A DNA stretch of 64,000 nucleotides, taken from assembly GCA_013178005.1 (NCBI GenBank), contig JABLXL010000001.1:81385-145384 (forward strand), written 5' to 3'. How positions within the stretch are numbered: the stretch's first letter is position 1; each line of letters opens with the position of its first letter. Positions 1-64,000 of this stretch are shown one piece after another. A program made the translations under genes and the position numbers. The notes under the pieces are model-generated. The model had not been told where the DNA came from. It saw only the letters and a program-made list of their open reading frames with translations, and did no database searches. Source of the stretch: Actinomycetota bacterium (GTDB lineage Bacteria > Actinomycetota > Geothermincolia > Geothermincolales > RBG-13-55-18).

Positions 1-1646
1 ACGCCGTTCTCGTTCCTCCCCACGCCCCTGCCCTGCTCCCAGACCCATTTCTCCTTTCCCGAGGAGGTCCGGATGCGGTAGGTGATCTGGTATGGCTCGC
101 CCGCCTCGAGGGCCTCCTGGACGGTGACCCACACCATGTCGCGGTCTTCAGGATGGATGAGTTCAGCGAAAACGACGGCTCTGTTTCCCTCCAGGTCCTC
201 GGGACGGTATCCGGTGAGCTCCAGGCTCCCCTCGCTAACGAAGAGCATGGTCCACGAGATGTCGTTCAGGCAGCGGTAGGCCATGCCCGGGAGGTTGCCG
301 AGCAGGGTGGCGAAGGCCCTGCGGCTCTCGGCCAGTGCTTTCTCCACCTCCGCCTGTTCGGTGATGTCGCGGGCGTTTACCAGCAGGCCCTGGATCACGG
401 GATCGTCCCACATGTCGCTGCAAAGGCACTCGAGACGGCGCCAGGATCCGTCGCCTGTCCGCACGCGCATCTCCAACCTCAAGGCCTCCCTTTCGGTGGC
501 GCAGGCCGCGAGGCCTTCCCTTACCGAGGCGAGGTCGTCCGGATGCGCGAAGTCGAAGAGGCCGGCGCCTTCGAGCTCGCTTTCCTTAAGGCCGAGAGCG
601 CGGCCCAGGGAGGGAGAGCAATATCGTATGGAGCCGTTTTCGCCGAGGATGAGCGTGATATCCTGGGATCTCTCTATCAGGGCGCGGTGGTGTTTCTCGG
701 AATCGCTTACCGCTTTGCGGAGCTTTATGCGGACGAGGGCCTCCCCGATATGGCCGATCAGAGCCTCGATGACCAGTCGTGCCCAGGGGGTTATCTCCTC
801 GGCCCTGTGGGAGGCCAGGTTGACGCAACCCACCGCCTGACCTTCGTGCATAATGGGCACCACGGCGATGGACTTGATGCCCTCTTCCAAGTGAGCTTTA
901 CTCTTGGGCACGGGAAGCTCGTCGTAACCCGCGTAAAATGATTTGCCCGACTTCACCAGGGCGGTTCGTGGGGAGTCCGCGTCATAGCGGGAGATGAGCG
1001 CGAGGAAGGCCTCTGAAAGGCCGACGTGGTGGGTGAGCGTAAATCCCCCCGTCTCATCGTCGAGGATGTAGATGCCGCCGCTGTCCAAGCCCGAGGCCTC
1101 GATGATCGACTCGAGGGATATTCGCAGGGCCTCCGCGGTGTCCTCCGTCCTGGAAAGACGGATGCCCAGGTCCCTCTGGGCGGCCAGCAGTCGTTCGGAC
1201 CCCTGCCGCTCGGTGATGTCACGCGAGTTGACCACCAGGCCGGAGACCACGGGATCGTCGAGCATGTTGCGCGAGCTCACCTCGTGCACGCGCCAGGAGC
1301 CGTCGGAGTGGCGCAGGCGCGCCACGGCGTACCTGGCCACGCCTGGTCTTTGCGCGGCGATCTCGAGGGCGGCTCTGGATATCTCCACGTCTTCGGGGTG
1401 TATCAGAGAGAAGATGGACCGTCCCTCCATCTCCTCGGGCGCGTAGCCCAAGATTTCGCGGATGGAGCTGCCGCAAAAGACTATGGTCCCGTCCTCTCCC
1501 AGCACACAAACCAAATCCTGGGCGCTTTCCACCAGGGCGCGATATAGTTCAAGGCGGCTCTCCACCGCTCGGTTTTGGGCCGAGCCGCCGCTGGTTTCTC
1601 CGGCCCTTTCGCCGGAACTATGTGGTTTGTGCCGGCGCAAACTCAA
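1..1646 (-). CDS. PAS-GAF-PAS sensor/signal transduction protein, C-terminus beyond the left window edge
   Basis: Absent from the ORF track because it runs off the edge. Manual minus-strand translation gives ...RALVESAQDLVCVLGEDGTIVFCGSSIREILGYAPEEMEGRSIFSLIHPEDVE...VVNSRDITERQ (PAS/PAC), then a GAF-like segment (GIYILDDETGGFTLTHHVGL...SIAVVPIMHEGQAVGCVNLAS), then YQITYRIRTSSGKEKWVWEQGRGVG (PAS_3-like). Start uncertain: TTG near 1646 or GTG at 1565. Confidence 0.8.
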   Translation of the reverse strand, partial: MSLRRHKPHSSGERAGETSGGSAQNRAVESRLELYRALVESAQDLVCVLGEDGTIVFCGSSIREILGYAPEEMEGRSIFSLIHPEDVEISRAALEIAAQRPGVARYAVARLRHSDGSWRVHEVSSRNMLDDPVVSGLVVNSRDITERQGSERLLAAQRDLGIRLSRTEDTAEALRISLESIIEASGLDSGGIYILDDETGGFTLTHHVGLSEAFLALISRYDADSPRTALVKSGKSFYAGYDELPVPKSKAHLEEGIKSIAVVPIMHEGQAVGCVNLASHRAEEITPWARLVIEALIGHIGEALVRIKLRKAVSDSEKHHRALIERSQDITLILGENGSIRYCSPSLGRALGLKESELEGAGLFDFAHPDDLASVREGLAACATEREALRLEMRVRTGDGSWRRLECLCSDMWDDPVIQGLLVNARDITEQAEVEKALAESRRAFATLLGNLPGMAYRCLNDISWTMLFVSEGSLELTGYRPEDLEGNRAVVFAELIHPEDRDMVWVTVQEALEAGEPYQITYRIRTSSGKEKWVWEQGRGVGRNENG

Positions 1647-1943
1647 AGCTTTCCCTTCCGACGAGAAGCGAACAAGCCTGTTATCCGAACGATCCGCGAC
1701 CGAGAAGCTTTTTAGGATATTATACCTTTCATATGTGCTGGGCACCTTCTCCCCGGCGCGAGATTTCAAAGAACCAACGATGGTCCGGAGTCCTGCGCTT
1801 ATCAGCGTGTATGCGGATTCAATTCCACGAAGAGGCTGGTGGAACCGACTGCGGAACCGGTTGCCAAGTACGATGCCGACCATGAGACGAACTTAAGTAT
1901 CATTGAGTTCGATCGGCATGGGTGAAGCAAATCATGGAGGCGG

Positions 1944-4900
1944 CTATAAAGGCTGAGTGTTCGAGTCCGCGCGAATCACGTGCGTGGTGTTGGCCTGGCG
2001 GGTTACCTTGATGCTCAAGGTCAGGGGCTCTCCGATATAGGTGATGCCCAGGCAGTTCAGGCGCAGGGTTAGTGAATATTCGCCCTCCTCCACGGGAGCC
2101 TGGAGGGGTATGGGAAATATTGCCTCTTGATCCGGAGCGAGGTCGCAAGGCAGCGATCCCTGTTGAACCATCTCCCAGGCGGCGTCTCCCTCCCGCGTCC
2201 ACCGGGCGGTGACGGCGACCGTCCCCACCACGCCCTCGCGCTCGCGTTCCCAGAGGGCCGCGCCGCCGTTGTGTACGACGACGGTAAGGGAAAAGCATTC
2301 TCCGGATGAGAGGTCGGCGGCCGAGATGCCCTCAAGTGGCGTTTCATCTACAGCGGGGCCTCTGGAAAAGGCGCCCCCAGCTGGGTTGGTTATCGAGGCC
2401 GGGAGGGAGGTCGCCTCCCCGGAGTCGCTAGCCTCCTCCGCTGGAGAGGACGGAGCGCCTCCGGGGCCGCTCTCCTCTGGCTTCGAGCTCGACAGCGCTC
2501 CCCAGGCGGCCTCCAGGGCGCCCCTTATATCCGATTCGGACTCGACGTCGAGGAAATCGTCCACCATCACCCTGGTCTCCCAGGAACGGCCCTCGAGCGC
2601 CCCTTCTTTCACGGTCAGCTCCAGGGTATATTCGCCCGCCGCCACGGGCGCGGTGAGCTCGAAGGGGGCCAGCGCTCCCTCCTCCCCGGCGATGAAGAAG
2701 GGGCAGTAGAAATAGGAGCTCTCCCGCCTCACCACCTCCCCCTTGCCATCCCTCCAGGAAGCCTCCACGGGTTGGCGCTTTTCGTCCAGGTTCAGGAAGG
2801 GACGGGAGGAGGGGTTGGAGAGCACCAGGGAAGAGGAGAGGTGTTGGCCTGGTCCCGCAAGGCCGGGGGCGGCGAGCTGGATGTCGAGGTCCGTGGCGGG
2901 AGCAGTCTCCAAAGGTTCGAGCCGGTAGAGGCTCTGGCCCTCCGGGTAATCCTCCACCAGGGTAACGCCGGGGCTTTTATCGAGCTTTTCGCGCACCTCG
3001 CTTTGCATCTCCGGCGGATAGCGTTCCCACTGCACCACCAGGTGGTTTACTCCCGCTCCACGCAGGAAATGCAGTGAGCGGGAGGAGGGGAAGGAGAGCG
3101 TCTCCACCAGGGCGCGCCGGTAGAAGAGGGGGTAATAGCCGCTCATCCCGTTGAGGAGCTTCTTCCAGTTGTAAATGGAGAAATAGGTGGCGTCCTGTTC
3201 CCGTAAGGCGGAAAGGAAGGTGTTGTCGAGGGTGCCGTAGTTGATGGTCAGGGGATCCTCGAAGACGACGCTGTTGCCCACCGCGGGCATGGGGACCTCC
3301 GCCACCACCGCGCCCTCCACGTCCGCGAGGTCGCGGTAGACGCGGGGCACCGCGTCGCCCACCGCCACCGCCGAATAGGGCAGGCTCACCACCAGGAACT
3401 CCAGGAGCACGAGCGCCGTCACGGCGGCCACGGTGGCGTTGGCCCAGGAGCGGCCCCGCTTCCGCTCCAGGATGTCCTGGAGGTGGGAACAGCCGTAGGC
3501 CACCATGACCGACAGGGAGAGAATTACCATGATATGGTAGCGCGTGGGAAAACGCACGAAGCCGTAGATGGGGAGCTTGTGCAGCGCCTTGTAGAGGGGG
3601 TTGGGGATACCGTGGGGCTCGGGCCCCAGGGAGAGAACGAAACAGGTGAGGCCGAGGGCCGCGAAATAAACGAAATAAGCCCTGCGCGACGCGCTGGTAA
3701 GGAGTTTAACGTGCCCCTCATTGAATGGTCCGCCTTCATGGATATGGTGGCTGGTTCGTTCCCCGGTGCCGTCGTGATAACCGGTATCTAGACCTTGGTG
3801 GCTGCTTACGCTTTCTCCGGAAGAAGTGACTTCGTTGCGCAAGCCGCGCGCGACATCGAAGCCAGCCACCCCGGGTTCCCCGTGGCCCGAGCACGGGTCG
3901 TGAAAGGCCCGGGGCGGAGACGCTGGAGCAGAAGGACCGTTGCCTCCCGTTTCTGGGCCTGGGGCGCCCCTCCCCTCCATGCCGTTTGCCATCGGAGTCC
4001 CCAGTCCCCCGCTCTCCTCGGCGCCGCCGCTCCAGGCGGGCGGGTCCGAGGTTCCGTGGTTCGCTGGGAAATCAAGCTCCTCATGGCTTCGTGACGCCTC
4101 CGCGGATCCTTTCCCGCGCGTCCGCGCGCCCTTCAGCGCCGAAAAGAGGGCCAGAACCAGGAGGGGAAAGACCAGGAAACCCGGAAAGAGGGCGTTCCCC
4201 TCCCCCGGGTTTCCGGTGGGCAGAAACCCGAGCTTGCCGTATAGCCAGTTCTGGGGCAGGACGCGAACGTAGTCCCTCGCGGTGGCGTGGGCGATGACGT
4301 TGATCGCCGGCTCGCCCTCCTTTTCGGGGATGTTTTTATGGAGGCGGAAATAGGGCAGCGCAAAGGGGAGGATCACCAGCATACACAGTGCGAGTACCCC
4401 GACCACCCGAAGCAGGGCCCCCAGGTGCTCGCGCCAGCGCGGAGAGAGCGTTTTCCAGAGCAGGAAGAGGCCAATGGGGATGGAGGAGAAGGCGAGCTGG
4501 TACCATCCCAAAAGCGCCTGGGCGAGGAAGGCCGCGCCCAAACCCAACAGGTAGCGGCGTTCCCCCACGTCGAAATAGCGGAAGAGCATGAGGATGATCA
4601 GCGGCTGAAAGAGATACAGGCTCACGTGCACGTGCACGATGGTGGAGAAGTGATAGGGCACGAAGGCGAAGAAAACCCCCGCCGCGAAAGCCGCCAGCCG
4701 ACTCCCCGTGAGGTACCTGGCGAGGAGGTACATGGCGTAGCCGCAGAGGGCGAAACCCAGCAGGGCCACCAGGTTATAGGCGAGCACGGGGTTGCCGGTG
4801 ACCCAGGAGATGGGGGCGGCGAACATGGCCAGGATGAAGAGGTGTTCCGAGTAAGCCAGGCTGTCGGGGGAGGGGTAGTTCATGTTGGCCTGGAAGAGAG

Positions 4901-5078
4901 CGGTGGGGTCGGTGACCACAGCATGGGCGTCCCACGACATGATCCACACGTTGAGGAGGTTATCCACGTGGCTGGAGATCACCGCCTCGTGGAGATGAAG
5001 GGAGAAGGGGTAGGCGAACAGGAACACCAGGACCACGAAGAGCGCTATCACCAGGAGGTGCTCTCGGTACCCCGACAT
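1944..5078 (-). CDS. Large polytopic membrane protein, GT-C/YfhO-like glycosyltransferase with C-terminal beta-sandwich region
   Basis: 1044-aa ORF; many hydrophobic segments in the N-terminal part, a hydrophilic Gly/Pro/Ser-rich insert, then soluble Ig-like sequence at the C-terminus. Confidence 0.75.
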   Translation of the reverse strand: MSGYREHLLVIALFVVLVFLFAYPFSLHLHEAVISSHVDNLLNVWIMSWDAHAVVTDPTALFQANMNYPSPDSLAYSEHLFILAMFAAPISWVTGNPVLAYNLVALLGFALCGYAMYLLARYLTGSRLAAFAAGVFFAFVPYHFSTIVHVHVSLYLFQPLIILMLFRYFDVGERRYLLGLGAAFLAQALLGWYQLAFSSIPIGLFLLWKTLSPRWREHLGALLRVVGVLALCMLVILPFALPYFRLHKNIPEKEGEPAINVIAHATARDYVRVLPQNWLYGKLGFLPTGNPGEGNALFPGFLVFPLLVLALFSALKGARTRGKGSAEASRSHEELDFPANHGTSDPPAWSGGAEESGGLGTPMANGMEGRGAPGPETGGNGPSAPASPPRAFHDPCSGHGEPGVAGFDVARGLRNEVTSSGESVSSHQGLDTGYHDGTGERTSHHIHEGGPFNEGHVKLLTSASRRAYFVYFAALGLTCFVLSLGPEPHGIPNPLYKALHKLPIYGFVRFPTRYHIMVILSLSVMVAYGCSHLQDILERKRGRSWANATVAAVTALVLLEFLVVSLPYSAVAVGDAVPRVYRDLADVEGAVVAEVPMPAVGNSVVFEDPLTINYGTLDNTFLSALREQDATYFSIYNWKKLLNGMSGYYPLFYRRALVETLSFPSSRSLHFLRGAGVNHLVVQWERYPPEMQSEVREKLDKSPGVTLVEDYPEGQSLYRLEPLETAPATDLDIQLAAPGLAGPGQHLSSSLVLSNPSSRPFLNLDEKRQPVEASWRDGKGEVVRRESSYFYCPFFIAGEEGALAPFELTAPVAAGEYTLELTVKEGALEGRSWETRVMVDDFLDVESESDIRGALEAAWGALSSSKPEESGPGGAPSSPAEEASDSGEATSLPASITNPAGGAFSRGPAVDETPLEGISAADLSSGECFSLTVVVHNGGAALWEREREGVVGTVAVTARWTREGDAAWEMVQQGSLPCDLAPDQEAIFPIPLQAPVEEGEYSLTLRLNCLGITYIGEPLTLSIKVTRQANTTHVIRADSNTQPL

Positions 5079-5501
5079 CCCCTCAGCCCGTCCTTCCGTT
5101 CATCTTGCCTTCCTGGTCAAAGTCGGTTTTCGCCCGGTCATGTTCTGTTCATCACCGCCGCTTTCCTTCGATGCTCCGCCTGGTCGTTTTGTCCCGCGCT
5201 ATGCGCTTCCGTCCCGTCCGGGAGACGGCGATCTCCGATACGGGTGAGTCTTCTGCTTTCGCGGGAGACGATAACGGCACCCACCAGGCCAACTCGTCTC
5301 TTCGATCCTTCTGCTTCCGCCATGACCATCCCTGCGGCCACCGGGAAAGACCTAACCACGAAGGCCTCGAACCCTCGGCGACCTCCGGTTGCCGGTGAAG
5401 AGCATAACCCGTCCCGGCGACAGGACATTATTGTAGAATATGCTCACGTCCTTAAGGAAACGCAATAGCGCGCGAGGTTTTGAAGCAGGAGGGGACATAG
5501 T

Positions 5502-6929
5502 ATGCGGGAAAGGACCGGCCTCGACGTTTTCTTCGCCCCCCGTGGCGTGGCGGTGGTGGGGGCGACCCCCAATGAGCTCAAGGGCGGCTACAGCATCATC
5601 GCCAACATGCTGGAGTCGTTCGCGGGCCCCGTATATCCGGTGAACCCCGGCAGGGACGAGGTGCTGGGCGTGAAATGCTACCGCTCCGTGCGCGAGCTCG
5701 CCGGGAAGGCGGACATGGCCATCGTCTTCGTGCCCGCGGCCTCGGTGCCCGGGGTGCTGGAGGACTGCGCGGCCGCGGGAGTCAAGGCGGCGGTGTTGGA
5801 GTCGGGGGGCTTCGCGGAGGTGGGCGAGGAGGGAAAGCGCATCGAGGCTGCCTGCCGGGAGATAGCCGCCCGCACCGGGCTTCGCCTGTGGGGGCCCAAC
5901 TGCACCGGACTGGTGAACACCGACCCCTTCATCTTCACCCCCTTCATGCGCGTCCCCAACGTCCACGAGAGGCTCAAGCCCGGAACCCTCGGCATCATCG
6001 CCCAGAGCGGGATGCTCGCCGCGGGCTTCATGCTGCAGTACGTCATCTCCGGGTATTTCACCGTCTCCAAAGCCTGCGCCATCGGAAACAAGATGGACGT
6101 CGACGAGGTGGAGGTCCTGCGCTACATGTCCTCCGACCCCAAGACCAAGGCGGTGGTAGCCTACCTCGAGTCCATCGTCGACGGCAGGGCCTTCCTGGAG
6201 GTGACCAGGGAGATGGCGGGGAGGAAGCCGCTGGTGGTGCTCAAAGGAGGGCGGTACGAGGAGTCGGCCAGGGCGGCCCTATCCCACACCGCCAGCATGG
6301 CCGGCTCCGACGAGGTGGTGGACGGAGCCCTGCGCCAGTCGGGGGTGATCAGGGTGGACGACTTTCAGGAGCTCATGAACCTGGGGAAGGCCTTCTCCAT
6401 CCACCCTGAGCCCTTCCGCCTCTCCACTCCCGGGGGCGATTGCGTGGCGGTGGTTACGGTCACGGGAGGGGGAGGGGTGGTGCTCACTGATCTTTTGCGC
6501 GCCGCCGGGCTTAAGGTGCCGGCGCTCGAGCAGCGCACCCTGGATTTCCTGCGCAGAGAGGTGTTCCCGGACTGGATGGCGCCCTCCAACCCCGTGGATA
6601 TCTGGCCCGCCATCGAACAGAGGGGCTTCGCGGCCTTCGGGGACTCCATAAAGGCGGTGCTGGCCGACGAGCGCGTCGACGGCGTCATCCTCTTGCCCTT
6701 CGCCTCGCGCATGATCGAGTACTTCCCCTTCGAGGAGATCGGGGAGGCGGTGCGCGAGAGCGGTAAGGCCATGGTCTCCTGGATGTTCGGGGACCTGCGC
6801 TATTTCGACACCATGGAGGAGCGGCTACGCGGGTTCGGGATCCCCGTGTACAACGACCTCCATTCCTGCGTGCTGGCCATGAAGTCCTACCTCTGCTTCT
6901 CGCGCAAGGCGCGCGAGAGGGATGAGTGA
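5502..6929 (+). CDS. CoA-binding / acetyl-CoA synthetase (ADP-forming) alpha-subunit-like protein
   Basis: 475 aa; FFAPRGVAVVGATPNELKGGYSIIANML..., WGPNCTGLVNT, GIIAQSGMLAAGF and ALSHTASMAGSD are typical of NDP-forming acyl-CoA synthetase alpha domains. No ATP-grasp beta half. Confidence 0.85.
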   Translation: MRERTGLDVFFAPRGVAVVGATPNELKGGYSIIANMLESFAGPVYPVNPGRDEVLGVKCYRSVRELAGKADMAIVFVPAASVPGVLEDCAAAGVKAAVLESGGFAEVGEEGKRIEAACREIAARTGLRLWGPNCTGLVNTDPFIFTPFMRVPNVHERLKPGTLGIIAQSGMLAAGFMLQYVISGYFTVSKACAIGNKMDVDEVEVLRYMSSDPKTKAVVAYLESIVDGRAFLEVTREMAGRKPLVVLKGGRYEESARAALSHTASMAGSDEVVDGALRQSGVIRVDDFQELMNLGKAFSIHPEPFRLSTPGGDCVAVVTVTGGGGVVLTDLLRAAGLKVPALEQRTLDFLRREVFPDWMAPSNPVDIWPAIEQRGFAAFGDSIKAVLADERVDGVILLPFASRMIEYFPFEEIGEAVRESGKAMVSWMFGDLRYFDTMEERLRGFGIPVYNDLHSCVLAMKSYLCFSRKARERDE

Positions 6930-7009
6930 AAACGCGTGGCGACGGCGGTGGGAGGTTGCTCACGCGCCGTCTGATCCCCAGTGATCACGAAACCGCGCCG
7001 GTGGGTTTT

Positions 7010-9457
7010 TCAGTCCAGGGGGTAACCCTCGGTGTTGTGTCCGCCCACGATGCTCCCGTTGTACTGGAAATACACGGGACGCTCGGCCATGATGGGCACG
7101 TCCGAGGACACCTTGATGGACACGTCCCCGTGGGCGTTGTCGTGCACCCCGATCCCCAGGCCATCGCCGTGCACGGCCACGGTGGCGCGGGAGCGCGCCT
7201 TTACCGTGAGCTCCTTGCGCACGTTGTTCCCGTCCCCGCAGAGGTAGTCGAGGGTCACCTTCGCGGGGGCGTCCCCTGGGTTTTGTAGGCAGAGCCAGGT
7301 ATGGAAACCGGGCCTGGTGCATCCCTCGGCGAAGTACCATTCCTGGGAGGGAGCCGCCGCGCCCATGACGTTGGACCCCCCATCCCAGGCCCCGTTGTAG
7401 TTGAAGTACATGGGACGCTCCGCCACCACCGGGCGGTCCGAGGACACCTTGATGGACACGTCCCCGTGGGCGTTGTCGTGCACCCCTATCCCTTCGGTGT
7501 CGCCATGCACGGCAACGGTGTATCGCGCCCTCGCCCGGACCGCCACCGTCTTGCGCACGTTGGCGCCGTCGCCGCAGAGGTAATCGAGGGTCACGTGGGC
7601 GTCTTCCTCGCCGGGGTTCTGCAGGGTGAGCCAGGTATGGAAACCGGGCCTGGTGCAGCCCTCGGCGAAGAACCACTCTTCCCGCGGAGCATCCACGGCC
7701 ATGACGTTGTGCCCTCCGGACCAGGTGCCGTTGCCGCTCTGGTAATTGAAATACAGCGCCCGCTCCGCGATGAGCCCCTCCTGGTCGGAGATGATGGAGG
7801 CGCTTACCTCCTGGCCGTCTATGGTGGTGTTCACGGGCACGGTCATGCGCGATCGCGGAGGGATGGTCACCACCTTGATCACCGATAGCCCGCTGGGCAT
7901 CAGGTACCTTATCTGGACCATGATCTCGTGGTCCAGGGGGTTCATGAGCAATATCCACTGGCTGAAGCCCTTGCCCGTGTAGCCCTCCGCCAGGTAACAG
8001 CGGCTTTTCACGGCCTCGGGAGGCCAGATGTCCGGGACCTCCTCGTGGCTGTAGGAGGCGCTGTGCCGGGCGTCCTTGCGGAACATGGGCCAGGCGGCCT
8101 TGTCGGCGCGGTAAGGACCCGTCTCCCAGCAGAAGAGCTTGCCCGTCTGCCCATCGGCGCCGGTAGCGATGATAAGCTCGGTGCGCCCGTCAGCGTCGAT
8201 GTCGCCCACCGCCACGCTGTTGAACATGTTGCCGCCCATGTCCGCGTCCAGCACGTGTTCCCCGTTGGGGTCGTAGGCCATGATGGACAGGCCTTCGGAG
8301 ATGATCACGTCCATGTCGCCGTCGCCGTCGATGTCCGCGATGGCCGGGGAGCCCATCTTCTGCACCGGCCAGAAGCAGCGCGTCCACTTTACCTTCCCGT
8401 CGTGTTCCCAGACATAGATATTGTTATCCAGGGAGCCCAGGGCGACCTCGTAGAAGCCGTCGCCGTCGATGTCTGCGACGGCGGGGGAGCCGAAGTTGTT
8501 GTTGCCGGTGTTCACGGGCCAGCCGGGGAGGCTCTCGCCGCGGTAGTTGAAGGCGTAGACGTGCTTGCCGTCGGCGTAGGAGAGGTAATTCCCCGCTCCG
8601 GGGTTGGTGTTCTGCCAGAAGAGGCCCGTGCCCACGATGACGTCGGGGAACCCGTCGCGGTCCAGGTCGGCTATGGCCGGGGAGGACCATATCACCTGGG
8701 GCAGGCATTTAGGCCACCCGTTCTTGATGGAGCCGTCCCCCTCGAAAACGTAGAGCAAGCCGCCGCGAGGCCAGGGCCAGTTGGGGCCTCCCCAGCAGTC
8801 GGCGCCTATGGCCACCTCGTCCTTTCCGTCCAGGTCGATGTCCGCGCAGGCGGGCGAGGACCACACGGTGTCGGCGTTGTAGTACTGCCAGGCCACCGGG
8901 CCTTCATAGTGCCAGGCGGTTATGTAATGGCCCCAGGAGCCCACCACGATCTCCAGGTTCCCGTCTCCGTCCAGGTCCCCGCAGGAAGGGGAGGAGAAGA
9001 CCTCCTTGTAGCCGAAGGCGGTGCCCGCGAACTTGGGCCAGCCCCAGGCGGACAGGGGTTGTCCCTGGCTGTTCAGGCCGTAAACGTACCCGTTGTCGCA
9101 CCCGAAGAAGATCTCGAGCTTCCCGTCCCCGTCGCAGTCCACGGCCAGGGGGCTTGACTGGATAGGCGCCCCGGTATAGAAATCCCAGCGTATGCCGCCC
9201 CCGGCGTCCACGCAATAGAAATGGCCGTTGCTGTTGCCTATGAGCACCTCCTGGCGGCCGTCCCCGTCGACGTCCGCGATGGTGGGGGAGGAGTGCTTGA
9301 ACATGCTCCCCATGTCGTGCATCCATTCCAGCCTCCAGCCGGGGGGGTAGGTGTAGGCCGCTGCCCGGCGCTGCGGGAGCGCCAGCAGGGCGACCGCCGC
9401 AAGGCAAACGCATGCGACGGCCAGGGGGATATAAACCAGGGTGTTCCGCGATCTCAA
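7010..9457 (-). CDS. Secreted FG-GAP/VCBS repeat protein with C-terminal tandem AEGxT/AERPMYFNY repeats (DUF5719-like)
   Basis: Many DxDGDG motifs (ADVDGDGRQEVLIGNSNG, DCDGDGKLEIFFGCDNG...). TTG start at 9457 preceded by AGGAGG (minus strand), then signal/TM-like LVYIPLAVACVCLAAVALLALP. C-terminus carries repeats EWFFAEGCTRPGFHTWLTLQNPGEED... The track's 9715 start is probably too far upstream. Confidence 0.85.
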   Translation of the reverse strand: MRSRNTLVYIPLAVACVCLAAVALLALPQRRAAAYTYPPGWRLEWMHDMGSMFKHSSPTIADVDGDGRQEVLIGNSNGHFYCVDAGGGIRWDFYTGAPIQSSPLAVDCDGDGKLEIFFGCDNGYVYGLNSQGQPLSAWGWPKFAGTAFGYKEVFSSPSCGDLDGDGNLEIVVGSWGHYITAWHYEGPVAWQYYNADTVWSSPACADIDLDGKDEVAIGADCWGGPNWPWPRGGLLYVFEGDGSIKNGWPKCLPQVIWSSPAIADLDRDGFPDVIVGTGLFWQNTNPGAGNYLSYADGKHVYAFNYRGESLPGWPVNTGNNNFGSPAVADIDGDGFYEVALGSLDNNIYVWEHDGKVKWTRCFWPVQKMGSPAIADIDGDGDMDVIISEGLSIMAYDPNGEHVLDADMGGNMFNSVAVGDIDADGRTELIIATGADGQTGKLFCWETGPYRADKAAWPMFRKDARHSASYSHEEVPDIWPPEAVKSRCYLAEGYTGKGFSQWILLMNPLDHEIMVQIRYLMPSGLSVIKVVTIPPRSRMTVPVNTTIDGQEVSASIISDQEGLIAERALYFNYQSGNGTWSGGHNVMAVDAPREEWFFAEGCTRPGFHTWLTLQNPGEEDAHVTLDYLCGDGANVRKTVAVRARARYTVAVHGDTEGIGVHDNAHGDVSIKVSSDRPVVAERPMYFNYNGAWDGGSNVMGAAAPSQEWYFAEGCTRPGFHTWLCLQNPGDAPAKVTLDYLCGDGNNVRKELTVKARSRATVAVHGDGLGIGVHDNAHGDVSIKVSSDVPIMAERPVYFQYNGSIVGGHNTEGYPLD

Positions 9458-9982
9458 TTCCGGCCTCCTGTCGTCTGCTCGAACTCGCTGCGCTGGCCCG
9501 TCCCCATCCCATAATGGCTTGGGGATCTTGCTGGTTCCCGTGCGGCCTCGGGCCTTGTGCCCCGGGACCGCCTGACCGCGGCTAGATGCATGCTCCGGGC
9601 CGCCGGCGCGTATCACCCGGGAGGCAACCAATGCTCGCCTCCCCGGGAATCCCTCTCCTGCCAGGGTTTTCTTTAAGAGGCGCCTTTTCCGGGGCGACCG
9701 GGAAAAACGCCACATAAATCACAACGATGCGAAGAGCTGTAAATAACGCCTCCGAATCGCTTATAATGTAATTCGACTTCCGGGGGGGCTCACTTGATAC
9801 GATTGCGGGTCATTGCTCGCGAAGGGGTTGATCCTTGTCAATCACCGGCATAAGACGCGATCTGCCTCGGCGGCCGAACCGCCACAAGCGCGGGGGTTTA
9901 AAATTGCCCCGTTATGGGCAGTAGATATCGCGGGCGCGGAGGAAGAGGATTGGGCACTCGATCGGACGTGGAAAAGCGGAGC

Positions 9983-11452
9983 ATGGAGACGGAAGAGCGG
10001 CCTCTGGCCAGCGTGGTGATCGCCAATTTCAGGGGCGAGACGCTCCTTGCGCCCTGCCTGGATTCCCTGCGAGCCCAGGACACGGACCTCCCCTTCGAGG
10101 TCATCGTGGTGGACGACGGCTCCGATGACGGAAGCGCCGAAATCGTGACCTCGCGCTATCCCGAGGTGAAGCTGCTGGTGAACCGCCGGAACATGGGCCC
10201 AGCGGCCGCCAAGAACGTGGGGGCTGCGGAGGCAAGGGGGGATTACATCGCCTTCCTGGACAACGACGTCGAGCTTCACCCCTCCTGGATGAAATATATG
10301 CTGGAGGCCATGACCGCGGACCACGACGGACTGGGCGCGTGCGCCTCTCACATCATGCTCAACGGCCACTCCACCGTGCTCAACAGCACGGGAGGCCTCA
10401 TAAACATGCTGGGATACGCCTGGGACCGGGGTATCTTCAACGAGGACTCCAGGACCTACTCCTATTCGCAGCGGGTGATGTACGCCTGCACCGCGGCGAT
10501 GATGATTAAGAGGGGGGTGTTCGAGGAGCTGGGCGGCTTCGACGAACGCTACCGCTACCTTTTCGAGGACGTAGACCTGGGGTGGCGGATGAACATCCGC
10601 GGCTACCGGGTGGCATACGAGCCCCGGGCTGTGGCCAGGCACCTCCTCTCCTCAACCATGGGAAGACGCCGCCTCCGCAACCAGTACCTCTACGAGCGGA
10701 ATCGCCTGCGCGCGCTGATCAAGAACATGGAGAGGGAGACCTTGAGGCTGGTGAGAAAAGAGCTCGTTTTCTGGTTCGGCCAGCGCATGCGCTCGGAGAT
10801 GGAGAGCGGACTGACCGCGCGCCAGAAGGCCGTCCTCCCCCTGCGCATGGCCCAGGCATTGGCCTGGAACCTGATCCGCCTGCCGGATACCTTGCGCCTC
10901 AGGAAGGAGGTGGCCGATACGCGCGTGGTGAGCGACCTGGAGCTCATTTCCGCGGGCGTGCTGTGCCCCCAGATCGGAGAACCCCCCGTGGGGCTCGATC
11001 CCAGGGGCAACGGGAACGGAAACGGCATCGGGATTGACGAAAGGGAGCTCGGAACCAAGGTGGAGATGGCGCGCGCGAAGCCCGCAGCCCTGGGTCCGGG
11101 TTGGTACGACCCGGAAACCGACGTCCGCGGGGTCTCCTTCCGCTGGACGGCGGAAAGCGCCTCGGTTTACCTGAGGTCGGGGAGAAGGCGCCGCCAACTC
11201 TGCATCCGCACGGTGATGGCCCATCCCGACGGCCTTTCGCGAGTCGCGGTGAGGATAGACGGCCGCCAGGTCTCCACCTTCGAAGCTCCCAACGGGTACC
11301 ACGTTCACCGCATCCCCCTGACCCATCCCGTCGAGCCTGGCTTGCGCGAGGTGGAGCTCCGGGTGGAAAATCCCTTCCGGCCCAGGGACACGCTGCGGGT
11401 CGAGGACCGCCGCACCCTCGGCATTGCGGTGGCGTACGTAGGGCTGCACTAA
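9983..11452 (+). CDS. Glycosyltransferase family 2 with appended C-terminal beta-sandwich-like domain
   Basis: ASVVIANFRGETLLAPCLDSLRAQ...VIVVDDGSDDGS...FLDNDVE... GGFDERYRYLFEDVDLGWR; C-terminal GPGWYDPETDVRGVSFRWT...; ATG 9983 preferred over track start 9914. Confidence 0.9.
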   Translation: METEERPLASVVIANFRGETLLAPCLDSLRAQDTDLPFEVIVVDDGSDDGSAEIVTSRYPEVKLLVNRRNMGPAAAKNVGAAEARGDYIAFLDNDVELHPSWMKYMLEAMTADHDGLGACASHIMLNGHSTVLNSTGGLINMLGYAWDRGIFNEDSRTYSYSQRVMYACTAAMMIKRGVFEELGGFDERYRYLFEDVDLGWRMNIRGYRVAYEPRAVARHLLSSTMGRRRLRNQYLYERNRLRALIKNMERETLRLVRKELVFWFGQRMRSEMESGLTARQKAVLPLRMAQALAWNLIRLPDTLRLRKEVADTRVVSDLELISAGVLCPQIGEPPVGLDPRGNGNGNGIGIDERELGTKVEMARAKPAALGPGWYDPETDVRGVSFRWTAESASVYLRSGRRRRQLCIRTVMAHPDGLSRVAVRIDGRQVSTFEAPNGYHVHRIPLTHPVEPGLREVELRVENPFRPRDTLRVEDRRTLGIAVAYVGLH

Positions 11453-11760
11453 GGGTCGTATCTTTACTTTTTCATTCCGCCGCGGCGCAAGACATAAACC
11501 CAACGTAATCCCGGAACAAAAAAGTCAAGATACGACCCGGGTTCTCGAACGCACCATGGGGTCGTATCTTTACTTTTTCATTCCGCCGCAGCGCAAGGCA
11601 TAAACCCAAAGCCATCCCGGAACAAAAAAGTCAAGATACGACCCGGGTTCTCGAACGCACCATGGGGTCGTATCTTTACTTTTTCATTCCGCCGCGGCGC
11701 AAGGCATAAACCCAAAGCAATCCCGGAACAAAAAAGTCAAGAGACGACCCGGGTTCCAGG
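11453..11760. repeat. Three-unit tandem array (~105-106 bp period); each unit carries inverted arms GGGTCGTATCTTTACTTTTT ... AAAAAAGTCAAGATACGACCC
   Basis: Core seen at ~11453, ~11558 and ~11664, each followed ~60-70 bp later by the inverse arm; third inverse arm has AAGAGACGACCC instead of AAGATACGACCC. Confidence 0.95.
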
Positions 11761-11937
11761 CATCGGCCCTCGCTGGGCAAGAGGTTTAATCTTGACCGGG
11801 TTTACCGTCTCGCCTCCATGGGATAACCTATCCGGGGAGAGGGGCGTGGGTTATGGGAAAGGACCCCGCAAGGTCCGCTCGCCGGCCTCTGCGTGCCGGC
11901 GAGAACGCGGGAGCGTGAAAGTGGAGAAGCCGGCGAC

Positions 11938-13662
11938 ATGCGCATACTCCTGGTGACCTATAGGTACGGGAAGGATATTCCCGGCGGGGGGGAGAGATAC
12001 CTGCGGGAGTTGATGACCCGTCTCGCCGCGAGAGGCCATCATGTGGACGTGTTCACCACGCGCTCGCAGCGCATGATAACAACCCCTTTCAATTACCTGG
12101 TATGGGACAACTACTTGCCTGGCGGAGAAGAGGAAGACGCGGGGGTGAGAGTCCGCCGCTTCGAAGTGCGAAACCCCAGGCCCAGGCGGGCGCGGCGCAT
12201 CGTGGACGATATCCTGGCCATGCAGGAAAGGGAGAGGGAAAACCCCGCCTTTGCGGCCCTCATGGAGGAGGCCATCGCCGGCTCTGACGAGCACTGCTTT
12301 CTGTGCGGCTGGCATGACGCGGAGACCTGGGATGACGGTCCGGCGCGCTGGACGCGTCGCTCGGCGGTCCTGGTGCTGGGCGGAGAAGGGCTAGAGGGGT
12401 TGGTGATCGAGGCCTATCCCTATATGGACACCAACCTGCAGGTGGAAGTCCCGGGAGAGGGGTCCTGGGAATTCGAGCTCTCCATGGGGAGGTCCCGGGA
12501 GCTCAAAGTGGCCTTCGGACCTCGCCGCTCCGCTGTGGTCAGGATCCTGGTGCCGGGGACGGCGCGCCCGCCGGGAGACGCAAGGGAGGTGGGACTCGCG
12601 GTGCGCCGGGTGGCGGCCCTTACGCAGACCGGGGAGCGCGACTTGGACCTGGGGAGGGGCTGGAGGGAGTTTTTAAACACGGCGTGGGAATCGGCGCTAT
12701 CGAGCATTCTATGGGGGATGGCGGAACGCAGGCCGCATCGCGCCATCAGGCGCCACCGCTACATCATGGGCCCCCGCTCGCCGCTCCTGGAGCGGGAGGT
12801 GATGACCGCGGCATCGGGGTACGACGTGATTCTGGGAGCGATGGTGCCCATGACCACCCTGGAGCTGGCCTGGAAGGCGTCCCGTGCGGCCGGCCGGCCC
12901 TTCGTGGCCTTCCCGCTTTTCCACGCTCGCGACCCCAACCACTACTGGGCTCATTTCAGGAAAGCCTTGGAGGGCGCGGCGGGGGTCGAGGCCAACTCCG
13001 GCGCGGTGGAGGAGCTGATGAGGGGATGGGGGCTCTCGTCTTTCGCCGTCGGGCCCGGATACGATCTCGACGAGTTTTCCTCCCCCGATATCGACGGCCA
13101 CAGGTTCAGGGAGGACTTCGGCTTCGGAAACCAGCCTATCCTGCTCTGGGTGGGGAGGAAGAACGAGTACAAGGGATACCGCGACGCCATGGCCGCCCTG
13201 CGCCTGGTGAGGGAAAAGGAACCCGAGGCCCTGCTGGTGATGATCGGTCCTGACGAGGACAACCTGCCCGTGAGCCAGGAAGGCGTCTTCTACCTTGGGG
13301 CGCAGCCCCGCCGCGTGGTGCTGGATGCCTTCGACGCATGCGACGCCCTCCTCTTCCCCTCGCTGCACGAGAGCTTCTGCCTGGTTTTCGGGGAGGCCTG
13401 GTTAAGGGGAAGGCCCGTGCTGGGCAACGCCTACTGCGCCGCGGCGCGTGGCATCATAGACCACGGCGTGGACGGCTACTTATGCGGGGACGTGGAGGAC
13501 TACGCGTGTCGCGCACTGGAGCTCATCGAGGACCCGAGCCTCGCCCGCCTCATGGGGGAGCGGGGCAGGGAGAAAATGATGGCCACGCGAGGATGGGACC
13601 TCCTGGTGGAGCGCCTGGAGGCAAAACTCCTCCAGGTCGCGGGAATTCAACCCGAGGACTGA
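11938..13662 (+). CDS. Glycosyltransferase family 4 (GT-B) with inserted beta-sandwich-like domain
   Basis: MRILLVTYRYGKDIPGGGERYLRELMTRLAARGHHVDVFTT at the N-terminus; C-terminal half ILLWVGRKNEYKGYRDAMAALRLV...LFPSLHESFCLVFGEAWLRGRPVLG. Middle segment LCGWHDAETWDDGPARWTRRSAVLVL... is not part of a standard GT-B fold. Start at ATG 11938. Confidence 0.88.
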   Translation: MRILLVTYRYGKDIPGGGERYLRELMTRLAARGHHVDVFTTRSQRMITTPFNYLVWDNYLPGGEEEDAGVRVRRFEVRNPRPRRARRIVDDILAMQERERENPAFAALMEEAIAGSDEHCFLCGWHDAETWDDGPARWTRRSAVLVLGGEGLEGLVIEAYPYMDTNLQVEVPGEGSWEFELSMGRSRELKVAFGPRRSAVVRILVPGTARPPGDAREVGLAVRRVAALTQTGERDLDLGRGWREFLNTAWESALSSILWGMAERRPHRAIRRHRYIMGPRSPLLEREVMTAASGYDVILGAMVPMTTLELAWKASRAAGRPFVAFPLFHARDPNHYWAHFRKALEGAAGVEANSGAVEELMRGWGLSSFAVGPGYDLDEFSSPDIDGHRFREDFGFGNQPILLWVGRKNEYKGYRDAMAALRLVREKEPEALLVMIGPDEDNLPVSQEGVFYLGAQPRRVVLDAFDACDALLFPSLHESFCLVFGEAWLRGRPVLGNAYCAAARGIIDHGVDGYLCGDVEDYACRALELIEDPSLARLMGERGREKMMATRGWDLLVERLEAKLLQVAGIQPED

Positions 13663-13730
13663 GAGGGCTTTCCTCGATCAAGGAAGCGCAATCCATAAGC
13701 TTATCTCCAGGTCGTGGGCTTCAAATAAAG

Positions 13731-13857
13731 GGAAGACAGGAAGGGTCGTATAGCTTGTAAGGGAACCCCCGTCACCAGCCATCCCTGGTGTAGGGCATTG
13801 AGTCAACCGCGCGGAAGACAGTAAAGGTCGTATAGCTTGTAAGGGAACCCCCGTCAC
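13731..13857. repeat. Duplicated box GGAAGACAG...GGTCGTATAGCTTGTAAGGGAACCCCCGTCAC (two copies, ~82 bp apart)
   Basis: GGTCGTATAGCTTGTAAGGGAACCCCCGTCAC occurs identically at ~13744 and ~13826. Confidence 0.9.
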
Positions 13858-13864
13858 GTATAAT
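13837..13864 (+). promoter_or_regulatory. Candidate promoter TTGTAA-N16-TATAAT
   Basis: -35-like TTGTAA 13837-13842 and perfect TATAAT 13859-13864; the second copy of the duplicated box supplies the -35. Upstream of the 14007 CDS. Confidence 0.4.
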
Positions 13865-14006
13865 CGTCAAAGGAACAAGTCGGGCCGGGGCATGAAGGTG
13901 GGTAAGAATCGGTGTCGAGGACCGGTAGAGGAAAGCGACGCCGGGACGTTTATACCGGTGTGAAGCGGACGGAAGGCTGGATGGCCGTGAGCGGAAAAGG
14001 AGGATC

Positions 14007-16094
14007 ATGGCAGGAGAGCGCGCCTTGAAAGCTTGTATCGTGGTCGGCGTCACTTTCATCATGCTGGCATCAATGACGGCGGCACTGGTGGTGTCCCGCA
14101 ATGCCAAAGCCGGCGCGGGAACACAGGCCGCGAGCGCGGCCGACATGACCATCCTGGGGTTGGATACGCGCGATTACGCGAAGCGCATGTCCAATCTCGT
14201 AAGCCTCTCGGACAGGCAATGGGTGCGCCATCATAAGATCGTGGTGAGGTGGAGCGATATCCACAAGGCGAAAAACAGCTTCGACTTCTCCTACTACGAC
14301 AAAGAGGTAAACGCCAGGCTCGCGGACGGCTCGCAATCCATCCTCCTCCTCCTGCAGGGACCCACCCCTGAATGGGCGCGCGACCCCGCCTACGGTTCCT
14401 TCTCCCACAACGCGCCCCCCCGCGACTGGAGCGACTGGTACCGCTTCTGCTCCAAGGTTGCGGAACAATACGGGGCAGTGGTTGATTTCTACGAGATCTG
14501 GAACGAACCCGGATGGGACCAGGATGCCTACGCTTACAGGCAGTGGGGGGTTTACCATTTTGGCGGGCAGGTGGAGACGGACTACCTGCCCATGCTCCAG
14601 ACGGCGCACGCGGCCATAAAGGAAAAGGACCCCTCGGGCCAGGTGATGTGCGGCGCCCTCATCTATACCCTGGACCAGAATCCCAACACGGGAGCCGACC
14701 TCACGGTGCAGCTCTACGATGAGGTGAACCGGCCCGGCCAGGACGTTTCCATGCGGGTGACCTCCGACAGGCCCATCGTGGCCGAGCGCCCCATGTATTT
14801 CAACTACAAGGGCGCGTGGAACGGGGGGCACGACGTGCTGGGCGCCACCTCGGCCGCGAAGGAGTGGTTCTTCGCCGAGGGCACCACCCGCGACAACTTC
14901 GAGGAATGGCTGTGCCTGCAGAACCCCAACCCGAACCCCATACAGGTCACGGCCACCTACATGTTCGGCCCCGGACAGGGAGGGAACACGGTCAAGGCGT
15001 ATGACCTGCAGCCCAACTCGCGCACCACCCTCATGGTCAACAACGAGGTGGGCCAGGGAAAGGACGTCTCGGTCAAGATAACCTCCGCCTCGGACTTCAT
15101 CGCCGAGCGCCCCATGTACTTCAATTACAACGGGGTCTGGACGGGAGGGCATGACGTGGTGGGCGCCACCTCGGCCGCGAAGGAGTGGTTCTTCGCCGAG
15201 GGCACCACTCGCGGAGGCTTCGACCAGTACCTGTGCCTGCAGAACCCCAACGCGAACCCCATTGACGTCACCATGACCTTCATGTTCGGGCCCGGGCAGG
15301 GCGAGAACCGGGAGATGGCCTTCCGCCTCGACCCCACCTCGCGCACCACCTTCAAGGTCAACGACCTGGTGGGCCCGGACAAGGACGTCTCGGTCAAGAT
15401 AACCTCCGCCTCGGACTTCATCGCCGAGCGCCCCATGTACTTCAACTACAACGGGGTCTGGACGGGAGGGCACTGCGTGGTGGGAGCCAAAGCTTCCTCG
15501 GGGACCTGGTACTTCGCCGAGGGCTGCACGGGGTATTCCATCCAGGAGTACCTCTGCCTGCAGAACCCGCATCCCGAGGCGGTGACGGCGGAGATAACCT
15601 TCATGATGACCAAAGGCGAGGTCATCAGCAGAGAGGTGTTATTGAATCCCAACTCGCGCACCACCTTCGACATCAACATGCTCATCGGTTTCCATGGCTC
15701 GTCGGACATGCTGGCCATCCATCCCTACAAGAACTACTGGGAGTGGGGTGAGCATTACACGTATTTCACGCAGCAGATGCGCGCACACAACATAGGTCAC
15801 GAGGTGGCGGTTACCGAGGTTGGGTGGCCGCATTACAGCGACACCCAGCCGGAACTCTACAGCGAGGAAAAGCAGGCCGAGGCCATCGGTTCCGTGGGCG
15901 TGGGAGAGCTTCTGGGGGCGGGCTGCAGGAAGATATGGCTGTACCGCGATATCGACGAGGAGCCCGGGACGTCTTGGGACCATCTGTATTTCGGCCTTTT
16001 CAAGCACACGGGTGAGCCTCATCCCTCCTGGCCTATTTACGTACAGTGGCAGAGGCAACTGCCGAGCTATCCGAATCTCCCGGGGAGCCTGTGA
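14007..16094 (+). CDS. Secreted/anchored GH39/GH5-like glycoside hydrolase, TIM barrel interrupted by three DUF5719-like repeats
   Basis: N-terminal TM/signal; FDFSYYDKEV...PEWARDP...VVDFYEIWNEPGW (acid/base-type motif) before, and DMLAIHPYKNYWEW...HEVAVTEVGWPHY (nucleophile-type motif) after, three repeats containing AERPMYFNY(K/N)G(A/V)W(N/T)GGH...W(F/Y)FAEG(T/C)T. Confidence 0.8.
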   Translation: MAGERALKACIVVGVTFIMLASMTAALVVSRNAKAGAGTQAASAADMTILGLDTRDYAKRMSNLVSLSDRQWVRHHKIVVRWSDIHKAKNSFDFSYYDKEVNARLADGSQSILLLLQGPTPEWARDPAYGSFSHNAPPRDWSDWYRFCSKVAEQYGAVVDFYEIWNEPGWDQDAYAYRQWGVYHFGGQVETDYLPMLQTAHAAIKEKDPSGQVMCGALIYTLDQNPNTGADLTVQLYDEVNRPGQDVSMRVTSDRPIVAERPMYFNYKGAWNGGHDVLGATSAAKEWFFAEGTTRDNFEEWLCLQNPNPNPIQVTATYMFGPGQGGNTVKAYDLQPNSRTTLMVNNEVGQGKDVSVKITSASDFIAERPMYFNYNGVWTGGHDVVGATSAAKEWFFAEGTTRGGFDQYLCLQNPNANPIDVTMTFMFGPGQGENREMAFRLDPTSRTTFKVNDLVGPDKDVSVKITSASDFIAERPMYFNYNGVWTGGHCVVGAKASSGTWYFAEGCTGYSIQEYLCLQNPHPEAVTAEITFMMTKGEVISREVLLNPNSRTTFDINMLIGFHGSSDMLAIHPYKNYWEWGEHYTYFTQQMRAHNIGHEVAVTEVGWPHYSDTQPELYSEEKQAEAIGSVGVGELLGAGCRKIWLYRDIDEEPGTSWDHLYFGLFKHTGEPHPSWPIYVQWQRQLPSYPNLPGSL

Positions 16095-16159
16095 GGTATT
16101 AAAAACGGAGGGATGGTGGCCCATGCGTCCGTTTCATGAAACGCTTGGGATGATACGCG

Positions 16160-17272
16160 GTGCGCGCGGCCATATTCGCTGACCAGCTCTTCTACCGCCA
16201 ACCGGGCGGGATAGGAACCTACCTGCGTCACCTGGTGCCCGGGATCGCGGCGTCGCCGTCGGTGGATTCCCTGGCGTTGGTCCATCACGGCCCGGAGGGA
16301 GAGCGCGCCTTCCAGGGTCTTGATAAGGTGGAGGAGGTCCGCCTTCCCTGGCGGCGGGACCTAACGGGGATCTCGTGGCACACCGTAGGCAGGCCTTATC
16401 TGGAGCGCTGTGTGGGCCGGGTGGACCTGGTCCACGCCCCCTCGCTGGTTTACCCGCCTTCACGCGCCTCCCTGGTGGCCACGGTGCACGACCTCTGCGT
16501 GCTGAAATACCCCTGGGTCTTTCCCACCCGATGGCGCGCTTTCCACCGCCGCGGACTGCACATGATAGTGAGACGCGCCCGCGTCATCCTGGTCGATTCC
16601 GAGAACACCCGGGAAGACCTGCGCGCCCTCACCGGGGGGCGCGATCCAAGGGTGAGGGTGGTCCCCCTCGGGGTCGAGGTCCGGTTCGATCCGGACGATG
16701 ACGAGGTGGAGAAGGTCCTGGGAAAACACAGGCTTGAGCCCGGCTACATCCTCTACGTGGGGACTATCGAGCCGCGCAAGAACCTCTCGCGCTTGGCGCG
16801 AGCGTACGCCACCTTCGGCGCGGAGGAGAGGCGGAGATGCGGGGAGCTCGTCCTGGTCGGTTCGCCGGGCTGGATGGGAAGGCGCGAGCTCTCGGGCATC
16901 CTCTCCCTGGGCGGCGTGAGGTGGCTGGGCTACCTTCCCCAGGAAGAGCTGGAAGCGGTCTACAGGGGAGCGAGGATCTTCGTGTACCCTTCCATATACG
17001 AGGGCTTCGGCCTGCCCGTCCTCGAGGCTATGGCCAGGGGGTTGCCCGTGGTGACCTCCAACAGCTCCTCCCTGCGCGAGGTGGGGGAGGGGGTGGCGCT
17101 GCTGGTGGATCCGGGAGATGTCATGGACATCGGAAGGGCCATACGACGCCTTGCGGACGATGAGGGCATGCGCAATGAGCTTGCTCTCCTGGGACGAAAG
17201 CGGGCGGCAGCATACCGGTGGGAGCGCACCATCGAGCTGACCCTGGAGGCTTACAAGGATGCCCTGGTTTGA
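16160..17272 (+). CDS. Glycosyltransferase family 4
   Basis: GGIGTYLRHLVPGI...ATVHDLCVLKYPWVFP...ILYVGTIEPRKNLSRLARAY...VYPSIYEGFGLPVLEAMARGLPVVTSNSSSLREVGEGVALLVDP. Confidence 0.92.
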   Translation: MRAAIFADQLFYRQPGGIGTYLRHLVPGIAASPSVDSLALVHHGPEGERAFQGLDKVEEVRLPWRRDLTGISWHTVGRPYLERCVGRVDLVHAPSLVYPPSRASLVATVHDLCVLKYPWVFPTRWRAFHRRGLHMIVRRARVILVDSENTREDLRALTGGRDPRVRVVPLGVEVRFDPDDDEVEKVLGKHRLEPGYILYVGTIEPRKNLSRLARAYATFGAEERRRCGELVLVGSPGWMGRRELSGILSLGGVRWLGYLPQEELEAVYRGARIFVYPSIYEGFGLPVLEAMARGLPVVTSNSSSLREVGEGVALLVDPGDVMDIGRAIRRLADDEGMRNELALLGRKRAAAYRWERTIELTLEAYKDALV

Positions 17273-17409
17273 ACGGGAAGCGCCGAGGTATTGCCGGCGG
17301 AGATCGAGGCCAAACTCCGGCAGGAGCTCCAGAAGCTATATAGGGCTCCCAATAGCTTTAACCCCTCCCGGTTTTTACGCGTTCCTCCCGCCTTATCCTA
17401 GCATCGGAC

Positions 17410-18693
17410 TCAGCGTCCCACGCCTTCGTAGTTGAACCCCAGGCGCCGCACCGACAGGGGTTCCAGGCAGTTCCGGGTGTCCAGGATCTCCCGGCTCTTC
17501 ATGACCTCGCCCACGCGCCGGAAGTCCTGCAGCTTGAACTCGTCCCAGTCGGTGAGGATGAGCAGGAGGTCGGCCCCCTCGGCGGCCTCAAGGGCGCTCT
17601 CGACGCAGCGCAGCCCCGGCATGGCCTCCCGCGCGTTTTCCATGGCCTGGGGGTCATAGGCCTTGACCTCCGCGCCTCTTTCCATGAGCATGCGGATGAT
17701 CTCCAGCGCGGGGGAATCACGCACGTCGTCGGTGTTTGCCTTAAAGGCCAGCCCCCAGGCGGCGATCCTCTTTCCCTCCAGCCCCCCCAGGCGCCGCTCG
17801 GCCTTCCTCGCCATGAGCTCCATCTGCTCACGGTTTACCTGCATCACGCCCTCCAGGAGATAGAAGCTGTAGCCGGAACGCTTGGCGATGTCGATAAGGG
17901 CCTGGCAGTCCTTGGGGAAGCAGGAGCCCCCGAAGCCGGGACCCGAGCGCAGGAACTCGAAGCCGATGCGGCGGTCGTAGCCCATGCCCATGGCCACCTC
18001 CTTGACGTCGGCGTCCACCGCCTCGCAGATGTTGGCGATGGCGTTGATAAAGGACACCTTGGTGGCCAGGAAGGCGTTGGAGGCGTATTTGATCATCTCC
18101 GCGCTGGCTGGGTCGGTGATGAAGAGTGGGGCGTTCAGGGGGCGGTAGAGTTCGGCCATGATCCCCGCGGCCTTCTGGCTCTCCGTGCCCACCACGATGC
18201 GGTCGGGGTGCATGAAGTCCCTCACCGCCGTGCCCTCGCGGAGGAACTCGGGGTTTGAGATGACGTCGAATTCCTCCCCTCCCGCCCGCTCCTTGATCAC
18301 CCGCTCCACCAGGCGGGTGGAGCCCACGGGCATGGTGCTCTTGTTGACGATGATCTTATATCCGTTAATGGCGCCGGCGATATCCCCTGCGGCCTCTATG
18401 ACGTAGGACATGTCCGCTGAACCGTCCTCGCCCTGGGGCGTCCCCACGGTGATGAAGATTATCTCCGACTCGCCGACCGCCTCGGTGGTCTCGGTGGTGA
18501 AAGAGAGGCTGCGCCCCAGATGGCGCGACAGCAGCTCGGGGAGGCCCACCTCGTAGATGGTCACCTCCCCACGGTTGAGGCGCGAGATCTTCCCCGCGTC
18601 CTTGTCCACCCCGATGACGGAATGCCCCAGGTCGGCGAGGCAAGCTCCAGTGACCAGGCCGACGTATCCCGTCCCTATGACCGCTATCTTCAT
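17410..18693 (-). CDS. ugd: UDP-glucose/GDP-mannose dehydrogenase family protein (likely UDP-glucose 6-dehydrogenase)
   Basis: MKIAVIGTGYVGLVTGACLADLGHSVIGVDKD...GSGGS-type motif SGPGFGGSCFPKDCQAL, KANTDDVRDSPALEI. Start ATG 18693. Confidence 0.92.
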   Translation of the reverse strand: MKIAVIGTGYVGLVTGACLADLGHSVIGVDKDAGKISRLNRGEVTIYEVGLPELLSRHLGRSLSFTTETTEAVGESEIIFITVGTPQGEDGSADMSYVIEAAGDIAGAINGYKIIVNKSTMPVGSTRLVERVIKERAGGEEFDVISNPEFLREGTAVRDFMHPDRIVVGTESQKAAGIMAELYRPLNAPLFITDPASAEMIKYASNAFLATKVSFINAIANICEAVDADVKEVAMGMGYDRRIGFEFLRSGPGFGGSCFPKDCQALIDIAKRSGYSFYLLEGVMQVNREQMELMARKAERRLGGLEGKRIAAWGLAFKANTDDVRDSPALEIIRMLMERGAEVKAYDPQAMENAREAMPGLRCVESALEAAEGADLLLILTDWDEFKLQDFRRVGEVMKSREILDTRNCLEPLSVRRLGFNYEGVGR

Positions 18694-18885
18694 ATGATCT
18701 CCCTGCCTCGATTCCGGCCGTCCTGCCTGCAAGGATAAACCCCCGGGCGCCCTGTTTTCAAACATGGCTGAGAAATCGGGGGCTCCTGGTCCATCCCGTC
18801 GCTCGCGTTAAACGGGCGTGGAAACATGCCCGCCTGGAGGCGCAAAAGCGCTACGGGCATGACTCAGCAACCGCGCCGCAAAGTT

Positions 18886-19105
18886 TGGCAGCTTCGCCGT
18901 TTCAGGTAGTTCGGGGATGTTTGGTAAAGAAAAAGCTTTGTGGGAATGAAACTTTATGAATGCAAGTCCTTGCTTGCCTCGCCGCTTTGGGCGGTTCGGA
19001 CATTTTATAGCAAGGGAATAAAGCTCTGTGGATGAAAACTCTTGCTTGTCTCGCTCCTTCAGGCAGCATAAACATGTTATGGTGAGGGAGAAGCGGGGGT
19101 GGGAT
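18886..19105. repeat. Degenerate non-coding tandem repeat, three copies, ~75-85 bp period
   Basis: CAGCTTCGCCGTTTCAGGTAGTTCGG..GTTTGGTAAAGAAAAAGCTTTGTGGGAATGAAACT / TTGCCTCGCCGCTTTGGGCGGTTCGGACATTTTATAGCAAGGGAATAAAGCTCTGTGGATGAAAACT / TTGTCTCGCTCCTTCAGGCAGCATAAACATGTTATGGTGAGGG. Confidence 0.6.
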
Positions 19106-19422
19106 CCTTCAACGCCTTCTTTTTGCCCGGGCCGCCATATAATATCCTGGAACACGAATACGAAAAGCTGGATCTAAACGAAGTCATCGGGTGCCCGGGC
19201 CGGCGTGCCGATACAAGGAGATCGCCTGCGATGTGGTGAATGGATTTCCTGAAGGGAAACGCAGGCTGAGCCTCTATGACAAGGCGCCTTTGGTTCAGAG
19301 ATCATGCGTGCATCGTGGCCAAGGTCGATCAGAAGGCCGGTTGAGCCTCCACCATTAGGGGCTCTCGGTCCAAGCCCGCTACCCCGTGGCGGGCAGGAAC
19401 GGAACGGACGAAGGAGAGGGGC

Positions 19423-20232
19423 ATGAAAGCAAAGGTCACCGCCATCACCTGTTGCCTTATTGCGCTGGCCCTTCTCGCGGGTTGCGGCGGGGGCGAGGAT
19501 GCCTCCGCCTGGGCACGAAAATGCCGCGATGCGGTCGCGGATTACGTTGAGGGCGGCGGTTACCTGGGGTTCAACCAGGAGACGGAGCTCGAGCTCTCCA
19601 CAAAGGAGGGCACGCTGAGGCAGTCGATATCGGCGGACGGCGAGATAATCTTCCCCGCGCGGCAAAGATACGAATATCGCGAGAAGGCCTCCAGCTCCTT
19701 GAAGCCAGGCGAGGAACAGGAGAACTCCTTTTCCTACCTCACCCTAGACGGCGGGCGCACCGCTTACGTCATGGGCCAGGCGCTCGCCACGCAGCTGGGA
19801 GTGCAGGGCTGGGTACACTACACTCCTCCCGAGGGACAGAACCGCTACTTCGATTACGCGGGCCTCATGGAGCGCCTGCTGTCACTGGGAGAGGACGCCG
19901 CGTGGGTGGGCTGGGAGGAGGTGGAGGGACAGAAGTGCGCCCATATCAGCTACGCGATCTCGGGCCGTGAGCTCATGGAGCTTCGCCTCCAGGAGAACCC
20001 GGCGCTAGAGGAACAGTACGAGGGGCTGGATCCCGACGAGGTCCTGGGCGAGATCACGGTGGAGGTCTGGATCGCGAAGCAAGACGAGCTGCCCCGCAGG
20101 GTGGCGGTGAGGCAATCCTCCACCCAGGGGGATATTAGCACCTCCAGCCGTATCGACATCGCCTTCCGCGCCTATGGCGAGGAGCCGCCCATGCCCATCG
20201 AGGCGCCGGCGGTCTTCACGGAGGCGAGTTGA
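19423..20232 (+). CDS. Secreted lipoprotein (LppX/LolA-like fold possible)
   Basis: Lipobox signal MKAKVTAITCCLIALALLAGCGGGED; remaining sequence like a beta-rich lipoprotein. Confidence 0.75.
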   Translation: MKAKVTAITCCLIALALLAGCGGGEDASAWARKCRDAVADYVEGGGYLGFNQETELELSTKEGTLRQSISADGEIIFPARQRYEYREKASSSLKPGEEQENSFSYLTLDGGRTAYVMGQALATQLGVQGWVHYTPPEGQNRYFDYAGLMERLLSLGEDAAWVGWEEVEGQKCAHISYAISGRELMELRLQENPALEEQYEGLDPDEVLGEITVEVWIAKQDELPRRVAVRQSSTQGDISTSSRIDIAFRAYGEEPPMPIEAPAVFTEAS

Positions 20233-20359
20233 GCCTTGGGGAGCGGGCCTGAAGCGGTCCCGGGGTGCTGATATAATACGCCTGATACGCCGTCCGGCCG
20301 CCGGCCGCTCGCGCTGGAGAGGAGGACGGCGCGGGAGGGGAAATAAAAAAGGAGGAACG

Positions 20360-20770
20360 ATGGAAGCAGCCGTCAAGCCGGCGTCATATGTCCTTATCCT
20401 GGTGAGCGTGGCCCTGGCCATCAGCGGCCAGATATGCCTGCGCCGCGGCATGGAGGTGGTCAAGGAGAGGACGGGCATGGAGGCGGGGGACCTCATGAAG
20501 AAGCCCCTCACCTTCGCGAAGGAGATCGCGATCACCTGGCTGGTGATGCTGGGGCTCTTCCTCTTCGTTGCCTCCGCGGGCTTCTGGCTGGTGGTGCTGG
20601 CGGACGTCCCCCTGGGGGTGGCATATCCCTTCGTGAGCCTCACCTACATAGTGGTCCTGCTCTACGACAGGTTCTTCGAGTCCTATCGCATCTCGCCCTG
20701 GAACTGGCTGGGGGTGGCCGCGATCGTAGCGGGAGTGATCATGATCTCCCTGGGCCGCACCTCGGCCTGA
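20360..20770 (+). CDS. Small EamA/SMR-like four-TM transporter (possible polyprenyl-linked sugar flippase subunit)
   Basis: MEAAVKPASYVLILVSVALAISGQICLRRGM...DVPLGVAYPFVSLTYIVVLLYDRFF...WNWLGVAAIVAGVIMISLG; GGAGG upstream of ATG 20360. Confidence 0.75.
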   Translation: MEAAVKPASYVLILVSVALAISGQICLRRGMEVVKERTGMEAGDLMKKPLTFAKEIAITWLVMLGLFLFVASAGFWLVVLADVPLGVAYPFVSLTYIVVLLYDRFFESYRISPWNWLGVAAIVAGVIMISLGRTSA

Positions 20771-20788
20771 TCCGCCCCGCGGAGGAGG

Positions 20789-21952
20789 ATGAAGATGAGG
20801 GTGCTGGTCGACGGCACTCCCTTCCTGATCGAAAAGACCGGCATCGGGCATTACACCGAGAACCTGGTCGCCCACCTGCGCCGGGTGGCGCCGGAGGTGG
20901 AGATCAGCCTCTTCGCCCTCTCGTTGCGGGGCGGCCATCGCCTGAAACGCGTGCCCACCGTGGAAGAAGTGGAGATAAAGGGCTACAACCTTCCCGCGAA
21001 CTTCCTCTACTATACCTGGTGGACAAGGACCTCCCTGTTTCCCGCGGAGAGCCTGGCGGGGGCCTTCGACGTCTTCCACGCCACCAACTACCAGGCGCCG
21101 GCGCTGCGCAGCGCCAAGCTGGTCACCACCGTTCACGACATCAACTTCGTGCGCTTCCCCGAGATGCAGAGCAAGGGGATCAGGCGTTTCATCGCCGCCA
21201 TGCCCCGCCTGCTGGAGCGATCGAGCATGGTGCTGGCGGATTCCCGTTTCACAGCGGAGGAGCTAAGGGACGAATACGAGCTGCCGGAGGAGAAAGTCCG
21301 GGTGGTCTATCCCGGCCTGAACCCGGTTTTTCTGCGCGTGCCTGACGCCGGGGAGACGGAGACGGCGTTGCGCGCCTACTGTCTCGAGCCCCCCTACCTC
21401 GCCTACATCGGAAACCTCCATCCGCGCAAGAACCTGGTGACCCTGGTGGAGGCCTTCGCGCGCCTGCGGGAGCGCGGCCTCGAGCACCGTTTGGCGGTCA
21501 TCGGGGGCGGGGGTCTGGGGAAGCTCAACAACGCCGAGTACCGCAAGCTGAGCCTCCGGGTGAGGGACCTGGGGCTCGAGGACGCGGTGGTCTTCACCGG
21601 GTATGTCCCGGACGAACGCCTGGTATCCCTGTTACGGGAGGCGGAGATGCTGGTCTTCCCCTCCATCTACGAGGGCTTCGGCCTGCCTCCCCTGGAGGCC
21701 ATGGCCTGCGGCGTTCCCGTAATCACCTCCCGCCGTTCATCCCTGCCCGAGGTGGTGGGAGACGCGGCCCTTTTGCTGGAGGACCCCCTTGACGCGGAGG
21801 AGATCGCCGGCTGCGTGGAGAGGTTGCTCGCCGACGGCGAGCTGCGCGCCCGACTGGTGGGGGAGGGATTGAAAAGGGCGGCCGCCTTCACCTGGGAGAA
21901 AGCCGCGAGGGAAGTCGCGGCCGTATATTCCGAGGTGGTGGAAGAGGCTTGA
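20789..21952 (+). CDS. Glycosyltransferase family 4
   Basis: VLVDGTPFLIEKTGIGHYTENLVAHL...TTVHDINFVRFP...AYIGNLHPRKNLVTLVEAF...VFPSIYEGFGLPPLEAMACGVPVITSRRSSLPEV. Confidence 0.93.
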   Translation: MKMRVLVDGTPFLIEKTGIGHYTENLVAHLRRVAPEVEISLFALSLRGGHRLKRVPTVEEVEIKGYNLPANFLYYTWWTRTSLFPAESLAGAFDVFHATNYQAPALRSAKLVTTVHDINFVRFPEMQSKGIRRFIAAMPRLLERSSMVLADSRFTAEELRDEYELPEEKVRVVYPGLNPVFLRVPDAGETETALRAYCLEPPYLAYIGNLHPRKNLVTLVEAFARLRERGLEHRLAVIGGGGLGKLNNAEYRKLSLRVRDLGLEDAVVFTGYVPDERLVSLLREAEMLVFPSIYEGFGLPPLEAMACGVPVITSRRSSLPEVVGDAALLLEDPLDAEEIAGCVERLLADGELRARLVGEGLKRAAAFTWEKAAREVAAVYSEVVEEA

Positions 21953-22959
21953 GCGCGGACAGGGTTTCCCTGGTGGCCACGGTGCTCAACGAGGCCGGAA
22001 ACCTCGGCGAGTGGTGGACGAGCATAGCGGGACAGACCCTTTCCCCCGACGAGGTGGTGGTGGTGGATGGAGGCTCCCGCGACGGCACGGTGGAGCTGCT
22101 GCGCGAGATGGCGGAAATGGCGCCCTTCCCGGTGCGCGTGGAGGTGCGCGAGGGCGTCAACATCGCCCGGGGGAGGAACAAGGCCATACGCCTGGCCGCC
22201 CACGATATCATCGCGGTGACCGACGCCGGTTGCGTGCTGGCCCCCGACTGGCTGGAGAGGATAACCGCCCCCTTGCGCGGAGGCGGCGGGATAGACCTGG
22301 TGGCGGGGTTCTACCAACCGCTGACCGGGAACTGGTTCGAGGAGGTATCGGCATGCGCCACCCTCCCCCTGCCCTGGGAGGCGCGGGAAGGGCGTTTCAT
22401 GCCCTCTTCCCGTTCCATCGCCTTCAGGCGCCGGGTATGGGAAAGGGCGGGCGGCTACCCGGAGTGGCTGGACATCGGAGAGGACATGTATTTCAACCAC
22501 GCCTGGAAGGGCCTGGGCATGGCGCACAAGCTGGAGAAGGAAGCCCTCGTTTACTGGCGCATGCGCGGCGACCTCCGCTCCCTGCTGCGCCAGTACTTCC
22601 TCTACGCCAGGGGGGACGGGGAATCGGGCATGTATCCGCAACGCCACCTGCTGCGTTTCGCCACCTACGGATGGCTGGCCTTTGTGGTGCTGCCGGGGAG
22701 GGGCAGGCGGTTCCTGCCGGCCACGGCAGCGGCGGGGTCGCTCTACGCCGGCAGGCGATGGTTGCGCATACCGGTTTACCTGCAGGGCAGGGGGGCGGGG
22801 GAGAAAGCCGCGGCGGTTCCCGCCGTCGCCGCGCTCATGCTGGGCATCGACGCCGCGAAGATGGCCGGTTACCTGGCCGGGCTGGCGAGGAGGTCGCCTA
22901 TCCTGCGTGGACGGCGCGAGACGGAGCAGGCGGCGACCGGGGGGCGAGACGCGGGATGA
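21949..22959 (+). CDS. Glycosyltransferase family 2
   Basis: SLVATVLNEAGNLGEWWTSIAGQTLSPDEVVVVDGGSRDGT...; TTG start overlaps the previous TGA. Confidence 0.9.
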   Translation: MSADRVSLVATVLNEAGNLGEWWTSIAGQTLSPDEVVVVDGGSRDGTVELLREMAEMAPFPVRVEVREGVNIARGRNKAIRLAAHDIIAVTDAGCVLAPDWLERITAPLRGGGGIDLVAGFYQPLTGNWFEEVSACATLPLPWEAREGRFMPSSRSIAFRRRVWERAGGYPEWLDIGEDMYFNHAWKGLGMAHKLEKEALVYWRMRGDLRSLLRQYFLYARGDGESGMYPQRHLLRFATYGWLAFVVLPGRGRRFLPATAAAGSLYAGRRWLRIPVYLQGRGAGEKAAAVPAVAALMLGIDAAKMAGYLAGLARRSPILRGRRETEQAATGGRDAG

Positions 22960-23825
22960 CGAGGGCATCGCTGGTGGTCGTCAATTACAATACCGCGTCC
23001 GACCTCCGCGCGTGCCTCGACTCGGCGCGGGAGAAACTGGGGGGCGTCGAGGTGGTGGTGGTTGACAACGGCTCCACGGACGGAAGCGTTGAGATGGTCC
23101 GGGAAGAGTTTCCGTGGGTGCGCCTGGTGGAAAACCCCGGCAATCCGGGTTACGCGTCCGCCTGCAACCGCGGATTGCGGGCCGCATCGAGTCCTTACGT
23201 CTTCATCCTCAACAGCGACGTGGTTTTCGTGGAGGGGGGGATGGAGGAGGTGCTGGATTTCATGGACGAGCGTCCCGAGGCGGGGGCCTTGGGCCCGCTG
23301 GTGCTGAACCCCGACGGCAGCGCGCAGATGTCCTGCCGGCGCTTCCCGAGCATGCTGGAGAACGCCGTGCACGGCCTGCTCGGTGACCTGTGGCCCGACA
23401 ACCCCCTTACCAGGTCTTACCAGATGAAAGACCTCGAACGAAACGAGCCCTGCGAGGTGGACTGGGTATCCGGGGCGGCCATGCTGCTGCGCCGGGAGGC
23501 CGCGGAGCGGGTGGGCGGATTCGACGAAACCTATTTCATGTACGTGGAGGACGTGGACATCTGCTGGCGCCTCCGCGAGGCGGGATACCGCGTGTTCTTT
23601 CACCCCGGCTTTCGCCTCGTTCACCACATTGGTAAAACAAGCTCGCAGCAGTCCACGCGCATGCTCTACCACCACCACCGCAGCATGTTCATCTTCTTCC
23701 GCAAGCGCTACCGGGGATGGAGGGGATGGCTGCTCCTCCCGCCGGTGACGGCGGGCCTGGCGGCGAGGTTCGCGCTGAGCCTCGCCATCCAGAGGGCGCG
23801 TGCGGTTCGGAGAGAGGCTGGATGA
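22956..23825 (+). CDS. Glycosyltransferase family 2 (rhamnosyltransferase-like)
   Basis: MTRASLVVVNYNTASDLRACLDSAREK...VVVVDNGSTDGSVEMV...FILNSDV...GGFDETYFMYVEDVDICWRLREAGY; ATGA overlap with upstream gene; hidden inside track ORF 22011-23825. Confidence 0.92.
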   Translation: MTRASLVVVNYNTASDLRACLDSAREKLGGVEVVVVDNGSTDGSVEMVREEFPWVRLVENPGNPGYASACNRGLRAASSPYVFILNSDVVFVEGGMEEVLDFMDERPEAGALGPLVLNPDGSAQMSCRRFPSMLENAVHGLLGDLWPDNPLTRSYQMKDLERNEPCEVDWVSGAAMLLRREAAERVGGFDETYFMYVEDVDICWRLREAGYRVFFHPGFRLVHHIGKTSSQQSTRMLYHHHRSMFIFFRKRYRGWRGWLLLPPVTAGLAARFALSLAIQRARAVRREAG

Positions 23826-23985
23826 GTTCCGGGAGGCCGGGTGATGCCCGCATGTGGCTTGCCCGGCATGGTTGAGCGCCGGGAGCGAATAGATGGGGCA
23901 GACGGGGAAAGCAGGCCAAGTGATGCAAGCGGGCGGCATCGCAGGCATGATTGGCGCTTAGGAGCGAATAGATGGGGCAGACGGG
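23814..23985. repeat. Imperfect ~79-bp tandem duplication of the 5' leader and start region of the next CDS
   Basis: GGAGCGAATAGATGGGGCAGACGGG occurs at ~23882 and ~23961; flanking GCATG(G/A)TTG...GCGC also duplicated. Confidence 0.85.
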
Positions 23986-25588
23986 CAGCAAGAAGGCGAT
24001 TATCATAGGAGCGGGACCGGCAGGCCTCACCGCGGCCTACGAACTGCTTGACCGCACGGATATCAAGCCTGTGGTGCTTGAGGCCTCGGACACGGTGGGG
24101 GGGATATCGCGCACCGTCGTTTACAAGGGAAACCGCATGGATATCGGCGGCCACCGTTTTTTCTCCAAATCGGACAGGGTGATGGAATGGTGGCTGAACC
24201 TCTTTCCCCTGCAGGGAGCCCCTGCCCGTGACGGCATGCCGGCTTCTCGCGAAAACCTCGCGGAGTACGCCTGGAGAAGGGGTCTGGGCGAAAGGGAGGC
24301 CAGGCGCATACCCGCTCCCGACCCGGAGGTGGAGGATGAAGTCATGCTGGTGCGCGAGCGCCTCTCGCGCATCCTTTTCGAGGGCAAGCTGTATGACTAT
24401 CCCGTCTCGCTGAGCCTCGCCACCTTGCGCAACCTGGGCATGGCGCGAGCCCTCAGGGTGGGCGCGAGTTACGCCCGGGCTCGCCTCTTCCCCATACGCG
24501 AGGAGAACTCGCTCGAGGACTTCATGGTCAACCGCTTCGGCAGGGAGCTCTACCAAACCTTCTTCAAGGATTACACGGAGAAGGTGTGGGGGGTGCCGTG
24601 CTCCGAGATCGATCCCTCGTGGGGAGCGCAGAGGATCAAGGGGTTGTCCGTCGCCAAGGCTGCCGCGCATGCCGTAAAGAGCGCCTTGCGGAAAGAGGGA
24701 TCGGTGGAGCAGAAGGACGTCGAGACCAGCCTCATAGAGCGCTTCATGTACCCGAAGTACGGTCCCGGACAGCTCTGGGAGAAAGTGGCGAGCCTGGTGG
24801 AGGAGGGCGGCGGTGAGGTCCGCCGGTCCACGCGCGTCGTTGCCCTGGAGCGACGGGGGAACGCGGTGACGGCGGTGGTGGCCGAGGGCACGGGAGGAGA
24901 GAGGGAGAGGCACGAAGGCGACTATTTCCTGTCCACCATGCCCGTGAGCGAGCTCGTGGAGGCCCTCGGGGGCGGGGTGCCCCCAGAGGTGAGGGAGGTC
25001 GCGAAAGGCCTCGCGTACCGCAACTTCGTCACCGTTGGCCTGCTGCTACGCAGGCTGCCCCTGCGGGGTGGGTCCGGAAAGGGGCCTTCCGGCGAGCTAA
25101 CCAGGGACAACTGGATATACGTGCAGGAAAAGCACCTCAAGGTCAGCCGCCTACAGGTCTTCAACAACTGGAGCCCCTACCTGGTAGCCGACCCGGAAAA
25201 GGTTTGGGTGGGCATGGAATACATATGCGGAGACAAAGACCTGATCTGGAGCATGCCGGAAGAGGAGATGCTGCGCCTCGCGGTCTCTGAGATGAAGGAG
25301 ATCGCCGTCCTGGAGGACGCCGACGTGCTGGACGGAGTGGTGGTGAGGATGCCCAAGGTCTACCCCGCATACTTCGGCACCTACGGGCGTTTCAACGTGG
25401 TCAGGGATTACCTCGACGGTTTCGAGAACCTGTTCCTGGTGGGCAGGAACGGCATGCACCGCTACAACAACCAGGACCACTCCATGCTCACCGCCATGAC
25501 CGCGGTGGACATCATACTCGAGGGCGCACACGAAAAGGATGAAATCTGGTCCGTCAACGTCGAAGAGGAATACCATGAGGAGAGGTAG
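23972..25588 (+). CDS. NAD(P)/FAD-dependent oxidoreductase (protoporphyrinogen oxidase / UDP-galactopyranose mutase-like superfamily)
   Basis: [63 protein letters not shown]-terminal [24 protein letters not shown]. Confidence 0.88.
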
Positions 25589-26966
25589 GGACGGCCTCCG
25601 CCGGTTAATCATTGCCTTGGCTTTGGCGGCGGCGGTGGGGCTATCCCTATGGGGAATGGTCGAGGACGTGCATAACACCCGTGAGTACGGGGGCGTGGAC
25701 TTAAGGAACAGGGTGGTGGGGGCGCGCCTGCTCGGGGAAGGCCTCGATCCCTATTATTTCAAGTGGTCGGAGGAATACCCGGATACCCTCCTCGATCCCA
25801 TGGACAACCCCGACAACGCGGTAAGCAGGATAACCGTGCCACCCACCCTGCTGGTCCTTCACCTGCCCCTCTCCGGACTCCCCTACGCCACGCAGCGCAC
25901 GCTCTGGCTCATGGGCCAGTGGCTGCTCCTGCTCGCGAGCATCTACCTTTTCGCTCGCTGCGCGCCCTCGAGGAGTGTGGCGGCGCTGGTTTGGATCGCC
26001 GGCCTCCTGCTCTCCGCCACCCCCTTCTGGCGATTTCATGTCGAGAGAGGGCAGGTATACGCGCTCTACGCCTTCCTGGTCGCCCTGTCTTACTGGTCGT
26101 GCATGCGGTTACAGGCGAGGCGAAGCGCGGCTTTCGCGGGGGGCCTGATCCTGGGAGCCCTCGCCGCCCTGCGGCCCACCTTCATCTTCATGGCCGTTCC
26201 CCTGCTGGTTTTCGGCAAGTGGAGGATATGCGCCGGCATGGCGTGCGGGCTGGTCGTCCTGGTGCTCATTTGCGCTCCGTTCACGGGCATATCCACCTGG
26301 AGGAGCTACGTGCGCGCCATGCGACAGCACGAGGGAGACAACATAGGTGTCAATCAGCCCATAGGAAGCCCTTATACCGATCGGGTGATCGAGGGCATGG
26401 ACAACCTTGGGGCATACATGCAATATCCGCCCGTGAACACCTCGGTTCAGTGGTATTTTCGTTACCGTTTCCAGGTGGACGTCATGGGCGGTCCCCTGGT
26501 CTTGATGATGGCTGCCGCCGTCCTCTTGTTGGCCTTCATCACCCTGCCCTTCCGCGGCCGCGCTGCCTCCATGGCGGCGATATACATGATGGGGTCGCTT
26601 ACGGTTCTGGTGTCGGAGTATTTCCTACCCGCCGTGAAGCCGTCGTATGTGAACATCCTGTGGCTGCTCCCCGTGGAATTCGCCGTCCTGGAAGGCCGCT
26701 CCATCGCCTCGCTCAAGAGGTGGAAATGGATGGCGGCTTCGCTCGTTCTCTCGGCGGGCATATATTTCAACGTGGCCGTATTCCGGTACGGCGGAGACGC
26801 CCTGCTGGCGGAATCCCTGGTCCTTGCGGCTTTCTTGTGGACGGCGCTCTGTTTGCTGCAGGAATCCCCCGGCAAAGCGAGCGGGCGGCGCGCCGCCTCT
26901 TCCGAAAAACAAGTTCTCGAGGCATGGCAACTGTTCGGGGACGGGTTGGTGGAGAAGCTCTCATGA
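25575..26966 (+). CDS. GT87/DUF2029-like integral membrane glycosyltransferase
   Basis: Polytopic; [61 protein letters not shown]...; overlaps the previous stop. Confidence 0.75.
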
Positions 26967-29215
26967 TCGCCCTCAAAGCCCTCGCGCTCGTCGCCTTCCT
27001 GCTCTTGCCGGGATGGCTCGCCGTTTCCCTGCTGGAGGGAAAAAGCGGCGTACGCGGGATGAGAGATGGTGAGGGCTCATGCGACGAGGAAGGCGAGCCC
27101 TCCTCCGCGCACTTGCTGGACGGCAAGGAGAGACTCTTCCTCGCCGCCGCGCTGGGGACGGGGATCGTCTCGTTGTGCGCCCTGATCCTGGCGCTGGCAT
27201 CGGCTTACCGCCTGTGGTCGCTGCTCTTGCTGGTGGCCCTGTTGTGTGTACCCATGGCGGTGTTGGGGAGGCAAAGTCTTTCCTGGCCGCTGCGCCTGGG
27301 ACGCAAAGACTACCTGATCTGCCTGGCGCTGGTGGCGGTGGCCCTGGTACTCGTGTCGCCTCCGGGAAAGATCGTCTTCGGCTGGTCGGACGTGGGTGTC
27401 TATGCCAATATAGCGGCGCTCATCGAGCGAACGGGAGGACAATCCTTCGACGATCCCCTGGTTGTCAAGGTCGATCCAGAGCGCCGTGAATTGCTTTATG
27501 TCCCGAATGATGGTCCCAACAGTCACTTCGAGGCTTACCAGAACAAGGCCTTTTATATCACGGATATGGAAAGCGGAACCATAACCCCACAGTTTTACTA
27601 CCTGTGGCCTTCACTCATGGCGGTGTTCGCTTCATTTCTTGGCCTTGCGAACATGTTCTGGGCGGTTACCGCAGCCGGGGTCATGGCACTCTGGGGCTTT
27701 TTCCTTCTGGCCAAGAGGATGCTCGGCTCGAGGTGGGGATTGTTGGCAACCGTCTATATGGCGATAACGCCCATCTTCCTTTATTTCGCGAAATATACCA
27801 CGAGCGAGATGATGAACCTGTTTCTCTTTCTGGGTGCGTCGATTTGCTTTTCGGCTTACCTTAAGAAGAGGTGTGCAGAGAAAGGCGGAGATGCAGGCCG
27901 GCTAGCCGTCGGTGCGGCGGTTTTTTTAATCTTGGGATTCCTGTGCCGCATCGATTTTATTCTCGCATTGGTTCCGATCATTTTCTTCTTTGCGGTAAAA
28001 AGCTTGGCCGGACGTTTCTCAAGAGATGATTTTTTGTTCATCATATTGACGATATTCGGTGCCCTGCTATCTTTGCTGATAGGCAGTATTTTTTCCGCAC
28101 CCTATTTTTATGATGTCTTGGGTGTTTTCGAATCGCGCATAGGATGGTCAAGGGTTTTTTCGGGAATTCTCTTCTTGGTTGCACTTGCGCTTGTTCTTGC
28201 TTACGCGCGGCGTTTAGGTCGCAATCACACCGGGATGTTTGCAAAAAAGCACTTCAACCTCCGAATAGCGTTTGTGTCATTGCTTTGGGTTGTCATGATG
28301 GGTTTGTTTACCTTCCTCTACTTTGTCAGGCCACATGGAGCGGGGACGCAGGGAGTCTACGGTGGGCTGAACGCCATCATGGGACCGTTGTACAAGGAGG
28401 AGACCCTGGTAAGGTGGGGTTGGTATTTTTCTTTCCTCGGCGTGCTAGCCATCTACTTGGGCTATGCATTGTGGTTGACGGTTAGAAGGGATTTTCCTAG
28501 CATCCTGATGGGCGTAATCGGGCTCGCTTTCACGCTCATCTATAGCTGGGACCTGCACAATACGCCGTTGCACATTCTGTCTATGCGCAGGCTTGTTCCC
28601 GTGATCCTTCCCCTGGCTACGATAATGGTGATTTTTGTTCTAAAAAGAGCGGTCGAGGCCGGGGCAAGGTCAGCCCGCGGGCGGTGGTGGGGACGGGTTG
28701 CGCTGGCTGTGTCGGGCGTGGCTTTCCTGTACCTGTTCTTCTACGCCGCGAACGTTTCTGTGCCCGTCATGGGGCTTGCTGAGGGCGGGAACCAGATGGA
28801 GCTTTGTGAGCGGATAGCGGAATCGGTGGAGAGCAACGCAGTGGTGCTCATGGACTATCATATGGGCGATCTATATGGGGCGCCCTTGCGATGCTTTTTC
28901 GGGGTGGAGAACGCATGGTTGACTGAGAATGAGGTCCTGAGGACGGACCTACATGATCTGCTCATGGATTTAGGGTTTCCGGAAACCCCCGTATATCTTC
29001 TCTGGAGGGAGAGCATGAGCGGCGATTCGTTCGAAATCCAGGAGGGGCTGGCGCTGGAGGAGGCCGGGGAGTACAGGTGGAGAGAGGAGGCCTTGCAGAG
29101 CAGTTTCACCCATAGACCAGAGGGTCGGACCCGTTTTATTGAGAAGATCGAGTTGCTTAGACTCAGGGACTCGGATATCGGGAAAGAGGCCAAAGGGATC
29201 ATCGGCAATGAATAA
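26963..29215 (+). CDS. GT-C (GT39-like) integral membrane protein
   Basis: [24 protein letters not shown]...; ATGA overlap with previous gene; many TM segments; sits at the end of track ORF 25763-29215. Confidence 0.75.
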   Translation: MIALKALALVAFLLLPGWLAVSLLEGKSGVRGMRDGEGSCDEEGEPSSAHLLDGKERLFLAAALGTGIVSLCALILALASAYRLWSLLLLVALLCVPMAVLGRQSLSWPLRLGRKDYLICLALVAVALVLVSPPGKIVFGWSDVGVYANIAALIERTGGQSFDDPLVVKVDPERRELLYVPNDGPNSHFEAYQNKAFYITDMESGTITPQFYYLWPSLMAVFASFLGLANMFWAVTAAGVMALWGFFLLAKRMLGSRWGLLATVYMAITPIFLYFAKYTTSEMMNLFLFLGASICFSAYLKKRCAEKGGDAGRLAVGAAVFLILGFLCRIDFILALVPIIFFFAVKSLAGRFSRDDFLFIILTIFGALLSLLIGSIFSAPYFYDVLGVFESRIGWSRVFSGILFLVALALVLAYARRLGRNHTGMFAKKHFNLRIAFVSLLWVVMMGLFTFLYFVRPHGAGTQGVYGGLNAIMGPLYKEETLVRWGWYFSFLGVLAIYLGYALWLTVRRDFPSILMGVIGLAFTLIYSWDLHNTPLHILSMRRLVPVILPLATIMVIFVLKRAVEAGARSARGRWWGRVALAVSGVAFLYLFFYAANVSVPVMGLAEGGNQMELCERIAESVESNAVVLMDYHMGDLYGAPLRCFFGVENAWLTENEVLRTDLHDLLMDLGFPETPVYLLWRESMSGDSFEIQEGLALEEAGEYRWREEALQSSFTHRPEGRTRFIEKIELLRLRDSDIGKEAKGIIGNE

Positions 29216-30761
29216 GAGGGGTTTGGATATAGATATAGAGGTCCATGGATCCTGCTCCTCGACGAGGGAGGAGATGGCAAAGGCCTTCGCCTCGTCGGGA
29301 CCTAAGGGGATAAGCGAACTCGGAGGAGAGTTTGTCGCGGTTGTCAGGTCCAAAGACGAGGAATGGATCATAAGCTCGCCCGGCGGGATATTCCCCTATT
29401 TTTACACGCGGCGCGATGGCGGGATCGTACATGGAAAAACCGTGTTTGAGGTTATGAAAAGGGCAGGTTATTCCTGGTCGTGGAATTGGTCTGCCTTGGG
29501 GGACTTGTTGGCGGCTGACTACATCATAGGGGGTGGCACCCTACACAGCATGATAGAAAGGGTCCCGCCTGGCTGTATACTCGATCTCAGAAGTCCAGGG
29601 AAGGAAATACGCGCTCACGGCACCTGGTGCGATTCTCCCTCTCGCAAGCATGCTTCTCCAAGCGTGGCTTTGGACATCTTCAACGAAGAAGTGAGAAGAA
29701 ACGCTGCCGGCAGGTGCGCCCTATCGCTCTCAGGCGGCCTGGATTCGCGGGCCATCCTCAGTTCCCTTCTGCGTTTTGGTGCGCGGCCATTGCTGTACAC
29801 CATGGGCGACGCTATGAGCACGGATGTCAGGATCGCGCGTGAAATCTCCGACATGATCGGGCTGGACCTGGAGGAAATCCGTTTATCGCCCGATGATTAT
29901 CTCGAAGACGGAGAGCGCATCGTCGAATTGACTGGAGGCGCGAAAACAGCTCGTCACTGGCATACGTACATATTTGCCAAAAGGACCGGTTTGCCTAGAG
30001 ATGTGCCGCTTTTCGTGGGATCGAATGGGGGCTTTGCGAGAGACACTTTTATGGATTATGGGATGTTCGTGCGTTTCTTGAACCTTCCCGCTCGATCGCT
30101 TCAGACCGTCTATTGGAAGTGGAAAACAAAGCCCCCTTTTTCCAGGCGCGAGATCTCGACCGGACTCACCCAAGAGTTGGCCCGTGAATTGGAACCATCC
30201 ACGAGAAAGAAGGGGATGGAAGAGATGACTGCCGGCAGCCCCAAGAGGCTCCTTGATGCCCTGCAGCACCAGTTCTACACCTTGAGGTTGCGCAATTTCA
30301 TAGGCTACGGTTTACAGATGTATTCTGAGCATGTTGCATGGTGCAGCCCCTTTCTAAGCAAGAAGTGGATAAGCGAGGTTCGGGGTCTCCCGCATAGCTG
30401 GATGCTGGGCTCCAACTGGCACAGATATTGCATACATTCTAATTATCCCAAGTTAATGGAGGTTGTGGAAACCAATTATCTTGAGCCGCCGGCTTCTCGC
30501 GCTCCTTTTGTCTATCGCAAACCGAGGTTAATAAAAGGTTTGCCCAGAGTGCCTTATGTTGATTACTCAAAATGGTTTGCGGATTCCGCCATGCATGAAT
30601 ATCTTAGGGAAGAGATAAGGAATATCGACGACTTAATGGACGAGAAGCTCGCTACCGCGCTGCTTGACGAGCATTACAGGAGAAGGAACAGAACGCAGGC
30701 GCTTTCCTGGATGCTGTGCATGTGTTTTCTCAAGAAGGTCATTGCGGCAAAAGGTGCTTGA
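29208..30761 (+). CDS. Asparagine synthase-related protein (ATP-PPase domain intact, degenerate GATase domain)
   Basis: ALSLSGGLDSRAILSSLLRFG (SGGxDS P-loop); ISELGGEFVAVVRSKDEEWIISSP...GIFPYFYTR typical of the N-terminal domain; starts MNKRG, no Cys2. Confidence 0.82.
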   Translation: MNKRGLDIDIEVHGSCSSTREEMAKAFASSGPKGISELGGEFVAVVRSKDEEWIISSPGGIFPYFYTRRDGGIVHGKTVFEVMKRAGYSWSWNWSALGDLLAADYIIGGGTLHSMIERVPPGCILDLRSPGKEIRAHGTWCDSPSRKHASPSVALDIFNEEVRRNAAGRCALSLSGGLDSRAILSSLLRFGARPLLYTMGDAMSTDVRIAREISDMIGLDLEEIRLSPDDYLEDGERIVELTGGAKTARHWHTYIFAKRTGLPRDVPLFVGSNGGFARDTFMDYGMFVRFLNLPARSLQTVYWKWKTKPPFSRREISTGLTQELARELEPSTRKKGMEEMTAGSPKRLLDALQHQFYTLRLRNFIGYGLQMYSEHVAWCSPFLSKKWISEVRGLPHSWMLGSNWHRYCIHSNYPKLMEVVETNYLEPPASRAPFVYRKPRLIKGLPRVPYVDYSKWFADSAMHEYLREEIRNIDDLMDEKLATALLDEHYRRRNRTQALSWMLCMCFLKKVIAAKGA

Positions 30762-30864
30762 AGGCGCTGTTGTTCTCACGAGGGCCATGTTCGACGTATC
30801 ACAGGGCGAGAGGATCAAGGCGATCTGATCGGGATGACAGCGTTGATGCGGATGGGTGAGTGTC

Positions 30865-31794
30865 ATGAAGGTATGTGCTGTTGTCCTGAATCATAACAAT
30901 TATCCTGACACCAGGGAGTGCATTGAATCGTTGCAGAGTTTGAATATCCCTCCCATGGTGCATTTTTCCATCCTCCTCGTCGATAGCGGGTCGCGTGATG
31001 GGTCACCCGAGGCGTTGCAGTCTGAGTTTCCGCACCTCGCGTGCATCGTCAGCAAGGAGAATCTGGGGTACGCTGGCGGCAATAACCTCGGTATAGAATC
31101 CGCATTGCGGGAGGGGGCGGATTGGATATGGCTGTTGAACAATGATACCGTGGTTCATCCTGACGCGCTGGCCCACCTTGTAAGCGCGGCGAAAAGGACC
31201 AGCGAGGTGGGGATACTCGGATCAATCGTTTACGATTACGACGACAGAGGAAGAGTCCAGTTTGCGGGCGGTAAACTCAATAAATTGAGGGGAACGGGCC
31301 GCGGGCTGGATGCAGCTCACAATGGCGCATGCAAACTTGGGGGAGTCGTTGAATGTGATTTCGTGACGGGAGCGAGTTTACTGGCGAGAAAGAAGATGAT
31401 AGAGGATGTCGGGTTGCTGGACGAAGCGCTTTTCCTGTACCTGGAGGATCTCGACTGGGCGTTAAGGGCGAAAAAGCAAGGTTGGAAAGTGTTTTGTGTT
31501 CGAGATTCCGTTGTCTGGCACAAAGGAAACAGCACCTCCTCAAGGGTCAGGCCTCTCATTATCTATTATGTATCCAGGAATTCCCTTTATATATGCAAGA
31601 AGCACTTTCCGCTATGTTTTCCGGCGGTCCTGTTTAACTGCATAAGGCTGAGGGTGTTCAATTTTCTGATCAAAGGAGTTTATAAAGGCTTCGAAAAGGA
31701 GGACTTCCTGTACGCGAGGATGGGCATGAAGGGGATCATTGATTTCTTCCAAGGGAAGATGGGTCGCTATCCAGGAAAACGGCCTACGGCCTAG
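30865..31794 (+). CDS. Glycosyltransferase family 2
   Basis: VCAVVLNHNNYPDTRECIESLQSLN...SILLVDSGSRDGSPEALQ...WIWLLNNDTVV...LLDEALFLYLEDLDWALRAKKQG. Confidence 0.92.
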   Translation: MKVCAVVLNHNNYPDTRECIESLQSLNIPPMVHFSILLVDSGSRDGSPEALQSEFPHLACIVSKENLGYAGGNNLGIESALREGADWIWLLNNDTVVHPDALAHLVSAAKRTSEVGILGSIVYDYDDRGRVQFAGGKLNKLRGTGRGLDAAHNGACKLGGVVECDFVTGASLLARKKMIEDVGLLDEALFLYLEDLDWALRAKKQGWKVFCVRDSVVWHKGNSTSSRVRPLIIYYVSRNSLYICKKHFPLCFPAVLFNCIRLRVFNFLIKGVYKGFEKEDFLYARMGMKGIIDFFQGKMGRYPGKRPTA

Positions 31795-33034
31795 TTCGGG
31801 GATCACCATCCTGGGTTCTTCGCGTGCTGAGGACTTGTCGGAAATATTCCAGAAGCGCATCGCCACTCTTTTCCCATGACCATTTTTCCCGCACCATCCG
31901 CACGCCCTGCATGCCCATCCGCCGAGAGAGATCTGGATTGGAGAGCAATCTACTCACAGCGAGCGAGAACAGGCCTGGATCTCTTTCCACCAGAAATCCC
32001 GTGACCCCGTCCTCGATTGTTTCCACGAGGCCTCCTTCTCGAACGCCCACCACCGGAGTTCCACAAGCCATTGACTCAAGGGGGACGAAGCCGAATGGCT
32101 CCTTGTAGGGAGCGAAGGCAACCAGGCGCGCCTGATTATACAACAGGCGAAGCCTTTCATCGGGAATGTCAACGAGGACCTCCACTTCCACCTCTTTTTC
32201 ATGGGCGGCGCGGAGAACAAGATCGCGTTCCCCTCTCCCTATGCTGTCCGCGACAATAAGTAGACGAGGCCTGTTTTCGGGTGAAAGCAATGCAAGGGAG
32301 TCGATGACAAACCTGTGCCCCTTATGAGGGCGAAGAGAGCCCACGGACAACACGAAATCCTGCTTTTCGACGCCCCTCATGGGATGGAACATGTCGGTGT
32401 TTATTCCCAAATAGCAGACGTCCGCACGAATTCCATACGCGTTGTAGATGCGTTCCTGGGAGAAGCGGGAGTTGGCAAGAACCATGCTGGCGTGATGCGC
32501 GTTGCGTGAGTCCATGCGGCGAAAAAGCTCGATGTGGAGGCGACGTATTAAGGAAACCTTTGGCGTCAAGCCTTCCATGGTGAATTCGTCATAAGCAGCC
32601 CTATAAGGTTCATGCATGAAGTATACGGAGGGAATTTTCAGATACCTGAGGATAAAAGGACTCTGAATAAACTGTGAATGATGGATGAAGGCCAAATCAT
32701 ATCCTTTGTCATTGATGGACTCCGCAATCTTTTTCTGGCCTTCCATGTTGTCAAGGATGGCTTTGATGAACACACTCAATCTTTTCAGCGCGCCTCGCTT
32801 GGCGCCCGGCGGAAGAAGGTAATCCCGGCTAGCGGGGAAGACCATTTTTTCACGCAGCACTTCATCCAGGGGCAGAAACTCCTCGTTCGCGGTTGCCGGC
32901 AAGTACGCGTCGAGGATTATGCCGCGGCGGCTTAGATTTCTGCAGTATTCGAACAGGCATCGCTTCGCGCCCCCGGATGGAAGATCATGAAATATCGCTA
33001 TCCGCAATTCTTCTTTCATTGGTTGTAATGGCAC
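31784..33034 (-). CDS. Glycosyltransferase family 4
   Basis: RIAIFHDLPSGGAKRCLFEYCRNL...FVLSVGSLRPHKGHRFVIDSLALL...EPFGFVPLESMACGTPVVGVREGGLVETI. Confidence 0.9.
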   Translation of the reverse strand: MPLQPMKEELRIAIFHDLPSGGAKRCLFEYCRNLSRRGIILDAYLPATANEEFLPLDEVLREKMVFPASRDYLLPPGAKRGALKRLSVFIKAILDNMEGQKKIAESINDKGYDLAFIHHSQFIQSPFILRYLKIPSVYFMHEPYRAAYDEFTMEGLTPKVSLIRRLHIELFRRMDSRNAHHASMVLANSRFSQERIYNAYGIRADVCYLGINTDMFHPMRGVEKQDFVLSVGSLRPHKGHRFVIDSLALLSPENRPRLLIVADSIGRGERDLVLRAAHEKEVEVEVLVDIPDERLRLLYNQARLVAFAPYKEPFGFVPLESMACGTPVVGVREGGLVETIEDGVTGFLVERDPGLFSLAVSRLLSNPDLSRRMGMQGVRMVREKWSWEKSGDALLEYFRQVLSTRRTQDGDPRTRP

Positions 33035-34304
33035 CTTTCTTGAACCCGATGTCTTCTAATAAAGCCCACAGGCTGCTTTTCGTCCTCTCCGCGCTGAAAT
33101 GCCTCTCGATCTTTTTTCTTCCCTCCTCGCCCATGCTGCGGCAGAGATCCCGATCGCGCCATAACCTTACCATTCCTTCCGCGAAGCCCGCAGCATCTTC
33201 CGCGACCCAGCCGCTTATACCATGCTCTAGAGGCGTAGCCTCGGCCGCCCTCCGCAGGGCGACCACCGGCAGGCCGTTTGCCATCGCCTCAACGATCTTG
33301 ATTTGCTGTCCGGTTCCACCGAAAATGGGGCAAACCACGAATCCGGCATCAGCGTATAGAGTTCTCATGTCGTTTATATGGCCCGCAAGCTCGATCCCCG
33401 TCGCCGGTTGGACCTGTTCGCAGCACGATCCCGTGACCACGATCAAAGGGTTCTCCATTACCTGCCGGACAAGGGGAAGCACCTTGCGGACGAGGTAAAC
33501 GTATCCTTGCACATTGAAAGGGTTGGGGCCTGTGGGGAAAAGGGCTGGGCCTTTATAGGTGTTCCGCATGGGATAGGTTTTCATGGTGACAGGTAGAGTT
33601 ATGGTTTTCGTCCTGGTGGTACGATCATTGATCAACTCCGCCTCGTGAGAGGTGATGCAAAGCGTATAGTCAAAGCGGTCGAAAATCCGCATCTCGTTTT
33701 CCAATTCGGGGAAGTTGAGCCCCGAGAAAAAGTCCTCTGTTACAACTGCCTCCTCAACATCTTCCGCATCGATTGGGGTTGGAGGAAGATGTTGCATGAT
33801 GGCTCTTCTCATCACCCTGTTGATGGACAGGATATCATGGTAGTCGATGACTTTGATGCTTCGCCGGCATCCTTTGCCGGCGAGCGCTCCCCAGTAAGCA
33901 TAATTAATCAGGACTATATCGGGTCTGATGCGGTGAACAAGTCGCGAGAACCAGCGTCGGAGGCCGGGCGGAGTGTAGTAGATGGAATCCAGGGGGATAG
34001 GCCTTTTCAGCTTTTTATAAGATCGCGACATCAGCACTTGCACTTTTAAGTCATGCCAGCTTGGTTCGTGGACCAGGACATCGCTGAGGCCTGCCTTGAG
34101 AAGCTCATTTCTCGCGTCCGTGTTCCAGGTTGTTTCCGAAAACAGGGTGCTACTGCAGAAAAACACCTTGCACCCGAGATCCCGCAGCCCTTCGATGATC
34201 TGCATGCAGCGGTGGTGTGCGCCGGTACGCGGTGGGTATGGGTTATGGGGGAAAAAATCCAGCACCACTGGAGAAATTTTAGCGGTTTCGTGGTTGTTAG
34301 CCAT
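32985..34304 (-). CDS. Glycosyltransferase family 4
   Basis: FFPHNPYPPRTGAHHRCMQIIEGLRDLG...GFVVCPIFGGTGQQIKIVEAMANGLPVVALRRAAEATPL. Confidence 0.88.
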   Translation of the reverse strand: MANNHETAKISPVVLDFFPHNPYPPRTGAHHRCMQIIEGLRDLGCKVFFCSSTLFSETTWNTDARNELLKAGLSDVLVHEPSWHDLKVQVLMSRSYKKLKRPIPLDSIYYTPPGLRRWFSRLVHRIRPDIVLINYAYWGALAGKGCRRSIKVIDYHDILSINRVMRRAIMQHLPPTPIDAEDVEEAVVTEDFFSGLNFPELENEMRIFDRFDYTLCITSHEAELINDRTTRTKTITLPVTMKTYPMRNTYKGPALFPTGPNPFNVQGYVYLVRKVLPLVRQVMENPLIVVTGSCCEQVQPATGIELAGHINDMRTLYADAGFVVCPIFGGTGQQIKIVEAMANGLPVVALRRAAEATPLEHGISGWVAEDAAGFAEGMVRLWRDRDLCRSMGEEGRKKIERHFSAERTKSSLWALLEDIGFKKGAITTNERRIADSDIS

Positions 34305-34319
34305 CGTGAAATCCGCCGC

Positions 34320-35663
34320 TCATACCGTTCTCTTCGCTGAGCTTGCGAGTGCAATGGCGTCCTCGAACGCGTCAAGATATCGAGAAGCCATTTTATCCCA
34401 GGAATATGATTCGTGGACAAGCTGTGCCGCTTGTCCGGCTTTCCTGAGAGCTCCTTCTCGATCTTCTATCACGCTTTGAATGCAATCCGCGAGTTCAATA
34501 GGATCCAAGGGATCAAAGGTGTACGCATTGCCATCGATTAAGGCGACCTGTTCCATAAACGGTTTGATTCTGGAGCATATCACAGGACACCGCGAACGGT
34601 TTGCTTCTATTATGGGGAAACTCCCCGCCTCGTAGAGGGACGAAACGACCAGGGCCGCGGCTTCTCGATATAGGCATTCCAGATCGAGGTCATCAACGAA
34701 GCCAAGGCCTCGAAAATCTTCGCCCGCATAAACGCCCGCCTCTTCCGCGACCTGTAACAGCCTTTGGACATCGGGATCCACAGCGTTTCTTGCGGGTTGT
34801 TCCAGGCGATCGGTGTTGGGGCCCACGAGAAGAAGGCTTACCTTCAAGCCCCTCTTTTTAAGCTCGCCGATCGCTTTAATAATAACCTGCTGATTCTTGT
34901 GCTCGAAAATCCAACCGACGTTGATTACAAACCTTTCCGGCAAGTCAAACTTTTCCCTGCACCTTGAGAGATCGGAGGGTGTTGGGTGCATTTCCGTATG
35001 CGGAATTCCCGGTCGAATAACTCTTATTTTCTCCGCGGCATTAGGGAAATAGGATTTTACTTCATCGGCGATGAAGTCGCTTGATACGATGATAATTGCA
35101 CTGGATTCGATGAAATCGCCCACGTCTTTTTGCATGCGTCTGAAATAACGATGGGGAGCACGATCAAAGTGCCAGAAACCAAAATCGTGCAAGGTGATCA
35201 CCATGGGTATCTCCAAACGCGGGCGACCGATGTGGTAGGGGAAAGGGAAATATACTACGTCGGCAGGATTTCGGGCAAGATAGCTTTCAATCAGATTTTT
35301 CCTGTTGCCCATGGTCTCTCGCACAATCCACGGACCGTGCTTTCTTATCGTTTCGCCGGTCAGGCGCCTGATTTTACGTGTTCCCGGGAATCCGTCGACG
35401 GGGAAAAAAATCCTATCGAGGATAGGTGAACGGGTCTTGACCGGGAAGTATACGACGTCTATCCGGTCGGATTCCAGGCGTGAAGGCCATGATATGAACT
35501 GACCCGCGGTGTTTCTTCGCGTAAGGTAGAGCGAAGCTGACCAATCGTAAAACCTTTCCTGCCGCGGAAGCGCGTGTACAAGACCGGAGAGATATTTTTC
35601 CACTCCGGCCGCGCTCAAGGAATGATCTATTATCGCCAGTCTTTTCAAATCAGCGCCTGTCAT
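34320..35663 (-). CDS. Glycosyltransferase family 4
   Basis: VEKYLSGLVHALPRQ...MVITLHDFGFWHFDRAPHRYF...FVINVGWIFEHKNQQVIIKAI...AALVVSSLYEAGSFPIIEANRSRCPVICSRI. Confidence 0.88.
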   Translation of the reverse strand: MTGADLKRLAIIDHSLSAAGVEKYLSGLVHALPRQERFYDWSASLYLTRRNTAGQFISWPSRLESDRIDVVYFPVKTRSPILDRIFFPVDGFPGTRKIRRLTGETIRKHGPWIVRETMGNRKNLIESYLARNPADVVYFPFPYHIGRPRLEIPMVITLHDFGFWHFDRAPHRYFRRMQKDVGDFIESSAIIIVSSDFIADEVKSYFPNAAEKIRVIRPGIPHTEMHPTPSDLSRCREKFDLPERFVINVGWIFEHKNQQVIIKAIGELKKRGLKVSLLLVGPNTDRLEQPARNAVDPDVQRLLQVAEEAGVYAGEDFRGLGFVDDLDLECLYREAAALVVSSLYEAGSFPIIEANRSRCPVICSRIKPFMEQVALIDGNAYTFDPLDPIELADCIQSVIEDREGALRKAGQAAQLVHESYSWDKMASRYLDAFEDAIALASSAKRTV

Positions 35664-36789
35664 GCGGTTTATTCTGAAAATACTCGATGATACTGTTGCA
35701 GATGAAGTCGACGAGTTCCAGCTCCAAATCAGGCCAACTCGGCAAATTGATGCCCCGGCGGCTCAGGCTTTCCGCCACGGGGAAGCGTTGAAACCGAGAA
35801 GCATACATAGGCATGGTGTGAATCGGGTTGAAGAAAGGCCTCGTCTCCACGCCCTTCTTTGCAAGGTGGTCTCTCAAGGGATCCCGGTCCGTATGGTCAT
35901 CGAGAAGGATCGAAACCATCCAGTAGGAGTGCCTGACGCCATCGGGCTCGCTCTGCAGGGTCAAGGGGAGCCCCTCCAGTCTCTCTCGATAGCGTTCAGC
36001 GATCTTTCGCTTACGTTCCAGGAAGGTTTCCACTCTTTCAAGCTGGGCAAGGCCTATTGCGGCACATATGTTCGTCATCCTGTAGTTGTAACCCACGATA
36101 TCGTGCCAATATTCTCTGTACTTGGCCAGGCCTTGGCCGCGGAAACGGGTCACCCGCTCATAGAGTGTCTCGTCGTTCGTGACCACCATGCCTCCCTCGC
36201 CGGTGGTAATGGTCTTGTTGCCGAAAAAACTGAAAGCGGCGATGTCTCCGAAGCCGCCTACATGTTTTCCTTTATATAGTGTGCCGATGCCCTCCGCGCA
36301 ATCCTCGACGAGGAAAAGCGAATTCTCAGAAGCAATGGTCGTAAGTGCGTCCATGTCACAAGCCCCCCCATATAAATGGACGGCCATTATCGCTTTTGTG
36401 TTCGCCGTTATCCTCCTCGCGATATCGTTGGGGTCGATCTGCCAGTCGCTTTCCCTGCTGTCGGCGAAAACCGGTGTGGCACCGGTATAGGTAACGCAGT
36501 TGGCGGAAGATATATAGGTCAACGTCGGGATGATGACCTCATCGCCGGGTCCCACCCCCAACGCCAGCATGCACAGGTGGAGAGCGATGGTGCCGTTTGG
36601 AACGCCCGCAGCGTAGTGGGCACCCACATAACGCGCGAATTCATGTTCGAAAAGCCCGATGAATTTTCCCCTGGAGGAAATCCAGCTCGAATCGATACAC
36701 TCAAGGACATATTCCCGCTCTTTCCCATCAAGAGAGGGCTTATAGACAGGTATCGATATTTGATTCTGGCGCACGCCTTGTTCCATCAC
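35650..36789 (-). CDS. DegT/DnrJ/EryC1/StrS aminotransferase, perosamine synthetase-like
   Basis: IPVYKPSLDGKEREYVLECIDSSWISSRGKFIGLFEHEFARYVG...GTIALHLCMLALGVGPGDEVIIPTLTYISSANCV...VEDCAEGIGTLYKGKHVGGFGDIAAFSFFGNKTITTGEGG. Confidence 0.93.
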   Translation of the reverse strand: MMEQGVRQNQISIPVYKPSLDGKEREYVLECIDSSWISSRGKFIGLFEHEFARYVGAHYAAGVPNGTIALHLCMLALGVGPGDEVIIPTLTYISSANCVTYTGATPVFADSRESDWQIDPNDIARRITANTKAIMAVHLYGGACDMDALTTIASENSLFLVEDCAEGIGTLYKGKHVGGFGDIAAFSFFGNKTITTGEGGMVVTNDETLYERVTRFRGQGLAKYREYWHDIVGYNYRMTNICAAIGLAQLERVETFLERKRKIAERYRERLEGLPLTLQSEPDGVRHSYWMVSILLDDHTDRDPLRDHLAKKGVETRPFFNPIHTMPMYASRFQRFPVAESLSRRGINLPSWPDLELELVDFICNSIIEYFQNKPHDRR

Positions 36790-36863
36790 CTTGTTCCTTC
36801 AGCCCAATTGCCATGTCCCGTCGCTTTATTATAGCGGAGCATGAAGTCAGCCATGCAATACTA

Positions 36864-38192
36864 TCACTGACACACAGGCTTAGGACTCGTGCGCTGATTC
36901 GCCGCCAGCATGAACCTCTCGGCGTATTCGAGGGCCCAATGCCGCCAGGCCTTATCAAAGGATGCGGAAAGAACGCGCTGGTTCTCGGCCGCCTCGACCT
37001 CGAGCTCGGGCAGGTTTTCAATAGCGTTTATGACGGTCTCACTGATGGATTCGACGGATCCTGGATCGAAGGTCGTCACCTTGCAGCCGGCGTTTTCCAT
37101 CTGCTCGTTTATCTGGGGGATATCGGAACACAGGACGGGTTTACCCATAAGGATCGCCTCAACGGCAGGTCCGCTCCCTCCTCCCTCGTAAAGGGTGGGG
37201 ATAGCGACGAACATGCAATTTTCGTAGAGGACGGCGAGGGTGCGCTCATCCACTCTATCCGTGAATACCACCTTGTCCTTGAGATCGAGTGCATCGATCA
37301 GCGCATGTATGGCTGCCCAATTTGGACTTTTAGAGGTGCAGACGAGCATCGGGCATCTCTCGCCTAGCGCATTCCTGATCTCCTTCCAGGCCAGGATCAA
37401 CCTGATATGGTTCTTATGAGTGATGGTGGAGGAGCCCGGGTAAAAGACATACGGACATCCTATCCCATAGCGTTCGAGGACCTCGTCGCCTCCCTTCTGG
37501 GTCGTGACATTGACCCAGTCCGTGGGATTCAACAATGGCGGGCAAGCGATGACGTCGATTTTATCGGCCTGAATACCAAGATGTTCGATTATCGCTTTTT
37601 TCTGAAAATTGCTATGCGTTATGATCTTCGCGCATCGTGTGGCGAAAGGCACGAACTCCTCCCAGAAACGCTTGAGCGAATAAGGAGGCCAATCATTTGG
37701 GAAAAACACGGGATGGATGTCATGGATCGTCATAACCAGGGGGATACCGAGGTCGCCGAGATTGACCATAGGCGAAAGATGTCTGGTGTATGCTCCTAGC
37801 AGAAAATGGGGCACCCAGATGACGTCAAGATCGCTCAATGAGCTCCACAATGCTTTGAGATTGCCGCAGGCTGTTTTCATTGACTGGGTTGGTATATGGC
37901 TGGAGATACGCTGGCGCGCCGCGTCGACCTGGCTCATGGTCAGATAACGCCCCAGGACAGATCCGAATATCCTGATGAAACGCCTGTCATCCCAAAACCT
38001 GACCCTGAGGTTGCCCGACTCTATGGATTTGAGTTGATGGAAGCTTTGGCTGCTTACTATTTCGAAATGCCAATCGGGCATCGCCAGCGCCAACTCCTGT
38101 AGCCCGTGGTAAAGGAAATAGCCTAAGCCGGCGCCGGTGCCGTTGATTCCCTCGCCGGAGATCGCTATTTTCACCTTTTCACCCCCATTCAA
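36864..38192 (-). CDS. Glycosyltransferase family 4
   Basis: PLVMTIHDIHPVFFP...YVFYPGSSTITHKNHIRLILAWKEI...MFVAIPTLYEGGGSGPAVEAILMGKPVLCSDIPQINE. Confidence 0.9.
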   Translation of the reverse strand: MNGGEKVKIAISGEGINGTGAGLGYFLYHGLQELALAMPDWHFEIVSSQSFHQLKSIESGNLRVRFWDDRRFIRIFGSVLGRYLTMSQVDAARQRISSHIPTQSMKTACGNLKALWSSLSDLDVIWVPHFLLGAYTRHLSPMVNLGDLGIPLVMTIHDIHPVFFPNDWPPYSLKRFWEEFVPFATRCAKIITHSNFQKKAIIEHLGIQADKIDVIACPPLLNPTDWVNVTTQKGGDEVLERYGIGCPYVFYPGSSTITHKNHIRLILAWKEIRNALGERCPMLVCTSKSPNWAAIHALIDALDLKDKVVFTDRVDERTLAVLYENCMFVAIPTLYEGGGSGPAVEAILMGKPVLCSDIPQINEQMENAGCKVTTFDPGSVESISETVINAIENLPELEVEAAENQRVLSASFDKAWRHWALEYAERFMLAANQRTSPKPVCQ

Positions 38193-39436
38193 GTGATCTT
38201 AGTGACGCTCCATGTCTGCCTGGTCCTTACGAAGGATTCGTATCTGCCACGGCCTGGCTTCTCCCCAGCGATTATCAAGGGTACATCCACGCTATCCTCG
38301 ACAAGCTGTTCGCCGTTTACCATGGCGACCAGCCTGAATCTCATGTTGTACGTGTCAGGCAAAAGGGGCAAATCCGTTATGGTTATCTCTATGTTCGTCT
38401 TCCCGGGCTCAACGCTGATTTCATGTCCGTCAAAGTCATTACGTATATGCACCAGGCGGGTTCCCACAACCGAGAGGATCTCCAAGTTGACCCAGACCTC
38501 ATCCAGTGCCTTGGCGGCCTCGATCTGGAGGCCGCAGACAAGCGATTTCGCTTGCTCATATACAACGCCCTGGCCAGCCAAATCCGCTTGGGGGAAGTAC
38601 GTGCGCTCGATCCAGACGTCCTTGTGCTGTCGGGATAGATCTTCCGTCGAGGACCGAGAGATATACATTGAGATAGCCTCGTAAGACGGGCCGTCGAACA
38701 CGAGCTTGCCTCTTTCAAGGAGAATAGCTCTAGGGCAGAGCTCCTTCACCGCCGCCATGTTGTGACTCACGAAGAGCACCGTTTTGCCCTCTTTGATGAC
38801 GTCGCTCATCTTCGCGAGGCATTTTTTCTGGAAAGCGGTATCCCCCACCGCCAACACCTCGTCCACCAGGAGGATCTCCGGTTCCAGGTGCGCAGCGACC
38901 GAGAATGCCAGCCTCACCCTCATTCCGTCGGAGTAGTGTTTCATGGGAGTATCGAGAAACTTCTCGATACCCGAGAACTCGACGATTTCGTCGAATCTTC
39001 TCTTGACCTCCGACCGCTTCATTCCCAGGATCGACCCGTTGAGATAGATGTTCTCCCTGCCCGTCAGCTCGGGGTGTATGCCGGTCCCCACTTCCAGCAA
39101 GGCCCCAGCCCGTCCCCTGATCATCACCTGGCCTTCGCTGGGCTCCGTTATATGCGTCAATATCTTCAGGAGAGTCGACTTTCCCGCCCCATTGTGGCCG
39201 ATAATGCCCAGTATATCGCCCTTTACGAGCTCAAACCCGACTCCCCTCAGGGCCCAGATCTCCTCCTCGAGACGCGCCGCGCCGTGTGCTTTGCCCTGGA
39301 GGAGGTTCCATGCTTTCTGAGCGGGGGACTTAATGCCGCGGTATATAGCCTCTCTGAGGTTCATGGTGCCGGGTTTTATCTTTCCGATGTGGTACTTCTT
39401 GCCCAGCCCCTCGACCTTAACCGCTATATCCTTCAT
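38189..39436 (-). CDS. wzt: Polysaccharide ABC transporter ATP-binding protein with C-terminal Wzt-like domain
   Basis: GDILGIIGHNGAGKSTLLKILTHITEPSEGQV (Walker A), YSDGMRVRLAFSVAAHLEPEILLVDEVLAVGD (signature/Walker B), C-terminal substrate-binding extension. Confidence 0.93.
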   Translation of the reverse strand: MKDIAVKVEGLGKKYHIGKIKPGTMNLREAIYRGIKSPAQKAWNLLQGKAHGAARLEEEIWALRGVGFELVKGDILGIIGHNGAGKSTLLKILTHITEPSEGQVMIRGRAGALLEVGTGIHPELTGRENIYLNGSILGMKRSEVKRRFDEIVEFSGIEKFLDTPMKHYSDGMRVRLAFSVAAHLEPEILLVDEVLAVGDTAFQKKCLAKMSDVIKEGKTVLFVSHNMAAVKELCPRAILLERGKLVFDGPSYEAISMYISRSSTEDLSRQHKDVWIERTYFPQADLAGQGVVYEQAKSLVCGLQIEAAKALDEVWVNLEILSVVGTRLVHIRNDFDGHEISVEPGKTNIEITITDLPLLPDTYNMRFRLVAMVNGEQLVEDSVDVPLIIAGEKPGRGRYESFVRTRQTWSVTKIT

Positions 39437-39447
39437 GGCTCGACCCC

Positions 39448-40341
39448 TCATACCACGTCAGCGAAGTTCTTTTCGACGCGTTTGAAGAAAAAGGACCCCG
39501 TTATTAGCAGGCTAATCGTGACAGCTGCCGATGTGGCCAGGATCACCGGCTGCTCAATGGGTGTTTTTAAAAGGGCCCACCTGAAACCGATGATAACGCC
39601 GGCCATGGGATTGAGGCCGTAAAGGATGTTCCAGGCTCCTTTATCTGCGATGAGATTGGAGGAATACGCGACCGGCGAAGCGTATAGCAGTACCTGCAAC
39701 AGAAAGGGTATCAGGTAGCGGACATCTCTGAACATGACGTTCAACGCTCCGAGCCAGAGGCCCAAGCCTAAAGTGGCGCTGACCGCCAGGATGATAAAGA
39801 GAGGCAACGTGAGGATCGCCATGCTGGGAGTTTTGCCGTAATAGATCATCATGCCCACCAGGATGACAAAGGCGATGCAGAAATCCACCATCCCTGCGGC
39901 AACAGAGGCGATGGGGATGGACATCCTGGGGAAATAGACCTTCTTGATCATGTTCCCTTCCATGACCATGCTGTTGGAAGCGAGGGTGACCCCGTTGGCG
40001 AAAAAAGTCCATATGGTCAACGCCGAATAGGCGAAAAGCGGGTAGGGGATGTCGTCGCTGGGGGCTTTGAGCAGCCTGCCGAAGATGATGGTGAATATGA
40101 CCATCACCATAAGTGGCTGGAGAATGGCCCAGAGTGCGCCAAGGACGGTCTGTTTGTAGCGGACCTTGATGTCGCGCCAGGTGAGGAAATATATCACCTC
40201 CCGGTATTCCCAGAGTTCGCGCAGCTCCAATGAAACCCAGCCGCTGGTCGGCCGGTAATATTTTATCGTCTCCTTCCTTTCGCTCGACTTTCTTCGCGCT
40301 TCCGATCCTTTGTTTTTATGGCGAGAAGGCATGCTGGTCAC
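39448..40341 (-). CDS. wzm: Polysaccharide ABC transporter permease (ABC-2 family)
   Basis: ELWEYREVIYFLTWRDIKVRYKQTVLGALWAILQPLMVMVIFTIIFGRL; adjacent to wzt. Confidence 0.93.
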   Translation of the reverse strand: MTSMPSRHKNKGSEARRKSSERKETIKYYRPTSGWVSLELRELWEYREVIYFLTWRDIKVRYKQTVLGALWAILQPLMVMVIFTIIFGRLLKAPSDDIPYPLFAYSALTIWTFFANGVTLASNSMVMEGNMIKKVYFPRMSIPIASVAAGMVDFCIAFVILVGMMIYYGKTPSMAILTLPLFIILAVSATLGLGLWLGALNVMFRDVRYLIPFLLQVLLYASPVAYSSNLIADKGAWNILYGLNPMAGVIIGFRWALLKTPIEQPVILATSAAVTISLLITGSFFFKRVEKNFADVV

Positions 40342-40402
40342 GTTTATTTGCCCCCAAGTGTTCTAGGCGCTTCGGAGATTCTGTTGTATAGGGAACCGTA
40401 TC

Positions 40403-41068
40403 TCATTTTGTCCTGCGTTCCTTTTCCCGCGCGGGAACCCCTACGACCGTTACGCCAGCCGGCACATCCCTGTTTACGACCGCTCCCGCGCCCACGATCG
40501 CGTGATCGCCGATGGATATCTCCTCTATGGTAACGGCTCCGGCCCCCATAAAAACGCCTTTTCCAATGCGGTTCCTGCCCGATATATGGCATCCCGGAGA
40601 AAGGGTGACGCAATCCTCGATCACCGTGTCATGGCCAACGGTGCAGTCGAGGTTGATTATCACATGGCGGCCTATGGTGATATCAACGGTAAGCGTGCAC
40701 TCCCAACATATTATCGATCCCTCGCCTATCGTGACGCTTTGACGATCATAGGCGGTTTCCGGATGTATAAGGGTCGCGAACCTGCATCCCAATTCCTCGG
40801 CCTCGGAGATGGCTCTTTGGCGTATCCGCGGGTTGCCTATGGCAACCACCGCGTAGAGATCGGGCAAATACGGAGTTAGTTCATGTGGTTTCACTAAGGG
40901 CGCCCCCCGTATTTCTCCACGCGTTCCCTCATCTTCGTGCACCAAGAATCCGACGATTTCAAAACGCTCCTCTCCGCGCTGGTTGATGAGCTCCACTAAC
41001 CAGGCAACTTCCCTGGCGAAACCGCCGCCCCCCAAGATTACCAGGGGCTTCCCTTTGCTCGTGTCCAA
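40403..41068 (-). CDS. NeuD/PglD-like sugar O/N-acyltransferase (left-handed beta-helix)
   Basis: PLVILGGGGFAREVAWLVELIN...ATLIHPETAYDRQSVTIGEGSIICWECTLTVDITIGRHVIINLDCTVGHDTVIEDCVTLSPGCHISG...VGAGAVVNRDVPAGVTVVGVPA. Confidence 0.9.
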   Translation of the reverse strand: MDTSKGKPLVILGGGGFAREVAWLVELINQRGEERFEIVGFLVHEDEGTRGEIRGAPLVKPHELTPYLPDLYAVVAIGNPRIRQRAISEAEELGCRFATLIHPETAYDRQSVTIGEGSIICWECTLTVDITIGRHVIINLDCTVGHDTVIEDCVTLSPGCHISGRNRIGKGVFMGAGAVTIEEISIGDHAIVGAGAVVNRDVPAGVTVVGVPAREKERRTK

Positions 41069-41302
41069 GGCTCCTACCCCCTTGTGAAAATATCGCCGTG
41101 ATGCTCATCGCTAAAGAATAAGTATTGCCTGGGACGATTATATCGCCGCCAAGGCCAGACTTATAATTAAACTCAACCATTGAAAGGGCTTCGACCCGCA
41201 CCTCCTTTTTTCGTCCAAGGCGACTGAATGATTCCACAGCGGTTAACGGTTTTCCGCCGTCCTTGCATAATGCTCCATAAAGATAAGGTTTACGCCAAAC
41301 CT

Positions 41303-42486
41303 CTATGATCTTAACCTCCCTGAAAGACATGCGTTGAAGACACCGACCACATCCCTTCCCCATGCCTTCCAGTTCAATCGCTCCTCGTAACGCTCCCTGC
41401 ATGCAATCCTCAAGAGGTCATATTTCGCGCGGTTTGAATAAACAGATTGTATAAGCCTGGCATACTCCGCTCCTCCTGCTTCAAGCGGGAGGAGGAGCCA
41501 TTAACCCCTTCCTGAACCAGATCCGGAATGCCTCCGGTCCTGGCGGCGATGACCGGCAGCCCAAAAGCGGCCGCCTCGCTTATGGTGAAGCCCGCGGTTT
41601 CCGCCCTGCTGGGCATGATGAGGAAATGAGCCTGGCTGTACAGTTCGAAAAGCCTCGCGCGTTGCTCCTCGTCGTTTTTGTCAAGGGAAGGTATTATGGA
41701 CAGGTCTGGATGATCGTAGGCGACTGGAGGCACGCATCCGCAGATGGTGAGTCGCGCCGGCACGTTCATCCTTTTCAGTTCGAAAAATGTGCCTATTGCG
41801 ATATCGCCGCCCTTCCTTGCCCACTTTCTCCCTATGAAGAGCAGGTTGCAACATTGCATATCTTTCGGTTTCAAGGCCTGCCCGCGACTGGGAAGCGCGT
41901 CAAGATTCGGGCCGAAAGGTATGATGTTGATGGATGCGGCATCCGCCCCGTAATCCTCCGCCGCTGACCTCGACGCCCATTCGGTTGGGTAGATAAGCGC
42001 GGCCGCCTTTCTTATCGCCATCGACTCTATCGCGTCGCTACGCTTGGCTGAGATCTTAAGAAGATCGGTAAAGAAGGGGTAGTAATCCTTCATGAGGGCG
42101 AATGTTGCGTCGCTCCCATATACGATCGGTAAACCGATATCCAGGAACGCAATTTCAGCTGAAGCTTCCTGCGCAAACACGATGTCGAAACTCCCGCTCA
42201 AGATCTTCTCACGAAAGATGCGTGCATATGCCTTGCTCAAGCGGTATGTATGAAGAAAATCATAGTTCTTTCCAAGCAAGGCACGGGTAAAGGCGCAGGC
42301 ATGCTTACCCAGGGTCAAGTAAAACGGTTGCACGGGGCCAAGGCTGGCTACCTTGCAGCCGCTCTCGCGTAGGGCTTTCAGCATGTAGAAGTAAACGCCG
42401 GACGAGAAAAGCCTATCCTCGGCGTCTCCGGCGCAGATAAAAGCAACGTTCACTTCATCGTTTGAAATGCCGTTCGGCTTCTTCAA
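41303..42486 (-). CDS. Glycosyltransferase family 4 with apparent frameshift near 41498 (track ORF stops at 41410)
   Basis: SQAHFLIMPSRAETAGFTISEAAAFGLPVIAARTGGIPDLVQEGVNG, then in the shifted frame LLLPLEAGGAEYARLIQSVYSNRAKYDLLRIACRERYEERLNWKAWGRDVVGVFNACLSGRLRS*, a typical GT4 C-terminus. Confidence 0.8.
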
Positions 42487-42635
42487 CGCCTTATCCTCGT
42501 ATCGGTTCTTGCCATGGCCAGCAGCCCCATATTATAGCGCAAGCGAGATCGCCGACCACCAATCCCGGTTGCCCGGGTATTTCTCCTCGGCTCGATCTTT
42601 CCAATCTCCTCCCGTGTTTGCCATAGGGTGTCAAA

Positions 42636-44590
42636 CAGGAGTTTCCGAGTCAACCACCTTTCTCCTCCGTAAATCCCCAGCATAAAAGCCATTTCCAAGC
42701 GCCTGAAAACATAAGACCCCACAGGTAGCGATTATCAACCGGGATAAAAGCCCAGGTAGCAATTGAATGGGGCACATATTGTGCTTGACATGTAAATATA
42801 TTGTGTACATGGCTCACTTCCACATAAAGAAGAAGAGAGGAAGACCCTACCTCTACGTGCGGGAGATCGCCAGGGTAGACGGGAAACCCAAGGTGGTCTC
42901 CCAGGTGTATGTGGGCTCGCCCGAGAAGGTGGCCGCCCTGGCCAAGGGAGAGCTTACGGAAGAGATAAAGCTCCGGGTGGAGGAGTTCGGGGCGCTCTTT
43001 GTGGCCAACCTCATGGATGAGGACGTGGACCTGGCGGGGATAGTGAATGCCGTGGTGGGAAGGGGGGGCAGGGAGGAAGGCCTAAGCGTGGGCGAGTACT
43101 TCCTCTACGCCGTCTTGAACCGCATGGTGGAGGCGAAAAGCAAGCGCGCCCTTGCGGAGTGGTACGAAAAGACGGCGGTGCAGCAGATAAGGCCCACAGA
43201 TGTATCCAGGCTCTCAAGCCAGCGCTACTGGGAGAGGTGGGAGCGGGTGAGCGAGGAGGACCTGGCGGAGATCAGCCGGCGCTTCTTCCAAAGGATCGCC
43301 GAGCTGGAAAGACCTCGGGCCGACTGCCTGCTCCTGGACACCACCAACTACTACACCTACATGGCCACCCATACCCCCTCAGATCTGGCTAGAAGGGGCC
43401 ACAACAAGGAGGGGAAGCATCACTTAAGGCAGGTGGGCCTGGGGCTTCTTGCGGAGCGGGAGTCAGGCCTCCCCTTGTGGTGGTGCGCCTACCCCGGGAA
43501 CCTGCACGACTCCCGCCTGTTTTCCCAGGTGCTAGAGGAGTTCGCCCGCGTTCTCGAGGGGCTTGCGGGCACCAAGGAGAGGCTCACCGTGGTCATGGAC
43601 AAGGGCATGAACGCAGACGCCAACTACGCGGTGATCGACGAACACAGAAGGATACACTTCGTAACCACCTACTCCCTCGCCTACGCCCCGGAGCTCGCCC
43701 GCATCCCCCTCTCGCGCTACGCGCCAGCGGCCACGGGCAGGAACCGGAGGCTTTGCGGAGAGGGGAGGGAGGAAGAGAGGCTTTCCGCCTACCGCACCAC
43801 CGGGACCTTCTGGGGCAAGGAGCGGGCGGTGGTGCTGACCTACAACCCGCGAACCGCCAGGAAGCAGGAACACGTCTTTTCAGAGAAGCTAGCCCAGATG
43901 AGGGAGGAGCTCCTTTCCATGCGCGCCCTGGTGCGCGAGGGCGCTCCCCACTGGCGAGACGAGAGGAAGGTGCTCGAGAGGTACGCCAGGCTCTGCGAGA
44001 GGCTGCACCTGCCGACCCATCTCTACGAGGTCTCCTTGGAGAAAACCCCCGAGGGCCTTGCCATGGAGTTCAGGAAGAACCAGCATGCAACCGAGAGGAG
44101 GCAGGCCCTCTTCGGCAAGAACATGATCGTAACCGACAACACTGACTGGACCACGGAGGAGATCATAGAGGCCTCGCTCGCAAGGTGGGAGGTGGAGGAC
44201 GCCTTCCGCCTCTCCAAGGACTGCGACCTGGTGGGGGTGCAGCCCATCAGGCACTTCACGGATTCCAAGATACGCTGCCACCTTTTCTGCTGCGTGGCCG
44301 CCCTCGCCTACCTGCGCAGGCTGGAGAAGAAGCTGGCAGAAGCCGGGGTGAAGCGCACGGCCAAAGACGTCATGGAGGACATGCGCCATCTCCATTCCGT
44401 GCTCTCCATCGCCGACAAGGGGAGAACGCCGGTGCGCAAGCTGGAGATGCCCACGAAGACCCAGGCCGAAGTCCTAAGGGCCCTGGGGTACCAGGTGAAC
44501 AAGCGTGGGGTCTTACAGTCTCTTGCCCGCTGATACCCATCCTATGCAGGCATTTTGTAGAGAGCAGCCCGGCTATCTCGGAAACTCCTG
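42636..44590 (+). mobile_element. Complete IS1634-like (IS4 superfamily) insertion sequence with TIRs and 5-bp TSD
   Basis: Left end CAGGAGTTTCCGAG (42636-42649), right end CTCGGAAACTCCTG (44577-44590), exact inverted repeats; flanked by TCAAA (42631-42635 and 44591-44595). Confidence 0.9.
42809..44533 (+). CDS. IS1634-family transposase
   Basis: MAHFHIKKKRGRPYLYVREIARVDGKPKVVSQVYVGS...LLLDTTNYYTYMATH...ERLTVVMDKGMNADANY...WEVEDAFRLSKDCDLVGVQPIRHFTDSKIRCHLFCCVAALAYLR. Start ATG 42809 preferred over 42767. Confidence 0.93.
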   Translation: MAHFHIKKKRGRPYLYVREIARVDGKPKVVSQVYVGSPEKVAALAKGELTEEIKLRVEEFGALFVANLMDEDVDLAGIVNAVVGRGGREEGLSVGEYFLYAVLNRMVEAKSKRALAEWYEKTAVQQIRPTDVSRLSSQRYWERWERVSEEDLAEISRRFFQRIAELERPRADCLLLDTTNYYTYMATHTPSDLARRGHNKEGKHHLRQVGLGLLAERESGLPLWWCAYPGNLHDSRLFSQVLEEFARVLEGLAGTKERLTVVMDKGMNADANYAVIDEHRRIHFVTTYSLAYAPELARIPLSRYAPAATGRNRRLCGEGREEERLSAYRTTGTFWGKERAVVLTYNPRTARKQEHVFSEKLAQMREELLSMRALVREGAPHWRDERKVLERYARLCERLHLPTHLYEVSLEKTPEGLAMEFRKNQHATERRQALFGKNMIVTDNTDWTTEEIIEASLARWEVEDAFRLSKDCDLVGVQPIRHFTDSKIRCHLFCCVAALAYLRRLEKKLAEAGVKRTAKDVMEDMRHLHSVLSIADKGRTPVRKLEMPTKTQAEVLRALGYQVNKRGVLQSLAR

Positions 44591-44651
44591 TCAAAGAAAG
44601 CGCTTTACCCCATGGGCATGTGCGGATCGAGGCGAAAAGGCATGTTGGTGG

Positions 44652-45743
44652 TTACCCTACCAGGTCGCGATATAGCTCAACATGCAGCAACGCCGACTTT
44701 TCCCAACTGAATTCGGCCGCTCTCTTTAACCCTTTTTCTATCATCGCGCTCCTGAAAGCTTCGTTTTCGATCAGAATCGCTGTTTTCTCCAAGAGTTCTT
44801 CTTCGTCATGGGGATCGCAATGCAAAGCCGCCCCCCCGCAGAGTTCCCTTGCCTGTGGTATTCCCGAAGCGACCACGGGGCATCCGCATGCCATGGCCTC
44901 GATCACGTGCATGCCGCTGCCTCCTTCGTAGAAGCTGGGCGCGACCAGGGCTGCCGCTCCGGAGTATATTGCCGGCAACTCGGCCTCCGGCACATAGCCA
45001 CAGAATATGACTCGATCCCTCAAGCCCAATCGTTCCAGCTCGCGCATGGAGGCCTCCCTGGAGTTTTTAGTCCCGGGGTGGCCCACTTTCATAAGGAAAA
45101 GGTCTTTGTGTTTCGCGGAGAGGCGTTTGAGCAGCCTGAGAACGGCGGGAAAATTCTTGCGCGGGATCTCCGATCCCACGTATAGCAAATACCTTGCCCC
45201 TGTTATCATACCATATTTTTCTAGGAGTTTCTTGTCGCATGCGGTGGGTCGGTACAAGCTGTGGTCAACGCCGCAATAGGCCACTCGTATTCTTTCGGAA
45301 GGATAACCGAGCTTTTTTGAAATCTGGGCTTTCATGTATTCTGAAACCGATATAATTCTGTCGGCCTTGATTATCCCGGGGACGTTGAGCGCCCGAAAGG
45401 GATAGGTTCTGAAGTCATAAAGTGGCCTCGTCAAAGGGAAAATATCGTGGACGGTCACGATCTTGGGGGAAGCTTTAGGCAGTAAGGGCACAAGATGCGC
45501 GTTAGCGTGGTCTTGAATATGGAAAAGATCCGCTCTAAGCCCGAGCGCATGAGCGGAATATAAAACATAACGGTTGCATATCCCCTTTAAGAAGGGGACG
45601 GAAATGCCGTTCAACTCGTCGATATCGATCTGTATGTTTTCGTTTGCAAGGAGACCCATGATGGCGGTAAACAAGCTTTCGACCCACTTGGCCATGCTCG
45701 TTCCGCGCAACTTCTCAACACCGTGAATCCACGTGACCCTCAA
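44652..45743 (-). CDS. Glycosyltransferase family 4
   Basis: IVTVHDIFPLTRPLYDFRTYPFRALN...LLYVGSEIPRKNFPAVLRLL...APSFYEGGSGMHVIEAMACGCPVVASGIPQARELCGGAA. Confidence 0.92.
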   Translation of the reverse strand: MRVTWIHGVEKLRGTSMAKWVESLFTAIMGLLANENIQIDIDELNGISVPFLKGICNRYVLYSAHALGLRADLFHIQDHANAHLVPLLPKASPKIVTVHDIFPLTRPLYDFRTYPFRALNVPGIIKADRIISVSEYMKAQISKKLGYPSERIRVAYCGVDHSLYRPTACDKKLLEKYGMITGARYLLYVGSEIPRKNFPAVLRLLKRLSAKHKDLFLMKVGHPGTKNSREASMRELERLGLRDRVIFCGYVPEAELPAIYSGAAALVAPSFYEGGSGMHVIEAMACGCPVVASGIPQARELCGGAALHCDPHDEEELLEKTAILIENEAFRSAMIEKGLKRAAEFSWEKSALLHVELYRDLVG

Positions 45744-47551
45744 CCTGTCTCTCCTTCCGGTTCGACCTCGGATGAAGCGGAAAGCTCAAGGCGGATGATG
45801 ATCACTCTGTACTCATCGAGGATTTTCTTCCTGGGGATCTCGATATTCGAAAGGGCTAAACGGTAGTCCATCGATACCCAGGTGTCCACATTTCCGGCGC
45901 GTTGGAATTCGCACGTAGGCTTGAGGTAGCAGACTGGAACCAGGATTTCTTTAACGATCTCCAGGTTATCGATGTTTACGCTTTCATCGAAAATATTCTG
46001 ACCTCCTCGAAACGCTTTTCGCCAGTTTTCCGCGTTGGTTATGAGGTACGCGGTCCTGTGTTCCCCGACCAAGCTCAGGGAAACCGGTTTCCACGGCGTC
46101 ACCTGTCCGGCGTCCCTGTCGTATACGAAAAATAGAGGTCCTGATAGAGTGAAATCCCCTAAGGTATACCTGTCCACCAGTATTTTGCTGTCACTTGGTA
46201 TGGTCGCGACGATCTCGTCCATGTGGCGGATGACGTTTCTGTGATCCTGGTGAAAGATCACGGGAGCGGATATGAAAAGGGTCAACGAAAGATAGATGGC
46301 GGAGATGGCGATACCGGCGATCTTACCCAACCTGAAGGCGATGAACGAAAAGGAGATAAACGCCAGGGGTAAAAGCACCGCGACAAATCTTCTTAAGAAC
46401 CAAGGAAAGTCGAAGGATATATTCGGGTTGAAATAAAAATAAGCGAAAGGCATGGCAACCAACACAAGGAATATTCCAAAGGGCCTGGTTTCTCTGAAGG
46501 CCACAAGATAAATGAGAAATGGGATGATAAGAAGCAAGGCCGGAAAGAACCCGAATCTTATCATGGCTGCGGTGGTGTAAGCCGGTTTGTTCTCGTAAAG
46601 AGTTGGCACGTCAACGTGTTTGGCTGCGGACAAGGCTTGCTGCGCCGTGGAGCCACTCCCCGCGGTCTTGGGGGCGAGGAACTGGTCGCCGTACTTGGTC
46701 TTCATGAGTTCATACCCTCCCCATAGGCTGGCGAGCAAGAGGGCAGACAGCAGCAGGAAAGCGAGCAAGGGGTAGACCTGGCCTCCCAAGGCGTGGCGCA
46801 AGAAAATGTATATCGCGCCTATTATCCCCAAAGCAAGCACCAGCAGCCCTTCAGGCCTGATGAAGGCGGGCAGGGGTATAGACACCATGTAAAGGGAGAA
46901 ATCGACACGGAACGATCTTGTGAGCTTAAGACATTTAAAGAAGAGATATATCGGGATCCAGACGGTGGAGAAGAAAAAGATCTCGTTGTTGGTGCGGCGA
47001 GCGTACCAGAGAAAAGGATAAGAAAGGGAGATAAGAGCGATGGCAAACAGCCCCGCCCACCGGCTCCGGGAGAGATCGCTCACCATCGCGAAAACGCACG
47101 CGAGAGCGATCGCGAAAGGGATTACATTGCAGAGCTTCATCCCGGAATAGCCAAACAAACCATACAGTTCAGCGTTCCATGCCGTATTCAAGAAAAGTCT
47201 CGTGTCGTAACCGTGAAACCTCGGGAACGGCAGATTGCCATGATGCGCGAGGTAGACCGCATCGTTGGCATAGATGCCCTCATCGCGATAGCCGGACAAG
47301 GAATCGTGAAAGAGGAAATAATTGAGGAACGAGACGGCGATGATGAGGATAATCGCTATGTATAAAGGCAATTTCCCCCCGCCTGCGCCAAAACAAGAGG
47401 GCATGCGGATGACGGGCAAGAGGAAGCGCAGGGCTATCGCCATAACGACAAGAGCTAACAAGAAATTGAGCCATGGATGGAATAAGCCAAGCAGCGCTGA
47501 AATCCATGAAATCCAGGACAAAGCAACGAATGAAGATATTACAAGCGCCAT
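45740..47551 (-). CDS. GT-C-like integral membrane protein (possible GT39 family)
   Basis: 603 aa, many TM helices; SGYRDEGIYANDAVYLAHHGNLPFPRFHGYDTRLFLNTAWNAELYG resembles the GT-C catalytic loop region. Confidence 0.7.
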   Translation of the reverse strand: MALVISSFVALSWISWISALLGLFHPWLNFLLALVVMAIALRFLLPVIRMPSCFGAGGGKLPLYIAIILIIAVSFLNYFLFHDSLSGYRDEGIYANDAVYLAHHGNLPFPRFHGYDTRLFLNTAWNAELYGLFGYSGMKLCNVIPFAIALACVFAMVSDLSRSRWAGLFAIALISLSYPFLWYARRTNNEIFFFSTVWIPIYLFFKCLKLTRSFRVDFSLYMVSIPLPAFIRPEGLLVLALGIIGAIYIFLRHALGGQVYPLLAFLLLSALLLASLWGGYELMKTKYGDQFLAPKTAGSGSTAQQALSAAKHVDVPTLYENKPAYTTAAMIRFGFFPALLLIIPFLIYLVAFRETRPFGIFLVLVAMPFAYFYFNPNISFDFPWFLRRFVAVLLPLAFISFSFIAFRLGKIAGIAISAIYLSLTLFISAPVIFHQDHRNVIRHMDEIVATIPSDSKILVDRYTLGDFTLSGPLFFVYDRDAGQVTPWKPVSLSLVGEHRTAYLITNAENWRKAFRGGQNIFDESVNIDNLEIVKEILVPVCYLKPTCEFQRAGNVDTWVSMDYRLALSNIEIPRKKILDEYRVIIIRLELSASSEVEPEGETG

Positions 47552-47583
47552 TATCGCCGCCTTTTATCCCCTCAGATCCGATT

Positions 47584-49077
47584 TTACTCGACCATGAAAA
47601 GCCTCAAGTGGGTGAGGTACACCTCCCCCTCGCCTGTTTTCTCAAGGATGATTTTTATCTTTCCTCCCGGAAAGGAAATGCCCTCGAGCGGCAAGGAACG
47701 CGTAAACTTTTTCACGGAGCCTTCCGTTGATGGAGGCCGGTAGAAACGCGTCAGGGCCAATGGTGTATCTATGGTTTGCATGCCGATGATCGGCTTAAAA
47801 CGAGGGTAGGAAGGGTTAAAAACGGCATCCCTTGAAAAGGAGAAGCCCCCTCCAAGGTACTGGAGGATGATGCTGCCGGGGTTTCCGAGTCGCAGCTCTT
47901 TCTCCCCGCCCTCAAGCGTGACGGACCCTGATTGAAAAGGGGCTCCTGGGCCCGCGGCTTTGAGTGTGAGCAGATCGGTGGCTCCTAGGGAGATGGTCCT
48001 TCGAACAATGGGGTGCCATGTTCTCGCTGTGAGTATCCCCGGCGGCGAATCCAGGTATATGGTCATCGCCTCTATGGCGGGAATGATCTGTTCCGGCCCC
48101 GTTTCCCGTGGATCGAAGAGGAACACATTGTCCTTGATCACGGCCTTTGGGGCGTCCGTTATTATCGACGAGATTATGAAGTCATCTCCTCCTAGGCGAG
48201 GCTCGATCGTAAGGGTATAGGAGCCTTTTTCGAGGTTATCAAGATCCGTTGAAACCCCTATCTCCTCTGCGGAGATAATGGCGTCTTCATACACATTTCC
48301 GTCATCCGGGATAATGCCCGAATAGATCGTTGACCCGCCCTTTTTCAACGTCACGTTTACGTCATCGCTTCCAGTGGTCCTGTTGAGGTCTCGTTTCATG
48401 ATTTCCATGTGAAGGGATCCCGTGTTCACTATCAGCTCCAGCTCATGCTCGCCTCTGATGGGCATTCCGAGCAGCTCCCTCACCTGGCACCTCTTTCCCT
48501 GAAGAAAAAGGGAGTAGGCATCCCCTGGACTTATTCCCGCCAACGCGATGTCCTCGCTCTCTGCGGCTGTCGAGCTGAAGAGTTGCTCCGTGCCTGAGAA
48601 CCGTTGCTCTCTTTGGTACAAGGAAAAGTCCCCTTCGTCAGTTATCAGCCAGTTCCCGTCTTGAAGGGGTGCGATGTCAAGAGGAATGGAATAAGCGGCT
48701 TTGTCATAGAGCCCGCCAAGGTGCATCCATAGTTGTTGAGGGTCGCCTAAATACTCGGCCGTCACCTCGATTCTCGCCGGGTCAACGCCCTGTGCGTCCA
48801 CAATGAGCTCCGTGTAGCGCCGCTCCAACGGCAGGCCGGTGAATATCATGCCCCGGTTTCCCTCCAATTGAGCGACGTCAAAGGCCTCCACCGGCGTCAT
48901 GTTCTCGCCCGGCACGTCGTATTGCTTGCCGAGGTTCAGCTCATATTGCACAACCATGTCCTGTCTATCCAGCAGTATCCCAAGCGGGATATAGCCAAGA
49001 ACAAGAAGCACGATCACCAAGGTCATAAATATGATGGTCGATCGGCTATATTCCCGGTTCTTTCTTGCGTTATTCAT
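47584..49077 (-). CDS. Membrane-anchored extracytoplasmic protein of unknown function
   Basis: MNNARKNREYSRSTIIFMTLVIVLLVLGYIPLGILL single N-terminal TM followed by ~470 aa soluble, beta-rich-looking sequence. ATG 49077 preferred over track start 49164. Confidence 0.7.
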   Translation of the reverse strand: MNNARKNREYSRSTIIFMTLVIVLLVLGYIPLGILLDRQDMVVQYELNLGKQYDVPGENMTPVEAFDVAQLEGNRGMIFTGLPLERRYTELIVDAQGVDPARIEVTAEYLGDPQQLWMHLGGLYDKAAYSIPLDIAPLQDGNWLITDEGDFSLYQREQRFSGTEQLFSSTAAESEDIALAGISPGDAYSLFLQGKRCQVRELLGMPIRGEHELELIVNTGSLHMEIMKRDLNRTTGSDDVNVTLKKGGSTIYSGIIPDDGNVYEDAIISAEEIGVSTDLDNLEKGSYTLTIEPRLGGDDFIISSIITDAPKAVIKDNVFLFDPRETGPEQIIPAIEAMTIYLDSPPGILTARTWHPIVRRTISLGATDLLTLKAAGPGAPFQSGSVTLEGGEKELRLGNPGSIILQYLGGGFSFSRDAVFNPSYPRFKPIIGMQTIDTPLALTRFYRPPSTEGSVKKFTRSLPLEGISFPGGKIKIILEKTGEGEVYLTHLRLFMVE

Positions 49078-49264
49078 GATTAGTGCCCATAAATATAGCT
49101 CGTTGTACGGGTTGCCCGGTACGTCATTCGTTATATAGGTTACGGCAAATCGCCCGCAAGTCAAACCAAGCCAATTGGATATCTTGGATTTCTTGAAATT
49201 GGGTTTTACGCGGGCTCGGATAGGTTTGGTATAGAAGTCCCCCCTTTTTCGCTACTGGCCGACA

Positions 49265-49831
49265 TCACTGCAATCTGGGCTGGCACACAAAGAGCTGGTT
49301 AAGCCCGAATTCGAATCTCTTATACAGCTTAATATCGAAGCCAGCGGAAGAAAGCAGGGCGGACATGTCCTCCTTGTCGAAAAAGCAATGGTGTTGGCTC
49401 ACCGCGTCTTTATGGGTCAAACCGATGCGCGCCAGAAGGACATGAACCGCTGCGGCGTACGGTGGGGGAGTCGTTATTATCAGGTTTCCGCCGGGCTTGA
49501 TAACGCCGCGCACCCATTGCAGCAATTTCGCATGGTTCTCCAAGTGTTCCATGACCGCCACAAGCAGCACCGAGTCGAATAAGCCGTTGATCGGTATATC
49601 CGGGTTGTCGAGGTCGCAGAGGATAAAAGTGGCGTTGCTGGTATCCGTCCCTGGAGGCAGTCCCTCGAAGGAATATGGCTCCCTGTCGATTCCCAGGTAT
49701 CTACCCCGGTTTTTAATGAAAGCCAGCGATTCTCCGCATCCGCATCCCAGATCGAGTATGTCCCCGAATGCATACCTCGCGGAAATCTTGTTGCGCCTCC
49801 TCCTGAGAAATGGGGTAAGTAAAGGTCTCAT
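49265..49831 (-). CDS. Class I SAM-dependent methyltransferase
   Basis: GDILDLGCGCGESLAFIKNRGRYLGIDREPYSFEGL...VLLVAVMEHLENHAKLLQWVRGVIKPGGNLIITTPPP. Confidence 0.92.
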   Translation of the reverse strand: MRPLLTPFLRRRRNKISARYAFGDILDLGCGCGESLAFIKNRGRYLGIDREPYSFEGLPPGTDTSNATFILCDLDNPDIPINGLFDSVLLVAVMEHLENHAKLLQWVRGVIKPGGNLIITTPPPYAAAVHVLLARIGLTHKDAVSQHHCFFDKEDMSALLSSAGFDIKLYKRFEFGLNQLFVCQPRLQ

Positions 49832-50754
49832 CCTCTCCCCCGCTTAAAACGGCGCCTCTTTTCGCTTAAGAAAAAGGCAAGACAACCTGTGGCAAAACCG
49901 GCTGCCCCCAACATCAGGCCTGGCAGGTAATATAAAAGCCCTATCGCTTTAAGTTCTCGATTGATCAACGCCCTTGATGAGATGCGCCCCAGTCTTGCGG
50001 GAAATACCGCGGCGAGAAAAAACGACAACGTGAGCGGGTTTGTTGATACCCAGGAAAAAGACATGATCCCGCTCGTTAGATTTGCGGCAAACCCTTTACC
50101 CAGGCGAAACTGGTTGCGAACATAATCCATGCTGGAAGTGCGGTTTATGTGCCTGATGACGGGCTTACTGATAAAGTATATATCCTTTCCCGCATCCGTG
50201 AGTTTCCTGCCAAAAGCTACGTCTGAACCCTTTTCCCGATCGAATGGAAATCCCCCCACCTCAAAGTAGCTTGAGCGATATATGGCCATATTGCAGGTGG
50301 GCACGAAACGATCCTTCCGTTCGGGGCTACGGGGAGTGAAGCCACTGAACTCTGAAAGATATTCCACGGTTCCGATATAGCTATTAGGAGTGCCGTTTTC
50401 TATGGGGCCGCCGCAAGCATCTCCGCCGCTATCAATCAGTCCCTCGACGATGTTTTTCAGCCACAAGGGAGTGGCCACACAGTCCGCGTCTGTGAAAACC
50501 AATATATCTCCACTGGATGTTCTCGCTCCCAGGTCCCTGGCCTCACCCGGGAAAAGCCTTCTGCCGCCCTTTACGAGGTGAAGCCTTTCATCTTTGAGGA
50601 GATTTCCCAGGGTTGGTTCCAGGTCTTCCTCGGAGCTATCGACGATCCATATGTCGAAGTCAGGCGCCTCCTTGCTTTCCAGGATAGAAGCGATGCAATC
50701 AATGAGTTTTTTTCCTGAACGATAGCTGGGAACAATGACGCTGGCTTTGCTCAT
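49828..50754 (-). CDS. Glycosyltransferase family 2
   Basis: ASVIVPSYRSGKKLIDCIASILESKEAPDFDIWIVDSSEED...DILVFTDADCVATPLWLKNIV. Confidence 0.92.
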   Translation of the reverse strand: MSKASVIVPSYRSGKKLIDCIASILESKEAPDFDIWIVDSSEEDLEPTLGNLLKDERLHLVKGGRRLFPGEARDLGARTSSGDILVFTDADCVATPLWLKNIVEGLIDSGGDACGGPIENGTPNSYIGTVEYLSEFSGFTPRSPERKDRFVPTCNMAIYRSSYFEVGGFPFDREKGSDVAFGRKLTDAGKDIYFISKPVIRHINRTSSMDYVRNQFRLGKGFAANLTSGIMSFSWVSTNPLTLSFFLAAVFPARLGRISSRALINRELKAIGLLYYLPGLMLGAAGFATGCLAFFLSEKRRRFKRGRG

Positions 50755-51484
50755 ATCGCTCCTCTTGCATGTATATACTATTGTCCTTCGTCGTCGCGAC
50801 CTTTAGATAGCCAAGATCCGACAAGAGTCGGGTTACGCTTTCGTCGCCTGACTCAACGCAGATAACCGAAGGGCGAAAGCGTTCCCAATCGTTGCTTAAA
50901 AGAACCTGTTTATCATAACCCTCTGTATCAATTGACATGAAGTCTATCGTTCTTCCTCCGGCGTGTTCCTTCAATACGTCCGCGAGCGGCTGTAACTCGA
51001 TCTCGCTTGAGCTCACCAGCCAGAAGCCCTTCTTGACCAACCTATCCGCGCACTCTTTGGATAACGTAGACCGGGTGTCCGGGAAGAAGCGAAAGAAGGA
51101 ACCCCTTCCGGCTACCTGAGATATCCCTATATTGAGGACGATATCTCGTGGCCTCGCTGCCTGGAATCTCAAGCAACATGACTCGTTGGGCTCGATCACG
51201 ATACCGGACCAACCACGTTTGTAGAAGCGCATGGTGTTGTTCGCTCGCTTTGGATCGTTGGCGCCGATGTCAACGTAAAAGCCATCCTTCTTCCTTCCGA
51301 GCAAGGCCTCTACGATTCTGTCTTCATTGCTCTCCGAGTAAGACCCGAATAACAAACGCCTGCCGGGTCTGACCAACACGGCGTTAATCGACTTGAGCAG
51401 GAAAGCCCGCGGCCCATAAGTGCGGGCGAGAAGTGCGTAGCTACGTATCATTTTTCGAGGTGATGACTTCTGGTGACAGTTCAT
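50699..51484 (-). CDS. FkbM family methyltransferase
   Basis: DGFYVDIGANDPKRANNTMRFYKRGWSGIVIEPNESCCLRFQAARPRDIVLNIGIS...IDFMSIDTEGYDKQVLLSNDW. Confidence 0.92.
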   Translation of the reverse strand: MNCHQKSSPRKMIRSYALLARTYGPRAFLLKSINAVLVRPGRRLLFGSYSESNEDRIVEALLGRKKDGFYVDIGANDPKRANNTMRFYKRGWSGIVIEPNESCCLRFQAARPRDIVLNIGISQVAGRGSFFRFFPDTRSTLSKECADRLVKKGFWLVSSSEIELQPLADVLKEHAGGRTIDFMSIDTEGYDKQVLLSNDWERFRPSVICVESGDESVTRLLSDLGYLKVATTKDNSIYMQEERYEQSQRHCSQLSFRKKTH

Positions 51485-51620
51485 CTTATTATCGGTGAAT
51501 ATCGGCTGCCATGATTTTTTCCTTCCAGGTATGCGTGCATATAGCGGCTTGACGCCGTTTCTTTGGAGGTCGCGTATTGTATAAGATCGTTAAACATCCC
51601 ATACGCAGTGGCGGTTCCGA

Positions 51621-52769
51621 TCATGCTTGATAGACGCTCGTCAGCGAAAACTCCATCTCAGACTCCAGTTCTTTAGGCGCACGCTGTTTGATGTTTGAAC
51701 CTTCCTCTAGGTTGTCTTGGAAAAAACGGATTATACTGTCAGCTATTGCTTCTTGGTGCGAATCGGCTGCGAAAAGCAGATCTTCCGCATAGGGCATTTC
51801 GAGATGCTCCGTGCAAAGCACTTTGCACCCGAGGGCTAGCGCCAGAGAGACGGAGTCGCTAGCCGAATGCAGTTCCTTAAAGGGGAAGACAACCAGGTCG
51901 GACGCCCTTAATAGGATCTCCAGCTCATGGAAAGGCAGATAATACAGTTTGGTCAACAGGTTTGGCTCGAGGCCTTTCCCTTTTATGATGAGCTCGTATT
52001 TATCCCAAGGCTCCCATGGCTGTCCTGCGATTATCAAGAGAGTATCCGGAAAGCTCTCGCGGACCTTATCCAGCGCATACAGCAGATTGTCAAGTCCTTT
52101 ATACGCGCGGATGTTCCCGAAAAAGCACAGCACTTTGGCGTTCAATGGGATTCCCGATTTAATTCTCGCCTCTTCTTTGGGCGGAGATGCATGCTCCTTT
52201 CTAATCCTGTCTCTCCTGATAATGTGGTGGGGCAGGACAATGATCTTTCTCTCATCGAAGCCGAAGTCTCTCAATTCTTTCTTGTTTTTCTCCGAATGCA
52301 CGATCAGCTTATCTGCAAGGGGGAAAACCAGGGAATTGAGGAAGTCGCCAAAGCGTCCACCCTCATGAGGGTGGACGTTATGCACTGTCATAAAGACCCT
52401 TTTCCTTCTCAATCTAGAAACGGCAAGCAGAACGAAAAAGACCGGGGCCAACGGGTAGGACCACCATTGCACATGAACGATATCGCCTTTCATGGACAGG
52501 CCCGCCCATAGCCAACTTATCGGATTATACCAAGTAAGAATGTTTCGTATGGAGAGGTTGGGGTGGTCGAGGTCTATGGGGTAAAGGTCTTCGCAGGAGG
52601 TGCCCCCCGGATAAAGCCTTTCAGGGTATAGTTTCTTAAAGCCGATGAACTCAACCTTTGTGTCCTTGGCCAGTCTTAATGCGTACTCCGCGCAATATGG
52701 GCTGATGCCTTTCAGGGGTGGAAGGGTGCCCACCAAGGTCACAATAGGGCTATTCTCCGATGCATTCAA
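51621..52769 (-). CDS. Glycosyltransferase family 4
   Basis: VTLVGTLPPLKGISPYCAEYALRLA...VFMTVHNVHPHEGG...VLCFFGNIRAYKGLDNLLYAL...LVVFPFKELHSASDSVSLALALGCKVLCTE. Confidence 0.9.
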   Translation of the reverse strand: MNASENSPIVTLVGTLPPLKGISPYCAEYALRLAKDTKVEFIGFKKLYPERLYPGGTSCEDLYPIDLDHPNLSIRNILTWYNPISWLWAGLSMKGDIVHVQWWSYPLAPVFFVLLAVSRLRRKRVFMTVHNVHPHEGGRFGDFLNSLVFPLADKLIVHSEKNKKELRDFGFDERKIIVLPHHIIRRDRIRKEHASPPKEEARIKSGIPLNAKVLCFFGNIRAYKGLDNLLYALDKVRESFPDTLLIIAGQPWEPWDKYELIIKGKGLEPNLLTKLYYLPFHELEILLRASDLVVFPFKELHSASDSVSLALALGCKVLCTEHLEMPYAEDLLFAADSHQEAIADSIIRFFQDNLEEGSNIKQRAPKELESEMEFSLTSVYQA

Positions 52770-53053
52770 GGAACTGCCCCCTTGTTTAATATTAATTTCC
52801 CCGGCAGCATTACTATTTGGGGATAAGGATATATCGCTGCGCCTAAATATTCAAAACCTTGTGCGTTTATCGGGATAATGGAGTGGACCCTCAACCATGC
52901 TTCAAACTGGAAAGCGCATACCAAGACGTTGCATCATCTCCTGGCTCACTGCATGTTAGACACAATCCCCAGCCGTCGGATCTGGCCATGGTTTTGACCT
53001 AGCAGTCCAAGAGGACATAAAATCATTTTGCTGGTTTACCAGATTCGGAACGC

Positions 53054-53935
53054 ATGGAACTGCAGGTGAATTGCTTTATGGTCAGCTTGGTTATTCCCGT
53101 TTTCAATGAGGAAGAGGCCCTGTTCGAGGATCTTAAGGATGCCGTGGGTACCCTACGTTCAACCGGTTGGGAATGGGAGATCATCGTGGTGGACGACGGG
53201 TCAACCGATGGCACGGCGGAGATCGCGTCTTCATTCCCCGAGGTGCGGCTCATCCGGCATCCCTACAACATGGGAGGTGGGGCGGCGCGCTCCACCGGCA
53301 TCAGGCATGCCGCCGGGGACATCGTGGTGATCTCCGACGGGGACGGCACCTATCCGATGAAGGACATCCCACAACTGGTGGAAGCCCTGGACGAATGCGA
53401 GATGGTGGTGGGGGCGAGGACCAGGGAGGCGGGGACACTGAAATTCCTTCGTGTGCCCGCCAAGTTCTTTATCCGCAAGCTGGCCGAGTTCATCAGCGGC
53501 TCGAAGATCCCGGACCTCAACTCGGGCATGAGGGCTATCCGCAGGGAGACGGCTTTGCCCTACCTGCACATGCTCCCCAACGGGCATTCGTGGGTGAGCA
53601 CCATCACCCTGGCCTTCCTCACCAATGGGCACCCGGTGAAGTACGTGCCCATCGATTATTATCCGCGCAAGGGAAGGTCGACCTTCCACCCCATAAAGGA
53701 CACCGGGAACTACCTCATGACCATCTTCCGCACTATCACCTGGTTCAGCCCGCTGAAGATATTTCTGCCCCTGGCCATGCTCCTGCTCCTCACGGGGACG
53801 GGAAAACTCGTCGCCGACGTGGTGCGTTACAGCTGGAGGGTCACCCCCAGCACGGTGATCCTGGTGCTGGGAGGCCTGCAGATCCTGGTCCTCGGCCTCA
53901 TCGCGGACATGATCGCCAAGAGGAGCTCTCCGTGA
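53054..53935 (+). CDS. Glycosyltransferase family 2, dolichyl/polyprenyl-phosphate mannosyltransferase-like
   Basis: VSLVIPVFNEEEALFEDLKDAV...EWEIIVVDDGSTDGTAEIA...VVISDGDGTYPMKDIPQLVEAL...DLNSGMRAIRR; two C-terminal TM segments. Start 53054 or 53078. Confidence 0.92.
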   Translation: MELQVNCFMVSLVIPVFNEEEALFEDLKDAVGTLRSTGWEWEIIVVDDGSTDGTAEIASSFPEVRLIRHPYNMGGGAARSTGIRHAAGDIVVISDGDGTYPMKDIPQLVEALDECEMVVGARTREAGTLKFLRVPAKFFIRKLAEFISGSKIPDLNSGMRAIRRETALPYLHMLPNGHSWVSTITLAFLTNGHPVKYVPIDYYPRKGRSTFHPIKDTGNYLMTIFRTITWFSPLKIFLPLAMLLLLTGTGKLVADVVRYSWRVTPSTVILVLGGLQILVLGLIADMIAKRSSP

Positions 53936-54107
53936 CTCCCCTGTTTGACTCTCCCTGCCCCTGGACTCCTTCGAGATCGCCGGGAGCTCCACATGGTCCG
54001 CAACCAAGCGCAGCGCCTCCATGCCACAAGCTCCCGGGGCGGAAGAGGTGGGAAGGACTCGATAAAGCCATGAAGGGGGAAGCGCTTTCCAGCATGGGGA
54101 GGAAGCG

Positions 54108-55130
54108 TTGACGGCCACGAGGGTCCTCATCACCGGGGCGGACGGCTTCGTGGGGCGGCATCTCGCCGCCTACCTGGCCGATGAGGCCGGGGCCGAGGTG
54201 TTGGGGCTGGACTTGGGAGGGCCCCGCCCCGGGGGACCCTGGGAACGGTGCGCCTACGGCGTGTGCGATATCCTTGACACTGCCGCCGTGTTTCATGTGG
54301 TTGAGGGGTTCCGCCCCGACTACGTCTTCCACCTCGCGGCCCAGAGCTCGGTCCGCCGCTCGTGGGAAGACCCCGACCTCACCTACCGCATAGCTTTGCT
54401 GGGCCAGTCCAACCTCATCGATGCCCTGCTGAAAGCCGGCGTCGAGGCAAGGGTTCACGTGGCGTGCTCGGCCGAGGAATACGGCAAGGTCGCGGAGGAC
54501 GAGCTGCCCGTGGCGGAGGATCATCCCCTGCGCCCGGCAAGCCCTTACGCCCTGAGCAAGGTGATGCAGGAATACCACGCGATCTTCTGTCACCAGGCAT
54601 ACGGGATAGAGACGGTGATCACGCGCGCCTTCAACATGACCGGTCCTGGCCAGTCGCCGGAGTTCGTGGCGTCGGATTTCGCGCGCCAGATCGCCGAGGC
54701 TGAGGTGGGCCTGAGGGAGCCGGTGATCAGGGTGGGAAACCTGGAGGCGAGGCGCGATTTCTCGGATGTGCGCGACCTGGTGGGCGCCTACTGGGAGCTG
54801 CTGCGCAAGGGAGAACCTGGCGAGGCCTACAACGTTTGCTCCGGTGAGGACCACGCCATATCCGAGCTGCTGGACATCCTGCTCTCCCTGAGCGACGCAT
54901 CCATAGAGGTAACCGTGGACCCGGAGAGGTACCGGGTAGCGGACATACCGGTCTTGAGGGGGGACAACGCGAGGATGCGCACGGTCACCGGGTGGGAGCC
55001 GAAGCGTCGCCTGGAGCAGACCCTCGGGGATTTGCTCGACTGGTGGAGGGATGAGATAAAACGAGGCCCCGGGGGTGTCGCGACGGCTGACGGAGGTTCG
55101 CGAGGAAACGGCCCTTCGTCCAATCCGTAA
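54108..55130 (+). CDS. NAD-dependent epimerase/dehydratase, GDP-mannose 4,6-dehydratase-like (TTG start)
   Basis: TRVLITGADGFVGRHLAAYLADEAG...FHLAAQSSVRRSWEDP...ACSAEEYGKV...SPYALSKVMQEY...TRAFNMTGPGQSPEFVASDFARQIAEAE. Confidence 0.88.
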   Translation: MTATRVLITGADGFVGRHLAAYLADEAGAEVLGLDLGGPRPGGPWERCAYGVCDILDTAAVFHVVEGFRPDYVFHLAAQSSVRRSWEDPDLTYRIALLGQSNLIDALLKAGVEARVHVACSAEEYGKVAEDELPVAEDHPLRPASPYALSKVMQEYHAIFCHQAYGIETVITRAFNMTGPGQSPEFVASDFARQIAEAEVGLREPVIRVGNLEARRDFSDVRDLVGAYWELLRKGEPGEAYNVCSGEDHAISELLDILLSLSDASIEVTVDPERYRVADIPVLRGDNARMRTVTGWEPKRRLEQTLGDLLDWWRDEIKRGPGGVATADGGSRGNGPSSNP

Positions 55131-55377
55131 AAACGCCATGGCCAGGTCTATACGGTGGAGTGGGGGGGATCGCAGTCCACGCCCGGGGCTTCCCGGGCTG
55201 AAAACTCCCCCACATTTCCCGTTCATCCGGAAAGGGCAAGGGCGGAATGGGATAGCGGCGACGTGAGCGCAGGGCGACGGGTTTGCCTGCCACCCCGCCG
55301 TTTTATATATTGTTGGGAGCCCGCCGGCGAAGGCGCAGGCGGGAAAGGGCCGCTTTATGGAGGAAGGGAGGTCTGGC

Positions 55378-56499
55378 ATGCAGGCGGTTATCCTGGTAGG
55401 CGGGCAGGGGACGAGGCTGCGCCCCCTTACTCTCACGGTCCCCAAGCCCATGCTGCCCCTCATGAACCGTCCCTTCCTGGAGTTCCAGATAGAGCTGTGC
55501 AAGCGTTATGGCGTCAACGACATCATCCTCTCCACCGCCTACAAGCCCGAGGTCTTCGCCTCGTATTTCGGGGACGGGAGCGCGTTGGGGGTGAAGCTCA
55601 CCTACGTCACCGAGGAGGAGCCCCTTGACACCTGCGGGGCGGTGAAGAACGTGGAGCGATACATCGAGGGCACCTTCCTGGTCTTCAACGGCGACGTACT
55701 CAGCGACCTCAACCTCGCCAACCTCATCGCCTACCATCGCGAAAAGGGTGGCAAGGCCACCCTGTACCTCACGCGGGTGGAGGATCCCACCGCCTACGGG
55801 CTGGTCCCCCTGGACCGCAGGGGGCGCATCAGCGAGTTCTTGGAGAAGCCGAGCTGGGACCAGGTGGTCACCGACCTCATCAACGCGGGCACCTATGTCC
55901 TGGAGCCGGAGGTCCTGGACCGCGTTCCGGCGGGGGAACGCTACTCGTTCGAGCGGCAGCTCTTCCCCGGGCTGCTCGAGGACGGAGAGCTCATGTATGG
56001 TTTTCCCAGCGACGCCTACTGGCTGGACATCGGCACCCCGGCCAAGTACCTGCAGGCCCACAGGGATATCCTGCGACGCGCCCTGCCCTTCGAGTTCCGG
56101 GGGGAGATGGTTAGGCCCTCGGTATGGGTGGAGGGAGACGCGGACATCTCCCCGGAGGCCTCGGTGTTCGGCCCCACGGTCATCGGCGAAGGGTGCAGGA
56201 TAGCACCCCACGCCACGGTGTCCAGCAACTGCGTCCTCGGGCCCGGATGCGTGGTGGAGGAGGGAGCCTATCTCGAGGGAGCGGTGCTGCACGAGGGCTG
56301 CAAGGTGGGGTCCGACAGCGTGCTGCGGCAGTGCGCGATCTCCGCGGGGGTCGAGATAGGGGAGCGGGTACACGTCTCCGACCAGGCGGTGATCGGGGGC
56401 GGGATAAAAGTCGGGGACGACAACGAGCTCAGGTACGGTATCCGGGTATGGCCGGGCAACGATATCCCCCCGTCCATGCTGCGTTTTCTCACCAACTAG
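55378..56499 (+). CDS. Sugar-1-phosphate nucleotidyltransferase (mannose-1-phosphate guanylyltransferase-like) with C-terminal left-handed beta-helix
   Basis: MQAVILVGGQGTRLRPLTLTVPKPMLPLMNRPFLEFQIELCKRYGVNDIILSTAY...FNGDVLSDL; hexapeptide-like C-terminus. Confidence 0.9.
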   Translation: MQAVILVGGQGTRLRPLTLTVPKPMLPLMNRPFLEFQIELCKRYGVNDIILSTAYKPEVFASYFGDGSALGVKLTYVTEEEPLDTCGAVKNVERYIEGTFLVFNGDVLSDLNLANLIAYHREKGGKATLYLTRVEDPTAYGLVPLDRRGRISEFLEKPSWDQVVTDLINAGTYVLEPEVLDRVPAGERYSFERQLFPGLLEDGELMYGFPSDAYWLDIGTPAKYLQAHRDILRRALPFEFRGEMVRPSVWVEGDADISPEASVFGPTVIGEGCRIAPHATVSSNCVLGPGCVVEEGAYLEGAVLHEGCKVGSDSVLRQCAISAGVEIGERVHVSDQAVIGGGIKVGDDNELRYGIRVWPGNDIPPSMLRFLTN

Positions 56500-56821
56500 G
56501 GAGGCCGTGCGCCTGGCATGCATACATGGTGTGCGTTGGCGGAGACCAAGACCAGAACGTCGTGGCGGCACATGGGCTTGTGCCGGATCGCCCCGGGACA
56601 TGCGCGCCATACAGGCATGGCTCCGAACCCCTATGCGGGTTCATGCAAGGAGGAGCATGTCATGGAAGGGCACCCGCCGTTTCCGGGCCGCGTAAGCCTG
56701 GAAAACTCGGGGGCGTACAGGCATAATGAACGGATGACGGCGGCGCGCCAAGTTGATACGGGCACGCGAAGCCCGGGTTCGGAAGGAAGCAGGAATATAA
56801 GGCCGGGACAAGGAGGGCATC

Positions 56822-57775
56822 TTGAGGATACTCATCACGGGAATAACTGGTTTCGTGGGAAGCCACCTGGCGGAATACGCCCTGGACAGGGGCGGCGTGG
56901 AGGTCTTCGGCACCGTGCGCTGGCGCTCGCGCATGGACAACGTGGAGGGGATCCTCGACCACATTCATATCCTCGACTGCGACCTGCGGGACAACGTGGC
57001 GGTGAAAAAGACCCTGGAGGAGGTCAGGCCGGACTATATCTTTCACCTGGCGGCGCAGAGCTTCGTGCCCACCTCCTGGAAGGCCCCCGCGGAGACCCTC
57101 ACCACCAACATCATCTCCGAGCTCAACCTGCTGGAATCCATCCGCGACCTGGGCCTGGACACGCGCATCCAGGTGGCGGGATCCAGCGAGGAGTACGGCC
57201 TCGTCTTCGAGCACGAGACGCCCATAAGCGAGGAAAACCCCCTGCGCCCGCTTTCCCCCTACGCGGTGAGCAAGGTGGCCCAGGACATGCTGGCATACCA
57301 GTACCACCGCAGCTACGGCATCTACGCCGTGCGCACCCGCGCCTTCAACCACGAGGGGCCCCGTCGGGGGCATGTCTTCGTGACCAGCAATTTCGCCAAG
57401 CAGATCGCCGAGATCGAGAAGGGGAAGAAGGAACCCGTCATCGAGGTGGGCAACCTCAACGCGCGCCGTGATTTCACCGACGTGAGGGACATGGTCAAGG
57501 CCTACTGGCTCTCCCTGGAGAAGGGGGAGGCGGGGGAGGTCTACAACATCGGGTCCGGCCGCGCGGTGACCATAAAAGAGATGCTGGACATGCTGCTCTC
57601 CTTCACCCACCTCGACATCGAGATCAGGCCGGTGCCCGAGCGTATGCGGCCTTCCGACGTTGAGCTCCTGGTCTGCGACTGCAGCAAGTTCAAGGCCGCA
57701 ACGGGGTGGAGCCCCGAGATCCCGCTGGAGAAGACCCTAAAGGACACCCTGGATTACTGGCGGGAGCGGGTCTGA
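56822..57775 (+). CDS. gmd: GDP-mannose 4,6-dehydratase-like SDR (TTG start)
   Basis: RILITGITGFVGSHLAEYALDRGGVEVFGTVRWRSRMDNV...FHLAAQSFVPTSWKAP...AGSSEEYGLV...SPYAVSKVAQDML...TRAFNHEGPRRG; AAGGAGG upstream of TTG. Confidence 0.85.
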   Translation: MRILITGITGFVGSHLAEYALDRGGVEVFGTVRWRSRMDNVEGILDHIHILDCDLRDNVAVKKTLEEVRPDYIFHLAAQSFVPTSWKAPAETLTTNIISELNLLESIRDLGLDTRIQVAGSSEEYGLVFEHETPISEENPLRPLSPYAVSKVAQDMLAYQYHRSYGIYAVRTRAFNHEGPRRGHVFVTSNFAKQIAEIEKGKKEPVIEVGNLNARRDFTDVRDMVKAYWLSLEKGEAGEVYNIGSGRAVTIKEMLDMLLSFTHLDIEIRPVPERMRPSDVELLVCDCSKFKAATGWSPEIPLEKTLKDTLDYWRERV

Positions 57776-58203
57776 CACGGCGCGTGGACTCCGGCAAAAG
57801 GCCGCAACGGGGTGGAGCCCCGAGATCCCGCTGGAGAAGACCCTAAAGGACACCCTGGATCACCGGCGGGAGCGGGTCTGACCCGTCGCATGGAATCCGG
57901 GCTCAAGGCCGCCGAGGCTGAAAGCCCCGAGATCCCGCCGGAGAAGACCTTGAAGGACACCCTGGATTACCGGCGGGAGCGGGTCTGACACGGCGGGTGG
58001 ACTCCGGGATCAAGGCCGCCAAGGCTGAAAGCACCGAGATCCCGCTGAAGAAGACCTTAAAGGACACCCTGATCACCGGCGGGAGCGGGTCTGACCCGTC
58101 GCATGGAATCCGGGCTCAAGGCCGCCGAGGCTGAAAGCCCCGAGACCCCGCCGGAGAAGACCTTAAAGGACACCCTGGATCACCGGCGGGAGCGGGTCTG
58201 ACC
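57692..58203. repeat. Tandem array of the 3' end of the upstream gmd-like gene (in-gene copy plus four more, ~105-109 bp period)
   Basis: CAAGGCCGC..GAG(C)CCCGAGATCCCGCTGGAGAAGACCCTAAAGGACACCCTGGAT(T/C)AC(T/C)GGCGGGAGCGGGTCTGA recurs starting ~57692 (in gene), ~57797, ~57904, ~58013 and ~58119. Confidence 0.95.
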
Positions 58204-58467
58204 GTTAGCGATCGTATGGCGGCGTCGTGAAAAGGCGCGTTATAAAATTCCCCACTCAAAAGCCGCGTTTCGCCCCTGCTTGATTTTCGCGGCGCTCGTG
58301 CCCGGGTGGCCCGTTCCCAGTGCACGAAGGGGAATCACGGCGGAGGAGCCTCTCGGCCGTTCGCCGAGGCGTCCCCCGTTCCGCTGATTGGACGCACCAG
58401 GGGGCTAGCCTTTATACTTCTGGCGTCGGACTCGGAGAAAAACGGAGAAAAGATCAAGGAGCCTAAG

Positions 58468-59724
58468 ATGGAATACGACGTCAAGGACCTCTCCCTGGCG
58501 CAGGAGGGGCGCCTGCGCATAGAGTGGGCGGAGCGGGACATGCCGGTGCTGCGCATGATCCGGGAGCGGTTCTCCAAGGATAAGCCTTTGAAGGGCATGC
58601 GTGTCGGCGCCTGCCTCCACGTCACCACCGAGACCGCCAACCTCATGATCACCCTTAAGGCGGGGGGCGCGAAGGTGGCGCTGTGCGCCTCCAACCCCCT
58701 CTCCACCCAGGACGACGTGGCCGCCTCGCTGGTGAAGCACCACAAGATACCCGTCTTCTCGGTGAGGGGAGAGAACAAGAAGACCTATTACTCCCACATC
58801 AACGCCGTGCTGGACACCCAGCCGCACGTGACCATGGACGACGGGGCGGACCTCATATCCACCCTGCACGCGGAGCGCAGGGAGCAGGCGGAAAAGGTGT
58901 GGGCGGGGGCGGAGGAGACCACTACCGGGGTCATCCGCCTCAAGGCCATGGCGGAGGCGGGAGTCCTGCTCTACCCGGTGATCGCGGTGAACAACGCCAT
59001 GACCAAGCACCTCTTCGACAACCGCTTCGGCACCGGGCAATCCACCCTGGACGGAGTGCTGCGCGCCACGAATATCCTGCTGGCGGGAAGGAGGGTGGTG
59101 GTCTTCGGCTACGGCATGTGCGGTAGGGGAGTGGCCTCGCGCGCCCGCGGCCTGGGGGCGCACGTGACCGTGGTGGAGACGGACCCCCTGCGCGCCCTGG
59201 AGGCGGTGATGGAGGGCTTCGAGGTAACGGGAGGCGCGGCGGCGGCGGAGAAGGGAGACCTCTTCGTGACCGTGACCGGCGATATCCACGTGCTGCGCGC
59301 GGAGCACTTCCGCCGCATGAAGGACGGCGCGGTGCTCTGCAACTCCGGGCATTTCAACGTGGAGATAGACATCCCCGCCCTGGAGAAGATGTCCCGCGGA
59401 AGGCGACGGGTGCGGGAGAACGTGGAGGAGTTCCTGCTCAAGGACGGGCGCCGCATCTACCTCCTCGCCGACGGGAGGCTGGTCAACCTGGCGGCCGCGG
59501 AGGGGCATCCCGCCTCGGTGATGGACATGTCCTTCGCCAACCAAGCCCTGGTGGTGGAGTACGTCAAGGAGAGCCACCGCTACCTGGAGAAGGTGGTCTA
59601 CGACGTTCCGGAGGAGCTGGACCGCGAGATCGCGCGCCTCAAGCTGGCCTCCATGGGAATAGAGATCGATACCCTCACCCGCGAACAGGAGAAATACCTC
59701 TCCTCCTGGGAGATGGGAACCTGA
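58468..59724 (+). CDS. ahcY: Adenosylhomocysteinase (S-adenosyl-L-homocysteine hydrolase)
   Basis: [47 protein letters not shown]...[66 protein letters not shown]. Start ATG 58468. Confidence 0.97.
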
Positions 59725-59794
59725 AAACCTGCGGTTGTCCTTGGCCGGAAGCTGACGGGCGAGAACGCTCTGTCGGCGATCTGGGTGGAAGAAT

Positions 59795-60838
59795 ATGGCG
59801 GAGGTGGCACCGGTTTTGGCTGGGAATGGGGTTTTCAGGGCTGTGGAATGGCGCGAAGGCAAGGTCCTGATGCTGGACCAGACGCGGCTTCCGGCCGAGG
59901 AGGCCTACCTGGAGCTCTCGGATTGGCGGGAGGTCGCGGAAGCCATAAGGACCATGCGGGTTCGGGGAGCGCCGGCCATAGGCATAGCGGCGGCCTACGG
60001 GACAGCGCTGGCGGCGGGCGCGGAGGATCCGCTGGGGGAGGTCGACCAGGCCTGCCGTGAGCTCAAGGCCACGCGCCCCACGGCGGTGAACCTTGCCTGG
60101 GCGGTGGAGCGCATGCGCGCGGTGGCGCGGAACGCGCCCAGGGAAAGCTTGCGGGACTCTCTTCTTGCCGAGGCGGACAGGATCGCGGCGGAACAGGACG
60201 CCGCGGATCACGCCATCGGCGAATGGGGGGCGGACCTTCTGCCGCCGGATTGCCGCGCGCTCACCCACTGCAACGCCGGAGGGCTCGCGACCTATTCCTA
60301 CGGAACGGCCTTGGGGGTGATAAAGACCGCTTTCCGCCGGGGCAGGATCGCGCACGTCTGGGTGGACGAGACGCGACCTCTCCTCCAGGGAGCACGCCTC
60401 ACCGCCTGGGAGCTCATGCGTGAGGGCATCCCCATGTCCCTCATCTGCGACAACATGGCCGGCCACCTCATGTCCAGGGGGGAGGTGGACGCGGTGGTCA
60501 CCGGGGCCGACCGGGTGGCGGCCAACGGCGACAGCGCCAACAAGATAGGCACCTACACCCTCGCGGTGCTGGCAGCCCGCCACGGCATACCCTTCTACAT
60601 CGCGGCGCCCATCTCCACGCTGGATATGGAGTCCCCCGACGGCGGCGCCATACCCATCGAGGAGAGGGACGAGACGGAGGTCACCACCCTGGCCGGCACG
60701 GCCATCGCTCCCGCAGGGGCGCGGGCCCGGAATTTCGCTTTCGACGTCACCCCCGCCGAGCTCATAACCGCCATCATCACCGAGAGGGGCGTGGCGCGGC
60801 CGCCCTACGAGAGGAGCCTGCGCGAGCTCCTGGGATAA
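59795..60838 (+). CDS. mtnA: S-methyl-5-thioribose-1-phosphate isomerase
   Basis: GVFRAVEWREGKVLMLDQTRLPAEEAYLELSDWREVAEAIRTMRVRGAPAIGIAAAYG...LTHCNAGGLATYSYGTALGVI...VWVDETRPLLQGARLTAWEL...VVTGADRVAANGDSANKIGTY. Confidence 0.96.
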   Translation: MAEVAPVLAGNGVFRAVEWREGKVLMLDQTRLPAEEAYLELSDWREVAEAIRTMRVRGAPAIGIAAAYGTALAAGAEDPLGEVDQACRELKATRPTAVNLAWAVERMRAVARNAPRESLRDSLLAEADRIAAEQDAADHAIGEWGADLLPPDCRALTHCNAGGLATYSYGTALGVIKTAFRRGRIAHVWVDETRPLLQGARLTAWELMREGIPMSLICDNMAGHLMSRGEVDAVVTGADRVAANGDSANKIGTYTLAVLAARHGIPFYIAAPISTLDMESPDGGAIPIEERDETEVTTLAGTAIAPAGARARNFAFDVTPAELITAIITERGVARPPYERSLRELLG

Positions 60839-61376
60839 GACCGCTGGTTGGAAATATGGCTCTTGGCCAAAAAGCGTGGACAATCTGGTTGGTTGGCCAT
60901 GTTCGATGGATTGCCACGCCTCAACGACGAGCTTTTTCGCGGGCGCCACTTTGGATAATCTTCACGTTCCATTTTTATCTCAGCAGTGAGAGCCGGAAGC
61001 GCAAGGGCGAGTTGGGCCATGCGTCGATGCAGTATTCGCTTCAAGCCCATTGCCGTCGCCAGCACTCCATTTTTTGCAGAGGGGTTAAGGGGGTGACTTA
61101 TCGTCTTGCCGGGCGCTTTCCAGGTTGAAGAGGCCGGGGGCCACGCCATCGTCCCGGCGGGATCACCAGATTCGACAAGAGAAAAAGAGCGATCTCCTAA
61201 TGTTCGAACTGTGTGATAAGGCGCTGCGCCCCGTCTCCGAAAGCGAAGGAGATGGAAGAGAACCGAGGAAAAGACAGCCGGGGCTCTTTTTAAGCTCAGG
61301 GGGCCACGTTGCGCGCCGCCGCCGCGTGGCGTAACTTATTAGGCGACCGTAGCGGCGCGAGAAAGGCTTGAGCTGT

Positions 61377-62492
61377 ATGAAGGCGATGATACTTGCGGCC
61401 GGGTTGGGCACGCGTCTGCGACCCCTCACGGAGGAGATCTCCAAGCCCATGGTGCCCATCGTCAACCGCCCGGTGATGGAGCATATCGTTGAGCTGCTCG
61501 CGCGCCACGGCTTCGACGAGCTTTACGTGAACCTTCACTACCACCCCGACGTGATCACCGGGCATTTCGGCGACGGCTCCAGGTGGGGCCTTTCCATAAC
61601 CTATTCCTACGAGGAGAAGCTCCTGGGGACCGCCGGCGGCGTCAAGAACCTGGAGCGGGAGTTGGGCGGCGAGAGGTTCCTGGTGATCAGCGGCGACGCC
61701 CTCACCGACCTGGACCTGACCTCGCTCATGGCCTTCCACGCCGGGCACTGCGCCATCGCCACCATAGTGGTGACGCCGGTAAGCGATCCCTCCAAGTACG
61801 GGGTGGTGATCATGGAGGAAGACTCCCGTATCGTGGCCTTCCAGGAAAAGCCCTCCCGGGAAGAGGCACGCAGCCACCTCGCCAACAGCGGCATATACGT
61901 GTTCGAGCCGGAGGTGCTGGAGATGATACCGCGGGGCTTCTACGATTTCGGCTCACAGCTCTTCCCGCGCTTTCTCGAGGAGGGAGTGCCCTTCTACGGT
62001 TACCGGCACGACGATTACTGGAACGACGTGGGAAGCCTGGAGGAATACAAGGCGGGCAATTTCGACGCCCTCACCGGCAAGGTCAAGATCAGGATACCCG
62101 GCGTGAGGATAGGGGACGACGTGTGGATAGGGGACGAGACCGTGATCGAGGAGGACGTGGTCATGGTGGGCCCTATCTGCATCGGAACGCACTGCCTGGT
62201 TAAGAGGGGGGCCAAGCTCTTCGGCCCCCTGGTGGTGGGGGACCGCACGGTCATCGACGAGGGGGCGGTGCTCTACCGGGGCATCAAGTGGGGGGACGGC
62301 TACATCGGCAAGGACGCCCATCTCATGGACGCCATCGTGGGGTGGGAGGCGGAGATAGGCAGGGGAGCGTCGCTCCTCTCCGATTCCGTGGTGGGGCACC
62401 GCACCGTCATCGGGGAGGGGAGCGTCATCCACCCCAGCGTGAGCATCATGCCGGGCTCGGTCATCGAGAAGAACACCCACCACACAGGCTAA
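61377..62492 (+). CDS. NDP-sugar pyrophosphorylase (glucose/mannose-1-phosphate nucleotidyltransferase) with LbH domain
   Basis: MKAMILAAGLGTRLRPLTEEISKPMVPIVNRPVMEHIVELLARHGFDELYVNLHYHPDVITGHFGDGSRWGLSITYSYEEKLLGTAGGVKNL. Confidence 0.92.
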   Translation: MKAMILAAGLGTRLRPLTEEISKPMVPIVNRPVMEHIVELLARHGFDELYVNLHYHPDVITGHFGDGSRWGLSITYSYEEKLLGTAGGVKNLERELGGERFLVISGDALTDLDLTSLMAFHAGHCAIATIVVTPVSDPSKYGVVIMEEDSRIVAFQEKPSREEARSHLANSGIYVFEPEVLEMIPRGFYDFGSQLFPRFLEEGVPFYGYRHDDYWNDVGSLEEYKAGNFDALTGKVKIRIPGVRIGDDVWIGDETVIEEDVVMVGPICIGTHCLVKRGAKLFGPLVVGDRTVIDEGAVLYRGIKWGDGYIGKDAHLMDAIVGWEAEIGRGASLLSDSVVGHRTVIGEGSVIHPSVSIMPGSVIEKNTHHTG

Positions 62493-62509
62493 TCCTCGGG
62501 GTCGTCCTC

Positions 62510-63060
62510 GGGGTCGTATCTTGATTTTTTCCTCGCTTTGCTTGCCAGCGGTGCAAGCCAAGCTGCTTCTTCCGGCCCGGGCCGCCGGGTAGCGGTCTCG
62601 CTCGGCGCGCGCGAAGCCTTGGAGGGGAAAAGAAACTTTCCTCGGGGTCGTATCTTGATTTTTTCCTCGCTTTGCTAGCCCCTTCTTCCTTGGGGTCGTC
62701 TTCCTTGGGGTCGCGTCTTCCTTGGGGTCTCCTTGGGGTCGTATCTTGACTTTTTCCTCGCTTTGCTTGACAGTGTTGTCTCTTGGGTCGCATCTTCACT
62801 TTTTCCTCGCTCCGCTTGCCGGCGGTACAAGCCAAGCCCCTTCTTCCTTGGGGTCGTATCTTGACTTTTTCCTCGCTCCGCTTGCCGGTAGTGCAAGCCA
62901 AGCTGCTTCTTCCGGCCCGGGCTGCCGGGTAAGCGGTCTCGCTCAGCCCCTTCTTCCTTGGGGTCGTATCTTGACTTTTTCCTCGCTCCGCTTGCCGGTA
63001 GTGCAAGCCAAGCTGCTTCTTCCGGCCCGGGCTGCCGGGTAAGCGGTCTCGCTCGGCGCG
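62510..63060 (+). repeat. Direct repeat cluster with six copies of core GGG(G)TCG(T/C)ATCTT(G/C)A(C/T)TTTTT
   Basis: Cores start ~62510, 62644, 62735, 62785, 62850 and 62960; the last two lie in almost identical ~110-bp units (TTCTTCCTTGGGGTCGTATCTTGACTTTTTCCTCGCTCCGCTTGCCGGTAGTGCAAGCCAAGCTGCTTCTTCCGGCCCGGGCTGCCGGGTAAGCGGTCTCGCTC). Confidence 0.95.
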
Positions 63061-63090
63061 CGCGAAGTCGGGAAAGGAGCAAGGAAGCGG

Positions 63091-63121
63091 TTGACCGATT
63101 GTCCAACATGATATATATAAT
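63091..63121 (+). promoter_or_regulatory. Candidate comF promoter TTGACC-N17-TATATA / N19-TATAAT
   Basis: TTGACC 63091-63096; TATATAAT 63114-63121 at the start of an AT-rich tract. Confidence 0.5.
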
Positions 63122-63128
63122 AATTAAT

Positions 63129-63824
63129 ATGATTATGATAAATATATTAGAAGAAATCCTTTTGCCCGTGCGGTGCGCGGGGTGCGGACGTTATCTGAGC
63201 AGGCCGATCTGTCCGGAATGCAACGCCGCCATGCCCGTGGTCAGGGGAAACACCTGCTCCCGCTGCGGAAAGCCCACCATGTACCCCGTGGACGGGTGTT
63301 TGCAGTGCGGTTCCAACCTGAGGCAGATCGACCATGCCGTGGCCATGGCGGTCTACGAGGAACCCCTGCGCTCGATCATCCACAAGTTGAAGTACGGAAA
63401 CGGGTGGAGGCTCGCAGCTCCGCTGGGGGCCATGGCGGCGGTTTGCCTTGCGCCGCACCTGGCTTCCCCACGGCCCGCCATCACCTACGTGCCCATGCAC
63501 CGGCGCAGGAAGAGGGAACGTGGATACGACCACGCCGAGAGGCTTGCCGCCGGCGTGGCGCGGGCGCTCGGCCTGGAGGTCGTTCCCCTACTCGAGCGCA
63601 CCCGGCCATCTCCGTCCCAGGCCTCCCTGGGATATGCGGATAGGCGTTCGAACGTGAGGGGGGCGTTCAGGCAGAAGGCGATGGAAAGGATGCCCGAGGA
63701 GGTGGTGGTGGTCGACGATGTGCTCACGACGGGATCGACCATGGGAGAATGCGCATCCGTCCTCAAAGGGGGAGGCGCTCGCAGGGTGTTGGCGTGTGTG
63801 CTCGCCCGCGATCTCCTGGCATAG
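63129..63824 (+). CDS. comF: ComF family phosphoribosyltransferase-like protein
   Basis: ILLPVRCAGCGRYLSRPICPECNAAMPVVRGNTCSRCGKPT (Zn-ribbon Cys motifs); YVPMHRRRKRERGYDHAERLAAGVA; EEVVVVDDVLTTGSTMGEC (PRPP-binding loop). Start ATG 63129 or 63135; the track start 62958 is in the repeat array. Confidence 0.9.
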   Translation: MIMINILEEILLPVRCAGCGRYLSRPICPECNAAMPVVRGNTCSRCGKPTMYPVDGCLQCGSNLRQIDHAVAMAVYEEPLRSIIHKLKYGNGWRLAAPLGAMAAVCLAPHLASPRPAITYVPMHRRRKRERGYDHAERLAAGVARALGLEVVPLLERTRPSPSQASLGYADRRSNVRGAFRQKAMERMPEEVVVVDDVLTTGSTMGECASVLKGGGARRVLACVLARDLLA

Positions 63825-63832
63825 CCACGGAC

Positions 63833-64000
63833 GAATGGGGATACCGACAGGGCGCCGCGACCTCGCTCCTGAAGGCGAGGGATCGCCGTGGACGAATGGG
63901 GATTCGCTTCATCCCGCCACGGAACTCCCGGCGGTTCCCTGCCCGGCATAATTGGCTGCGCCGCAAATAGGGATACCGACAGGGCGCCGCGACCTCGCTC
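63833..64000. repeat. ~33-bp direct repeat GGGATACCGACAGGGCGCCGCGACCTCGCTC, two copies, second cut by window edge
   Basis: Seen at ~63838 and ~63970 (132 bp apart); ACGAATGGGGAT also repeats between them. Confidence 0.9.

Follow-up and report, generated by a model that had tools for sequence, protein, structure and literature searches.

The closest precedent for the protein described below is provided by the Xyn10C-like GH10 xylanases of the Bacteroidetes, such as Pm25, in which the barrel is interrupted by two whole CBM4 domains located between strand 3 and helix 3 (PMC7848910). Nested domain insertions of the form A1-B1-C-B2-A2 are likewise a described class, with TIM barrels noted as preferred hosts (PMC13114784). 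Two further systems bear on the present case. One is PslG of Pseudomonas aeruginosa (PDB 4zn2, 5bx9), an enzyme classified in family GH39 and encoded in the Psl exopolysaccharide cluster (PMC11912335). The other is the ASRAH superfamily, whose members are predicted sugar binders found as dyads or tetrads, with a Trp at the start of strand 1 and an Asn at the end of strand 2. Two of them, TM1070 and ASRT, form tetramers with clefts that arise partly at the subunit interfaces, and other ASRAH families have their own residues at the sugar cleft (PMC2739507). A literature search for an interrupted GH39 enzyme returned no paper.

Here, we describe a protein that is probably an exported PslG-like glycosidase, with a barrel split by a permuted ASRAH anchor domain and nested copies of the same domain, and that would trim the exopolysaccharide of its own cell.

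Architecture of the split barrel

The window (the whole 64,000-nucleotide stretch of DNA analysed here) contains an ORF of 695 amino acids, open at positions 14007-16094 of the forward strand according to the ORF list and its translation. The initial annotation had described it as a barrel with an IWNEPG-containing half before and a TEVGWP-containing half after three repeats, and the ORF, the motifs and the repeat spacing were all recovered. IWNEPG begins at residue 164 (position 14496) and TEVGWP at residue 603 (position 15813), and the three repeats follow each other at a spacing of 321 nt, with 70-79% DNA identity to the first copy. The protein comprises the following parts:

14007..14126, + strand: N-terminal hydrophobic leader (residues 1-40), a probable export signal or membrane anchor, read directly in the sequence
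14127..14726, + strand: barrel part A1, strands 1-5 and helix 5 (residues 41-240, ending in ...LTVQLYDEV), from the AlphaFold2 secondary structure and the profile match to PslG
14505..14507, + strand: predicted acid/base Glu167 (WNEP), invariant in 21 homologs and equivalent to PslG Glu165 by its position after strand 4
14727..14864, + strand: first half-unit B1, strands 7-8 of the putative permuted anchor domain (residues 241-286, NRPGQDVS...ERPMYFNY...; unit profile positions 63-104)
14865..15185, + strand: internal whole ASRAH/DUF5719 domain 1, canonical phase (residues 287-393, WFFAEG...)
15186..15506, + strand: internal whole ASRAH/DUF5719 domain 2 (residues 394-500)
15507..15686, + strand: last half-unit B2, strands 1-6 of the putative permuted anchor domain (residues 501-560, WYFAEGCTGYSIQEYLCLQNPH...SRTTFDINMLI; unit profile positions 1-58)
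15687..16091, + strand: barrel part A2, strands 6-8 (residues 561-695, starting with GFHGSSDMLAIHPY)
15816..15818, + strand: predicted nucleophile Glu604 (TEVGWP), invariant in 21 homologs and equivalent to PslG Glu276

Some homologs (L080, AIPGC; L137, VTAGC; also L145) carry a lipobox-like motif in the leader, which suggests a lipoprotein form in some members.

The barrel alone matched no Pfam family at E ≤ 1, with neither a GH39 nor a GH10 match, NCBIfam gave no useful name, and a PDB search with the single barrel sequence returned no meaningful match. A profile was needed: built from nine barrels, it matched PslG at E 1e-11 over positions 23-312, and in this alignment PslG is continuous at the insertion site. 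As the barrel has no Pfam glycoside hydrolase match, we call it PslG-like and do not file it as GH39. Its previous designation as a GH39/GH5-like clan A enzyme is supported in the clan GH-A type, but the nearest solved enzyme is PslG and not a GH5 member.

AlphaFold2 models of the window protein (pLDDT 79.5, pTM 0.69, with weak stretches at the junctions) and of the one-unit homolog L080 (pLDDT 82.9, pTM 0.85) both predict a barrel of eight strands, with correctly ordered helices and with the insert between helix 5 and strand 6, and in both cases the top Foldseek match is PslG. In the L080 model, the only one of a one-unit form, the permuted sandwich is predicted with confidence and sits between the same two elements. 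By the rule that generally applies to this fold, the loop between helix 5 and strand 6 should be on the opposite side of the barrel from the active site. The proposal of a nested-domain, clan GH-A-type barrel that retains both catalytic Glu residues and is interrupted just before the HPY strand is borne out by these results.

Both catalytic Glu residues are invariant in all 21 homologs, and the residues of the HPY region are invariant in the nine closest members. An Asn preceding the acid/base Glu (NEP) is usual in clan GH-A, where W-Q-E-P is unusual. The window protein reads NEP and TEVGWP; in families f4-f7, WQEP replaces NEP, with the Glu kept. Among the f4-f7 members L132, L135, L138-L141, L143 and L144, the motif is mostly W-Q-E-P, with W-G-E-P in L141. 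Relative to a same-genus homolog, the two barrel halves have dN/dS ratios of 0.064 and 0.071, at a dS near saturation, and, judged by these ratios, both are under strong purifying selection.

The insert as a permuted ASRAH domain with nested copies

The insert spans 320 residues, and the protein passes the gathering score of Pfam DUF5719 (PF18986) with 44.3 bits against a cut-off of 26.2. For a profile of the canonical-phase unit, the top PDB match was TM1070 (1nc7), aligned from its starting Trp at E 3.4e-5, with ASRT matched more weakly, and Foldseek aligned the model of the window protein to TM1070 over 112-116 columns (probability 1.00, TM 0.79). Of 12 units, 8 matched the Pfam ASRT model, with a lowest E value of 5e-4; the one score compared with the cut-off, from the ORF at 7010-9715, was 22.7 against 25. 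W1 and N20 are invariant in the unit alignment. The SHE..C sugar-cleft signature of the ASRT-like family is absent, as the units read FEEWLCLQN or FDQYLCLQN, with the Cys present and the His missing; the TM1070 ligand His is not retained either.

A canonical unit begins with WxFAEG, as does TM1070. Tail arrays run in this canonical phase, from WxFAEG to the GGH region, both in paralog L098 and in another gene of the window, which serves as a comparison:

7010..9715, - strand: FG-GAP protein whose C-terminal array of ASRAH/DUF5719 repeats is in canonical phase

The barrel array, by comparison, begins at strands 7-8 and stops after strands 1-6. In well-preserved members, its end pieces match unit profile positions 63-104 and 1-60 and, placed in swapped order, give one full-length domain match; degenerate members, in which the half-unit matches do not overlap, yield a weaker version of the same picture. 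Because the end pieces are complementary in swapped order, the insert is best described as a circularly permuted domain that encloses whole copies. On these alignments, it is better read as two whole canonical domains flanked by complementary half-domains that would form one permuted domain, and we infer that the half-units pair with each other in multi-unit members as well.

The initial annotation had noted the same repeat phase at entry and exit, which is correct and holds in all 21 homologs, and had concluded that a whole number of repeats was inserted, in agreement with the insert lengths, which in all homologs approach whole multiples of a ~103-110-residue unit (0.96-4.92 units of 107 residues), more closely than chance would give. 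Its 'surface-protein repeat stalk' survives in part: the repeats are real, and we recast them as ASRAH/DUF5719 beta-sandwiches in a circularly permuted array that would enter and leave the barrel through one split domain. Taken as a whole, the earlier interpretation is partly supported.

Conservation in Ca. Geothermincolia

With the repeat-free barrel as the query, the barrel of the relatives was found as two separated halves. In 17 genomes, 21 full-length homologs share both the insertion site and the phase; they represent six of the seven families of Ca. Geothermincolia, a class assignment based on named relatives such as Ca. Solincola. In the seventh (f3, genome G030), a split copy is broken over two contigs (L130, L131). 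Among 397 sampled genomes of the phylum, 28 of the 31 that belong to this class carry the gene, and the ~366 genomes outside it contain a single relative, which is weaker and continuous. Within the sampled phylum, the split form was thus seen in Ca. Geothermincolia only, and the interruption is a real, inherited protein design. An assembly chimera is ruled out by this class-wide conservation.

The number of units varies from one (L080, L137) through two (L038) and three (the window protein as assembled, L071, L035, L072 and L086) to four, the commonest state (12 of the 21 sequences), and five (L136). The two one-unit forms belong to different families and have kept only the permuted domain. 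Two genomes contain a second copy close to an intact one: L086 (G011:C8) has diverged, and the three units at its insertion site are eroded; its intact counterpart is ~12 kb away, and in G005 the reduced copy L080 lies ~24 kb from an intact one.

The search also recovered close homologs without the insert. L129 (G029:C5) and L130 (G030:C37) encode continuous, repeat-free barrels with a short HRxQD(W/Y)CDAF loop at the insertion site, and both genomes also carry the split form.

Evolution of the array

The units of the array differ in their histories. In family f1, the internal N-halves are 84% identical within a protein and ~55% identical between homologs, whereas the last N-half is 65% identical between homologs and 43% identical to the internal copies of its own protein. 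Measured against the same-genus homolog, synonymous divergence amounts to 0.32 in the internal units, ~0.8 in the end halves and 1.3-2.0 in the barrel. By these sequence comparisons, the internal units evolve in concert and the anchor is stable. In families f4-f7, the four units are position-specific homologs, with 221 of 224 best matches at the same position. In the window's own family, internal units are gained, lost and homogenised, and in other families the units are mostly fixed at four.

Genomic context

The gene is embedded in a cluster of glycosyltransferase genes:

9914..11452, + strand: glycosyltransferase family 2 gene of the same cluster (Pfam; same order in L036 and L040)
11893..13662, + strand: GT4-type glycosyltransferase, immediately upstream (Pfam; synteny)
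16160..17272, + strand: GT4-type glycosyltransferase, immediately downstream (Pfam; synteny)

The order GT2-GT4-split enzyme-GT4 is common to this locus, L036 and L040, and L154, from another family, has two GT4 genes, one GT2 gene and a flippase-like polysaccharide synthesis protein as its neighbours.

Farther downstream, positions 28000-54000 have a G+C content of ~51-58% within a region of 62-67%. Besides numerous GT4 genes, this stretch encodes an ABC transporter ATPase and a DDE transposase (42767-44533); it has the appearance of an acquired polysaccharide island. A tRNA scan of the 64-kb window found none.

Discussion

Misassembly was a fair worry at this locus because the genome contains more than 100 DUF5719/ASRAH repeat hits on many contigs, several of them at contig ends that lie inside repeats; this large surface-protein repertoire probably fragments the assemblies of the class. 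The barrel halves of genome G013 are, moreover, located on different contigs. Nevertheless, an identical split, with reading frame and phase intact, is shared by 17 genomes from different families, together with synteny, so that the fusion of a barrel gene with a repeat gene by misassembly or by recent recombination, both raised in the initial annotation, is extremely improbable. Recent recombination at microhomology is likewise rejected here: the longest word common to both junction windows is 9 nt, and the split predates the families of the class. A microhomology-type join could still have been the ancestral event. Less settled is the direction of change between the two barrel forms. The best tree places the two continuous homologs, L129 and L130c, in a polytomy with the split lineages, and only 3% of bootstrap trees place the split group on one side of a branch, as might be expected if the insert were ancestral and these two proteins had lost it instead of preserving a pre-insertion state. 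We consider such a loss possible but doubtful, since a single clade of split forms is not rejected by the AU test (p 0.395) and the barrel is uninterrupted in the farther relatives, namely PslG and the GH39-like paralogs within the class.

Different arrangements of the array are also conceivable. Its terminal half-units could pair with neighbouring units, turning it into an extended stalk that leads out of the barrel and back or into a dimer-forming, domain-swapped arm. The tandem organization with linkers of ~20 residues and the tetrameric state of TM1070 and ASRT, with their partly interfacial clefts (PMC2739507), speak for this arrangement; yet, the one-unit forms keep exactly two complementary halves, modelled as a sandwich, and the terminal half-units form a lineage of their own apart from the internal copies (65% against 43% identity), which makes it improbable. 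It is tempting to see in the four-unit form the TM1070/ASRT homotetramer condensed into one chain: four ASRAH domains would close into a ring, opened between strands 6 and 7 of one member and plugged into the back of the barrel as a composite sugar-binding pedestal. The predominance of four units and their position-specific conservation in families f4-f7 would fit this idea. However, one, two, three and five units occur too, and we regard it as unlikely. Finally, the replacement of NEP by WQEP in families f4-f7 and the divergence of the barrel beyond the reach of any Pfam glycoside hydrolase model might indicate a catalytically dead scaffold or lectin, with the barrel as a mere platform for the repeats. 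Given the invariance of both Glu residues and, in the nine closest members, of the HPY region, and the purifying selection on both barrel halves, we judge this to be very unlikely.

The architecture of a PslG-like barrel split by a permuted anchor domain is, by contrast, well supported. We propose that a permuted ASRAH (DUF5719) domain, with zero to four further tandem copies, was inserted between helix 5 and strand 6, most simply once, in the ancestor of Ca. Geothermincolia. Its terminal half-units would fold together as one anchor domain, which would bring the two ends of the array next to each other and thereby allow the barrel to close across it. The barrel may then cut or trim the exopolysaccharide produced by the adjacent glycosyltransferases, while the ASRAH units, as a binding platform on its back, could bind polysaccharide or the cell surface and so keep the enzyme at its substrate. 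We infer catalysis, substrate and sugar binding alike, the most likely role being that of a secreted endoglycosidase that processes the cell's own exopolysaccharide and is held by built-in sugar-binding modules.

An array spliced in mid-domain into a TIM barrel combines a permuted inserted domain with a host under strong selection, inside which the copy number changes. Together with the continuous homologs and the paralogs with C-terminal tails, the series from one to five units amounts to a natural experiment on insertion versus tail fusion, its origin and its tolerance. The protein also suggests that a predicted exopolysaccharide-processing enzyme is typical of this uncultured class within the Actinomycetota, and it places the uncharacterised DUF5719 family in a context.

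Comparison with known systems

Like the Xyn10C-like xylanases, the protein is, by prediction, a retaining-type TIM-barrel glycoside hydrolase with a lineage-conserved interruption by tandem beta-sandwich modules, which are CBMs in the xylanases. Unlike them, it has a PslG-like barrel without a Pfam GH10 match, an insertion site after helix 5, ASRAH units in one to five copies and, at the junction, a split domain that is circularly permuted, so that it does not belong to that group. PslG is the best sequence-profile and fold match to the barrel, has the two catalytic Glu residues at the same places and is likewise encoded amid exopolysaccharide glycosyltransferases, but at the position of the insert its sequence runs on without a break and contains no ASRAH domains. 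With the ASRAH superfamily (ASRT, TM1070; DUF5719), the units share homology from the starting Trp to the VPIV strand, the Trp of strand 1, the Asn at the end of strand 2 and an occurrence in multiples, including tetrads (PMC2739507); they differ in that the array is permuted by two strands, resides inside an enzyme, lacks the ligand His of the SHE..C motif and ranges from one to five copies. As in nested A1-B1-C-B2-A2 proteins, the host is interrupted by a domain that is itself interrupted, although the innermost domains are here tandem copies of the inserted family itself, in varying number. What is new relative to these systems is the barrel family, the insertion site, the junction formed by a permuted split domain, the variable number of whole copies and the retention of the design throughout a bacterial class.
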